Assembly (NCBI GenBank): GCA_947652115.1
Contig: OX393563.1
Location: 4,195,516-4,259,515, forward strand
Direction of reading: 5' to 3'
Length of the DNA stretch: 64,000 nt
Origin: Blastomussa wellsi
Taxonomy: Eukaryota; Cnidaria; Anthozoa; Scleractinia; Plerogyridae
The stretch's first letter is position 1. Each line of letters begins with the position of its first letter. The notes below the pieces were generated by a model, which worked only from the letters and a program-made list of their open reading frames with translations, was not told the origin of the DNA and searched no databases. Both the position numbers and the translations under genes were made by a program. This document shows, piece by piece, positions 1 to 64,000 of the stretch.

Positions 1-99
1 GGCGCACAGAGCATAAAATTAATTTAATATTTTTCATCAACGTACATTTAAGAGGAAGATAATCTAGCGACGTTTAATACAGTAAGTCAGTGTCAAAAA

Positions 100-3000
100 A
101 TGTCTCTCATCACAGACGAAACCATGTTAGAGCTGTTGGACGAATACACAAACAAATCTCTGTGGACTGACCTCCCAGATAATCTTCTTTTGCATATTTT
201 CGGCTTTCTTTCTCCAAAAGAAGTCTTACTTGCGGGTGAAGTTTGCCGAAACTGGCATCGTCTGTCCAAGGACGAAATGCTGTGGAAATTCGTGCTTCAA
301 GAAACTTTAAAAACGGACAGGAACAAGATTAGGCTTCCTAATTCATCTTCATGGCTGACAGAATTTCAAAGGATTCACGTTCAAACACCATTTGTGGAAA
401 GCCAAGTTCTCGAGGAACATACGGACGAAGTTCTTCATGTCGCGTTTTCTCATGATGGCCAACTTTTTGCTTCAAGTTCAAAAGATTGTAGTGTGATTCT
501 TTGGCGGGTTGATTATTGCAATCGTGTTACTATTGCACAGAAGATAAATTTTCAACAACACAGCTGGGAATATGTCCAGTTCTGTGAGTTCAATGCAAGC
601 GATACATTGCTTCTTGTTTCGGGGGTAAACAAGTTACGACAGTTCAGCTATAGAGGTGAGTGCACAGACAAGAATATTTTTAATGAAGTTATTCCTTTTC
701 CGTTGTTTGTTTGTTTGCGTTTACATAATTACATGTATGTGATAATACTGAAGTGTCCCGGGTGAAATGCGTGATGTGGAGATATGTCACCAGGGCGTCT
801 CACCACTGACTGAATGTACTCACCACCACGAAGCAACCAGAGACAAACCATATGTTATATATGGCAATACCGCTGGCCATGATGAACAGTTGTTCACTTT
901 TGTTTGTTAACCAATCACGTTAAACCATGCTGCCAGAGTTTAATTCAACATGGCATTTGTGTTTTGATATATCTGTATTTAACATGATACTACATGTTAC
1001 CTGCACCTATCTCTTTTGTGACTATGGGTCACATTATAAGGCCTCTACAGAGCACACCTTCTCTGTCTGCTGCTACTCTTCATACCTTAGTCCAATGCTT
1101 TCAAACCTTTTTGTTCCTCCACTCTTTTCATGTCAGCTCTTTGGTGCTGACCATGATCTTGCCATGTTTCACTCGTAAGATTCTTTGTAGGCACATGTTT
1201 TAAATGACATCAATTGCTTTGTTGTGTCATTTGTTCATTTGCCAAGTTACAGCAAGACTGGCACCACAAGCTTTTTATACAAATATCACAACGTCATTCA
1301 TCATAGAATGTTACTCGACCTCTAGATTGTCTTTCTCCTTCCTTAAAAACTGTTGTTTTTGCACACTCATTCTGAGCATATGCAGACAAATACCAAGATT
1401 TGACAGAGACACGTTCATTTCAAAGATTTATTTGCAATATTTTTGTGCTTACAGACACTGTAGCCGTATTCGCTAACGAAGCGCGATTTTTCAGATTTAG
1501 GGTGTTCTTCTGGGCATGTTATCTCCAAAATGAATTCGGTAACCCCCAATTTTTTTTTTGCATTTCTGACATCAGTTACTCATTATCTTACAGTGGTGAG
1601 AGTTTCAGAAAAAAATCAATGGTAGATAATTTTTGCACGAGCATCCTTAATATTAAAACTTGAGAAAGTTTAGAAGAATTAACCTGTGACTTCAGTTCAG
1701 CATGACATAAACTTATCATTTTCTTTTTTGTTTTCAACAAGTTGAAGCTACATGTACATACTGTACGTGAACTTATGAATGTGCCATTTTCTAATTCATA
1801 AATTTATTTTTAGCTCAAACTTAGTTCAGTATTTTTATTTGAATTTTTAGGGTTTCACAGCTGGAAAAAATGGTGTTGTTTTATTTTTGCAGGTGAAATT
1901 TTTATATGTGAGCTTCAGGGATATTCTGTGGTAGGATTACTTCATGGGATTAACAATGAACCATATGATGTGTTTGGAGCATGGTTGACAGAAAGGTGTT
2001 ATATTTCAGGGTCATTTGAATTTCTGGAATCTGAAAATGATGGGTCATCAGTCTCGGAACTGTGGGCAAACTGTGTTGATGAATGTCCAGAACATCAAAC
2101 AAATCTAGCTCGAATTATTAACCACAATGCTAGCTCTGTGAGGACTGTGCTTATTGCAAGGCCGAGTAGCAGTGTACAAATCACATATGCCTCTGCTACA
2201 CGGCAACAAGATGATGAAATTTGCCTTATCTTTACACATGGCACCGTGACTTACGTCCCACATCAAATAGTTTTCAAGTGGCTAAAACGAGATTATGCGA
2301 GCAACAGCAACAACAATGGTGCAAGGAAACGTTCCTCTGACAGTGACCAGGAAGAAAGTATGCAGATGTCTGCCAGTGAATACAAGTCCTTTTGTGCTAA
2401 ACCAGACTATTGCATTGAAACAAATGCTCACATAATTGGAATGAGCTTATCACCTGACAACGAATATCTCTACGTGAATTGTCGCCTTTGGGAGCAGAAA
2501 GGTGGTGATGTTGGCTACTGTGAATTTCCTCCAGAAATTTCCAAGGATATAGCCTTGCAAGTTTACAGCTTGTCCACATACAAACTTGTTGGCGTTCATG
2601 TTGGCCATAAGGCATACACTCCCAATGACGGATGTTTCTTTATTTTTCTAAACGTTGCAGATAATCTGGCTGCAAGGTAAGTACAGCCCTCACATGCAGA
2701 GTCACTGTGTGGTTATTATATTTTCTATTACCAAGTTGTAGCTGAAAAAAACAGATGAATCATCATGAGAAAGACATCAAACCCCACACCAAAACTTGTG
2801 GGAGAAAAAAGGAAATTTCTGGGAAAGCAATTTGCTCATGTCAACAGCACGCACTATTGGATTTTGCACTTGCTTGTGTATATTGAGTTTGATTGCGCAG
2901 CTGTGCTACTGTAGCTGTGCTATGCTATATACAGGGTTCGTATGGGTCATGGAAAACCTGGAAAGCCCTGGAATTTTATTATGGCATTTTCCAGGACTGG

Positions 3001-3933
3001 AAAGTCCTGGAAAAAGATTACAGGTCCTGGAAAGTCCTGGAAATCTGTTAAAATCAAGAAATGAATTTTTCTGAACTAACTTTATAAGAAATGGAAGGCT
3101 TACAGTTCGGAGAATTTATATTGGGATCTTGAAAGAAAAAGGGTTTAATGTGAATTTTGGAGTCCTGGAAAATTCAATACGAGTCCTGGAAAAGGCCTGG
3201 AAAAGTCCTGGAAATTTGCCTGCGAAAAGGGGTACGGACCCTGTATGTATGTTATTATGAATTTGGGTCCTAAAGGTGTTTGTTATCTGTGCATATACTG
3301 GTACTCATTGGGAACAAATCATAAATCTTAAGTGTCCCTGACCTCCCATCTTGTTTAAGTAATCAGCTTACCTGTATCAATATTGATCTTATCATTTTGA
3401 AGTTTTTGTCATTGAAGTCACTAATTAGTGGGGTTGAAAATACTGTTGTAATAATCAGGCATGACCTAAAACAATAGGAAAGTGGTTAACACTGCTTAAA
3501 AGTTACCGGTATAAAGAAGTTCTGATTGCCTCAGTGCCCTTTGTCAGTTAAAAAATGCAAATCGCTGTGGTGAACAGAAAATAATAGAAAAATGTAAAAA
3601 AAGTGCTCAAAACGTCTATAAAAAGTTGTAAAATGTCCTAAATATTCTTCTTGTAATAATTTCCTTAGTGGAGCTGAGGATCATTGTGCCCATGTGTGGG
3701 ACAGGCACTTTGGAGCCAAGTTAGCCACTCTGAAGGGACACAGTGATGTGGTCAACTGCGTCGCATTTAATCCTGTCAATCAAGGGATGTTGGTCAGTGC
3801 TAGTGATGATCACACCATTCGAGTGTGGAAGTCAAGACAGTTGTCAAAATTAAATCACAAGTCAAACTCAGGAAAAGATAATGGGCAAGAAAGCTCTGTT
3901 GATGAAGGAATTTACAGAGAAACAAATGTGTGA
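100..3933 (+). CDS. FBXW5: F-box/WD40 repeat protein 5 (SCF substrate receptor)
   Basis: Three exons join in phase: 100-655, 1893-2676 and 3669-3933, giving 534 residues (the human protein is slightly longer, about 566). The N-terminal F-box (roughly residues 24-65, LPDNLLLHIFGFLSPKEVL) should bind SKP1 in an SCF ubiquitin ligase. It is followed by a WD40 repeat (EHTDEVLHVAFSHDGQLFAS, SSKDCSVILW), a middle region with NEPYDVFGAWLTE and NASSVRTVLIA, then HIIGMSLSPDNEYLYVN and AYTPNDGCFFIFL. Exon 3 supplies the last WD repeats (GAEDHCAHVWDRH, LVSASDDHTIRVW). These blocks lie in the same order as in vertebrate FBXW5, so the name is firm. Donors are gtgagt and gtaagt; acceptors are tgcag and ccttag. 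The ATG at 100 gives the F-box directly. An AATAAA at about 4838 could end the transcript. Intron 2 carries the CCTGGAAAG-rich TIR element. Confidence 0.93.
2932..3243. mobile_element. Nonautonomous TIR element filled with CCTGGAAAG repeats
   Basis: The ends are inverted copies (cagggttcgta at the left, tacggaccctg at the right) flanked by TA on both sides. Between them the unit tcctggaaa recurs about ten times in both spaced and adjacent copies. No coding potential is visible. It lies in intron 2 of FBXW5. The ends and the internal repeat suggest a MITE; the superfamily is not established, though the flanking TA would fit a TA-targeting transposase. Confidence 0.6.
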
Positions 3934-6900
3934 TACAAGAGTGTGTCTGTTCATAATATGCTGGTCAGGAAAGCAGTCACTCCTTATCTTTAAAAAAGTG
4001 TTTTATTATGTATTTTGCTCCAAAAACGTGTTGCATGTTAGTCATCAGGGTCTTAATTGAAGCCATTGCTTTCTGTATAAGCATCTCAGCAGTAGCGAAC
4101 AAGGGGTCTGGGGCCTATGTAGGAGTTTCAGGAGAACTGACGAGACATGCCCAGTGCCCACTCTTCTTCAAGCAAATCCTTAGCTAGTGTGTTGGAAATG
4201 CGTTGCTGTATTGTAGACCCCCATTGAAGCACCTAGTTAGCCACACTTTTGTTTTTGTTGACATACGTCTATGGGATTGCCATTATTATATTTCACACAA
4301 AGCATAATTATAAGCATAATTGGCTTCCTTCAAGTTTTGCAAATGGGAATTATTTGCATGCCTCAAAGAAACTGAAATAGACTGAGTGTGTAAGATCTCC
4401 CTGCATGTCGGATCCTGCGTATGTTGAATATTTTATAGATATGTTTTACTGAAACATTATAATCTTAGACATCATTTTAACTATAAGACAAAGTTTGGGA
4501 TTTTCTTTGTTTTAGATTCATATTTTGTCAACTGTATTTTACGCTGTTCACACCAATCAAAAAGTACGTTCAATTTGACAGTAATTCAGAAGTTTGCATG
4601 AGGAAAGAGATTCTGGGTAAGTAAAGGTAGAAGAGTAATGCACATACCAAGTTTTTGAACAGTGGAGGAATTCAAAAAAGCTCTTACAGTGTATGTGGGT
4701 CCTGTCTTACCAAAAGAGCTGTGAATATTTAAATATAAGTGATCTATTTGCTATCATTATGTAAAGACGGTATACAACTAATTGCAGAATTAGAAAGCTT
4801 GCATGTTTTGTCTTGTTTTACGTAACTTAAGCCAGAAAATAAACCAGTTCACTGCTGTGCTTTCAATAAGAATTGAAATAAGGGCTACCATGATGTAAAA
4901 GAGAGGCCTATAACACCCGTCTAGGGGGCCCATTTTTTAAAATTAATTTCACCAAAGCCTGCAATCCACAACATCTTTCTTATTTAAAGCTCTGTCATGG
5001 TAAGATAGATTATTGAAGCTACTACTGTATGGAGACGTTTTACAGGATAATTATTAACTAATAATAATTTGTGCAGATAATGGCCTGTAAGTAAAGAAAA
5101 GATCCAGGTACCAAGTGTTTAAACCCTGATAAATAAGAATGTATTTATATGTACATGTAATAAATGATGATTTTTAATTTTAATGAACATAAACTTTTCA
5201 TGTCGCGAGTTTTTAATGAACATAAACTTTTCATGTCTCGATAATTTTGTAAAAAAAACCCATTCACTAAAACAGTTCACCACCAATTTGGGTGAGGTGG
5301 GGTGTTTTGAGGGTAATGAAAACTGGCTTGCTTGATTAGGAAAAAAAGACTGGAAAATATACCAAGCATGCAAAAACTGGTTCAGTTGGATTGGTATTTG
5401 TGAAAAATAACTTGCAAATTCTCTCGATCAAGTTATTAACGTTAACTCTTTCCTCCAACTGGGGAACAGCGAATACATTCAGTCAGCCATCTTGGATGTT
5501 AGCATTTTAAAATAATTTATATTTAGCTCAGATTACTATCAAAATCCTTTAATATACCTAATATATTAAGTTGTTGATAAATTAAGCATTTAAACTCAAA
5601 TTGCAACACAAACAATACATAGAAAAATTAATGAATAAGACCAAAAATGTGAATTTTCTTTAACAGGTCTGTCAAAATCCGGTTGCCATGGAAACGTGAA
5701 TGGTCACCTGATAATATTTTTAAACTTTTGCCAATAAAAGTTTAGTGAAAAGTCACCAAGTTTGGCGGTCATAGCTTTAATAATTTTGAAGTTATATAAA
5801 GCTTCAAAACAAACAAGAAGATGAACGAATCTTACGGCTGCGCTATTTTAATTGAACTACACATTTAAGCCCCCATGGCTTACAGACTCGCCCAGTAACG
5901 TTGGCTCGGCCCTTTTCAGGCCCGCGCCCTCATTATATTCTTTAGCATAAATTGCTTGAGATTTTCAGCATAGTAACTGGATTCATTCCACAGGTAGTCT
6001 GAGCTCGATGTATGGGAAAACGGTCGTATTTAAAAACGAGAATATACAGGGCCGTAGTTAACAAGAGGCAAGCTAAGACGAGGCATGCGCCTCGTCGAAA
6101 TTTTATCCGGAATTTAAAGATTACGGTTCAACCTCTCTTTATGGACATTTCTCCATCACGTACAATTTTCTATATCCCGTCAAAATTCTGACAAAGTACT
6201 TTCATAAAAACCTAATACTTATACAGACTCTCTGTAATACGGACAACTGTCACTAAATCTCAACACAAGAGAGAGAATTCATATACCTCAGTCTTCATTT
6301 CTGCTTTAATTAGTATCTGAAACGCAGCATAAGTGTGTCATTTTACCCGTGAACAAAATTTTTTCAAGAAATTCCTCAGGGAAAATCTGAAAATAACACA
6401 TTTCAGACCTCAAAGATTTCAAATTTTCTTGGCCGGCGGGCATGCTTCCTCGTCATCTCTGACAAGTCTGGCTACGGCTACCAAAAACGTATAAACAATT
6501 TAATTCCAAAAAAATAAACAAAAATGTCTCCAAAAAGTATCTATGATGAGATAAAAATAGCTTATACTTGACTTCATTCGTGTGGAGTTTTTTGCGTGGG
6601 TTATGGTTTTCAGTCGGTTAATTTGTTTTCGATTTAGGTTTTTACAGTTTCACTGCTTTGTCCTCAAACTATATATTGGTCTTTGGATCTTTGATTTCGC
6701 TGCGTGAGCACGTGTATAATTCGGTTTCTTTTTTTCTTAATAATAATAGATGGAGGGCAATTCTCAAAATTGTTCAAGGCAGATCATGATCTAGGCAGAA
6801 AAAAAATAAAAGGGGATTTATTCTGTGCCGAAGCCTCGTTCAGCAAAGAATTCATTATGTTGGTACAGTTCACAATGGGTAATCTTTTGGCGTTTGAACG

Positions 6901-7285
6901 TCAGGGAAAATCGTCCAATAAAAGGCAATAATAATGCGTTTAATATATTTAATCACAGTTACAAGTTCAGGCATAAAATGTTTAAAAATAATGCACTTAT
7001 TAGAATTTCGTTTTGAGACTGAAACACCCCATTTCAGGCTTTGTGCGATATTCGTCGAGCGTAAATTGTTACTGTAAAGCTACGTGATAACTAATAAATA
7101 TATGATTACACTTAAAGAAGCAAAATCTCATCATTTCCCATAAAAGGCACTGTTTAAATATGTTTTTGCTCCATTATGTAAGCGATATCAGGCAAATTAC
7201 ACGCCGAATTCTTGCTGTCGATGACCCGTTACTGAGGGAACATCCTTCATCTGCTAATTCATCGCCACCGTGAAAGATTCATAAA
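3934..7285. other. Intergenic stretch between FBXW5 and the homeobox gene
   Basis: No gene is supported. Around 5183-5245 a unit of about 36 bp (aatgaacataaacttttcat core) is duplicated in tandem. Around 6049-6480 a block starting with gggccgtag and ending with ctacggct may be an old repeat with weakly inverted ends. The rest is AT-rich and featureless to me. Confidence 0.5.
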
Positions 7286-9493
7286 ATGATGTTACGCAGT
7301 TCTGGATTACGGTTAGCTTTCCACCCAACTCATGTGTTCTGCCCCCTGTGTACTCTGCCGGGAAATCCCCGCGTTCCGCTACAGCCCTGCTGTATGTACC
7401 CGGGTGATATCTGTCCGGACTCACGTGTGGAACTTCCAGTGAATTCTGTCATGGCCCTTCGTTCACCTCCATACAGCTTCGCTCCTGAGCCGCTTAATAT
7501 AACAAAGTTCCCTACTCGCCATTTTCCGTTGTCAGCTTTCAATGTAACGCACACACAGCCAGCAAGGAATGACCGGGAGGATATCAATTCCAACAATGGT
7601 AGGGAGAAAAAAATCAGTTTTAAAAATTAGCATCTTCTGTGCTTAATTTCGCGAGATCCACAAAGCCTTTTAGCAACTTGAAATATTAATTTCCTAAAAC
7701 CGCAAGTACGAAATATTTAAAATACAGATAGTATTCAATAAATACGCTTTTCAAGTAATGATCTATCAAAAAGTTTTATTTTGTAAGGTCATTTAAAGGC
7801 AATTAAAAGAAACTCACTTCTAAGATTTCATAGCTTTATTTACCAATTTAAAACTTATCAAAGTCAAATTGTGATAAGCTCCATGATATCGAAAGACCTC
7901 AAAAATTGAAAACAAAAATAAGAAAATTCAATGATGTGAACAGAAAAAGAAAACCAGAAAATTGAAATCAATTCACAAGTCAGTAAACACGCCAATTACA
8001 TTCTGAAATCTGAAATATTGTACGTGTATTTGTAAATTACAATCGGTGTTTCTTATGTTAGAACAGAATTGTAATGATTGCCAATAAACAAAACTCTTGG
8101 TTACTTTAAGTATACTCTATACTTGAATAAGTGGGGATGAAGCGCGGAAAAATCGCCAGAACAAAATTTGGCTCTTGTACAGTTAAATGAAATATCTTCC
8201 CTCTAATTGGTAAAAGAATGCCATAAAGCCCAGAAAAGCAAAGTAGCAAAATAAACTTATAACGAACTGTAATCTACTGAAAAGTTGTCTAATGGATGAC
8301 GATTCTGTATAGCCAGAGATGATGTGAGGCAACAAGTACAGCGCTACACTACAGCCAACAAGAAAAAGCGTCGGAAGCGAACCATATTCACTTGCGAACA
8401 GCTGAGCCGACTGGAATCAGAGTTTGCTGACCAGCAGTACATGGTGGGCGCTGAACGACAGCAGTTAGCCGAGGCACTGGACCTCTCTGAGACACAGGTT
8501 ATATATTTCAATCTGTTTGTTACGTACCAAGAGAAATGTTTAGTGAATTAGCACTCACTGCATCCTCCGACTGTGTTGCAAAGATCCGTCACTTGCCTCG
8601 AAGATTGTTAGTACCGTATCTTCAATTAGACCCCCCTCCCCCTCCCCCTCCCCGCGGCCTTGCTGGGAGTATTTTTTTTCAATAGCTTTTAAATTTATTT
8701 ACTGACTTTACATAAAGTATACTTGAAAATTAATTTAATGCAACATTTGATTTACAAAAACACTACAAAATGTCTGTAGACATTTTTCACTGCGAACGCT
8801 GTGGTTTGTTGAATGCAAAGGAAAAACTTTTAGAGCGCGATGGCTTGTGAAGCTAATACCACAATGAGATAACTTTTACCATTTATCGATGAGACTCAGT
8901 TTTATATGACCAAATTCAAATAAACGCTGGTACCTCGATTAAATATTTTAAAACTCTATTTAAAACTTGACGTGATAGATCCGGCGTTAATTTTAATCCG
9001 GCGTAACACGAAGGAGTTGAGGGAATCGAGATAGTTATGCAAAGCTGAGACGCAGACGAGGGTTTGCATAACTTTCGAGAATTCTCCCAAACCCTGAGTA
9101 TTTAGATGAGGCAATATAAACACGGAAAATGCCCCCTATGTCTTTTATAAAGTATTTTAATTCAAAACTGAGTGCGAATCCTAAACGTTACACCTGTCAT
9201 TACATAATCTCATCTAGACACAGCTATCGACCAATGGGTGGGCGCGTTGTATCACAGTTATTTTATAAACGATTTACAGACACTAATAACTTGCTAATTG
9301 CATGTCTCTTTTTTTGTTTTTATCGTTATAACAGATCAAAATCTGGTTTCAAAATCGGCGAATCAAATGGAGGAAAGAGAATAAGCAATATTACCCAGAT
9401 TTCCTTGCCAGTCCGTTTTCAGTGGCGTGTGAAGTCCGACATTCGACTGCAACTGATCCGTGGAAATGCCTGGGTGCCATTAACAAAGTTTAG
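7286..9493 (+). CDS. Not/NOTO-class homeobox transcription factor
   Basis: Three exons: 7286-7598, 8319-8497 (an acceptor at 8312 is also in phase) and 9335-9493, giving about 216 residues. An in-frame TGA at 7271 fixes the start at 7286 or the adjacent ATG. The homeodomain begins after a basic run (KKKRRKRTIFTCEQLSRLE), continues with FADQQYMVGAERQQLAEALD and ends in exon 3 with IKIWFQNRRIKWRKENK. An intron splits the domain just before helix 3 (after SETQ). QQYMVG in helix 1-2 with RRIKWRK in helix 3 is the signature I associate with the Not family (vertebrate NOTO/floating head, cnidarian Not). The N-terminal region is Pro-rich with several Cys and no obvious repressor motif. The tail after the homeodomain is short (about 35 residues). 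DNA binding and a developmental role follow from the family; the exact orthology is inference. Confidence 0.85.
8630..8656. repeat. C-rich low-complexity tract
   Basis: A run of C with occasional T in the second intron of the homeobox gene. Simple sequence with no further structure. Confidence 0.8.
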
Positions 9494-9543
9494 GAGGAGA
9501 TGTAGTTATTTTGTGCTAATGTAACCGTAGAGTTGATGTTCGC

Positions 9544-9621
9544 GGGCGTAAATATGTTGTTGACCCGACTTAGGCTCATTTTAAATGAGCTCTGAGGAGG
9601 GCCAAAAACATATTTACGCCC
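9544..9621. repeat. 78-bp palindromic element
   Basis: Ends gggcgtaaatatg and catatttacgccc are exact inverted copies. The centre (tcattttaaatga) is itself palindromic. It lies about 50 bp after the homeobox stop codon, so it could fold in that transcript's 3' UTR. It looks like a minimal MITE. Confidence 0.55.
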
Positions 9622-9684
9622 AAGAAAATCATAATCATTATAATCATTTCAGAGGGCATTGAGAACAGCAATCAACGACAGTTA

Positions 9685-10089
9685 GGCCGGTTCAGACGCC
9701 GATCTTTTCATGAGCCGAACTCAATTCGAATTTGGGCTGACCCAAATTAACAAAAGTACGCCTGTTGATTCGGATGCCGTTCGTTTCGGCCGTTCCTAAA
9801 GACAGTTCCAGTAAAACCAGTCAAAATAGTGCAAAATACATTAAAATAATTTATGCATTAGGATCGGTACATGAAAAGGTCTTGAAACACTGTCTCTCGT
9901 TTTTTATATATTACATGAAAAGTACGGAGTTCCAAAGGCGAAATTCTCGGTCAAGCCAGGCGGGAAGAACGTGTGAGTAGTTCAAAATTGAAATAGCCGT
10001 TCCAAATTGATTCAGACGCCGATCTTTTCATGTACTTAATTCAGGGAATTAGGTTCGGCTCATGAAAAGATCGGCGTCTGAACCGGGCC
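9685..10089. mobile_element. MITE with ~36-bp TIRs (GACGCCGATCTTTTCATGAG)
   Basis: The left end ggccggttcagacgcc plus gatcttttcatgagccgaa is mirrored at the right end (ttcggctcatgaaaagatc, ggcgtctgaaccgggcc). A third, internal copy of the arm starts near 10014, so the right side is a nested hairpin. The element is about 405 bp with no ORF, and is a nonautonomous TIR transposon by structure. The target duplication is not clear. Confidence 0.7.
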
Positions 10090-10503
10090 TATTAAGCGAT
10101 ATCTTGAACACTGCCGGCAGTCAGTCGGCGTTTATTTCTGATCGAAAATCAGGCTAAAGATATTTACAAACCTCGCCAGAAAACCTCAAAGTTCAATCAT
10201 CTTTAACGCTTAGAACAAAGTTTTCTTGAAATGAAACATACAGAATTCTATAGACAGCAAAGAAATAGCTATTTGGTTAAAATTAATTGTGCGGTAAACT
10301 GAACTAGCAGTTTGGCATTGAATGAGTTTCGCTCAATGAAAACAAACTTACTTTCACTTCAACGGTTGAATGGTTTTCAATTCTGATTGGCTGGCGTCTT
10401 CACTTTCTTGTTTCTGATTGGTCCACGCGGCGGGCTAACTATATTGTAGAGGGGGTAAGTTTCTAACGAAACTGTGGTGCTGCGTCGGTGGGAAGTATAA
10501 CAA

Positions 10504-10667
10504 TATAATTTGGTTTTATCAACTGGGTTGATAATTAATGTCAATTGGCCACCGTAAAGAGATTCAATTCGCTCCGACGAAGGGCTAACGCTCGAAACGT
10601 CAGCAATTGAATCTCTTTACGGTGGCCAATTGACATTATCAACCCAGTTGATAAAACCAAATTATAT
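10504..10667 (+). mobile_element. Solo Penelope-type terminus: hammerhead-ribozyme-like core between long inverted arms
   Basis: Two arms of about 63 bp (10504-10568 and 10605-10667) are inverted copies, differing by a short insertion in the left arm. The centre 10571-10604 reads gctccgacgaagggc, loop taac, gctcgaaacgtcagc. This fits the hammerhead layout: CUGANGA box (here CCGACGA, one change), stem II GGGC/GCUC, GAAA box, then GUC cleavage triplet, with the arms forming an extended stem I. The same motif sits at the end of a Penelope-like element at 49.2 kb in this window. Penelope-like elements are known to carry hammerhead motifs. No element body remains here. Confidence 0.65.
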
Positions 10668-11979
10668 AACTATATTGTAGCCCGCTGAATTATCCATTTT
10701 GGCCCGCAAAATGCGCCACAATGCCCGATGAAATGATTATATTGTGACTGGTTACACATGAAACAAAATACAACATCTCTTTTAATTTCTGAGAAGTTTG
10801 GAGCCGATGAAATGTTGTAGAGCATTTGCATGAAAAGAACGTTGAAAAAGAATATATTTATAGAAACGTTGATTATACGCTATAGCTACAACAACAAATA
10901 AAATGATGGTTAAAGACATTTAGCGTCCTATATACTGAGCAAGAGAGCATATTTAAAATATATGTGCCGTTATCGTTATTATATACGCAATGCTTGTAAT
11001 TATGATATTAAGATACAATAGTTTCAAAAAGGTGACATTTTTATGAACAAAAGTAGTTGTATTAGAAATAAATTTTTTAAGAGAGCTGCCAACATCTTTC
11101 TGCCTTGGGATGGAACCTCTGATAGTGTGGTACCAGACCTGCGGAAACCTCCTTTATAGTGCGCCCCAAAAGCTGTTTTTCAGTCATTTAAAATGGGTTT
11201 AATGCAAATATCGCGTTTGCGTTTCAAGGAATGCCAAAACCCCATGTATGCGCAAAACACCAATTGATCAATGTTTTGTGATGTTTTGAAAATTTTTGGA
11301 TGATTTTTGGGTATATTTGGGAGGAGACAGTTTTAAAGGATAAAGAAAATTTGGAGAAATAAGATATAGTGAATTTGAAGTCTAAAATCAATGTAAAATC
11401 AGAATATGCACAGCCAAACAGGCACCCTACCAAACTGGGGTGCTCTTGGTGGTGTCAACTGTCTGTTAGTGCTTCAAAAATTTCATTCAAATTTGGGTAA
11501 ACCCCCGCCGCCTTAAAGGAGCTTCTTGAAAAGCTTAGCCTCAATTTACAGTTTACTCTTATCTATTTGATGTTTTTCTACGTTGGTAAATCATTATTTC
11601 AAGGTTTCCTTTGCAAAGAAAAGGAACATGCCGAAAATAGAAAAATGACTACGTTTGAGGCCCCTGTGGTTAAAAGAACGAGATTTTATGAATTCAAAAG
11701 ATTCGTATGGGAAACATTAGAAAGCAAGACCTTGCTCTCCAGCAACAATTTCCATAGAAATGCTTCAAATTTCCGAAAATTCAAACTGTCATATGCGCCT
11801 TACTTTTGGTCATTTTGCTATTTTGACATCCTTTTTTTCATTTCCGGCATTCTTTAAGTTATAGCCCATAATATAAAAAAATTTCAAAAATGTGGTCACG
11901 TGACCCCAGCTGCAAAGAGCCTTTTTTATGCACTGGCAAAGATGCCATCTTTTGCGGTGACATAGCCGCTTTTAAACAA
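10668..11979. other. Intergenic stretch between the hammerhead-like repeat and the LamG gene
   Basis: No gene is supported. The short open frames on both strands lack family signatures, splice context or codon bias. Confidence 0.45.
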
Positions 11980-14900
11980 TTAGACAAACTGATAGAGTGC
12001 GTGACTTTGGACCCACTTCTCTTTCAGTTCATGTTGTGGAAGCTCTCGATTGAAGACCAGGAGATCGCTGAGGTATGCGTGGATCGCCTGTCCAGTGTCC
12101 TTCCTCAAGCCAATGTCGAAAACTGAACGCCCTGAATTCCTGAAGTCGATCATTTGATCTCCATGAACAACATTTTCAACTTGCTTGATTCCGTTTGCGT
12201 ACATTTTAATTTTACCATGGTGCCCACGTTTCCAGGTCACAGCTAAGTGGATCCATTTATCATTTTGGACGACTACCAAATTACTGCAACAGACAACCAG
12301 GTTACCTTTCAATGTGATGTGAATGTTATTTATAGTGGTCATGCACTTAGCTTCATGAGCACTAAATAAACAATAGCCTCTATTTGGCGCGGAAATATGC
12401 TCGGATATTGTCCGCGGACATTATCTGTTCCGAGAAGTGAACAGTTTTCCGAGAGTGAAGCTCGAGGAAAACTGTGAGCTTCGACTATTTAACACCTAAA
12501 CATTCTGTGGGCGTTCAATTTTATTCTGTTCAATATAATATGTTCAGATCTATTTCACTGAAAAATTTACTCGGGATGAAACTAAACGTGCGAACATGAA
12601 ACACAACGCAGTGCCCCGGCCAGGGCTCGAACCCGCCGGTAGCGTTCGATGTAGAGCCCAGCGCACTCTCATAAGTTGTCAAAAATGCGCATCGCAACGT
12701 TCTCGTGAGCATCGTTACATACGTACCCGGAAATATTACCCTTCAAAGTGATCATTCTGAGTAGGACCACTACCCTTAATTATGAAGTCTTCTAGAAGGA
12801 ATTGTTTATACAGTAGGGGGATGTTCTTTAGTAGAACATTTGAAATTTGAGTAGTGTAATCATTCTTAATTTTTGGGATTGCTATCAGAGTCCAATTTTG
12901 TATATAAGATCTTATTTGTTCTGCCCCTGTGCGTAGAATCTTCACTCCGTCTGTACTTGGGTGCCCTGTGTCCTTTGGGGTTGAAAGAAAATTGTTTACC
13001 CCTCAACTGAAAAAATGATACCCTATCTAAGGATCGAGAACCTCAAAACACTGTACCCTAATCCGCGGCACCCCTCGTATTCAGACGAAGAAAAATCTAG
13101 TGATGAATTCAAAGGAGCAATGTCGCGGTATTTTCGTTTCATTTTAAACTGCTGATGTATCACCACACTGAAACCGTTTATTGTTGCCTGTCACTTTGGA
13201 TGACAAGGATGGAAGTGCATTGAAACTTGAAAAAACTAGTCCAGTCTTTACAAGTTCTGGAGCCATTTCTCGAAAATATCACCAGAAATTCATTATGGTT
13301 TGCTCTCTTAACCAGAATTCGTTTATGTATTCCTGTTAGTCCATCAGGAGCATTTTGGACACGAGTAAAGGTACCAGGTAATGATTTTAGCAACGAATGA
13401 AGCTGAAAACAGCAAAACCCCTGTAACAGTGCCCCTTTAAAGACAACCATAAATAAAGGTGTTGTTACTGTTGAGGGGAAACAAAACGCACAGTTACTGC
13501 GGGGGGAGGGGGGGGGGGCAGTCATTAAAGTGCTTATTGTAATGAGGGTATAAACAAACCATCAACTGGACGCGTTGCAGACGTACCTTGATGCAAAGCA
13601 CAGTGGAAAAATATCTTCATCGTCGACATTTAGTGCTTGAAAACATAGTTTGCCCTTCGAAGTAATGGCAAGTCTGAACGATGGAGAAACCGACCAATCA
13701 CTGTAAATCGGTATATGAACTGTAGGCAACTCCACCAACTTAATCCAGACGGCGATGGTCAGATCTGTGCTATGGATCGGAATAGCTGGTGTCTCGGCAT
13801 ACGACAATGGATTACCGTCCAGATAAAGTACTGCCAGGCCATCCTGCTTGCTGAATTCTGCAGTCTCCCTTAAACTGCAAAAAAGTCAAACTTGGTGTTT
13901 TTCTACTTAGTACAAACATTTGACTGAAGGAGTATAAAGAGAGCTCTGTCGCATGTTACACATTTTCATAAGTTCAGCCTAAATTTTGCACGTTTGTCAA
14001 TTACTACCCTCAATCTTCCTCACACGGAGCCATTTTCGTTTCTTCTCGTTTTACTGTTGCTTCAGAGTGTCTTTGTACGTTGTTTACCACGTGTTGAATT
14101 AAGGTCATTTCAAGATTTCCTTTGATTTGAAAGCAATTGAAGGTGTAAAATATCGCAAGTAATTACTACACATCTTCCTCATTCGGAGCCAATTCCGTTT
14201 CTGTTCTACTCATACTGTTGCTCCAGAGTGTCTTTGGTACGTTGTTTACCACGTGTTGAATTAAGATCATTTCAAGATTTCCTTTGATTTGAAAGCAATT
14301 GAAGGTGTAAAATATCGCAAGTAATGACTACACATCTTCCTCATTCGGAGCCAATTCCGTTTCTTCTAATCATACTGTTGCTTCAGAGTGTCTTTGGTAC
14401 GTTGTTTACCTGACTTAGTTAAGTTCAGATTATTTCAAGATTTCCTCTGGTGTAAAATATCGCAAGTAATGACTATACGTTGTCAAATTAAGACTTAACA
14501 TGGTGACCCTTATGATATAACAAACAACGAAAAACAATACAAAAATGAGGTGAAGAATGAATAATTTTGAAACTTTGTACAAGATGTAGACCTACAGAAA
14601 CAACGACGACAAGTGGTAATTCCATAAACACTGTTTTAACCCTGCTAAAATTAGATAAGACTATAATGTACAGGAATTTCGTTTAAATCAACTTCTTACT
14701 TGAGAAGTCTGTCCGTACCATCGAGCTTCCAGTGGAAAGGAAACCCTGCATGAAGAAAGTCAAAAGATCGCTTCAGGACGTTTAAAATAGTGTAATTGTA
14801 GTCCGTGGATTGTTATAACAAGACAGCGTTGCACGGTTTTAGTGTCTTTAATCAACTCAGGTTACAGCGCTGTTTTCTGTAGTACCGTACCCGCTGAAAG

Positions 14901-17900
14901 CTCTTAATGCTCTTTGAGAGAACAGCGTCTTTCCCAAGACTGACGCAAACTGAGGATGGCTCTAGGCCGGGAGGGCGTTGAATCTGAATTCCAGCGTACT
15001 GAGCATTGGGCCAAATTAAAGCGCATCTGGCATTCTTAGCACCGGCGCTACGCAAATTCAAGGAAGAGGATCAGGAACCATCACATAGGAAACCTCAGCG
15101 AAATATTAGCAACAAAGTATTTCTAATTTGACCACGCCAACATTACATTTTAATCCTCTCCGGCCCCGCATTAATTACTTAGTTTAGGAAGAGAAGTTTA
15201 CCGACACATGCGGCCCCATCCTGAATTTCGTCGGCAAGACAAGAGCACGTGAAACCGCCAATCGTGTTCACGCACGCTTCAGCCGAGTTACAGTTGTGTT
15301 CGTTTGTTGAGCATTCATCTTTATCTGTTGGAAAATATTAAAAAATAACTTCTTGAACTGAAGCCACTTTTTCTGTGCCGAATTCAGAAAAACTTGAACA
15401 TTGATCCAGAATGCGGAGTACACAAAATGTACGATTAATGAATGATAGCTTATTATGAGAACATAAAATTAATGATGTTCTGTAACGTTCTAGGAGTCAA
15501 ATGTCGTGTTATATAATCAGTGTTTTGGCATAGTTGATTAAAACCCGTACACTTCCACTGTCCTTCAGGATATTGAAGGATTCCCATGCTAAAGGGAGGG
15601 AATGGTTCTTTCGAAATTTTGTTATTGTGTAAAGTAAAATGTTCTGATTAAATAAAAACTCTAAGAAGCATTTTAAAGATTTCATAACCGACCGATCTAA
15701 ACAAAATAATTTGATAAAGCATTGGCGTCATGTAACGAAGTGATGACTGTTAGCCAAGGACATTTGCTAATTTCAGTACCTTTACAGGTTTTGCCGTCTC
15801 CCGTGTATCCGTCTTTGCAAGTACAAATGAATGAGCCTACGATATTTGTACAGTCAGCTTCAGCAGCACAGTCATGCGTATTAGCCATACATTCATCTAT
15901 ATCTTAAAAACACAGTGGATAAATTTGTTGGTATAAGGGCGGTATTTCCTTAGCTGAAAAAATACTTTTAATTATTACATGTTGCCTTGAACATAATCAA
16001 CTTGAACGCGTAACATAATCATATAACAACAACAACAGCAACAATTTTTTGAGGTATTTCCATATATATATACAATCTATGTAAATTTCACTTGTTATGT
16101 AGCATTTTGCACCTATAGTTCATGATAACGAAAACAAATTAAAGGAGCAACTGATTTTTTCAAATCAATGTATCGATGCTATTGAACAGGAACAAAAGCT
16201 TTGAATTGATATTGATTTTTTTCATTGAAGAGAACAGAACATGAGATTGATTTTTAGCATCATTGCAGGGGCAGAAGAGAGGATAAAGGGTAAGAGAGGT
16301 CATCCCCCATATGGGCCCTATTCTAAGGTAATCCGTCTCAAGTTATTTTTAGATCACCCCTATCCCAAAGGGATCAGTAAATAGCCAATCATATGGCGCG
16401 AACTTTGATGGCGTAGACAGCCCACGCAGATCATCCACGCAAAACACTCGCGCATTGTGCAAGGCGGCCTCAAATAAAATGGGTGAAGACGGAGATATGT
16501 TTTGTAGACGAAAACGATTACAAGAAAGTTTCTAAACCAAGTAAGACTGGAAAACGACGATGGAAAAAGAGTCGTCCGTCGTGGTAATAGTAGGGAGCTT
16601 AAGCAATGACGACGGCGACGGCTAGGACGACGCCTGCTTAAAAATGAATTTATACTTGACGCACGAATCTCGCAATTGTCTTGATGTATTCGGTGCATAT
16701 ATCGCTTTCAAACGCAGTTCTTGTAGAAAATAAAAGGACGGAGCTTATTTTCAAACAGAAAAACGAAAATTAAGCCGTCGAGGTTCACGTTCTCCAAAGT
16801 ACTCAGAATTTGGTCATTTCACGTTGTTGTTTTGCAGAGGACGGCAGAGAAATGTACAAAAAATTATAACGCACGTGCAGAGCTATTGTACTGCTCATTA
16901 AATCTTTTGTTTTGCGACGTTCTCGTTGACGTTGCCGTCGTGGTTTGCTTAAACTCCCCATTATACCCGCGAGAACGAGTGCGTTCTAAAAATAACTTGA
17001 GACGGATTACCTTAGGAAAAGGGCCCAGATTACCTCCCTTACCCTTTATCCTCTCTTGACTGGCACAAATATAGAACAAATTTAGTCAGCAGCCCAAAGT
17101 CCATATGCAAAAGCTGGCTGTGATAACGTCAAAGAAAAAATGTTCTTAAGTTAGCCAACTATTCATAGCTCGTAGGTTTGCCCTTACTGACCCTAACTGA
17201 GGATGTCACTCCTGAGTAACTTGTAGCACCAAACCAATCAACAAGGGTTCGACGTACAGTGCTCATTGAAAACAGCGATAAATATCCGCGCGTATTTGTT
17301 ATTAAACTAAAGCACGATCACACCATCACGAAGAATCTGAAAAGCTCCGAAAGTTTCTTTTTCTCGATTGCTAACGACAATAGGTATTATTTTGACATAA
17401 CAACCTTCAGTGCATGTATTTCCCTTGAATCCAGGATCAGGGCACAGACAGCAATATCTTCCTGTGGTGCCAACCGACAAGCATGACTGCCTTTCCGGAC
17501 AAGGAACACCACACGGATTCTATTAAAAAAGAACAATTAATCAAGCAGTGTATTGTCAGTTCCTGTTTACATAACCAGAGAGGTTTCGGCTAATGAACTA
17601 TTAGACAATAATCGCTTGAGCAAATAGAACATATCTTATTTGTTTGTTGGTGTGAAAGAAAGTAAAACAAACGGGGGGATAGCCAACTTTGAAAGTTTTC
17701 CAAGTAATAACAAGTTAAATAGTAAAAATTTTTTAAGGTTTTTAACGTTTTCGTTGTCTGCGCTTTTTTGAAACCAACTTTAACGTGACAGTCTTGTGTT
17801 GATGTTTTTTGTAAATAAAATTATTCAAACAAATAAGTATCTGTAACAGACTTACCACTGATGAGCGGTAAATAAAACCAGGCCTTGACACAAGGTATTC

Positions 17901-19309
17901 TGGGTGCATAACATGGTGAGAGCTGCTTAGTTCACAAACTTTGTTTTCTACCCCTCCCCTCTGAGGTGGTCCAAGGTTGTAGGATTTGCAGGTATTGTCC
18001 AGAAAACATATCCACTGACAGAGTTCTTCATCCTGTACGGTTACGTTCCTAATGATGCTTTCGTTGAAAGATTTGTCTCTATAGACGCCCACGAAATTCA
18101 ATTCTCGACAAAGCTCTGGGTAAAAACCAAAATCCCTGAAGGTGTTAAAGTGTCTCCATGCAGTTTTTTCCAGATCACACCAGACATTTTCAACTGGCCG
18201 TTTTGCAGCAGGCTACCCAAACTCGGATCGATTAGTCCTAGGTTTTAGTTTGATATAATACATTTTTGGGGAAATTCGATATTTCTATGACAACCATAAA
18301 CAGAACTTTTTGGGAATCAGATTTGACGTAGAGAAACCAATTCGCCACTTTCACATTTCCCATAATACACCTTGCTTGCTCCCCCCCCCCCCCCCCCCTC
18401 CCCAAAAAGATGCATAAGCGTTGTCTTCAGTTTCTCTTGGGACGACTGTAATACCCAGGAGAAATGCGAAACAAAGCTGTGCAAAATTTTGGGGGCAAAC
18501 AAGGTGTAGTATGGGAGATGTGGAAATGATCAATATCTGAAACTATGATGTACTGCAAAAACTATATTTCGATACATTATATAAAACTACAACCTAAGAA
18601 GAAGATCTGGTTTAAATTTCATCGTTATAAGTTTGAGAAGCTTGATCATTTTCATAATATAACAGCCTTTCCCAAGCTGTAAATTCCCAAACGATACGAG
18701 GAAATCAATGCAACTTTCCTGCCTGTTATTATAAAGTACCATCTCAATTTTGTGTTCATTCGAGACATATATACAAGTTGATAGTGGGTCCTTAAGTTAA
18801 TTTTGTCACGAGCTAACACTACTAGAAACTTTTCGCTACCTTGTTGCACCTTGTAAAACATGTGCGAAATATTTCAGTTTTTGTATGGGATCCAATGTTA
18901 AAATATTGCTTTAAAAATTTTGGTTTGGAAAAATTCGCGTAACCTAAGCCTAGTTACAACTGAACTAAACAATTTTACTGATCAATTTTAAGGAAGGAAA
19001 GTTAAACATAAATGTTTCAAAATCAACGCAGTAAAAGAGAACATAGATTTGCTGACTCCGCTATCTTTTTTTTGAAAAGTGGTCAAGTGTATATTAATAG
19101 AAAAACCTCAAAGTAATTCATTATATTTACTTTTTTTACTGTCAATGAATTTTTGTAACAGTTAATTACTAACCTTGGGTCGCAACGTTTACAGTAATGC
19201 AGTGAAGCCAAATTCCCCAAGAAAGAATTCGAAGCACAACAATTGTTATAACAGAGAAATAACAACTTCTCTTGCCGATCAGCGTAGTTTGAACTGTGAA
19301 ATCACTCAT
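11980..19309 (-). CDS. Secreted PAN/Apple-EGF-LamG (concanavalin-like) protein
   Basis: Eight exons join in phase on the minus strand: 19309-19174, 18115-17856, 17519-17405, 15902-15780, 15324-15202, 14745-14700, 13874-13587 and 12283-11980 (464 residues). Exon 1 starts at an ATG and encodes a basic then hydrophobic stretch (SVITIVVLRILSWGIW) typical of a signal peptide or signal anchor. Exon 2 is a PAN/Apple domain (LCRELNFVGVYRDKSF, CQWICFLDNTCKSYNL, PEYLVSRPGFIYRS). Exon 3 is an EGF-like module (NPCGVPCPERQSC). Exons 4 and 5 are calcium-binding EGF modules beginning DIDECMANTHDC and DKDECSTNEHNC. A 46-nt exon leads into a LamG/concanavalin-like domain (LTIAVWIKL, DKWIHLAVTWKRG). All EGF exons have phase 1 borders, as in exon-shuffled genes. 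Role is probably extracellular matrix or cell-surface recognition; no specific partner can be named. The exon 1 link is inferred from phase. Confidence 0.8.
12607..12700 (-). repeat. tRNA-derived SINE head fragment
   Basis: Read on the minus strand it has a pol III B box (gggttcgagccc) after a tRNA-like segment (gagtgcgctgggctctacat) and ends in ggggcactgcgttgtg, the same junction seen in the fuller SINE copy at 20.5 kb. It lies in the last intron of the LamG gene. Confidence 0.5.
14013..14470. repeat. Tandem repeat, ~160-bp unit, about 2.8 copies
   Basis: The string cggagcca recurs near 14025, 14184 and 14346, and each unit contains gagtgtctttg, cgttgtttacc and tttcaagatttcct. The copies differ by small indels; the third is truncated. 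It is intronic in the LamG gene, just downstream of its 46-nt exon in genomic order. Confidence 0.75.
16274..17057. mobile_element. MITE with long imperfect TIRs (784 bp)
   Basis: The left arm (agagaggataaagggtaag, then tatgggccctattctaaggt, aatccgtctcaagttatttt) is repeated inverted at the right (aaaataacttgagacggatt, accttaggaaaagggccc, cttaccctttatcctctct). Arms are about 85 bp. The interior has no convincing ORF. It lies in the intron between the first and second EGF exons of the LamG gene. Confidence 0.7.
18380..18406. repeat. Poly-C tract
   Basis: A run of C interrupted by a single T, in intron 1 of the LamG gene. Length may be unreliable in the assembly. Confidence 0.8.
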
Positions 19310-20514
19310 TCTGGTCTACAATCACATGCTGCATATTTTCGCAAAGGCAATAACTAAGGTAATACACTCTTTCGTGTGCAAAGAATCTCTTTGAGTTTTG
19401 GAAAACACAGTTGGTGCTATTTTACATTGGTTCTAATCAATTTTTTATTAGTAGAATGTTTTAAATTTAAATTCATTTTATTTAAATTGATTTCAAATGC
19501 TTGAACGCTCGGTTCTTGTTCTTTCTTTAGTACTATTGAAAGCTGAAAAGAATACGATTGAGGCTGGGAAATCATCCTCCCTCATCAAGAAGCAAGGCTT
19601 TATTTCGCACATTTTCTGAAAGGCAGTAGGGAACAAAATTCTTTGAAGTATTAAGCTTGGGAAAAACAGTTGCTGTTTTTTTGTTGCTGTTAATAAATTT
19701 TTAAGTAGCAGAATGAATTTTAAATTAAACCCTTGTGTCATTTTGAAGGCAAAAATTTGCAACTTTCAGCGCTTGGAAAATCGACAATTTTATCGTAGAA
19801 TTCTCAAACTTTGGATTTGTGCATTTGAAATAGTAAATTTTCAATTATGCAGTAAAATTTCGCTTCATAGGCAGTTTAATTGATCTATGACACATACACA
19901 TTTTTTGAGCCTGTACAAATAAAGACCGCGAAACTAGTTACCAGCTGAAGAGAATTTGTAAACAAATTGGTTGTATTCTATGTGAATTTTCGGATGTCGG
20001 TTTTTCGCTTTTGTTCTGTCTGGTTTTAGGACAGGCTGATTGTTTATCATTTACAAAAATGAACACAAAAACTTCTGTTTCGTTGAAATAAAAGAAACCC
20101 CACATGATGCTGTATCCAGCCAGTTCGGAGTTAAAAAACAACTTGCGCACGTCGGGATAAAATCAAGCATATATTAAAAATACAAAAGATTTTGAATTCA
20201 AATTCATGCAAGTATTTTGCATGACAAAAGAAGAAAATTATATGCCTCCCTTTTATCCCGACGCGCGCAAGTGTTCTTGAAACTCTGAATTCGCTTAACC
20301 ATCCTGGTTGACTTCTACCATTATGGTTGTTCGGATCAATCGGAACCTAATAGCAAAGGTAATCAAACTTTGTAAAGTACCAAAAAAAAAAGGAAAATAA
20401 AGAAAACAAATTAATTATAGTGTGGGTGAAATTTAATTTAAGTAGTTCACTATTAAAAAAATTGTTTCTAATCGCTAAACTTTGTTCATTAAGATTCATG
20501 TTTTTAAAGGAGCT

Positions 20515-20755
20515 ACGTCACGACGCGACGAGGCGCAGCGGTCTGGGTTCCAGCCTCGGCCAGGGCACTGCGTTGTGCTCTTGGGCAAGACACTTTATTC
20601 TCAGTGCCTCTCTTCACCCAGGTGTATAAATGGGGACTAGCATCCCATCCAGGGGGGAGTAGAAATACTCTCTGTCGCTTCATGCTAAGGAAACCGGGAT
20701 AAGCTCCGGTCTGATGGGCCACTAGGCCCGAATGCAGACTTTACCTTTTACCTTT

Positions 20756-20756
<1 letters not shown>
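20515..20756 (+). repeat. tRNA-derived SINE, near full length
   Basis: A tRNA-like head (ggcgcagcggtctgggttcc) is followed by a conserved body (ggcactgcgttgtgctcttg, cacccaggtgtataaatggg, actagcatcccatccagg, gatgggccactaggc, gcagacttta). Partial copies of the same body occur at 40.4, 48.7 and 60.4 kb. It ends at a (GATA)n tract. Confidence 0.65.
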
Positions 20757-20790
<34 letters not shown>

Positions 20791-20950
20791 TTTATTGAAA
20801 TTACCCTTGCAGCCCGAGGGCTGCGACGAACCAAACTAGAAACCTTAAAATAATAGGTTACTAAGGTAGAAAAACATCAAATAGGTGATGCTTAACTTTT
20901 AAGGGGCACAATATTAGTATATCTAGACGTGCCCCTCTCCTCTCCTTCCA
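20756..20950 (-). repeat. (GATA)n microsatellite joined to a probable LINE 3' end
   Basis: About nine GATA units (20756-20790) run into tttattgaaattaccc and a unique-looking tail. A short tandem repeat abutting TTTATT also occurs at about 21367 ((gat)n, then ctttatta) and 23881 (cataca repeats, then ctttattc). This is how reverse-oriented, 5'-truncated CR1/L2-type LINE ends with microsatellite tails look. No ORF remains to confirm it. Confidence 0.4.
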
Positions 20951-22263
20951 ACATACAAATTTAAGTGTTACATATTATATTTACATACCACTTATTATAT
21001 CTACATATCATTTGTATCAATTAGGGATTGGAGGAATAAATAAAATAAAAAAAAAATAAAAAAAAGATGGTTAAGGATGGAGAAGATTGAAACGGATTAC
21101 AAATGACGAGTTTGAAAGATTTAGGTTAAATATTTCAAAATACACGAACTAATTTGTTACCATAAAGTACGTAGTTCCTTTAACTTCATTCTGTTGACAC
21201 AGTGAACAACGTTAAATTGTTTAACCAAAATGTAAGATGTGCTCTACACCCAAAAGTGTGTCCCAGATCGGCGCCTGGGTTTGAGAAACAGTCCCAACAC
21301 CAATTTAATCCAGTCTTTTCGTCGTAACTACTCAAGACTTGCCATAACTAGCCTGACGTGTCAGGCATGATGATGATGATGAGGAAGACTTTATTAAAGT
21401 GTCAGAGTATTTAGCTTTATACAAACTAATTGCGGACACTATTAGAATAAAAAAATATATCTTAACTATGGATAGAAACGTAATGAAAACCAGGCGGGAG
21501 GCGGAAGGGTGAGGAAACGAGCGGATGTGAGTGAAACGACTGTAATGCTGTAAACCCCAGGGTCGTATGGGGGCAAATTCCACACACCTTTACTTCCTAC
21601 AAGAAATATCCCAGCAAAATCAAACACTATGTTAGAAAAAAAAACATTTAGTTTTCCTAGTTTCCCTTCGTAAGTCTAGAACGGAATCTTTTAAGCAGAA
21701 AATGCGCTCTTTACGAGCATTACCGGCAGGCAAAATGCGACAATTTAGGAACTGAATCTTTCCAAGTCTAAGACACACATTGACAATACACAAATTAATA
21801 CAGATCGAACGCCGGGGGAATTAAGCACAACAACACGCGCAAACTAAACATTGTTCAAGAACTGTTTATTTGACTCACTACTTCGTTTAGTCTCTTTGAT
21901 TTCCTAGCTGTGATCTTTAATTTAACATAACACCCGGGACATACAACACGACTCAAGAAGCTAGAATTGCTCTCCCCTATCGCCCCAACCAACTCTTACC
22001 TTTTTTCGTCCCGCGTGCACCATAATTCGGCAGTGCACGCTAGAGCATGAACCAATTGTTAGCTTTTTGCCCTTTTTGTTTAAAAACAGTGTTCTCCCCT
22101 CCTTAAGACAACTTCGTCAAAAAGCTTCTTGATCATATATAAGTCGAAGGTTTCTTTATTATTGGATTTTTAAGATTTTCCTTTCTTGTATAAATAACAG
22201 TGCTACAGTCAAACAATCCCTTTATCGGCTACTATCTTGAAAGACGAATCTTTAGTTAACCCG

Positions 22264-22792
22264 GTATGGCGTTCCATCCCCGCCAAAATTCGAATTGACA
22301 ATACAACATTCAATCATGCAATGCTATACATGCCCAAGAGCATTACAACATTCCCAAACACTCTGCGTTGTTCTCGATACGACTACGATATGTCATAAGT
22401 TACAATACAACGTCTTAAATCGCAATACAACATGTTCACATACATCGTACAACATGTGACAACTGACTTTACAACATGTTGCCGATGAATACTGTTCTTG
22501 ATTGACTTTTCAACCTTGTATCATCACGAAGCGAACGCCACGTCTCTGTTTACGTTTATACAACATGCCACGGGCTCGATCGATGAACTTCACAAGATTT
22601 TTCCAAACGCGACTTTATGCTGCATGTAACGATCGGGTTACAACATAGGTTTACAACATGCCACGACATGGGTTTACAACATGGGTTTACAACATGCCAC
22701 GATAGGGTTCACAACATCCGTCAAACTCAATCGATAATCAATCGATTATGAACTCTTAAAATGTTAACCGCTGACCCGGTTATTTCGCTGTC
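22264..22792 (+). repeat. Left terminal inverted repeat of the HECT/DDE transposon
   Basis: About 529 bp, inverted match to 34889-35438. It contains eleven copies of ACAACAT, mostly as TTACAACATG, spaced 20-60 bp and clustering toward the inner edge. Such subterminal arrays are typical transposase-binding sites. The inner edge is at ttatttcgctgtc. Confidence 0.85.
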
Positions 22793-22906
22793 TCTTTTAC
22801 CGCTGACAAAGATCTGTGATTACTATGGGCTATTTGTCCATCGATGCACTATCTGCTCCATGCGGCGATTTTGAAGATCGTGTCTAATCTTTAATTTGTA
22901 TGGACG

Positions 22907-25900
22907 ATGAGCCAGCGAAATATGAACAACATACAATCTGCCCGAACAACGTTGGTTCGGGTGGCGGAACAGCTGTTAGATTTGGCCCAAGAATCAGGTA
23001 AGAAACTATGTTAAGCTTGTAAATATTTGTACATTGCCTGCAAGTCGAGTTTCAAACAGGGTTGATGGCAATGTATCTCTCGGACAATCTATTGAAGAAA
23101 GGGTTAATGTACTGATCTTTTCTATGCTTTCAACTAAAAGTCAATGTGAAGCATCCCTTTCTCGATTGAAACAGTTTGTTTGTTTATTAATTGGAAATTG
23201 GTTGCAATCTTTTGGCGGGAAATCTAATTCATGCGGCATTGTTTGTTTTGTCAATATTTACCGATGATTCAGTGACGTCAGCTATTGGAACAATGTTTTT
23301 ACATGATAGAATAATAATCGCCCCTTACTACTCCTCTCTATAGACTAGTTTATTTTTTCAAGAAATTTTATTTCATACAGTTTTGTTTTCAAATTTTAGC
23401 ATGGAAAATAGTGCCTTATATATAAGTATATCATGGTTTGGTTTGCAATGTTTCCAATCTGTGTGGATTTTAGTTGATTTCACCTTCACCTATCCTCTCA
23501 TGATTAGTGGAACACTTTTTAGGCATTTCAGTAGACAGGAAAATAAAATGAAGTTGGGTTGAAATATTCGACAAGCCAAAGACAAAACATAATAAAACCA
23601 CATGATTACAGGTCTTTTTAATTTCTATAGGATCAAGTGCAGGTAATTTGACAGCTCCATCTGGCAGTGGTTAGTGAAATTTAAATTTGCTAATGAAAAT
23701 TAAGGCTTTTTTATAGACATAGAAGAATGAAGCTGATCATTGATAAATTTAAGCCAAAAATGTTAAAACCCTAAGATTACAAATTATTTTAATATTGTTA
23801 CTTTTGATTTCTGTACTGCTCCATCACCAGTAGCCAGTGGTAAGGGAAATTAAAATTTGTTAAGGCACAAATAAGAGCACTACATACATACATACATATC
23901 CTTTATTCTCGTCTCAAGGTCAAACACGGGAGTAAAACTGCCAACACTAGTCAGTCAATTCTTGTTCTGGAAATTTTTGACTGTCATTAATTATTGAAAA
24001 ATAAGATAATATTAATAGAAGGCCATCCAAAAATAATATTGAAGGTGGGAGATCTCAAGAGCCAAATTTTAAAAGGGAAGTACATGGTGAGGGTATATAT
24101 TCAATGAATGGATATTTTCTAGAAAACACATTGTGAGAGGTGGTGTATCAGGCTGCAGACAGAGTTTGGGAATCCACAGACACACTACAGTAGATATGTA
24201 AGGCTTCATTATCAATAGCCCTTTTTGTGGTTGACTTGCTTTATTTGCAGCATAGTAATAGTACAGTAAGACATAGCAGCAAAGCAATTTCTGGAACTGA
24301 TTTTCTTGTGTTCCTTGAACTAATTGTTACTGGTAACCATTTCAAATTAGTTAAAAGAGTTCAAAAATAAATACAGTGTTTGGCAGTTTTTGCCAAAATT
24401 GCCTTGCTTCTGTTTTTTATTCTATAATGTACTTTATTAATGTAACCTAAATTATTGACAGGATCCAGTGTTAGTGCTGTAAGAGCAGGACAGTTGGGAA
24501 CTGGTAGGACTAGGAATGCCCTATTGTCAAGCAGTACGTGTACCTCAGTTACTCCAGCAGCTAGTGTTCAAGAGCATCAGCGAGTGTTTTCCTACAGACC
24601 AAAGACCTCAGGTGGAAATGCAAACAGAGCAAAATCAAGGGCCAGGTTGCAAACAGCAACTTTGAAATTTGTATGTCTGTCTGATACAGGGAGTAGCAGA
24701 CCTCCAGCAACTGTTGCTGAAAAAGCTGTTTTGGCAAATGCAGGTCTGGGACCCGCATCAATAACATTCGATTTGAATGGTGATTATGTCCATTTGCATA
24801 ACAAACTCCTGGAACAGTACCCAGATCTTGTTAAGGCTGGAGGATATGAGCTCCTTTTGTATCAAAGATCTGGTGTTAATCAGGGATTTCATAAAATTGA
24901 AGGCTCATTAACTCCAAGGAGGTTGAAAGACCTTGTACATCAGGCGCAGATCTTCATAAGACCACTCCAAAGGAATATTGAAACTGGTGGCATAACACCT
25001 TCTGATTGCAGCCAGTCAGTTGATGTAAGTTAACAGCCTTACCTGTTCTATAAATTTATATTAATTTTTCCCAAAAATTTCTAGGCTTTTCATTAAGAAT
25101 GCATAAAGATTGGACTGCTGGTCCATGCTTTTTGTTATATTTAACAGAAGGCCCAAAGTAATAATAACTATTATTAGACCTTGCATGTTATTGTACGTGT
25201 GGACAAATGAAGTTTGCAGGTGTTAATAAGAAAATTCCAATGGTTTAATGTGAGTCGAGGGTTGCATGCTCTATTTCAAAATTTTGGGTAAGGAACTGAA
25301 TGTCATAAACATGCACATGCACATTTGCTATTTTTCAGGATAGTCCCATCATCTCGTGTTTTGAGTGCAACGAGATAATGCCAATGGATACGTACAGGGA
25401 ACATCAGGAAAAGAAGCATGGTGGTAGAAAGGCATGTACCCAGTAACAGTTATTAGAATTGTTCCTTTTAAAGTTGTTAATAATCATAGGTACACACTTG
25501 TAAAGATTGTTCTGTACATGTAAAAATTATGTATAACATTGTAAATCAATTCATTTTAACCCTTAACGTACTAACCATGCATATATGCGTATATAATTGG
25601 TCATGCTCTTTGTACCACTTGTGACGTCATCAATTTAACGCCACCAGATATTCTTGATAAGCAGATTATAGAGCTAGGATAGGTCTATCTACGCAACTGT
25701 CCGTTTTGGATATCGACCACTTTCCGACGGAGCAATTGCAAGAAAACGTGATCAGTTTTTGGTGCAAAAATGGTGACAAAAAGGCCCATTATACCTACAA
25801 TTGATCAAGGACCCATTTCCAAGGTTTACCCATTATAAATACCCAACTTTTTACGGGCGACAGAAAGGATATGAGTAGTAGAAGATAACGAGAATAAAAG

Positions 25901-28900
25901 GGAAAAGAGAAAGGAAAGGAAAAGGGCAAGAGGAAAAAATCGAAAAGGGCCAGCAAAAAAAAAAAAAAAAAAACAAGTCCAAATTTTGGCTTATGCGCAT
26001 GCGCCAAATTTAAATATTGTACATTTATGTACCTCATCTTCAAAGAAAACTTCCTTTTTGGTAGAAAATTGCTTTTTCAGTAAGTGTGAGGTCCATTTAG
26101 CGATATGGCAGCAAAAAATCGGATTTTACGGCAAAAAACGGTATTTTTTTAGTGTCCAGTTAGTATGTTAAGGGTTAATTATTTTTGTTGTTTTGGACAA
26201 ATATGTACTTCTCTCGGTATTGTTGAAAAGAACATAACAAGATGTAAAATCTCAGTTAACTTATACTCCTTGTTGGAATATTTAATAATGTATTTTTTTC
26301 ACATTTCGACTTACAGAGAAGTGCTTGTGAACCGATACACAAACTTTTCTCTGATGCCATATTTCCAAATTGCAGGTAAGTGGTGTTCCTACACTGTAGT
26401 AATATTTATTGCACTGGGTTAACTCGAGATTTGTTCAATTTACATTGTATCATGAATAATGTGAATATTGCTTTTTTGTTTGGCAAGGATACACTGTTAA
26501 GTAGCATTTTTTATTTTTATTTTTTCATTTTACTAGTCACATGTACCGGTATATAGTTTACATTGTTATCTCAAGAAAATCTCCAAAATGTGTAAAAGGC
26601 TGATGGCCTGGGTATTTTTAAGCATATAAATATTTCCATTTACTAAATTCAAGAAGAAGCCCAAAATATTTTTAGCACACACACACACGCACGCAAAAAA
26701 AAAAACAACAATATTATGAAATTAATTCCCCTTCTGACCATAATAATTTGATTTCTGTACTGTTTTAAAATACAGCTATGAACGAAATGGAAATGAAGAC
26801 AGTAAGGTTGAGAACATTGAAAATGAAGACAATATGGTCAAGAACATTGAAATTGAAGACAATATATGTAAGGTGGAGAACACAGGAAATGAAGGCAATT
26901 TAAAGGTGGAGAACACTGGAAATGAAGGCAACAAGGTTGAGATCATTGTAAATGAAGCCAATGACTTGAATGAGCACCGCAAAGAGGTAACTCATTCCCA
27001 CATGTAACATCAATGGAGTGCTAGATTACATTACACTATGTGTACGTGTGAATCCTTGAATGAGATTTTTGCTAATTTTGTAGCTTTAACGGCAGGTCCA
27101 TGTATGTCTGCAAAGCATGCATATTGTATGGGTAATAAATAAAGTAGATTAGTTAAGGATATACCATCCAACAGACCAGTGTTTTGTCAGTACAGTATAT
27201 CTGATTAAATAGCGAGACACTCAGCTCTTGTGAGTCTTTGTCTACATGTATATGTATGGTGTTGATGATGAAAGTGCAACTGAGTATTACCATGCACTTG
27301 CACTAGGCCTATACACAGTGTATCTCCAAGACAATCACCTAAAATATGAGTAACATATATATATAGCACAAGCTACAATACCAGTAATTGCACTGATAGT
27401 TTTCATGCTCTTTGTAAACAGTACACAGGGGAAATCCAAGGTAAACTTAGCAATAAAATAATTTTAAAATGTTTGATTTGTATTGGGTAGTGAAGCAATA
27501 TATTTGTTTCTATCTGTTTCTTGTTATTTGAAAGGACATTGATATCCTGAAGGATGTGTTCCCCTTGCACCCGGAGAGCAGCCTTTTAGAAGTCCTTAAT
27601 AGAAGTGTTGATCTCCAGGATGCCATCAGCCAGATGTTAGAGGCGGCCAGCAGACCTCGGACTCCTGGTAAATTGATGTCTTTGTCAAGTTTATTAAAAT
27701 GGACATTAACTAATATGAATCAAGGAAAAGAAAAACTGAAATATTTCTTCGTAATGACATGTACAGTATTTGGAATTACATGTAGAGCAAAAATGTTTGG
27801 TGCAAATAATACACAGCCCATTTACCAGCCTATTTCACCCCTTAAGGGACAAGGCATTAAGTCAAGTAAGTTGGTATGTACACGCCTGAAAGTAGAATGA
27901 TAATAATTATTAATATATATCAACACAGATTGAGACAGCTCTTAGAATACTTATTCGCTCCCCTTCTTTAATTGTTCTATGGACTTCTTTAAACATTTTC
28001 AATGGGCCATGGAAATACTGTACATGTACATATCATCTTGTGATAAAAAAAATAATTATTATACCACACTGTCAGAAATGGTAATATATATTGTAATTTT
28101 TGTATTCTAGTGTTGCCAGAGGAAAATAAGGAAACAGCTCTAAAAAAGTACAGAGAGATCAATTTAAAAGCAGGAACTCAACTGATTGAACTGAATAGAA
28201 TGGAGAAGTCAATTTTACTGCAACTAATGCGTATCTATAAGGATCCTTGCATGAGTCTCAACAAGGTACCGGATGTAAACTTTGCAGGCGAAATTGGGGC
28301 AGATGTTGGCGGTCCAACGAAAGAGTATTTTTCTAGTGCCATTGAATGTCTCACAAAAGTTGACCCAAAGACTGCGCTGCAATTGTTTTTTGGAGAGTGC
28401 GGGCATATGGTACCACTGTGCAGCATGGATGCGGTTTCAGGTGGATGTTTTCAGATGGCTGGTAAGCTGGTTGCACACAGTATTCTGCATGGAGGCACAG
28501 GTCTTACTGGTTTAGCTCCTGCAATGGTGAAATACATCACATGTGGTTCTGTAGATGAGGCACTGAACCTGGTTACACTTAATGATGTTGCAGATGTTGA
28601 TCTAAAAAGTGCTATTGAAAAGGCAAGTTGTGTTGAATTTAATTGACTTCTTCAGAAATCTCAATTAGAAACAATGTCAACTTTTCAATTTTGGCATGTT
28701 TAGGTAGGCATAGAGGTCATTTTTATAATTAATTAACATATCCAGCAATAAAAAGGTATGTGAGGGTGATTGATAAGCTGGTCAACATACTGGGCCTATG
28801 AATTATAATATTATTTAATATTAAATAAGTAATTGCTTTTTTAAGATGATACACTAACTGTGTAATAAAATATGTGGTTATTGTTCATCGTGGTGTATGA

Positions 28901-30780
28901 TAGGAGATGAACTTTATTCATTTGTCCATCCTAACTGTCCATTTGGATGGCGTATTATTAACTGTGTCTGCACAGTGATGGATGTCAAATTGTCTTTCTC
29001 ACCTTTGTATGGTCACATGAATGCAACCAAACACAAGCATTCCTATGAATTAACTGAGTTAACTTTGTGACCCTACATTTACAAAATGCGAAGTGCCATT
29101 ATGCTTGTTCAACATCTTTTAACACATGGTGGGGATGCAGTGTGGGAGGAGCTTGATATAATTTATTGTGGGAGGCAGGGGTCATATTTCAGATGGCTTA
29201 TACAGTAGGGGAACATTATACTTGGAAAAGATTTTGCAGGCAACAAATTTAACATGAAAAGAAAGAAATACCATATGCAATGCCATAACATAAGTAGACT
29301 GTCACACAAAACCTAACTACTGCCTCTACAGCTGTAGAGCCATAAAATGCAAGTAAAAAATCTCCAATATTTTAGCTCTTATGAAACTGCAAAAACACCT
29401 ACTACTGATAATGATCACTTTTTAAAGTTGGGAAACTTGAAACATGAAATAGTATAATCAAGCCATAAAAGCTGTGGATTTGTAATTACCATGTTAATTT
29501 TTTAGGTCTCTGGTGACAGCAGCGTTGTCACTCTCACTGAAAGTGAGAGAGACATGTTAGAGGGTCTCATGGTAAGACATGGATGCACTGACCTTCCTCT
29601 AACAGACAGAAATAAAGAAAAGGCTATTCAAGATGTGATGGTTGGTGAAGTGCTGACAACAAGAACAGCTGCCCTTGATGCTTTTTTCAGTGGTTTGAAT
29701 GCTTTAGGCCTTGGAGCATTTCTTAGAGCAAACAATTGTATGGCAAGCATTGTTTTTCCAGCAGTTGAGGATGTAGATGTAGATGTTGACCTAATGGAAG
29801 CCAGGTTTGAAAAAGTACCTCAGGAGCTTCTAGAAACTGAAGAGCAATCAAATGCTTACAATTGGTTTTTCTCATTTCTGAGAGAAAGTGACGGAGAAAT
29901 AGGTATTAATTTTATACCATTCTTTGAAGTTACTAAACAATACTAAGCCACTGAGGAGTGAAGCCTCACCCCAAACCAGAACTTTTTGAATTTCATTTGC
30001 TGCATACATTATTATGTTCTCCCCCAGTCCTGGTAATAATTTATTATATTATTGATTATACATGATTCCCCATAATTTTACAGGCTTGGGTAGATTGAAA
30101 CATTACAAATGGGGGTGGGATCAGTGACACACAGTAAAGCATTCATGTCTGTCATGCTCCTTGCAAGTCAGTGTTAGTAAGAAGCTCAGTGAATTCAGCA
30201 ACAACTACATTAGAATGGTTAACAGTTGTTTATTTGGTTTCTGTAGGACGGTATGAATGCCACTGGCCATAATTAATAGTTATTGCTCACTGCATTTCTG
30301 CACCGTTACCCTTTGGCTTGTTTCATGGAAAAGAGGGGAGTGTGATTTGAGGGGAATATGGCTTTCTGAAGTAGTGAAACTTACTTTTATTACATATGTG
30401 TTTTCATGATCATCAAGGACCACTGCTACATTATTTATTTCAAAATTCATACATATTTAGGGATCCAACATCACAGTTACATTACAATATAGTTGCCAAT
30501 TGACTTATACGGTACTATTTGTTTGTTACTATTGCTTCATATAGACACCAATACTGGAAAGAAACTGATAGCAAGCCTGTTAATGTTCATCACTGGATCA
30601 TTCATTCTGGGAAATCAATTGCAAGTGCAATTCAATACAGATCCCTCAAAGCCTCTTCTAGAAGCTGACAGTTGCTTCAACCGAGTGATACTCCCAACTT
30701 GTCATAGCAATTATCAAGGCTTTAAGGAGGCCTGCATCAGGTCTCTTTCCTGGGGTGCTAAGGGATATGGAAGATTCTAA
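22907..30780 (+). CDS. Transposon-borne HECT-domain E3 ubiquitin ligase (G2E3-like)
   Basis: Nine exons join in phase into 764 residues: 22907-22997, 24462-25024, 25339-25431, 26317-26375, 26776-26986, 27535-27667, 28111-28622, 29506-29902 and 30545-30780. Exon 3 has a zinc-finger-like CFEC...HxxxxH pattern (ISCFECNEIMPMDTYREHQE). Exon 5 is an acidic repeat array. Exon 6 resembles a CUE/UBA ubiquitin-binding helix bundle (LKDVFPLHPESSLLEVLNRS). Exons 7-9 are the HECT domain: N-lobe FAGEIGADVGGPTKEYF, C-lobe with SCFNRVILPTC carrying the expected catalytic Cys, and the ending WGAKGYGRF. No stop or frameshift interrupts it. Introns 3 and 7 use GC donors (aaaggcatgt, aaaggcaagt). AATAAA lies 70 nt after the stop. 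Fish genomes hold many similar proteins annotated as G2/M-phase E3 ligases. Function in the element is unknown. Confidence 0.85.
23624..23850 (+). other. Candidate in-phase microexons in HECT intron 1
   Basis: Three short segments flanked by AG and GT keep phase 1-1 with exons 1 and 2: gatcaagtgcag (about 23632), ctccatctggcagtg (about 23655) and tagccagtg (about 23833). They would add Gly/Ser/Ala-rich residues. The two local blocks are near-duplicates (tccat, cagtgg, ttaa-ttg). This could be alternative splicing or chance. Confidence 0.3.
25560..26174. mobile_element. piggyBac-type MITE nested in the HECT gene
   Basis: TTAA (25556-25559) precedes cccttaacgtactaac and TTAA (26175-26178) follows the inverted copy gttagtatgttaaggg. 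TTAA target plus CCC-starting TIR is the piggyBac hallmark. It is 615 bp with no transposase, and contains a poly-A run near 25957. It sits in intron 3 of the HECT gene. Confidence 0.75.
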
Positions 30781-31653
30781 GGTCACTGTGGCGAGCTTTG
30801 TTCAGTTGATATTAACAGGCCAAAATTGGGACCTGAATTGCATGTTCAAATAAAGTTAATATTAGCTCTGTAAGGAAATGCCTATGCAGTCTTGAGAAAT
30901 AGCACTCCATCGCCATGGTTAACTTGCCATATTTGCTTAGTGATAACAAGAAAGTTAGGTACTTTCAAACATGATCTTTGTGAGCTCTGCAACTATGTTA
31001 CTATTCAAAGGTTTTTCTAAAGGGCTATTAGTAGATATAGCACTAGTTTCATTTTGTTTACATTTGCTATAACAATCTAAAAAGGGTCTCTTCCCTTGGT
31101 TACACAGACCTACCCTGATATTACCAGCTCCGGCTGATTTTACCTTTTTTACTATTAATGTAAACTCAAATAATCATAGTACTCCTACATGTTAATGTTA
31201 AAAGAAATTGGCAATTTAGTGAAATAAAAGCCATTCATGTTCACTTTCATCTCAAATTGCTTTTTCCTCCAATTTCATTGAGTAGTTTACTTTTCTCAGA
31301 GAATTTGTAAAGAACAGCAGTTGTTTTCATTCTCTTTGGGAACAACACAACTATGCAACACCTACAGGCATGCCTATTGAGACTCAACATGGAGTGTGTG
31401 ATATTCAAGAGAAATTTAACCTCACATTTATTTCTTTTATTATAAACCTCGTGAGTACATTCCTAAGATGACAGTGGCGCCCTCTTACAACAGTGCAACA
31501 AAACAGCAAGAAAAATTACAAGAAAAATTGCTTACTCTAGATCTATCAGGGTCTTATTACCAAGGGCTTTCACTTACACTATACATGTATCTAGGTATGC
31601 TTGGGTTTATAAAACATGAATCTATATCTTCAATCAAAGTAATAGAAACTTAA
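30781..31653. other. Spacer between the two convergent transposon genes
   Basis: Shared 3' region of about 870 bp. AATAAA near 30849 serves the HECT gene; TTTATT near 31427 could be the reverse-strand signal for the transposase gene. No other feature is visible. Confidence 0.5.
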
Positions 31654-34600
31654 CTACATCATTCTTTCCACTTCATGCAAGATTCTTTGGAATAGGCCAA
31701 TGCTGTACACATCACCATCTGTATTTTCCAAGGTTATGGCCCGGAGCAACAACAGCTGAGCATCAGACAGTGTGCAAGGTGTTTCAGGAATTTCCACAAT
31801 ATTGTCTTCAGCATCAGCGGGTACAGGACCTTGCCAGTCAACTCCATAGTCATGACAATTCTACATCGGACAAAAGTACTGCTTTATAAATTATTAATAC
31901 ATTCAAACCTGTATATAACGGCCCTGTATTAGCAGCCACTTCTATTAAGCAGCCAGTTTTCAAAGTCCCGAGTTACATCTGGTACTTTAATTAAACCTGT
32001 ATTAAGTGGCCACCTGTATCAAAAGGCCACTTTCTGAAGTCCAGCGGGTGACCGTTATATACAGGTTGGACTATTTTTAATTGGGAAGCAGCATGGCTGA
32101 ATGGTTAGGGACACTTACTGAATATGAAACACAGCTTTAAGGTGTTTCACTACAGTTTTTCGGGAGCCATACCTAATGTTTTCAATTAGCTTTCTTGCAG
32201 ACTTTCCTAAGTGGGATCGATGTGAAATTTTCACCAACTACTAGTCTTGGATTGTAGTTTGGTTTGATGTACTTTTAAGTGAAATCGATATTGCCATAGC
32301 AACGATAAACAGAAAACCTCGAAATCACTTAAAACTTAAACTCATCTATTATTTATTATATAGTACCTCGTCATTTAATGCCAAATCAGACTGTAAAGCC
32401 CAGCCACCAGTGTTGTGAACACCCCTTAGCCAAACTTGAAGAGGACTTAGATTTCTCTCAGTTCTAAGTGGGTGATGTGACCAGGCATTTGTCCATTGTG
32501 TAAGATGTCTGTTCAGCACAGGAAGATAGACATAGTGCAAGCACCACAGGTGCATAGGATTGTTTGGATCCAAAAGATTACAACTCTCTAGATGATAAAA
32601 CAAGTCGTAAAAGAGGCACAGACATCCCTCAAATACATCCTTCCATAACCGCTCTATGCGTTGGTTATGGGTGCTTTTACCTGAACGAAAAATGGAATAT
32701 GGAAAAACTGATTGTTATAACCACCCTGTTTTAACATATGATGAAAACCAAATATTTTTGATGTTTTGTTGCAAAGGAAAAAAAACACAGCATTGTAGCT
32801 AAAAATACAATCTCATTGCAATAAATCAAACATGCTCATGGTGAGGAAACTATACAATCCTGTAGTGATAAAGTACCTTCCAGTTCTTTCGTGGAAAAAA
32901 CATTGGCATTACATTCTTACATACCACTCACACTTACAGTGTAACAACTAAATAGGCATCATTATGTTTGGCTTGTGATAACCAACGAACATGACTGCTA
33001 GACATACCTGCAATAACACTGCCACGCCCTGGTCCTCTATCAGGATGATGCAACATAAACCATCCTACGTCATAATTTTCGCCTCCTTTATCACATCTTA
33101 CTCTAGATGGTAGGCCATAATTTGAAACAGCTTCTTTAAAAAGATTCAGGACAGTTTCAGCTTTATTGTTGTCTGAGGCATGTAGGTAAACGGGCAGTCT
33201 AGAATATCCATCCACCCCTCCATGTACAACTATTCTCCATCTTAATTGCAAAAAAGACATTATTTTTATCATTATACAGCTTCAAGTGCAAGTCGGCTTT
33301 AAAATACAATAATCAATAACTGATACATTTGTCGGTTCAAATATTGCATGTATGTTCTTTGAGAAAATTTTAAGCAGTAAAGATAAGTTTTTCTCAATGC
33401 TGCTATGGTCTGGCACAGTCTCATTCAAGTATCCTCAATAACAAAACTCCTGACAATGTACATGCCTATAAGCTAAAAAAGAAATCTTTGGAATAAATCC
33501 TCATCATTAATAATTATTTAATCATTCCACCCTTTTTTACAAGTTACAGACTATTTCACTGTGTCCTCTTTACCTTATTAACTTGTGATTCCCATCTATG
33601 TGCCAAAGTGCTTGAGGGGAATACACGTTATACACTCGACGTCGAATTGACAACCTCCATCTTTGTAGAACACCTGTTGGATCTGTACGAAGAAGAGACT
33701 GTCTAATTCTCTCTCTCTGAAGTCTGTGCCCCATACTCTGTAGATGACCTCTGAGCATTCTCAAGCCCACTCCAGGGTGCTGTTGTTGGACTGTTTTCAC
33801 CAAACTATCAAGATCGTCATCACTTATTCTACTGTACGTCCCTAGAAACCAAAGCAATTACGTTTGAAGTGATCTATCCAGTGTGTGTGTATGTGCGTAG
33901 GGAAGGGGGGGGGGGAGGGGAGTGAAGATGGCTCTTTTTAAATAGGCAATTTCCGAGTTCTCTCCTGCCTCTGTTTCAAAATGAGTGCAAGCGCGAAACC
34001 TTTCATATGAAAATGAGTTTGATTTACATTTGAATGAACTTGTGAGTAAAACTCATTCAAATGTAAATCAAACTCATTTTCATATGAAAGGTTTCGCACT
34101 TGCACTCGTTTTGAAACAGATGCAGAACTTGGAAATGGCCTATTAAAATGAGGAGGAAGAGGTGGCACTTCTGGCTAAAGAAGGGTGTAACTGCTCCAAA
34201 AAAGGTGTAGGGTTTCTCCCTAAAGGGTCTCATGTTTTTGTTGTTGTTTGTTTTAAAAAAAGGAAGGGTGTCAGTCTCCCCTAGGCCCCTCCTGCCCAAA
34301 GTCAGACAACGATATGGTAGGCAACATTACTTACAAGCTTGTGTGTTTTCCTCAGGTATGAAAAAATAATTAAACTGTAATGATTTTTTTTAAGTTATGG
34401 TTACAGAGTAAAACTTGAAATAATGATGTCACTTTATTTCTTACCTGTAATGCTGATACCAAAACGAGACATCCTTCTCTCTACTGTCCTTGTTGACACC
34501 CCCAGCAACTGGCCAATCTGTGGAACATTAAATCCACTTTCAACAAGACAAACCAGCTGTTCTTCCTTTATATCGAAGTAAGGACGTCCTGGGTTACCCC

Positions 34601-34855
34601 ACTGTAAATTTTCGAACCACTACAATTGTTAGGTTGATCATGAGCGGCTAATGTGTCTGCTTCCTTCAGGTGGTTAATTGCCACACCAATGTACGATACA
34701 AACGACCCCGGAAGTTCCGCGTTGTTCACAATGGATCTGTTCAAATACTCCAAACGGAGAACTAAACTGCTACAGTCGTCAGGGCCTTGAAAATTGTCGA
34801 GCCTTTCTATCGTATCCTGCACCACCGATAGGATACGAGCAATGTTGTCAGCCAT
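31654..34855 (-). CDS. DDE integrase-core transposase
   Basis: Five exons on the minus strand: 34855-34445, 33841-33574, 33240-33008, 32680-32367 and 31860-31654, about 477 residues if one base is restored in exon 1. The N-terminus (MADNIARILSVVQD) is helical. A helix-turn-helix follows (GRPYFDIKEEQLVCLVESGF, IGQLLGVSTRTVERRM). The catalytic core has D in WHIDGNHKLI, D in VRCDKGGEN and E in HNQRIERLWKDVFEG, so the DDE triad is intact. HHPLRTERNLSPLQVW is typical of this family's C-terminal half. Splices 2-5 are canonical and in phase. Exon 1 is the problem: the N-terminal frame and the HTH frame differ by one base near 34615, where a TAG follows NNC in the HTH frame. It could be a real frameshift, a small intron or a base error. 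Confidence 0.82.
31913..32070. mobile_element. Short MITE (CAACCTGTATATAACGG ends)
   Basis: caaacctgtatataacgg at the left matches inverted ccgttatatacaggttgg at the right. About 158 bp, in the last intron of the transposase gene. No ORF. Confidence 0.6.
33943..34143. mobile_element. Palindromic MITE (ATTTCCGAGTT family), copy 1
   Basis: Almost the whole 200 bp is a hairpin: taggcaatttccgagttc to gaacttggaaatggccta, with the inner arms ttcatatgaaaatgagtttg and its inverse. It lies in intron 1 of the transposase gene. A second copy is at 62074-62256. Confidence 0.7.
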
Positions 34856-34888
34856 GATTGTTGGCAGACCGCGCAGGACCTGGCGCTG

Positions 34889-35438
34889 GACAGCGAAATA
34901 ACCGGGTCAGCGGTTAACATTTTAAGAGTTCATAATCGATTGATTATCGATTGAGTTTGACGGATGTTGTAAACCCTATCGTGGCATGTTGTAAACCCGA
35001 TCGTGACGTGTTGTAAACCCATGTTGTAAACCCATGTCGTGGCATGTTGTAAACCTATGTTGTAACCCGATCGTTACATGCAGCATAAAGTCGCGTTTGG
35101 AAAAATCTTGTGAAGTTCATCGATCGAGCCCGTGGCATGTTGTAACGTAAACAGAGACGTGGCGTTCGCTTCGTGATGATACAAGGTTGAAAAGTCAATC
35201 AAGAACAGTATTCATCGGCAACATGTTGTAAAGTCAGTTGTCACATGTTGTACGATGTATGTGAACATGTTGTATTGCGATTTAAGACGTTGTATTGTAA
35301 CTTATGACATATCGTAGTCGTATCGAGAACAGCGCAGAGTGTTTGGGAATGTTGTAATGCTCTTGGGCATGTATAGCATTGCATGATTGAATGTTGTATT
35401 GTCAATTCGAATTTTGGCGGGGATGGAACGCCATATTC
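34889..35438 (-). repeat. Right terminal inverted repeat of the HECT/DDE transposon
   Basis: About 550 bp. It differs from the left arm mainly by one extra 22-bp unit (ttgtaaacccgatcgtgacg, around 34989-35010 on the + strand) and scattered substitutions. The transposase ATG lies 34 bp inside it. Confidence 0.85.
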
Positions 35439-35803
35439 AACCCGCATAAATCTTTCGCCTAGATTTCCGTCGAGGTGAAGAACTGAATGAATTTATAGAC
35501 CAATTTTTCGTTGCTCTGCCTGANNNNNNNNNNNNNNNNNNNNNNNNNNNNNNNNNNNNNNNNNNNNNNNNNNNNNNNNNNNNNNNNNNNNNNNNNNNNN
35601 NNNNNNNNNNNNNNNNNNNNNNNNNNNNNNNNNNNNNNNNNNNNNNNNNNNNNNNNNNNNNNNNNNNNNNNNNNNNNNNNNNNNNNNNNNNNNNNNNNNN
35701 NNNNNNNNNNNNNNNNNNNNNNNCTAAACAGCTCCTTCGCTCTCCGGTTATATTCTGCTGCGTCATCTACAAAGTGAAAGAAAGCACCAAAAGTGACGTA
35801 AAA
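35439..35803. other. Flank of the large transposon with a 200-bp assembly gap
   Basis: 35524-35723 is N. Sequence before it (35445-35523) has no recognised coding content. Sequence after it (35724-35803) is the truncated exon 5 of the quinone oxidoreductase. The remaining C-terminal coding sequence of that gene is either in the gap or on the far side of the 13-kb element. Confidence 0.7.
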
Positions 35804-38800
35804 GAGGGTCCCCATTAGGTTTTTCGGGATGCGGGATTTGGCTTATTTTAATGCCGGGATCCGGGATTTGGGAGTGAAAAGGCGGCGAGATTCGGGATTG
35901 AAATTGTGAGCGGGACACGGGAATTGGCAATTTTACAGGTCGTGATACGGGAAATCATGGTTACAAGAACCGAGATCCGAGAAGGACGGTGACAAAAATT
36001 AACAATAAAATCATGTTGTGCCGATTTTTTGATCATCCCAAAAGTTACGCAAACAGGAGTTGGTCTTGTTTCCACGTGCCAGTCATGCGCCTTGTTGCTC
36101 TATTGTGACCCCTATGGTGATATTTGGCAATTTTTTTACCTTGACTGTAACAGGATCCTCATGTGATCCTGTAACACAAAGAAGTCTTTGAAACCTTTCA
36201 TTCTTGATTGACCGACACACGCGACGTCCTGGAGAAGGTAAACGAGCTTGGCCTATCGAATGACGGAACTGTCGCAGAAATGAAGGACCGCATTGAGAAT
36301 CACGTCGCGAAGGTAAAACGAGAGTACGAAAGGAAAGGATTCAAATCAGATCACATCAACTTCTGGAATGATGACGACCTAAACGGTTGCCAGTTTGAGG
36401 CCATTCACGTAGTCGATAGAAACTTCGTCTACGGCGCTTGCGTGAAAAAGAAATCAATTCTTGCTATAATCATGGAGGGAGATGGCTATGGGATTCGTGG
36501 GACAGTATCCATGTTAATTAATTACGAAACTGATTGGCAGCATGTTGGCTCCATGGCTATTCTCGAACGGTGCTTGTATACCTCACACTGTAAGGGCATC
36601 GACGAGATCTGCCTGTCGTCTTTAACTAAGGTGCGCGTGATTCTTCAAGGTGTTTAATACAGTTTGCTGAGCCCAAGTGCCGTTTCGTATAAAACGGGCA
36701 TCTTGTATGCAGATCGTGAAAGCCACAGAATCCTACTATGGCGGAAAAACTTAGACAAAGTCGAAGTATTTGCTGGGAGTGGCAGTGCAGGGAATATGGA
36801 TGGAGTGGCCAGCAAGACCGAGTTTTACCAACCTGTTTTTCTTTGCGTGGAGTTCGATCACGTTGTATACGTTTGTGATGCGCAGACAAATTGTATCAAG
36901 ATATTAACTTCCCTGAAGAAAACAGCTGAGTTTTTGAATGCAATGGGAAAGATTTACAATGCCTTTTCAGTCCATGAAAAGCACCAGACGTATAAGCTCT
37001 CTTCAATTCAAGACGCAGTCGGTATGGTCAGCGATACTCTTCAAATCTTGCGCAGAAATGAAAGTTGTATCAGAGAAGAAGTTGACAATTTACCAAAAAC
37101 CCTCAACGGTCCCCAGGGTAATGTGGCATCCAAGACTGTTACATCAGTTGAAATGTTGAAATGTGGCCTCGAAAAGTTTCAACAGGTCTCAGAGACTCAC
37201 GGATACGATGCCCTGAATCTGTTAAGCTGTATGACACTTGACGTTGAGAATATTCACTCCATCGTTCATCACAAGGATCCATTATGTACAGTGTTAGATT
37301 ATGCCAGAAATTTCGGAAATGCAGCTAAAGAAGGCCTTAAAAGAAGCACCCACTGGTCGGCGCATTATTTTACAAACCGTAAGTCTTGGTATCCTGTGCC
37401 AGAACGCGCGATTAACCTGTCGGCCATACCAGTCCTTCCACCTTTACCGGCTGTACCAATGACACTACAACGCATACAGGCCATGAGGGACTGGGCGCAA
37501 ACGTTTGGTGCAGCGGTGCGTCAGCGATCTGTCCGACAGGAAACCACGATGGCAAGAGCCGGAACTCTACCTTCCTACCTCTATCAGAAGGAGATTCAAC
37601 CGGGTGAATGGGTTTGCCTTGATCAATCCACCTTCCAAGAACAACAGAGAAACGGAGAGCAAGAAGATGACAGCGAAGACGGGATTTTGGAGTACGATTC
37701 GCCGAGCAGTGGAGAAGAATCGGCAGATGAATCATTTTCCAACAACGAAAACGAGGCCAACGATGATACTGGTGCAATTCCAAGTTTGGAACGCGAGGCC
37801 GACTTTCTTCTCGGAAGGGTTTCTCGGTTTGGAAGAAGTATTCGCTTTAATAGCAGAATATTCTTTTGAGAGTTTGACTTACCTATTCAGTTATTGTTAC
37901 CTTAGGTATTTGAAAAAATGGGAATGCGGCAAAGGGAAAACAATAAACTGTGACCCTCACGGGTGCACACGTGGGGCTACAGAGGCTATCCATATTGGAG
38001 CCAAAGACTTCATCCCAAAAATTAACGTCAAAAGGAACAAATTCTCGAAACAGCCGATATATAGGACAATGCGAACAATGCGGTCTATAAGAGAACAACG
38101 TCTAAATACCAGAATAATAAAAATGATCGAAATGTCCCAATAGTAGCGACCAAACGTGCTTCAGATAACGATACGTACAGATACCTGACCTTAGAACTGT
38201 CATGACTTTCCGTGGCCTGACGAAGACTATAGCAGTATTGCAGTCAAAACATCGCCAGCTACACCTCAAAGTAACTCTATCGTGCGAAAAACAAATAATA
38301 AAGTTCATCTTTTTGATGGCATTGCAAACCCCATGATGCGTTTCTCGGCCTGCCATGATTCCTGACAAATAAGCAGAGAGAAAGCGTATTCTCTATGAGC
38401 AAACACTTGGAGACCTGTGAAGGGAGTGAGCGTGTACCCACTGAAAATGCCCTCTCCATTGAGGTAAGGAATACGGTATATAAACAAATATGGTCGGGAT
38501 CGGGATTACTCGAAAAAAGTGTCCGGGATTACGGGATTGGGCGGAAATTTTGGTCGGGATAGCGGGATTGAAGAACCCTATTGGGGACCCTCGTAAAAGG
38601 ACCCTTTGGCCAGAGTAGTGACGTTTATCGGATCAGCAGGGCCGGAAGCGGCGCCGTACACAACCACCGTGCCTCTTCGCGCCAGGCAATCAAAATCTGA
38701 AAGTAAATGAAAAAATCGATAAAGAGCGACAAGTTAATAATTTTTGTGTCATTTATCTTTTCTATCTCGTTAAAGAAATCTCGATTTTATATAGGCTAAT

Positions 38801-41800
38801 TGAAAAAGACCGACACAAGAGATCATTGCCAATCGTTTTCTCTCACGAAACGCCTGCAACAAAATGCGTTTCAGTTTTCTTGTATACTTTATTATTACTT
38901 TATTTCCCGGAACTTATTTTTCGCAATTTTCACGATTGAAAAAAAAAATAGCGAAATTAACGACCCACAAGAAAAGTTATCGGGTAATTTATGACGTAGA
39001 ATTTTAAAAAACCCTGTAAAAACTTTTCATTAACCTACTGGTGCCCGAGGCCAGTTTGCACGTTCACGCTCTCTTCCTCTGAATCATACAACAGATCGAG
39101 ATGAGACATTTCGTAAATGCCGAACAGTGGCATTACCTTGTGCTTTGTCGTAAACATAATATGCCCGCCTTTCTCTTATTATGGTTCTCTTCAATGTCAT
39201 TATAAAAATTATGGCTTTAATACTATAGCGCCCATTCTGTGAACTTTCGCGAAACTTAGTCCTTTTTAATGAGATTTTTGTCGCAAATAGCGAAATGTGA
39301 GTCTCACGAGAGAGAGAAGGAGGGAGGGGGTGGGCTGAGAAGAGAACATTATACCCACTTCTGAACCTGTGACCATTTTCTTACTTTTGAGGAATGTTGT
39401 TTTTCCGACGCCATCATAAATAGCATTCACTCCTTTGCCATCCGTGATCCTGTTAACTTCTTCAACAAAATCTTTTTGTGAGTATAAGATTACCTCATCT
39501 GCCCCAGCTTCTCTCGCTTTTGCTGCTTTGGCCTCGGTGCTAGTTGTTCCAATCACAAACGCTCCTGTAAGGTGTAAAACATTGGTGCCAAGTAGGCTTG
39601 AATCACAAGTAAAGTTAGAGGGGTGCTGGTAGAGCCTCCCCATAGAAAACATGTATAGTGGAGGGGGATAGGGGCATGAACCTGGAAGAAAAGGGGGTGG
39701 GAGGGATACGAGAGGCAGGAGAAAAGAAGGCGTGAAGCGGATTCCATCCCAAGGTGGCGGAAACCAGAAAATATCAGAAAAAACTCCAAGAAAGCCTGTT
39801 TTGGTAACAATTAAAACTGAAGATTTTGCCTTGAATCGGGAGAATCGGAGGAATGTTTGGGGAATGTTGGTAAAAAAATGTTTCAAGAATTGAAAGGTTT
39901 CTTCTCTCCAAAATCTGGGACAATATTACAAATTTTCAAGGTGACTTTCATTTTCACAATGTACTGCTCAAGTAGCATTTTTCAGAGTTTCAACCCCCCC
40001 CCCTCCCTGTATCCATCAAGTATGACTGTCACGTATGACAACTTTCTATTTTGAGATGTGCACTTTGCTTAATAACACATGCATAAAATTAAGTTTGCTT
40101 TCAATCTGGCAATGCGTACCTGCATTCTTTGCAATCTGAATGATCAGGGTTCCCACTCCACCTGCTGCGGCATGAACCAAAATTTTGTCTCCAGCTTTGA
40201 TTGGGTAAGCAGTACAAGCAAAGGAATGCGCAGTGAATCCCTGCCACAGGGTGCTGGCTGCCTGCTCCAGGGTGAGTTGGTCAGGCACTTTGACAGCACG
40301 GTCAACAGCTACCTTACTATACTGCGCATAAGCATCTAGAGAAATAACAGTGTTTATCTGTCAAGTGGGGGAGGGGGTGGATTTCTTCTACACATGCTCA
40401 GACTTGCTGGAATGCGTGGTGGCAGTAGTTAGTGCGCTGGACTCCAGATCAAAATGTCTGAGTTTGAGCTCTGCCCAGGGCATTGCATTGTGTTCTTGAG
40501 TGAGACACTTTAAAACTCTCAAGGTGCCTCCCTCCACCCAGGTGTATAAAATGGGTACTGGTGAACTTAATGCTGGGGGGAGGGGGGTAACCCTGCGATG
40601 AACTAGCATCCCATCCAGGGGGGGGGGGGTAGAAATACCCTCTGTCACTTCATGTTAAGGAAACCGGGTAACGGTCTGGCCTGATGGGCCACTAGGCTCG
40701 TATGCAGACTTATAGGCCATTTCCAGTCCGTACTGTGCAATCTCCGCCTGCAATATACACGACGAAATGTAAACAAGCCAAAATGAAAATTATGAGTACA
40801 AACATACCTTTTTCTTCATTATTAACATCCGATATCCTTGCAAGACAATAATATAGAGTAAGCGAACCTCGATGATATTCCAAACCGACGTTTCAGCACA
40901 TCGAGAACTCCCAAACGAAACAGCCTGTAATGGCGGACTCAAAAACTTCATGTACACAGTTACCAAAGTGTAACGTCTCAACAAATTCAAAACAGAAATG
41001 TAAACAAATCCAGAGACTGTGCAGTTCGGACTGGAAATGGCCTTTAACACTTATGCATATGCTGTGCCAGCCTACACTGCATGCAGAATGTAGGTTTAGC
41101 AGCATGAAGCAGGCCTGTCATTAAGTTTTGCATCACCTGTAGCCTCGTTCTCCACACCCGTAGCAAACTTGTCACTTTGTGGTTGAATTATATCAATAAA
41201 AGGCAATTTCACCCATAGCACCAAGGGAAAATCAAGCATACTCATCCGTAACAAGTGTTACGGGTTTTGGCCCTTAATGACAGCCCTGAATGAAGGGAAT
41301 GGAAACCCTGACCGTGCAGCACTATGAGGTTGTCCTCCCTAAAAGTTTTTTGCATAGATAAACATGAAGATGTGGGCATTGACTGAAAATGTGGTTTCAG
41401 AATTGTGTCCATCTAAAGACGGAGGAGTCATCTTGCCCTTTGCTTGTATCAATTATCCCAAAGATCGACATATAAACAATATCTATGCTACAAAGAAATA
41501 CTGAATGTTTCTTCATGTTTTTGTTCAAGAAACTGTCCCTTGGAAAAGGCAGGAAAATTGCTGAGAACCTATGAATAATGCACCAGTCAATGTAAATCCC
41601 CGCCCCCCAACCCCGGGACTAGGCGGGGATTAGCGGGGCATTAGGTACATACATTGTGCTCCGGTATGCGGGGAATTAGCCTTATTTGGAACATTGTGCT
41701 ATACTTTGGGCAGGGATTAGGCCGGGATTAGACAGAACGGACATCATCATTTATATACTACATACTTCATCCGATAGCCAAATCACAGAAATCTTACCTC

Positions 41801-44210
41801 AAAGATACAAAAGACTTCATCAGTTTCACACAGACGACGAAAGTCCCACAGAATACAATTACGATAGTCTCATTAGATGTTACCAGCCTGTTCACCGACA
41901 TCTCTCAAGAAGAGGGTATTGAACTGCATGCAGGGCATACAAAGCATTCTATCAAAAGGTCACTCCAATACCAACCCACGCACTCAGAGAAATGCTCAGA
42001 CTTATACTTCAAGAGAACTCCTTCCAATTTCTTCAGACTCACGGCACCGCAATGGGCACTAAAATGGCAGTTGCTTTTGCCAATATCTTTATGTCCGCGG
42101 TTGAAACCGAGATCATTAACACAAGCAAAACCAAACCACTCAAGTGGAAAAGATACATTGATGATGTACATGTTGTAGTTTCTTTGTGGGTCACAACAAA
42201 AGAGGAGATTGACTTCTTTATCATAGAAGCAAACAGACAACATCCAACCATTAAATTCACGGCTGATATATCACAGAGTGAGATAAATTTCCTAGACACT
42301 ACAGCCTTCAAAGGCGAAAGATTGTACAAGGGAATCTATACTACACGTTCGCCACATTTTAAACCTACTGAAACTTTTCAGTATACACCTTTCTCCTCCT
42401 ATCACACTCCGGGTGTTGCTTAAAGGATTCATCAGCCCTCAGACTTCTTAGAACTAAATCTTCAAGAACACTCTTTGAAGAAAACATAAATAATTTCAAG
42501 TCGCGGTTACGTGAACGAGGCAACCCAAACGACCTAGTCGAAAAGATCCTCACAGAAGTCAAATTCACAGAGAGAAAACATGCGCTCCAAGAAAAAAACA
42601 GAAGGTGCAGAAAAAAACATTGCCTTTTTAATAATTGCCACATAATACAATTCATCAGTTCCAAATCTCAAGAAGATTTCAATGAGCAAATGGCATATCA
42701 TTGAGAAACAACCTCTACTTTGAGAGATTTATCGGGAACCACCCATTATCTCTTACAAAGGAGGTAGACCATATATTGAAAGACATACTCGTAAGAGAAA
42801 AACTATAAAGCTCAACCTATTACAAACAACATCACCTGTTAAAACAAGTGACAGTATCTTTGAAAGTAGATTAAAATTTATATATTTTTAATATGATCCA
42901 GCAAAGGACGGGGGATTAGACCGTCTGAAATGTCCCCGCATAGTGCGGCATTAGATCCCATAAGAAATGGGAAATGCCTAATCCCCACCTAATCCCCGGC
43001 GTTGGGGGCAGTGGTTTACACTGACTGGTGCATAAACATTTCCTGTAGGGTATTATTGTGCTGTCTGGTGGTTGCCATATAATTCCGATTTACTTCAATG
43101 ACAGAAACTTGACTTACTTGAACCTATAAAGGCAAAAGCAACTCTGTCACCAATTGAAACGCCCTGAACACCAGAACCTAATTTTTCCACTGTTCCAGCT
43201 CCTTCAAATCCCAGAATTCCTCCAGGTTGCACTGTTTTCATCATTCCTTTCCTGACGACTACATCGATAAAGTTCAAGCCAGCAAATTGATTTTTTACCA
43301 GCACCTGTTAACATTGTTCATGTCAAAAGAAAATTATTATCTACTAGAATCTGAAACGAAATGATATTTAAACGGGGGAAATGGTATGAAAAATCAGATT
43401 CATTCACAGATGACTGACTTATTTTTAAACTATCAGGTCAATAATTATTTTAAAATGTGTCACTCAAAAAACATCTTATAGAGGATATTACATGGCCGCG
43501 CGGAGATACGAAATTTCTCTTCGAGTGTTGGAAGTGAAAGTCCACTGCGAACATACTACACTCCGTACAGTACAAATATCACGCTAAACAAGTATAAGTA
43601 TACATATGACCCAAAATTAACCCTGATCGACACCCTGGCCTGAGTATTGCTGGCGACACTCGTGTTGCTGGTGCTGTGCTGGGCCCTTGCGTCCCCGCGA
43701 TAGCTCAGGCCTTCCGCAAACACCAGCACCAGGCCGCAACGATGCTATTTAAAAGTTTGGTTCTGAGAAAGACGCACAAAACACAACATAGTCGCCTCTG
43801 TCACTTTTCATTCAGTTTATTGTTTTAGAAATCATTGCACATGCATCAATTTCAAGACTCACGAGATAATAACGTTTTCGCTGGCTAAAAAAGTATGGCA
43901 ATCAGCCCGTCGTATAAAAAGAAATTAACTTTTCCTTTTCTTCCCTCAAGAGAATACAAAAAGCTCACTCAACTAGCTAGCACTGGTTTAGTAATTCTGG
44001 ATCGACCAATATGCCTTGTCAAAATCATGGATAACGTACCTCGTTTGGCCCTGGTTCAGGAATAGGAGCATCTTCGTAACTAAGCTTGCTAGAATCACCG
44101 TACTCGTGTATCTTAACTGCCTTCATTGACATACTTGCAAGCAACGTCAAACGGAGCCTTGTCACTTGCTTTACAGGAGAGAAAAGAACGCGTCTGATAC
44201 AAATCGACAT
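35724..44210 (-). CDS. Quinone oxidoreductase (zeta-crystallin/QOR type, MDR superfamily), exon split by a transposon
   Basis: Minus-strand exons in phase: 44210-44040, 43304-43118, 40335-40120, 39564-39385, 38696-38593, then 35797-35724 up to the gap. The N-terminus ([20 protein letters not shown]) is basic and hydrophobic, like a mitochondrial presequence, before [15 protein letters not shown]. Family motifs follow: [32 protein letters not shown], the NADPH-binding [38 protein letters not shown] and [10 protein letters not shown]. It should reduce quinones with NADPH as a cytosolic or mitochondrial enzyme. Exon 5 reads [19 protein letters not shown] to GSFY, is interrupted by 35804-38592, and continues [17 protein letters not shown]. 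The final about 50 residues are not in the visible sequence. The gene is head-to-head with the BROX-like gene. Confidence 0.85.
35804..38592. mobile_element. 2.8-kb TIR transposon inserted in a coding exon, 6-bp TSD GTAAAA
   Basis: Ends gagggtccccattagg and cctattggggaccctc are inverted copies. The flanks are exact duplicates GTAAAA (35798-35803 and 38593-38598). Both termini hold subterminal CGGGAT/CGGGATT repeats (for example gggatgcgggatttgg at the left and gggattacgggattgg at the right). The interior encodes a SAP/NHL-like ORF and no transposase that I recognise, so it is either nonautonomous with a captured gene or belongs to a group whose transposase I do not know. Confidence 0.85.
36208..37869 (+). 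pseudogene. SAP-like/NHL-repeat protein ORF inside the exonic transposon, one in-frame stop
   Basis: A single reading frame of about 550 codons is broken only by a TAA at 36655-36657. The first part has a SAP-like helix pair ([31 protein letters not shown]). After the stop comes an NHL-like beta-propeller blade ([50 protein letters not shown]), then a helical region and an acidic Ser-rich tail ([20 protein letters not shown]). No ATG fits the start; the true 5' end is probably spliced. No DDE or zinc motif of a transposase is seen. Either this is the cargo or remnant gene of a nonautonomous element, or a novel transposition protein. Confidence 0.5.
40411..40712 (+). repeat. tRNA-derived SINE, diverged copy
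   Basis: Shares tgtgttcttg, cacccaggtgtataaa, tagcatcccatccagg, gtagaaatac, aaaccggg and gatgggccactaggct with the 20.5-kb SINE. The tRNA-like head (gtggcagtagttagtgcgct) is degenerate. It lies in intron 2 of the quinone oxidoreductase gene. Confidence 0.6.
40713..41043. mobile_element. MITE with AGGCCATTTCCAGTCCG ends
   Basis: The left end aggccatttccagtccg is exactly mirrored by cggactggaaatggcct, directly abutting the SINE. The ends resemble those of the ATTTCCGAGTT palindromic family, suggesting related transposases. No ORF. Confidence 0.6.
41579..43032. mobile_element. TIR element (TGCACCAGTCA ends) enclosing a Penelope fragment
   Basis: tgcaccagtcaatgtaaa is mirrored by tttacactgactggtgca. 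Inside both ends come G/C-rich arms with repeated taatccccgc-type units. The 1.45-kb interior is dominated by a Penelope-like reverse transcriptase fragment, so this is probably a nested insertion or a composite. It lies in the second intron of the quinone oxidoreductase gene. Confidence 0.65.
41740..42860 (+). pseudogene. Penelope-like reverse transcriptase fragment
   Basis: In shifting frames: [16 protein letters not shown], then [48 protein letters not shown] and [10 protein letters not shown], then [20 protein letters not shown] and [19 protein letters not shown] is the catalytic motif of the polymerase. The order and wording match Penelope-like elements. A segment before THGTAMGT is missing, several frameshifts are present and no GIY-YIG domain follows, so it is dead. 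Confidence 0.8.
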
Positions 44211-44425
44211 CGATCTTCAAGCAAGCCAACTCTGTAAACATTGCGTGACTCAGTGTGAAAGTGTGAAGCGGAAGCGCAATTCCAGTCACGTGAGTCCGCA
44301 ATCCTTACAACCAGCGGCGCTTGCAAACTGAGGCAGCCATTTTCAAAAATTTATAATACTCAATGCTGGGTTGATATTTTCGTTTTTGCCAGTTCTTCTT
44401 CTTTTGTCTTGCCTGATCTGCAAGG
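44211..44425. promoter_or_regulatory. Divergent promoter region between QOR and BROX-like genes
   Basis: Only 215 bp separate the two start codons (44210 on the minus strand, 44426 on the plus strand). No TATA box is evident. Such short head-to-head spacing usually means a shared bidirectional promoter; this is inferred from geometry only. Confidence 0.5.
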
Positions 44426-47400
44426 ATGGCACACCCTGCGTGTAGAAAGAAGCTTACTGAACCCGTCAACTTTGGAATGGCTCTCGATGGTCTACCTGAA
44501 AACTTGGCTCCGCTCGCGCATGATAGCACAAGGAAGTGAGCTTTAAAAATTATTGTTATCAATTATTCTTATTAAAGCCGTGAATACAATTAAAAAATTG
44601 GCAAGTATTTAAGCATTTAAGTATTTCGCTAACAGACGTCAAGGAATTGAAGAGGCTTTGAAGCAAGTTGATGGCTCAAGCGAGACGGTTGTTAACACTC
44701 TGAAGGAATATGTTGCCATGAACTCCACTTTGAAAAGTATTCTCCAGAAAGTAAGTTTAAAAGTTTCATTGGTTACTAAATTTTATATATACTTAATGAT
44801 GAAACATAAAAATTAATAAAGAAATATTAAAGTAACTAAATAATTAATAAATAAGTAAATGGCAGCTTAACCAGACCACTCTTTAGGAAGGATTAATCAC
44901 TAAAAATATATTCAAATGCCTTATAATTTTTATTCCAACATGGGAGTTATATAAATCACTCCTTGCTTGCAAATAAAACAAAGTGTTTTATGGACAGGTG
45001 CAATTATTTGTATCAGTAAACTACATATATTGTATTAGACATTTTGTGTGTAGTATTGCGGTAATTTGCCAGCCAAGGTGCATTTCATGAGAAGCTGACG
45101 CCGAAGAATCCCCGAATGTATGCCAAGATTTTAAAAGATAGATTTAAAGGTATGGAAAAAGGCAAAGATCCACGCCAAAGATCTCCGGCGCAACTTGCAT
45201 GGAATGCAGCCTGGTAATTTGGCGTGTATGAAGGGTGAGTCAAAATGCAAATGATGAGTAAAAATGCACACCAATACTATGCTCTATTGAATGAGAGATG
45301 TGCTTATCTAAGGGCCTGATGACATGGTTTATTTCAGACTGGGATGAAATTTTAGCCCAGGAGCCAGGGTGGAACTTTGTGGCAAATTATTACATACCTA
45401 TTGGTAAAATTTCAGCCCCATTGTACTGAACCCTTTTCATAGGTGCCATTTTGTTTTGATGAAAACACAATTACTGAGCATGCCTAAGCTAACTGTTCAG
45501 CCTGGGCTTTGTCCCGATCCCCTTCAGCCCAGGATCACAAGTGCATTTTGTGTTCTGGAAGCTGAGCTGAAATCTCAGCCTGGCTTGCGGGGACTGAAAT
45601 TTGCCATGTACAGTAATTAGGCCATAACATTTTCTTTTCTGAAAATGCTGACTTTCCAATGTTTTTGAATCATTCGTGCACTCAAGAGGAGTATGGCACC
45701 ATGTAAAACCGGTCTTAGATTACAAAATATCATGTATAAACCCTAAATTTAAACCCCTGGCTGATAACTTAAGCCTTTTTCGATTTCCCTTACAGGCATT
45801 AGTACTATGATTCAACTATAATTTGTGCAGGTCAATCAAATTTCTCACCATTTTGGCTGTCAGTCATTTTTATGCTTGTTTAGTCTACTGTTATGATATT
45901 TCCTAATTGTTAAAAAATGTCCATTTATTTGTGTCCTTCCTGTTGTAGGTAAAAGGTTTTGCCAGGCTTAGGTCAGTATAATTTTTAGTTTCATATGGCA
46001 AAGTTAGACTTAAAACCAGGCTGCCTCATGACTTTGGAAGGGAAAGCATGCTTCATTTTAATTCAAAGTCAAATTTTAAAACTGCTGTGTTTATTATATT
46101 TATAGATTTAAGTGGTCAAACTTGATGGATGACGATGAAAAAACTGTCACAAACAATGTTGATGAAGACATGGCATCCATGATGTTGGCAGCAGGAATGT
46201 GGCACTTAGAGCATGCTCATTTTGTGAGTACAGCCACATGAACATTCACATCAGCTCATTCACATCAGCTCAGCCACATCAGATCATTCTACGGTAAAAT
46301 AAATATCACATATGTTAGAGCATGAGTTTATCACTTGACTTTGTTCAACATTGTGCATGTTTAGTTCTTGCCTCATTGAGGGTCCCAATGGGGTTAACCG
46401 TCAACCATCCAATGGCCGAAATATTAACTGTCGACCGTCAAAAACACAATATTTTTACTGTCAACCGTCAAATAAGGAAGCCAATGTTAGCCATTAGATG
46501 TCTCACATTTCCTTAATTATAATATCAGATTAAATTGCTTTGTTCTTGTGAAATGGATGGATGGATGTTTCCAATACATTGTGCACTATTTTGTGACCAT
46601 CTTTAGTTAGTTTATTCATGTTACAGGTCAACAAGATCACTGTAAATGAAGATGAAGATGAAGAGAGAATGAAAGTAAGGGAAATACAGTCCCTGATTTG
46701 TTAGGCTTGCGTACTTGTGACAGTTGTAAAGCCATTAATTTGTCTGTGTACATTATTGAGTTTTATTAAGCATGCTGGAAACTTTTTTAGAAAACCCTTA
46801 CAATAGAGATTCCTAGATCAGAGAAGCGCAAGATGTACAGCCAAGAGTGCTGTGCACTTGTTGAGTTAATCCTTTAATATACTCGCTCACAATAATTTTA
46901 ATTTACACCATGTATTAAATGTCTGAATCCATTTTATTAACAGAAAAGTTTGAACTCATTGAAGACTGCAGCGAGTATTTTTGAGACTTCAAAGTCATGG
47001 GGAGGTTTGGTGTCAGGAAGCAAAGATCTTAGTGGTCAGTAAAAATGGATGCAATTACTTGACAATCCTTGATGTCTAATTTGTTCACTAACTGATAAAT
47101 AAATATGCACATGCAATTTATTATTCTGGTAATTGATTATTAGTAGAATATTGCATGCAGACTGTATCATTTAGTAAATTATTATAATTTCTAATTTCTG
47201 GTATATTTTTGGCTTGTTTTGTAGGTCCAATATTGAGTGCTTTGCATCTTCAGTCAGTCGCTGAAGGGCAGGTAAACAATTACAGTGCAGATAGTTGAAT
47301 GACTGGAGTATGTTGACTTGTATATCTCAGAAGAAGAAGCAAAAGTTCTGTAAAATTAATGGTAATTTGCTGGCTACTTACCGAGTTCTTTTATGTTCAT

Positions 47401-50400
47401 CTAAGAGTGTGACCATTAGATGAGCCATCAGCAAAAATCACAAAGCTTCACTTATCAGCGAGCTGTGCCATGATGTATCACACAAGTACACAGAAGCAGC
47501 TGCAGAAATCGATGTAAGGCACTGACTTGTTGTCATGATGCAAGTCAGAAGTTGTCATTAAAGTATCTAGACTGATCTAATATAGCTCCATTGTCATATT
47601 AAATTTTGAACTTTCAACTTTGAAGAGAAAAGTCATTTTTTTTATAACTTCTTAATATGAATTCCTGAAGACACATATTAAACTACCGGTATTAGTGCTG
47701 AGCTGTGATCTAAGATTGCTGCTTTTAATACTAACTTTTATTTCTTGATATTTACCAGACTTCACATCATGAGGGACAGAAATGGTCAATATACTTGAAG
47801 TTTCAAGGTACAAAAATGTTTGAAAGTTTGATAATTTGATTGGAGTTTGGTCATCTTTTATAGCGTAATCAGATGGCTCTACTGCAAGCCTTCCCATCAC
47901 CATAACCACCAAACACTCAGGCACCAATATACGGACCGGGACACTGAGTTTATATCACAATAAATAACAGAGATGTGTTGAATTCTAGGTGAATGACAGC
48001 AATTTTTTCTTTTTCTTTTAACTCCCATCTTCCTGTTTTGGGTGTGTCATATGTTTATGTTATGTCACAAATGCCCAGGAGGGAGGGGGGGGGGAGGGAG
48101 GAGGGAAGACATGGGTGGGCTTGGAATTGACAGAACCAGTTACTAATAGTGATTATTGGACTTGACTGCAAATTCTGCATTTTTGTGTTTTCATTTAACT
48201 GTTTGAAGACCTGTTGGTGGTGAACTTAGAAGATGAACCACTGAGTTAATGCACTAATGAGAATTGCGACTGACCAGTCTGTTTTCAACTCTTAAAATCA
48301 AGGACTAGTTAATTTTGTTTTGTTGTTTTAAACAGGTGAGTCATACATGGCTTTAGCACGATGTTACCAGGGTGTTCATCTTCTAGAAAATGAAGAAAAG
48401 TAAGTCTGCTTAATGCCAATTTCATTTAAGATGTAAAAGATTTTTAGCTAAAGGAAGTTGCATGCCATAAAACCTGTTTACAGGCAGTTTTTGATGAAAT
48501 AAATGCTTGTGTGTGTGCTTGACATTAAAATATGAAAATTTCAAGACACCTAGCAGCAATTTCAGTGTTATTTGCTGTTACAATATCACAGGTTTTGAAT
48601 TTGTTGGAAACCTTAGTGATATCAATCAACAAATAGCCTTTAGTCTTGCTATTTTCATTTATTTAGGAACTTGAGTGTGACAAAAGTTGTGACAAAACCT
48701 TTAAGCAAAGGCAAAAGGCAAAGTCTGCATCGAGCCTATTGACCCATACCGCCGGAGCTTATCCTGGTTTCCTTAGCATGAATCGACTGAGAGTATTTCT
48801 ACTCCTCCCTGGATGGGATGCTAGTCCATCGCAGGGTTATCCCCCAGCAGCACTACGCCTCTCACCAAACAAAACCTTTAAGCTACATCAAAAATCACCT
48901 GACATTTACAAGTAGATAGGCCTTTAAACTTCCTTTCTATGTCCAAGTTAGATTGTTAGTCTTATTAGACCGTATATCTGTATAAACATATAGCATATCA
49001 TGCCACAGAGTTTTAATGTGTAACTGTTCCTTGCACACTTGCTTACAGCTATTTGTTGGTTCATGTGAATTCACTTACAGGTGTGGTGAATCTATTGTGG
49101 TGTTGAATGAAGGATTCAAATGCTTAAACCAAGCCACTCATCTCTCAAAAGTAAGTATACAAGTATAATTTGGTTTTATCAACTGGGTTGATAATGTAAA
49201 TTGGCCACCGTTAAGAGATTCGAGAGCTGACGTTTCGAGCGTTAGCCCTTCATTGGAGCGAATCAAGGAATTATGGGTTGTGTGTGGTTTATATACAGAA
49301 AGATGGAGCTTCGCTATTGGTTGGTGCCTGGTAACGTGAAAACAACGGAATAAATTAGTTGAATGAAAAGCGGTCGTTGATACCGTGAGGATTAAGAGTG
49401 CCGATTTGAAAAATAAACTTTTGTTCTAGAGTTTTGCGGCTTTCCGTGCTTCCTTGGTGAAGGGAAAGGCCGCAGACTGCCATATGTTGCTTGGAATGAT
49501 TTGAGAGTATCTGTAACTTGCTCTTAATAGACCAATTTCGATATTTTAAAATTCAGCCTAAAACAATAGACCTCAGCACGAGGCTCCGGGGTATAAATTG
49601 GAGAGTTTGTGGGATTTATTCCCCGGAGCCTCGTAGTGAAGTCTATTGTTTTAGTCTGAATATTAAAATATCGAAATTGGTCTATTAAAGATGTATATTT
49701 GTACCAGAATGTTCATGTTTTGAAAATGGTAATTTAGCCACCACAAACTAAGGGAATTTTGTCTGGATAAGTTCTAGTGTTTGCAGATAAGAACACCACA
49801 ACTTACATGTAGTCACTATTAAACCAAAAAAAATGATTTTTTTCCAAACATGAGTGATTAAAAAAGTTTTTAAACATTCCTGTGAGGAAAATAAAAAAGT
49901 GTCTGAATGTTCGCTGAGGGTTGTACAGGGGGGGGGGGGGTGAAAATTTGAAAATTTCATTTTCCCGAATCACGAAAATAAGAGAGTAGCGTACTCCTTT
50001 TTCCTGCTCTTACAACAAGAAAAGTGGTAGAGAAGGGATATTTGAAGAACAAAAAATTCAGAAAATGCAAATTGTTAATTGTATGCCTTTATCATTTTCG
50101 ATAGACGACTTTAGTATATACTAAAACAGTGGATAGCGTTGATAGCGAGCACTCATTGGCTATGCAAACATGGGATATCCTTCGCTATTCATTTTTGAGC
50201 TATATTATCCCTCTGTTTTAGTATATACGAAACCACTAGCTACCCTCACGTCGGTGAATAGTTGTTAACTAACCATTCACCCAAAACTACCAGGGATGCT
50301 CATTTGTAACCGGAAATCAAATTCTTTCCTTTCCAAGGAAATTGAATGGACCCAAGGACTTGGGAATCAGTCGAACAAGTGTTCTCGTTTTGTACTGCCA

Positions 50401-53400
50401 TGTCTTATAAAAGTATTGTCCTTTCACAAGGCCGGCAGAATGTGAATTGAGCATTGTGCTGGCAGCGGAATTCAAGGCTACTGAGTATTCTGCCGACAGA
50501 ATAAGGCATTTTTAAGCTTCAGAAAAACTCATTGCGCACGTGCATGATGTCATAATTTCTCGAGGTTTTCTTGAGGTGGTCATCATCAGCAAGGGAGGCC
50601 ATGATAGATCGTTCGCATAATTGTAGTCCAAACATGCAAACGTACGAGCTTATAGCAAAAATTGGAACCAAAATTATGAAGGTGGAAATTGAGAGGTAAA
50701 TAAACATTATCTACCTAAATACAAAACAAATGGAAAATACCTTGTGATTATGTGAGAGACTTAAAGTGATTGATGTGATATGTCTCGCAAATGCTGAAAA
50801 CTTGAATTCAGGCAACTGAAAACTCAAATTATGTTGTACAAATTAACCATTTCCTGTGTTTACCCAGTCTTTAAGCATTTGATGAACATCAAACCTAGTA
50901 TTAGGGTTTAGAACCAGGCTCACTTCCATATTTTTTGGAAATGCTTGAGGCTACTCTCATGGCTACACAGCCCTTATGGAGAGAGTGGAGGGAATTTCAA
51001 TTGAAAATTAAAGGAAGAGTGTGTCACTGTTGATAAAGATAGTTTGAGTCCATATGAGGCCTTGGTCAAGAAGGAAATGTTACTTAGTGAATAAAGATAT
51101 TGTTCTGGAATTTATACAATGTGTTTTTGTTTGTTATTGCCCTACAGGAATATGACAAGGTTAAACCAAAAACCAAGCTTCAATTGGCTGAATCAGCACC
51201 CTTTGAAAAGTATAAATTAAAAGTATTTTTATTTGTTATTGCTTAGTTATTGCTTTGTTCTAAATGGAGCTTGTTTCTTTTTCCAGTCACATCTGGATCA
51301 GTTTAAACCCTGTTGCATGTAGTGGACTGTATATTAAACAATTATTCCACGAGCGCACGTTGGATATGAGATGGTAGATAGCCAACGAGGCGAGTAGGCA
51401 CGTAGCGTTTAGTTGGCTATAACCATTATCATATCCAACAAGTGCGAGTGGAATAATTGTTTTATTAAAAACGCCCAAAAATATTGTACAAACATTGCGA
51501 AGAATGCATTCTTTTACGCGTACACGTACCATATTTGTAGGTCGATGGTATATGAGCTCATATACCATTGCCTCTAAACCAATCAAAATGCAGCAAATGC
51601 AATATACCATAGCTAGTTTTCAATAAATATGCACAGCCTCCTGTGCATATATGTTGAACTACATGATTCTTGCATCAGGCTAATCTATATAATATAGCTA
51701 AGAGAATTTTTGTTGGAAGTACAGAGTGCAACCAAAAGGCTGTCTGATAGCCCCAGACTAGTGAAACAATCAGTTGGGGCTTTGTTTTCTTATTGCAGGT
51801 TGCCCGATGAGCAAGCATGAAGTGGACATGAGCGAAGCAATGTTGTTGTTGTTGTTGTTGTTTGTTTTTTCCCCGATTCTTACTTCAGACATTTGTGTTT
51901 AACAGTTCGGGAGAGAAGGTTATTTTAAGTGACCGAAATCAGTTGATTAAAAATGATCATAATACTTTTTGGCCTAGCTCCTCAGAGATTTGGGCTATTG
52001 AGTTGATATTGAATTGAATTTTGTCCCAGTCTAAAATATGTAGACACTTAATTAAATTATTTTTAAATGATGGGCATTTTTAATACTTGTAATGATTTTT
52101 TATTGAATTACTCGTTTGGTATGTTATTGTTTACAGTGCAACTAACTCAACCTGGGCCACCCAACGTTTTTCAATCATTCACAAAAAGAGTTCAGAACAA
52201 AAGAATCAAAGTATTTTCATCAGTGGTAAATTTTCTACCCCCATTGTGATTGGACTGCTGATGAAAAAAACTCTGATTCTTTTGTTCTGAATTCGTCTTG
52301 TGATTGGCTTAAAAACGTTTGGGTGGCCTGGAGTTAGTTGCATGGTAATTGTTATTGACCTTTCTGTCACATGATGTTTCCATTATAATGTTGTTTACAT
52401 CATTATGTATTTTTGTTTTCTCTTTAGGATAAAGAAACTTTTAAACGAAAAGAAAGCTAAGAGTGACAGAGAAAACAACTTAATTTATCACCAAAGACTG
52501 CCTGAGGTATGTAGAAATGCTCCAAATTTGTTTAATTACTTTCAATTGTTTACAGAGGATGGTGCAAAAATATGATAGTACATGAATCAAGATCTACCAC
52601 ACCCATGCAGCGCCATTCTACTGCATGATAATTTGTCTGCTTGGCAACGTTTTTGTTTTCGTTATTGTGAGGGTGGTTTCCTGAAAGTTCATGTTGTTTG
52701 TAGTGTTTGGCATTCCCAGTCATATTTTGAATTTAAAAACCGTTTATTTTAAATTCTGAAAATCCGCCCTTTCCAACCCCCCTCCCTACACCCAAGTCTA
52801 TAGATTGAAGTAAAAATTTCTTACCAAAATCAGCCCTCCCAAAAACATATAATCCCATATGCATGGGTTTCTTTTCTGTTTGTAAGGTCACTGTTGAAGA
52901 GTTTGTTACTTTGTATTTACATTATTATACAGAGTACCTGTAATGCGAGCAGAGTACCTGTAATGCTCATTTTAAAGTACACATTCATATCAAGAGTTTT
53001 ATTGCGTGGTATTCTTGCATGCACCAAAAAAGTGACAAAAATTCAGAGATTTTTAAACACTCGCCTCCATTTTAATCCGAAGCTAAGCCCCCATATATAA
53101 GCCCTGGTAGCGACGTTGTGCAAATATAAAACCAGGGTTTAGTCTTCGGGATTTTATGGTAATCCCTCAATCTCACTCAGTTTTTTTCGCCATATTTACG
53201 CCAGGAGTGCCTTCCTCCCCCGCATCCTAAATGTGTTGTCCACGTGACTGCACTTGAACTACCAACTGGAGAAGATCTCACACGGTAAGCAGCGAGCATG
53301 CGTAACTGTGTCGTGAAATCATTGTTGTTGATTGTGGACCATTAACAAGCCCCGTTGAAGAACTTACACATACCATCAAATCGAGTCGCATTCTTCCAAG

Positions 53401-53721
53401 TTTTATTTTTTGGCGGGGTTTTAAATAGCTTTGGGAGGTAAAACTAACAATTGTATCCAAAATTTGCTACAGTATTTCCTGCTATAAGTCTCTGTGATCT
53501 GTTTTACCCCCTCCAGCACCAATAAAGATATTTTCATGAACATTTGTATCGTATTCGTGAATATAGGTTTTTCTTACAACAGAAGCTGAACACTGTTTTT
53601 AACAAATTTTTCTATTTGTCACTCTAACGTCTCTCTTTATACCAACTGTGTAGAAATGTCACAGACAAGTCAGACGAAAAACAACCTGAGGGGGAGGGGG
53701 GAGAAGACACGACGGATGCAG
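44426..53721 (+). CDS. BROX: BRO1-domain protein, BROX-like, with an in-frame stop in exon 8
   Basis: Fifteen exons in phase: 44426-44535, 44636-44750, 45949-45971 (23 nt), 46106-46223, 46627-46674, 46944-47034, 47225-47271, 47406-47513, 47759-47807, 48336-48399, 49081-49150, 51148-51209, 52428-52506, 53205-53284 and 53654-53721. Key stretches are FKWSNLMDDDEKT, AAGMWHLEHAHF, SLKTAASIFETSKSWGG, ISKNHKASLISELCHDVSHK, KCGESIVVLNEGFKCLNQA, LSKEYDKVKPK and DRENNLIYHQRLPE. They run in the same order as in vertebrate BROX, an ESCRT-III (CHMP4)-binding BRO1 protein. Exon 8 reads VTIR, then TGA (47421-47423), then AISKNH; vertebrate BROX has Ala-Arg there (VTIARAI), so a CGA to TGA change is likely. 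All other exons look intact. The last exon is not settled: 55516-55592 and 55970-56008 both have acceptors and fit the phase, but neither ends in the CAAX box known in human BROX. Confidence 0.8.
45065..45217 (+). pseudogene. Orphan coding-like fragment in BROX intron 2
   Basis: An open frame of about 50 codons ending in TAA reads FHEKLTPKNPRMYAKILKDR, then FKGMEKGKDPRQRSPAQLAW. Its composition is protein-like, unlike the surrounding AT-rich intron. There is no start codon, no donor and no frame continuity with the BROX exons. Probably a scrap of a mobile-element ORF or another gene; family not recognised. Confidence 0.3.
45313..45623. mobile_element. MITE with GGCCTGATGACATGG ends in BROX intron 2
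   Basis: ggcctgatgacatgg and tttcagactggga at the left pair loosely with gggactgaaatttgccatg and taattaggcc at the right. Internal agccca/ggct repeats are present. About 310 bp, no ORF, diverged. Confidence 0.45.
46390..46490. repeat. Degenerate (ACTGTCAACCGTCAA)n repeat
   Basis: ttaaccgtcaaccat, actgtcgaccgtcaaa and actgtcaaccgtcaaa recur with spacers. Short intronic tandem-derived repeat in the BROX-like gene. Confidence 0.55.
48708..48868 (-). repeat. tRNA-derived SINE, 3' part, reverse orientation
   Basis: Reverse copy of the SINE body: aaagtctgcat, ctggtttccttagcatgaa, tatttctactcctccctgg and atgggatgctag match the 20.5-kb copy inverted. It lies in intron 10 of the BROX-like gene. Confidence 0.65.
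49158..49516 (-). mobile_element. Penelope-like element 3' end: GIY-YIG tail, UTR and hammerhead-like motif
   Basis: On the minus strand, 49516-49355 reads ILSNHSKQHMAVCGLSLHQG, then LEQKFIFQIGTLNPHGIND and ends RFSFN-stop. This is the C-terminal coding end typical of Penelope-like elements. After a short UTR comes the hammerhead-like block aagggctaacgctcgaaacg with GUC, then the arm ending ttatcaacccagttgataaa, the same as in the solo repeat at 10.5 kb. The CUGANGA box is decayed (here ccaatga). It sits in BROX intron 11. Confidence 0.75.
49524..49688. mobile_element. Palindromic MITE (TTAATAGACCAATTTCG)
   Basis: Nearly the whole 165 bp folds on itself: ttaatagaccaatttcgata pairs with tatcgaaattggtctattaa, and gcacgaggctccgggg with ccccggagcctcgtag. 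TTAA at both tips could be a piggyBac-like target. It abuts the Penelope fragment. Confidence 0.65.
49928..49941. repeat. Poly-G tract
   Basis: A run of G in BROX intron 11. Simple repeat; length may be unreliable. Confidence 0.7.
50109..50231. mobile_element. Short MITE (TTTAGTATATACTAAAACAG ends)
   Basis: tttagtatatactaaaacag is mirrored by ctgttttagtatatac; inner ggatagcg and ggatatccttcgctat extend the pairing. About 123 bp, BROX intron 11. Confidence 0.5.
50540..50707 (-). repeat. Dispersed repeat encoding MASLADDD, copy 1
   Basis: On the minus strand it contains tttcc(a)ccttcataatttt, gctataagctcgta, atggcctcccttgctgatga and gaaaacctcgagaaa, all shared in order with 59460-59625 on the plus strand. 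Both copies keep the reading MASLADDD after an ATG, which may be chance or a captured exon. Confidence 0.5.
51333..51466. mobile_element. Palindromic MITE (AACAATTATTCCA...TTGGATATGA), copy 1
   Basis: aaacaattattccacgagcg mirrors cgagtggaataattgtttta; inner ttggatatgagatgg mirrors the downstream arm. A second copy is at 61134-61256. BROX intron 12. Confidence 0.65.
52138..52341. mobile_element. MITE (GCAACTAACTC...GAGTTAGTTGC)
   Basis: gcaactaactcaacctgggc pairs with the inverted right end (gcctggagttagttgc); internal arms tcagaacaaaagaatcaa and gattcttttgttctga pair as well. About 204 bp with no ORF. BROX intron 12. Confidence 0.65.
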
Positions 53722-56700
53722 GTACAAGCTGACAAAAAGAATTCAAAAACGCGTTTTTAGTTTGTTTTTACTAAAAAAAGAAATTATCATCAAAGAAGCT
53801 TTGTGCCGAAACTCTTCCACTCGCTTCGCTTTTAAATTGAGCTTTTGAAAGTTTTGAATTTGGTGTAAACTGCCAGCTTTTCTTATTCGTATTTTAGATC
53901 TTTAATCGTCTATAGTCGCGATGAATATCTAGTGCCAGGAGTTAAATTTTGGTCACAGGAATATATATTGGTTGTCGCGTCTTATGTTAAAAGTAATAAA
54001 CGAATAAAAGTTAGATGTTGTTGTAATAATTTTGTAGGTAAATTTCGATCAGGTGGTATTGTACCGTATGCAGACATGCACAATATAATAGCACAATGTA
54101 AGATAAAACTTCTATGAATATTAAATGGTCGGTTAATTCGAATATTAATATACTTTTATTGTTTACATGGCAAATATTCTGTCAGCAGTTGGGAGCGCTC
54201 GCAGCAGCAACTCTCGCGGCAGGGTATATAGTTAATGTGAAAAAGCGTCTGAAATATTAGAAGATAAGGAAAAACTATTTCCATTTATGATTTAATGGAC
54301 TATAATTAGACTGATATTAACTAAACAGACAGCGTTGTCGAACACTCGGGAACTGCTGTTCCTGTTCTTGAAGTTGACCGCTTCTTACGCGTCCCCATTA
54401 ATGGAGTATGAATGGGTTGCTGGCTAATTGCTCGTAAAACATAGTAAAAGTGTTGTAAGGAAACTTCGACTGAGTTCGCGTCTGCATCCTCCCGGCTTTC
54501 CTAGTCGCCTCAGTATGCCATCTGTACAGACATAGATTTGATTAGATGAGTGTGAACCCTAAATCGTTTACTTTCTTCTCTCCCGTTTGAAAAAAAAAGC
54601 ATCATTAACTCCACTTTGAGTTCGACTGGTGTTACTTTATAGCCCATATTTATAGGAATAATAGAAAATTGCTTTTTAAGAAAAGAGCACGCTCTCAACG
54701 GATAGAAGATATATTCTATATATGGAGAGCTATTGAAGGAAAGCTTTTAACTATTTTTTTCATTACATTTTATACAACTAAACGATATGTAAATAGCAAA
54801 AAGTGTTCTGATATTAACATCATTGAAATGCAACAGGTGATTTTTTGCTATTGTCATTATTTTATTGTATTTGTACATAATAAATATCTGAAAGCAGTTA
54901 TTTAAATGCGTTCTCTCTGTTCGAAAAGACAATCTACCTTTAACGTGTAGAGATATGATTGTTTATCTCCACTGACGTGTAAGCTCTGGCTGTGCAATGA
55001 AAATACTAGTTTGTTTTTTAATAAAGCTGTTTCTGACGTTTTCAATTCCGTAATTTGCGAAACATTTATTGCTTTTTATCTATAACGCGCTCCTTGTTTC
55101 TACTGTAAGTGACAAACTTGAGTCTAAAATACTGAAATGCGCTTTAATTTCTGTTTTATATGTTAAATAGCCTTTCATGTATTTTTCTTTTGTCTCGTTT
55201 ATTGCCCCATGGCATTAAAAAACAGAAGTCTTTATCGACTTGAATTTGACTGTTGTACTCGTAATGGCCTCAAAAGTTTTACATTTTACTGTAATCATTA
55301 TGGCTTGCGGATCGTTGAGGAACTCTTGTTTGTAATAAACCTTTCAACGAGGGCACGTTGTTTGGCTATGAACGGTTTCCAAGGTGTCAGTGCTTTTCTC
55401 CAAGTAGCCGACGCTGAAAAACAATTACTTCTCCGTTTAAGGACAGTTTTTCGTCTCAAAGCACAAGGGCTTCATCTCTCAATAAACTATACTATTACAG
55501 TGTTTTTTATTTCAGAAACACAAAATACATCTCTCAGCAATATGGCGCGGCTGCTCAGCAAGCACCTGGCGTGGCTACTCAGCGGGCACTGACTTTATTC
55601 AGAACGTAGAAACTAAACGAAATCTCGCAAACTATCGAAAACTAAACCATTTGGAAGATTCTTAGCATTAAGAAATTTAAACGTGTTTTGTTTAATTTTT
55701 AGCGACTCGTTGAATAAATTTAATTTCGTCGCCTATCAAAAGCAGTGTTTCTTGACAATCATTTCCAAATTCCGCTTAATGGGGTGGTAGATTGCAATTG
55801 TTTCCAGGATGAGTGCGTCTCCTACAAACTAAAGATGGCATGTCCCAGTTAATTTAAAGTTTAACTTTATTTGTTTACTGCTCCGTGGCGTTCAGTTGAG
55901 GTTTAATACAGTGCAGTTCTATTTAAAACTGTTTGTTGTGTGACTTGCCTTTTTTTTTTCTTTTTAAAGGATCGAACCCTGAACGAGCAAGAAGAGGAAT
56001 ACTTTAAATAAAACCGAAACTCTTGCTTGAAGCCTGATAGCTTTTAACAACCTGCTCAATCGATCATTTAAAATTCATTTGTTTCGTGTTTTATTGTTAG
56101 GACATTACGATGATCGGCACGTGCTTTATGTTGTTTTCAACGGAGGCTTTGTCATTGAGATGTAAAAAGAAGCGAATTATGCGTGGCTTAAAAGCGTGAA
56201 AACTGAAACTGAAAGCTCGCGTAAATTGACCGCACGAAACAAGCGCAAGTTTCCTAATATGTGTTTTGAAAAAGAATTATTTCATCAACATTTCCTAGGT
56301 CGGTATTAGGTCGAAGAAAACTTATTCGAACCGAAACAAAAGAAATATATTTTTTAATTTACTTGCTTTTACCATTTATTAACGAAAATAAGCTAAGGGA
56401 AAAATAATTTCTAAAACTTTGTTTGTTAGATGTTTTTCGCTCCCGTAAACGATCAATCAAGATTATTTTTGAGGAAATAAAAGAACGATTTTTTGCGTGG
56501 ATGTACGTTTTCGTTAGTATACCCACTGTGGACCAGTAAATAACTTCCATTTTACCACACAATACTATTTGTGCGACCTTCCCACCAATTGTGAATGCGG
56601 CCTTACGCAGTGTAATTCGGGCTTTGTATCTCACTAAAACATATCTATTTCAGTTCATAATTCATCGTTTTTTCGTTTTAAATCCGGATGTCATCGATCG

Positions 56701-57048
56701 ATTTTAAGCAATAACTAGAAGATCCATATCAATGTTCACTTACAGAAACAAGAATTTTATCCTCGGTGCTCTTATCTCGGCGATTTTAATGTCAGAAGTG
56801 ATTTCTCCTGTCTGTTTCTCGTACAAATGATGTCCGCTTTGCTAGCAACGTTGTTATCGAATTTTCCATAACGCCATGTGGCCGGAAAAGAAGACGGAAG
56901 CTTGATTGAATATTATGCATTGACGTGGCTTACTGAATTTAATGGGCTTCCCCATCTGTTCTCTGAGGAGTCAATAAACTATTGTCTGTGACGCCCAAAT
57001 GGTTTTCTAGTAAGTCGCTCGATTTTCCTTCGCCCTGCGGAGAACAGC
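53722..57048. other. BROX 3' region and spacer to the next gene
   Basis: Two possible terminal exons for BROX are visible. 55516-55592 follows a strong acceptor (tttttatttcag) and would add about 26 residues. 55970-56008 follows ttttctttttaaag and would add about 12. I cannot choose between them. A 127-codon open frame at 55209-55592 has no recognisable family. The rest is AT-rich without features. Confidence 0.4.
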
Positions 57049-60000
57049 ATGTTTTTCTTTGCTAAAGGTAAAGACGATTCCCCTTCTCCGGATTCTTCGA
57101 CCGGAAAACCACCGCCTTTACTTAGAAGACATGATACTTTTGGGAGTGCCGAATTGTTTGAAGCTTGGGCGAAAGATTCTTTTATCAACCAAAGTACGAT
57201 TGACATTCTGGTTAAAACGCATCAAATCGATTGCTTGCCGGCAGTTCTTGCCTTGAAAAAAGAAGATTATCCTCTTTTGAATTTACCCGTTGGTCAACGA
57301 AGGCTTCTCGAAGAAGCGGTTGACAAACTTCGCCAAGAATATGAACTGGCCCGACCGCCGACCCCAAAAGCCATTATTAATCTCGAGATGCCGGTTTATA
57401 AATCAATGTTGGAGATAGGTGAACTGGCAGAGGAAGAGACAGGAACGAGTGAAGTTGGGGATGGATCAGCGGGTCGCTATAATGAAGAAATGTCCGTTTC
57501 CCGCGCGCAATCGGGACACGTTTCTCAAAGAAAATCGGAGCAAGCCAAGAGTTTTGTGGAATCTGGAACGGAGAAAAGTGACAGCGCACCCGAGAAGAAA
57601 GCTTTACTGGATACAGAACAGAGTAGAACCTTGCCGCAACCAGCACAGCGGAAAAAAGGTTTAGGCTACTTTCATGTCTTTCTAAATGTTTATTAATATT
57701 TTATTTATCAATGGTTGATACGTTCCACTTGATTTTTTCAAAAACTATTCAAGCATTTATTTTTCGTTGGAATTAATGTGTTTACTTTCCTTGCTTGAAG
57801 AAGTTTTCCTCGCCAATGATTTTAATTTTATTTTTGATGTATTATGAATGTAAATTTAAATTGAGTTTTTAGACACGGTGGTTGTTGTGTATGTCGAACA
57901 GCAGGGTTTACGATAATTTATCAGGTTTACTGAATTTATGTGATACTAAATCTCTCAAAACATGACTGCGGGTTTATTGAGCGACTTTCAAAAGAAAATT
58001 ACAAAGAATTAAAGCAAACATAAGGTGTATTCATGCAAATATTCAACGAAAGCTTGCAAGTGGATAAAAAGTGCGAAAATTATGGTGTTTATTTTCCTAA
58101 ATTGTGAAAAAAGGGCAACATTTCGAACCAAGTTTGCAGGAATTATAGTTTTTTTTTCTTGCTGTATTGAAAAAATTGCTGGACTTTTTTAGAATCGAAA
58201 AACACGATAAAAAGAAACAGAATGTCTGTCGTTGTTTTCGAATTAATTATATTAGCTCACATGCAAATTTGTTTGTGATTGGGAACTATAAAAGTGCGAA
58301 GGTCTAGGAAAACTGAATTTGTTTGATCAAGACGATCGCCGGCCGTGGACTCTGGTTCATAGTTGCTGGAGGTGTCGTCGGCTTTGTATTACTCTTTTAA
58401 CATTCATTTATAAATAATGCTCAGTATCCAGTAGAATCTGGATTTCGTTGGCTTTTCAAACAGATTTCACTCGTCGTCTTGGCGAACACGAGATGGCTAA
58501 TGCTATGAAAATTAAAATCAAATTTGTTCACGAATTTTTCCAACTGAACTTACGACCCTTACTGAAAATCTCGTGACAAGTCGTGCGAAATTGTAATTTG
58601 AAGCAGTTTAAAGTTGTTGAGCGTGAATGCTAATAAGCCAAAACGAAGCGAAAATACTATATTTGCATATGGCGTTATTTTGTTCTCTAAAATCGCATCA
58701 TCCAATCAAATCCTGTCATTGGTTGAGTTTTGGCGGGAATTTTCTCGATTGAGGAAAAAATGGCCGGGTGGCCATTTTGTTTCTGAATCTCGGTGGTATT
58801 TTCAAAGGATAATTGCTATGTGGACTGAAGGGAGCCTCATTTTCGGTTTTTTCTTGTATCGTTCGAAACAGTATCGGTTTTTTTTGGTGATCGTACTAAT
58901 GTAGATTATGCCCAAAGTGTTTGATAGCAAAGAAAGCGCTCATTTCTGACGATTCGTTTACATGCAGAAAAAGCTTTCCAAACACTCAGAGTATGTGCTA
59001 CTGGAACATTATATTACCGCAGGAAAAACCATCAGGTGTGAGATGAATAAACTGCAAAACCTAGCGGTAATTTTTCTGTGGATTTATCTGATTGGTCTCG
59101 GCCGATTAGCATATCAACGCCAAATCGTAATTAGTGCGCTGTTTGGGTCGTTTATGGAAACAATAAACAATCAACTTAAAACTTAGGGTGCATTCGATTG
59201 AGAAATTTGTAGTTGGATTTTTGAAATCCGAATTTTGGATTTCCTGATAAAACACAAAATCCAAAAACGGGTTTTGCAGGATATCAGAATCCGCTTTCGG
59301 TTTTTTTCTTCTATTGGGAAATACGGATTTCAAAATTCAATCCACATTTTCCATTCGAACTCACCCTAAAACTGACACGCGGAAAAACGAGAGAATGTGA
59401 ACTTTTTAAGGAAACCCCTGAATATTTAAGGTTAAGATTCATACTAGAGGTAGATTGTTTTATGTTTATTTACCTCCCAATTTCCACCTTCATAATTTTG
59501 CGTCCAGTATTTGCTATAAGCTCGTAAGTTAACACGTTTGGACTAAAATTATGCCATCGATGTATCATGGCCTCCCTTGCTGACGATGACCCTCTCGAGA
59601 AAACCTCGAGAAAAGGTGACGCCATGCGCGTTTTGCCGTGGTGTCCCTAAAACTTACGTCCAGGCTTTCGAATAAATGGTACCAGGAAAATATGAAATAT
59701 TCTCTTGCTGGCTCTGCTAAAAAATCATTTTTAATCATCTTTAAGACCTTGACGGTAATCAGTGCTATTTGGCCATGCATCAGCCGTGTGACACGAGTAA
59801 CATCTGGGCTCCTTGGAGAAGATGACGCCACACTTTTCTCTTTTTTACCTTTTGTAGTGTGAATCACACCAGAGAATATTGCGGCGTGTTGACTTATTTT
59901 ATTTCTTGTTATTCTGGAAATTGAAAATATTCAGACTAAGAAATTCACAAATGACGATTTGGCTGACCCGATGGACTACTTAAAATGTAAGTTCATTTCT

Positions 60001-61831
60001 AAAATGTCTTAATTTTTATCCTTGACATGAATCGCAGATTGTTGCTTGAGTATTTACGTTGACCAACAGCATTTGTCTTCTCTTGGATTACGAGTTAATT
60101 ATAGATTATGTTAGTTTCCAAGTCGTATTCAGTTTTTCTGGATTTTTGGCGATTCTAAATTAGTTCTGTTCGCTCTGAGAGTCCATTATAATTCATGGCA
60201 GACGAATCGATCGATTTCTTAATCATTTGTGCGGCGAAGGCAAACATCGCAAATATCATTACCAGAGTCATGGCAAATGTTTATTTTTATATGCAGACAA
60301 AAAGCGCTGATCGTGTGATTTTCCTTTCCAACATTGGGGGCCTTGTCAGAATTTTACGGAACTTATTTTTCTGCACCGAGAGGGAGACGCCGGGGCCGAA
60401 AGGTTAGCGCGCTGGACTACGGAGCGGTCTGGGTTCTAGCGGAGGTGCGTTGTGTCTGGCAACCCTGCGTGGACTAGCATCCCATCCAGGGGGAGTAGAA
60501 ATACTCCTAATCGCTTCATGCTATAGATATGCCACTCGGCTCGTGCGTACAAGTAGCAGCCAGTAGAAACTATAAATTATCTAAGATGTTTAAACCTTAC
60601 TTTTTGTTCGATTCCTTTTTAGATGGCAAATCGTCCCCAAGACAATCTCAAGTACACAGCGAGTCAAAGAGTTACCATGACGACGATGATGACGATGGGT
60701 ACACAGCGTGCGCATGTCAGAGATGGTTGTTCGTCACGATTTTCATGCCAATATTTGTTGTTTTGTCAATTTTAGGATTCATTTTCATTCTTTTACTCAT
60801 GCCGTGTAAGTACCTGTGCAGTATCGTTGTCTTGCATATTTAATCCTCTTTTCGAGATTGCCAACCAGTCCCCAAAGCATTCTGTTTTCATTCGTTGCCA
60901 GACCAAGGAGCGGGAAACCTGGGGCTAGCTGACTCGTTCCTAGTTGTCTTCATCTTTATACAACGCGCCATACGAAGCGGGGAGAGATGGGTACCGATAA
61001 AGGGAGTGCAAGGTGACACGGGTTAACGCCTGCTGCTTCACGCTTTTCTGCCGCTTTGCCGGGCGCTGTTTGAAGACGACTAGGGACGAGTCAGTGGGGG
61101 CAGCGTCTTTATTACACTGTAGGATTCGAACTATATAACAATTATTCCATTCGCCCTTGTTGGATATGAAGTGATTATAACCAACTCGCGCTACGCGCTC
61201 GTTGGTTATTTTATCACTTCATATCCAACGCGGACTCATGGAATAATTGTTATTTAGAGGTCAAACGTGGATGATGTAAATTATATGATTGAGTAATTAA
61301 TCTTGCGTTGTAATTCGCCACCGGATAGATCCCTGTTTGAAATAGCTTCGTGACACAAATGCATCTCGTTCGCAAAATGATTTAAAAACTCGCGGCCTGC
61401 CTGAGTTGGGACTATAAATTATTCCGTACGCGATTCATCATTTCGCTGTGTAACCGCGTGATGCAGTTCAAGTCAAAGACGCACATTTCACCCTTACTCA
61501 CCAGAGTCTCCAGCAGCTCAGTGGTTAGAGCATTCGACTTGATCACGGAGGAGTTTCCTTTGTCCGTGTGCTGTGATTGGTTGATCATGAAAACTTGCGC
61601 CTCATTTTTCTATTGATTTGATTCTCTATTCTTTCCTCAGTTCGTTTATGTTGTCCTCAAGGTGGAGTGTACACCAACGTTTTAACATTTCTATTTGAAG
61701 TCTTTATGATGGCTCCGTGTCTAGCGTGTAAGTGGGCTTCTGGGAAAGGAAAGCATCAAACTGCAAACTATGCCTCTGGAGATAAGCCTCGCTATGGTGG
61801 TACAGATGACCTGGAACTTGGCGACAAATGA
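57049..61831 (+). CDS. SAM-like, acidic membrane-associated protein (unnamed)
   Basis: Three exons in phase: 57049-57658, 60623-60805 and 61641-61831, giving 327 residues. Residues about 36-100 resemble the second half of a SAM domain (IDILVKTHQIDCLPAVLALK, YPLLNLPVGQRRLLEEAVDK). A Ser/Glu/Lys-rich linker follows. Exon 2 has an acidic run (YHDDDDDDGYTACAC) directly before a hydrophobic segment (WLFVTIFMPIFVVLSILGFI, FILLLMP). Exon 3 begins RLCCPQGGVYTNVLTFLFEV with a second hydrophobic stretch and several Cys, then a basic and acidic tail. The two hydrophobic segments are separated by a Cys-rich loop, so a hairpin or two-pass membrane anchor is likely, with palmitoylation possible. The exon 1 donor (gtttag) is weak. 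I do not recognise the family; a SAM-domain scaffold at a membrane is inference. Confidence 0.6.
59183..59369. mobile_element. MITE (TTAGGGTGCATTCGA...TTCGAACTCACCCTAA)
   Basis: ttagggtgcattcgattg and cattcgaactcaccctaa are inverted with one or two mismatches. Inside are several copies of ggattt/aaatcc (gaaatccgaattttggattt). The terminal form resembles hAT-type MITEs. It is in intron 1 of the SAM-like gene. Confidence 0.6.
59460..59625 (+). repeat. Dispersed repeat encoding MASLADDD, copy 2
   Basis: Inverted relative to 50540-50707, with the shared blocks caatttccaccttcataatt, gctataagctcgtaa, atcatggcctcccttgctga and gagaaaacctcgagaaa. Confidence 0.5.
60390..60552 (+). repeat. tRNA-derived SINE, internally deleted copy
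   Basis: ggttagcgcgctggact and gagcggtctgggttctagc (tRNA-like head) join directly to ctagcatcccatccaggggg, agtagaaatactcc, cgcttcatgct and ccactcggctcgtg. The middle of the body is missing. It lies in intron 1 of the SAM-like gene, about 70 bp before exon 2. Confidence 0.65.
61134..61256. mobile_element. Palindromic MITE (AACAATTATTCCA...TTGGATATGA), copy 2
   Basis: tataacaattattccattcg pairs with catggaataattgttattta; ttggatatgaagtgat pairs with atcacttcatatccaa. Same family as 51333-51466. It is in intron 2 of the SAM-like gene. Confidence 0.65.
61505..61555 (+). repeat. tRNA-like A-box fragment
   Basis: cagctcagtggttagagcat followed by tcgacttgatcacggag resembles the 5' half of a tRNA. 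There is no B box or 3' half, so it is a tRNA-derived SINE scrap or tRNA pseudogene. Confidence 0.4.
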
Positions 61832-62073
61832 CGCTACAAGTTCAAGAACATTGATATAGGCATACATGTGCATTTTACTTCTCGTCAGAAAATTTACTTT
61901 TAGGGTTGTGCATTTTCGCGTATTGTATCATAATGCCTCGTCGAGGCTGTCAAATTTTGGGGAAGAATCTATATTTTGGAAAACACAACGGAGCGCTGGG
62001 CTATGCTCCTTTTATGGGCCTCGTAGGCTACGGTTTTCTTCCTCTTATTTGGGAGTGGTTAATCAGTTAGTGA

Positions 62074-62256
62074 TAGCCCATTTCCGAGTTATCTTTTGCC
62101 TCGGTGTCAAAACGACACTTTAGTGCGAAACCATTGATATGAAATTGTGTTTTACCTGCATCTTCATTCTCATGTAAAACGAGCTCATTTCCATGTGAAG
62201 TTTCGCAGTTAGACTCGTCTTGAAACAGAGGGAAAAGGGAACTCGGAAATGGCCAA
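62074..62256. mobile_element. Palindromic MITE (ATTTCCGAGTT family), copy 2
   Basis: tagcccatttccgagttatc pairs with gaactcggaaatggcc; inner arms gcgaaaccattgatatgaaa and tttccatgtgaagtttcgc pair too. Same family as 33943-34143, more diverged. Confidence 0.6.
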
Positions 62257-63273
62257 TTCACCTGAACGAAATGTTGTCATTTGCCTCTCGCTGGTGAACG
62301 ACGCGACAATCATATAAACGAATTAAAATTCCTCATTGGAGAGGGGATTAATTAAAGAATAAAAAGATACACCCATGACCGATTGAGCAGTTTAGCCCGC
62401 ACCGTTAGCCAAGAGAACCAAATGGCCATGGGGCAAGAGCCAAACGCCTGCAGCTGACTAATCGTTGACTAAATCGATCACGAAAGCGGCAGATCTGAGG
62501 CCTGTTTAAATGACAGAACAAGGTTGTTGGAAAAATGATCCAAGAAAGCTAAAGTAACACTTTTTTGGAAATTGCGATGCAATGAATTTCTTATTAAACT
62601 TTAATTTTGAGAAATAAATTGGCTCTATTATATTGGTAAACATTCCTGTAGCAACTTCCAAGAAACCCTCGAAGGCGATATATATTTTAATCCCGCTTTG
62701 GGAGAATAAATGGCAAGTAAACTGAATAATTCGCTCATTTTCTCCGGAAAAGAAGAGAAAAGTTACTTAGGTATTAAACTCAGGTTACAGAGGTATTTTT
62801 GAAGACAAATTAAAATTCTCATTTATTTATTTATTAAAAAACTTAACTGGTACTTTTGACATTACGTTACGTCTGAAGATTCAGATTCAGTTATAAAGAA
62901 TTTTTATGAATTAGAGGAAAGCAAGTAAACAGTCTGCATCGTAAAGGGCCTTTGGCACTTTTCTGCCTGTGTGGCGATTTGATTTCTGGTTCGACGGACC
63001 AGGAATCAAAGTTAATTTATGCGATTAAAATCCTTTTCCGTTGACCTCACGAGGCTTGCAAAAGCTATAAAAATTGAGGAAAAGGCTGGTCATTTGTGGA
63101 AGTTATGAATGGAATATATCGCTTGTATTTTCATATGAACATCACATGAAACATGATGTTCTCGCGGGGTGATACACAAAGCTGCTCGGGACGAAAGCTA
63201 AAACAAAAGGGAGGAGGCTAGACCAAGAGGTTTTCGAGAGCACGTGAAAACTCGAAAACAGTAAACCTCTTCA

Positions 63274-63395
63274 GCCCATTTCAGATCATGTGATGCTCTC
63301 AAGAGAACTTGTCTTTTGTTCACTAATTTTCACGTGGATTTTTTGAATTTGAAAGAAATGATTCTCAAGGGTAACATCACGTGGTCTGAAATGGG
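63274..63395. mobile_element. Short MITE (GCCCATTTCAGATCATGTGA ends)
   Basis: gcccatttcagatcatgtga and ctcaagagaa are mirrored by ttctcaagggt and catcacgtggtctgaaatgg. About 120 bp with no gene. Confidence 0.55.
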
Positions 63396-64000
63396 ACAAA
63401 AACAAACAAATCAAGCTAAAGAGGTCAATTACAGAAAGCCACGGTGGTTCGTGGTAGCGTGCATTGCGCAACATTACCCAATTTCTATTGGTTTAAACAC
63501 TTCCTGTACGAATCAAGGCTGCACATGCGCATTGCCGCGATAATGGCCCTCCACACAGCTTTCTCCTTCGCAGAGGCTAAAAGCAAGTAACGACAAGTCC
63601 GCTCAGTTAATCTGTCAACAACTCCTGCATTCACTCGGAAAATACCTGCAAACTGCCTTTCAGGCTCTGCGAAGAAGACTGAAGGCCCCAGCGTAGATTC
63701 GTGATCTAACTCGAGGAAAAACGAAAATGGAGATACCTAAAACAAGGACTTCGAAGTAACACAAAACTGCATCACTCTATTCGCCCTGCCATTGATATAA
63801 CAGCGTGTTAATAAACACACCCAAAATGTTTTGCTCTCATTTTACCTTCTTTTTACAGATGCAAATATGTTTTTCTTTCTCATGGAAAACAAATTACAGC
63901 CACGTTTGAATGTTTTGAAATATCACGATGTATGGTCCTTCGAACCGGAAACATACACAGATCTTTGCTCTTATATATACAAAAGCCTACCAACAGTCCC

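Follow-up and report, generated by a model that had tools for sequence, protein, structure and literature searches.

The 64,000-nucleotide stretch of Blastomussa wellsi DNA analysed here (the window) carries a two-gene DNA transposon, in which a DDE transposase gene and a gene for a predicted HECT ubiquitin ligase converge between long terminal inverted repeats (TIRs). That the two genes lie together inside one transposon, as the original prediction had held, is strongly supported: both are present in all four full-length copies found in the host genome, 46 of 58 HECT-exon matches across that genome have a transposase nearby, and a HECT partner accompanies 61 of 150 transposase matches. We think it probable that this element, with its IS3EU-type ends, combines a predicted cut-and-paste DDE enzyme with a predicted HECT ligase that would likely attack a host factor limiting transposition.

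Table 1. Features of the transposon and its right flank, in window positions
Feature	Position	Strand	Remarks
Whole element	22265..35435	.	13,171 bp, TATGG..CCATA ends
Left terminal inverted repeat	22265..22792	+	528 bp, internal TACAACATG-type repeats
HECT exon 1	22922..22997	+	Start codon; model; open in 4/4 copies
HECT exon 2	24462..25024	+	N-terminal domain; 42% identity over 135 positions in C5 family
HECT exon 3	25339..25442	+	CxxC..H..H finger
HECT exon 4	26776..26986	+	Low-complexity linker; exon 3-4 join least certain of model
HECT exon 5	27535..27667	+	CUE/UBA-like by analogy with residues 45-83, P0121 model
HECT exon 6	28111..28622	+	HECT N-lobe; GC donor; query for genome-wide HECT-exon search
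HECT exon 7	29506..29902	+	Gene model
HECT exon 8	30545..30780	+	C-lobe, presumed catalytic Cys codon 30673-30675, stop
Transposase exon 5	31654..31860	-	C-terminus, stop
Transposase exon 4	32367..32680	-	Catalytic E, NQRIERLW
Transposase exon 3	33008..33240	-	Second D, CDKGGEN
Transposase exon 2	33574..33841	-	First catalytic D, HIDGNHK
Hairpin in transposase intron 1	33965..34125	.	73-nt arms
Transposase exon 1	34445..34855	-	N-terminal region and HTH; frame broken in window copy
Right terminal inverted repeat	34889..35435	-	547 bp
Right flank up to assembly gap	35436..35523	.	88 bp, probably from another locus

The long TIRs and the convergent genes starting just inside them (HECT ATG at 22922, transposase ATG at 34855) were both borne out. 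Left and right TIRs are 95% identical across 550 aligned columns, the difference being mostly one 22-nt indel, and the outer 292 nt of the alignment contain one mismatch. The matching hexamer that had been claimed at both borders fared differently. This hexamer, AACCCG, occupies 22258-22263 and 35439-35444, leaving 1 nt between it and the left end and 3 nt between it and the right end, and it was ruled out as a target-site duplication (TSD) because it touches neither TIR end and eight other insertions have adjacent duplications. Immediately next to the TIRs stand acccgg on the left and ttcaac on the right, and because these differ, the window copy has no TSD among the six bases adjoining each TIR. 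A 200-N gap is reached 88 bp past the right end. Reversed, the right-border hexamer reads gttgaa, which is what flanks a different, broken copy on contig C5; the 88-bp flank, too, resembles a repeat at that locus. Given these two resemblances, the assembly was probably misjoined at the right border. The missing TSD and the nearby gap could also suggest that the whole element is a chimera, assembled from two mobile elements, but three TSD-flanked copies match it in content from one end to the other and only the right flank looks misjoined, which leaves that reading very improbable.

The three other full-length copies were found at 98.9-99.97% identity, and each has a TSD of 6 or 7 bp lying exactly at the window's TIR ends; the four copies sit on contigs C1, C4, C9 and C9. 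Among the nine insertions seen at both ends, eight have TSDs (seven of 6 bp and one of 7 bp), and the ninth is the window copy. TATGG..CCATA was found at all ends seen, at 17 loci that were chosen by their match to this TIR. Ten other insertions that share these TIR ends (L018-L027) consist of transposase-side or TIR sequence only, with no HECT match nearby, and nine of the ten adjoin an assembly gap.

For the HECT gene, we arrived at a model of eight plus-strand exons encoding 743 aa, in which the phases agree and one intron is of the GC-AG type. The original prediction had described an uninterrupted reading frame of 764 residues with the catalytic Cys in SCFN; the Cys stood, while the gene is split in our model. 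Its frame is open in all four full-length copies, the other three being 0, 2 and 2 nt off the window in 2232 nt. The protein matches Pfam PF00632 (HECT) with 28.5 bits against a cut-off of 23.9, and the presumed catalytic Cys, residue 709, lines up with TCFN, the corresponding site of E6AP, in a weak alignment. The best PDB match to HECT structures had an E of 0.023 with the single sequence and of 0.00079 with a three-row profile. We conclude that the product is a predicted HECT ubiquitin ligase. No Pfam match was found in its N-terminal region, and the listing at E up to 10 held HECT and one below-cut-off match, Na_Ca_ex_C; the finger of exon 3 is one that we take, by eye, to be UBZ-like. Structure predictions of the HECT proteins were both poor (mean pLDDT 40.9), and the sole confident part was a three-helix CUE/UBA-like bundle (residues 45-83, pLDDT about 80) in a relative from Oculina patagonica. 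This was the one relative returned by a protein database search with the HECT query (1/7996 scored candidates; 1/370), using a method that requires shared 5-residue words.

The transposase matches the family rva_4 (PF24764, 269 bits) and is of the DD36E type, with 36 residues between the second D and the E. All three acids are present, as had been proposed, and they are conserved without exception in the 17 transposases aligned, the query among them. The frame is open throughout in three of the four full-length copies. The window copy is the exception: its exon 1 measures 411 nt vs 409 nt in the other three and is frame-broken. A 98-nt intron within this exon was considered and ruled out, given that the three other copies are open there and relatives code through it. 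Sequence similar to the intron-1 hairpin also occurs outside the element, at 62073-62258.

Across the host genome, a HECT or transposase match was counted as paired if a partner match lay within 15 kb. All 46 paired HECT-exon matches are convergent with their neighbour, and a shifted control gave a mean of 0.60 pairs and a maximum of 4 over 1000 trials. The 61 paired transposases, counted once Pfam HECT matches were added, are likewise all convergent (shifted control: mean 1.33, maximum 5, 500 trials). Near-identical HECT copies sit on different contigs. In three further families, with the TSDs CTAAAG, GTTATG and AATAAT and with element starts of TATGA or TATGG, TIRs and 6-bp TSDs bound both genes. 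It could be argued that the HECT genes are ordinary host genes and form a preferred insertion neighbourhood of this transposase lineage. Twelve of the 58 HECT-exon matches have no transposase within 15 kb, and 51 of 86 merged Pfam HECT places also have none nearby, some of them multi-exon runs resembling ordinary host HECT genes. However, the invariable convergence of the 46 neighbours, the near-identical pairs at distant loci and the enclosure of both genes by TIRs and TSDs in four families speak against this explanation; it is largely refuted by the TIR-bounded copies, and we give it almost no credence. The check that had been named as able to refute the original prediction came out in favour of a shared transposon, given the near-identical HECT copies on different contigs and the TIRs and TSDs around both genes in the three further families. 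Against it stand L018-L027, the 12 unpaired HECT-exon matches and 89 of the 150 transposase matches. Because these 89 transposases are without a HECT match, the ligase is dispensable for some relatives, or it has been lost or missed. Because pairing nevertheless recurs at the other 61, the ligase likely helps such elements persist.

Substitutions among the four full-length copies affect 10 of 3665 coding columns and 17 of 8470 columns outside the genes and TIRs. Because they are not rarer in coding sequence than elsewhere, these copies say nothing for constraint. Between the families of C1_19904 and C12_14885, dN and dS were 0.112 and 0.801 for the HECT exon and 0.041 and 1.378 for the transposase. 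The HECT exon is constrained, with a dN/dS of about 0.14, a value drawn from a single exon and effectively from a single pair of families, HECT dS being saturated in seven of the nine pairs tried and transposase dS being high in the pair used. As many as 53 of the 58 HECT-exon matches are stop-free. Some of the ligases may be inactive, because several families carry an altered N-lobe motif. These data also bear on whether the ligase might be a neutral passenger, derived from a host gene that was picked up in the distant past and has since been duplicated with the element while doing nothing for it. DNA transposons often capture host genes, the HECT function is a predicted one, and among the four copies coding positions are at least as variable as the rest. 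Against this stand the low dN/dS, the stop-free matches and the persistence of HECT in one fixed slot across many families of low mutual identity, and a neutral passenger is in our view improbable.

The two genes appear to have separate histories. The transposase clade was rejected by the HECT data (p-AU 1.1e-6 with four rows and 3.9e-41 with three rows), and the HECT clade (W, F2, F3) was rejected by the transposase data (p-AU 2.7e-5), in tests that used short exons (163 and 90 columns) and clades chosen with the distances already known. Since the two gene trees disagree, it appears that transposase families have swapped the gene in the ligase slot. A first Mantel test, which took 30 of the 46 pairs and left out 16 as apparent copies by score, had indicated co-divergence (r 0.49, 0/9999 permutations as high, Spearman -0.05). 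That signal came from near-identical copies and was rejected: once 8 near-copies had been removed from the 30, HECT and transposase distances were uncorrelated over the 22 families left (r 0.07, 2008/9999 permutations as high). A mapping of HECT presence and absence on the transposase tree, with 9 changes, was set aside; at least 4 of its 20 "HECT-less" rows have a convergent Pfam HECT match.

Unfoldases are known to remodel transpososomes, as ClpX does with MuA, and with this precedent the ligase could act on the element's own transposase, either limiting its dose or tagging the transpososome so that p97 removes it once strand transfer is complete. The fixed position and convergent orientation of the partner in every paired case, and the fact that both genes are kept open, would suit such a role. 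A cognate pair should co-diverge, however, yet the trees conflict and the distances are uncorrelated, and many transposase relatives have no nearby HECT match; we regard an own-transposase target as rather unlikely. A host silencing or repair factor is favoured as the target because the ligase appears to be exchanged between lineages and does not track its transposase. Under this host-factor reading, the transposase would bind the long repeated TIRs and move the element by cut and paste, with 6-bp staggered insertions. The HECT Cys would accept ubiquitin from a host E2 and pass it to a target bound by the N-terminal domain and finger of the HECT protein.

DNA transposons with accessory genes are already known, for example those with TET/JBP dioxygenases and alpha-kinases in fungi. 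What would be new is a dedicated E3 ubiquitin ligase as a recurrent transposon accessory gene, in dozens of element copies. Such a gene would account for bursts of HECT genes in particular lineages, alert annotators to the possible mobility of many of them, and make it possible to ask directly whether ubiquitin serves transposons as a means of disarming host silencing or repair. More speculatively, a large part of the host's IS3EU-type transposons might be modular two-gene elements with a swappable ubiquitin-ligase weapon opposite the transposase, exchanging HECT genes among themselves so as to keep pace with host silencing, much as TET/JBP demethylases are traded by fungal transposons; the "orphan" HECT genes of particular animal lineages might in many cases be such cargo or have been domesticated from it. 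We hold this wider idea tentatively. Given the apparent exchange between families, the question of the ligase target could be addressed by comparing ligases with different partners.

Among known proteins, HECT E3 ligases of the E6AP/NEDD4 class (PDB 1c4z, 1nd7) share with the window protein the HECT domain and a Cys in the same C-lobe motif; the window HECT differs in being very divergent, transposon-borne and without a Pfam match in its N-terminal region. G2E3 has N-terminal PHD/RING-like fingers and a C-terminal HECT domain. The C-terminal HECT domain is the point of likeness, whereas HECT is the only domain that Pfam recognised in the window protein, with no G2E3-type N-terminal domain (PHD, RING) at E up to 10. 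With that result and the single Oculina relative, neither the label "G2E3-like" nor the abundance claimed for fish genomes found backing in these searches. The G2E3 subfamily is described, in the part of the source concerned with its origin, as having arisen after the chordate/echinoderm split (PMC2837046). Among the matches listed from the open-licence PMC literature, we found no paper pairing HECT with a DNA transposon. The viral contigs scanned gave no matches, and three contigs filed under a sponge symbiont have transposase relatives but neither a long TIR pair nor a HECT match.

Among known transposons, GingerRoot is described in a passage of PMC10045372 as a clubmoss element with 6-bp TSDs and mostly TA..TA ends that is not separated from IS3EU; compared by description only, it has TSD length and TA..TA ends in common with the window element and differs in its clubmoss origin. 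Styx of Zymoseptoria is presented, in the relevant part of PMC10853768, as a proposed derivative of a two-protein IS3EU element that gained further coding sequences; that proposed origin is its likeness to our element, and its fungal host is the difference. Neither HECT nor ubiquitin is mentioned in the main text of that paper, or in the main texts of PMC10045372 and PMC12730594. As outlined in sections of the latter two papers, the IS3EU superfamily has TA..TA ends, usually a 6-bp TSD, and a DDE transposase related to IS3/IS481; the fungal TET+ members have TAYGG..CCRTA ends and TIRs >30 bp, with an alpha-kinase gene facing the transposase and TET/JBP between them. Judged by its ends and duplications, the coral element would fit the IS3EU superfamily. 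It has TA..TA termini, a 6-bp TSD at seven of the nine insertions seen at both ends (though none at the window copy), TIRs well within the >30 bp class (528/547 bp), a DDE transposase and a second gene facing that transposase. As far as these sections describe them, the fungal TET+ families differ from it in the identity of the facing gene, which is an alpha-kinase in those families and a predicted HECT ligase here.

The pairing of a HECT gene with a DDE transposase gene, as found in the window element, is general in the Blastomussa wellsi genome assembly (367.8 Mb, 124 contigs; the window is C4:4195516-4259515). One HECT exon (window 28113-28622) gave 58 genome matches and one transposase exon (window 32367-32678) gave 150 scored matches of 224 candidates; the searches score the best candidates only, so counts for large families are lower bounds, and matches are exon pieces, so that one gene may count twice (one case, on C5). 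A transposase match lay within 15 kb of 46 HECT matches, the nearest being downstream and in opposite orientation in all 46, and the remaining 12 had none within that distance. Random shifts of the HECT positions along contigs gave a mean of 0.6 pairs and a maximum of 4 (1000 trials). With 118 Pfam HECT matches added, 61 of the 150 transposase matches were paired, all convergently (control mean 1.33, maximum 5, 500 trials), and 89 had no HECT match nearby. Pairing was found for 13/13 transposase matches at ≥60% identity and for 7/28 below 35%. When the Pfam HECT matches were merged into 86 places, 35 were paired with a transposase; the 51 unpaired places include multi-copy forms and multi-exon runs, the latter looking like host HECT genes.

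Some local patterns stand beside these counts. By hand count, 24 of the 58 HECT exon matches fall in under 10 Mb of C1 (15.1-24.8 Mb), a strong regional clustering. At C1:20375760-20391556, seven same-orientation transposase matches spaced 2.4-3.4 kb apart form a tandem array without HECT matches. One Pfam HECT form occurs in nine copies with identical scores of 43.3 bits (e.g., C4:22933854 and C12:15397889); its open frames span 352 or 398 aa. A transposase match is near only two of these copies; the element that moves this form may thus have diverged beyond recognition by the search, or be of another kind.

Coordinates and properties of the elements and genes
Feature	Location	Strand	Length	Duplication	Remark
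Window element	window 22265-35435		13,171 bp		
HECT gene	window 22922-30780	plus			model, eight exons
Transposase gene	window 34855-31654	minus			rva_4 PF24764
C8 family element	C8:10444452-10452805		8.35 kb	CTAAAG	
C5 family element			about 11.6 kb	GTTATG	
C23 family element			about 6.9 kb	AATAAT	

The TIRs of the window element (528 and 547 bp, starting TATGGCGTTCC) share 95% identity across 550 aligned columns and differ mostly by one 22-nt indel. The 28-bp TIR tip has two matches in the window at up to three mismatches (0 expected by chance), and a search of the window at that threshold found no third. The original prediction placed a matching hexamer at both borders; this hexamer, AACCCG, lies close to the element ends rather than at them, and the bases touching the TIRs differ (acccgg left, ttcaac right). 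An assembly gap of 200 N begins 88 bases past the right end. Because the reversed right-hand hexamer, gttgaa, exactly flanks a broken copy at C5:21047841, where three repeat units also match parts of the 88-bp right flank at 83-92%, the right border is probably an assembly misjoin between two copies. Window 35436-35723, the right flank, is similar to a repeat found with the C5 copy L024 (C5:21037940-21047939), and the hexamers flanking the two copies are reverse complements of each other.

The modelled HECT gene has matching phases and GT-AG borders save for one GC donor, and encodes 743 residues with no stop. Pfam HECT scores 28.5 bits on this protein (cut-off 23.9). Residues 398-742 align weakly with E6AP (E 0.023), and in that weak match Cys 709 (DSCFNRVILP) aligns with the TCFN site, whose Cys we take to be the catalytic one of E6AP. 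Besides the HECT domain, the protein has an N-terminal domain, a CUE-like stretch and a CxxC..H..H finger that looks UBZ-like by eye. The proposed membership in G2E3 was not borne out: Pfam recognised no N-terminal finger domain, and PMC2837046 puts the G2E3 subfamily after the chordate/echinoderm split.

The transposase matches rva_4 at 269 bits, read from one element copy (copy A), with an HTH region present, and all 17 aligned transposases, query included, keep the D, D and E (HIDGNHK, CDKGGEN, NQRIERLW). Exon 1 measures 411 nt in the window, and the three remaining full-length copies have 409 nt and open frames; the window transposase is either frame-broken or affected by an assembly error at exon 1. 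Intron 1 holds a hairpin with 73-nt arms (window 33965-34125), and a counterpart at 62073-62258, outside the element, shares 68-77% identity with it in pieces; together they are probably a small non-autonomous repeat. An open frame at window 41992-42423 resembles a piece of reverse transcriptase, by eye presumably Penelope-like.

With the left TIR and first HECT exon as query, 26 host-genome matches were found. Three other copies are full-length (one on C1, two on C9; 13,169 to 13,221 bp), with 2, 25 and 23 substitutions relative to the window copy and flanking duplications cttttt, gaaaga and gtgaaat. The HECT frame is open in all four, with 0, 2 and 2 nt differences from the window copy in 2232. 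Another copy, on C12, has both genes at a distance of 10.9 kb rather than about 4.2 and is thus interrupted; no left TIR was found for it. L018-L022 (on C15, C2, C23, C8 and C16) are short insertions around an N gap, each with a perfect six-bp duplication. In four of these five, both ends carry transposase-side sequence; one end of L021 breaks off within the TIR. L023-L027 each consist of one transposase-side end, and the end fragments L029 and L030 are too short to assign. A genome search with the HECT exon gave no match near L018-L027, and these ten may be inverted-repeat deletion derivatives, with assembly gaps in 9/10. The intron hairpin, close to which several of their arms end, may seed such derivatives.

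Read at sequence level, three further families share the plan of the window element (Table), and the first 24 bases of the C5 family TIR are the same as the window element's. In a fourth, at C8:9.7 Mb, both genes are convergent; no TIR pair was found at this locus, the left part of which reads N.

The gene in the ligase slot appears to have been swapped between families. We compared 30 of the 46 pairs, or 22 families once 8 near-copies were removed. The window transposase groups with those of families C1_19904, C12_14885 and C9_14452 (95/88 support; identity 64-68%); the HECT exons of these three share just 30-32% identity with the window's. The window HECT groups with F2, F3 and C1_24580 (98/95 support; identity 52-58%), whose transposases are just 44-54% identical to the window's. 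Each data set rejects a grouping seen in the other: for the transposase grouping tested on HECT data, p-AU is 1.1e-6 with four rows and 3.9e-41 with three, and for a clade of the window element, F2 and F3 tested on transposase data it is 2.7e-5 (C1_24580, a short piece, omitted); these p-values are generous, the clades having been named after the distances were seen and the exons being short (163 and 90 columns), and the effect is large. Across the 22 families, HECT distances show no correlation with transposase distances (r 0.07; 2008 of 9999 permutations reached that value).

The HECT ligase also looks constrained. Between C1_19904 and C12_14885, dN and dS are 0.112 and 0.801 for the HECT exon and 0.041 and 1.378 for the transposase exon; with C1_15185, a near-copy of C12_14885, the HECT values are 0.096 and 0.858. 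Nine pairs were tried, and in the remaining seven HECT dS was saturated. No stop interrupts 53/58 HECT exon matches. A conserved N-lobe motif is altered in several families, and therefore not every HECT copy need be active. Among the four full-length copies (variable columns: coding 10/3665, TIR 10/1097, other 17/8470), variation is too little to show constraint.

In the mechanism we propose, the transposase would bind the long, repeat-rich TIRs and excise the element, which would insert with a six-bp stagger, cut-and-paste being assumed. The HECT protein, with the domains listed above, would ubiquitinate a target. Since this predicted ligase does not follow its partner transposase, we favour a target in the host that is shared between elements, one in silencing or repair, over the transposase.

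Among named proteins, the nearest relatives come from corals: an Oculina patagonica transposase is 75% identical over 58% of the query, and a HECT relative from that species 42% over 68%. Three contigs filed under a sponge-symbiont bacterium (LWTN01000118, 139 and 127) encode an animal-type rva_4 transposase, in one case beside gypsy-like-looking reading frames, and are probable host contamination of the symbiont MAG. A search of open-licence PMC papers, mostly at listing level, showed no HECT-carrying DNA transposon, and the words HECT and ubiquitin are absent from the main text of PMC10045372 and PMC12730594. According to these papers, TA..TA ends and, as a rule, six-bp duplications mark IS3EU elements (PMC10045372), and fungal TET-carrying IS3EU elements have ends TAYGG..CCRTA and an alpha-kinase gene facing the transposase (PMC12730594). 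The window element fits IS3EU by its ends, duplication and layout, the assignment being made on those features. A precedent for cargo exchange is described in PMC12730594, where TET/JBP genes were transferred among fungal transposons, IS3EU included.
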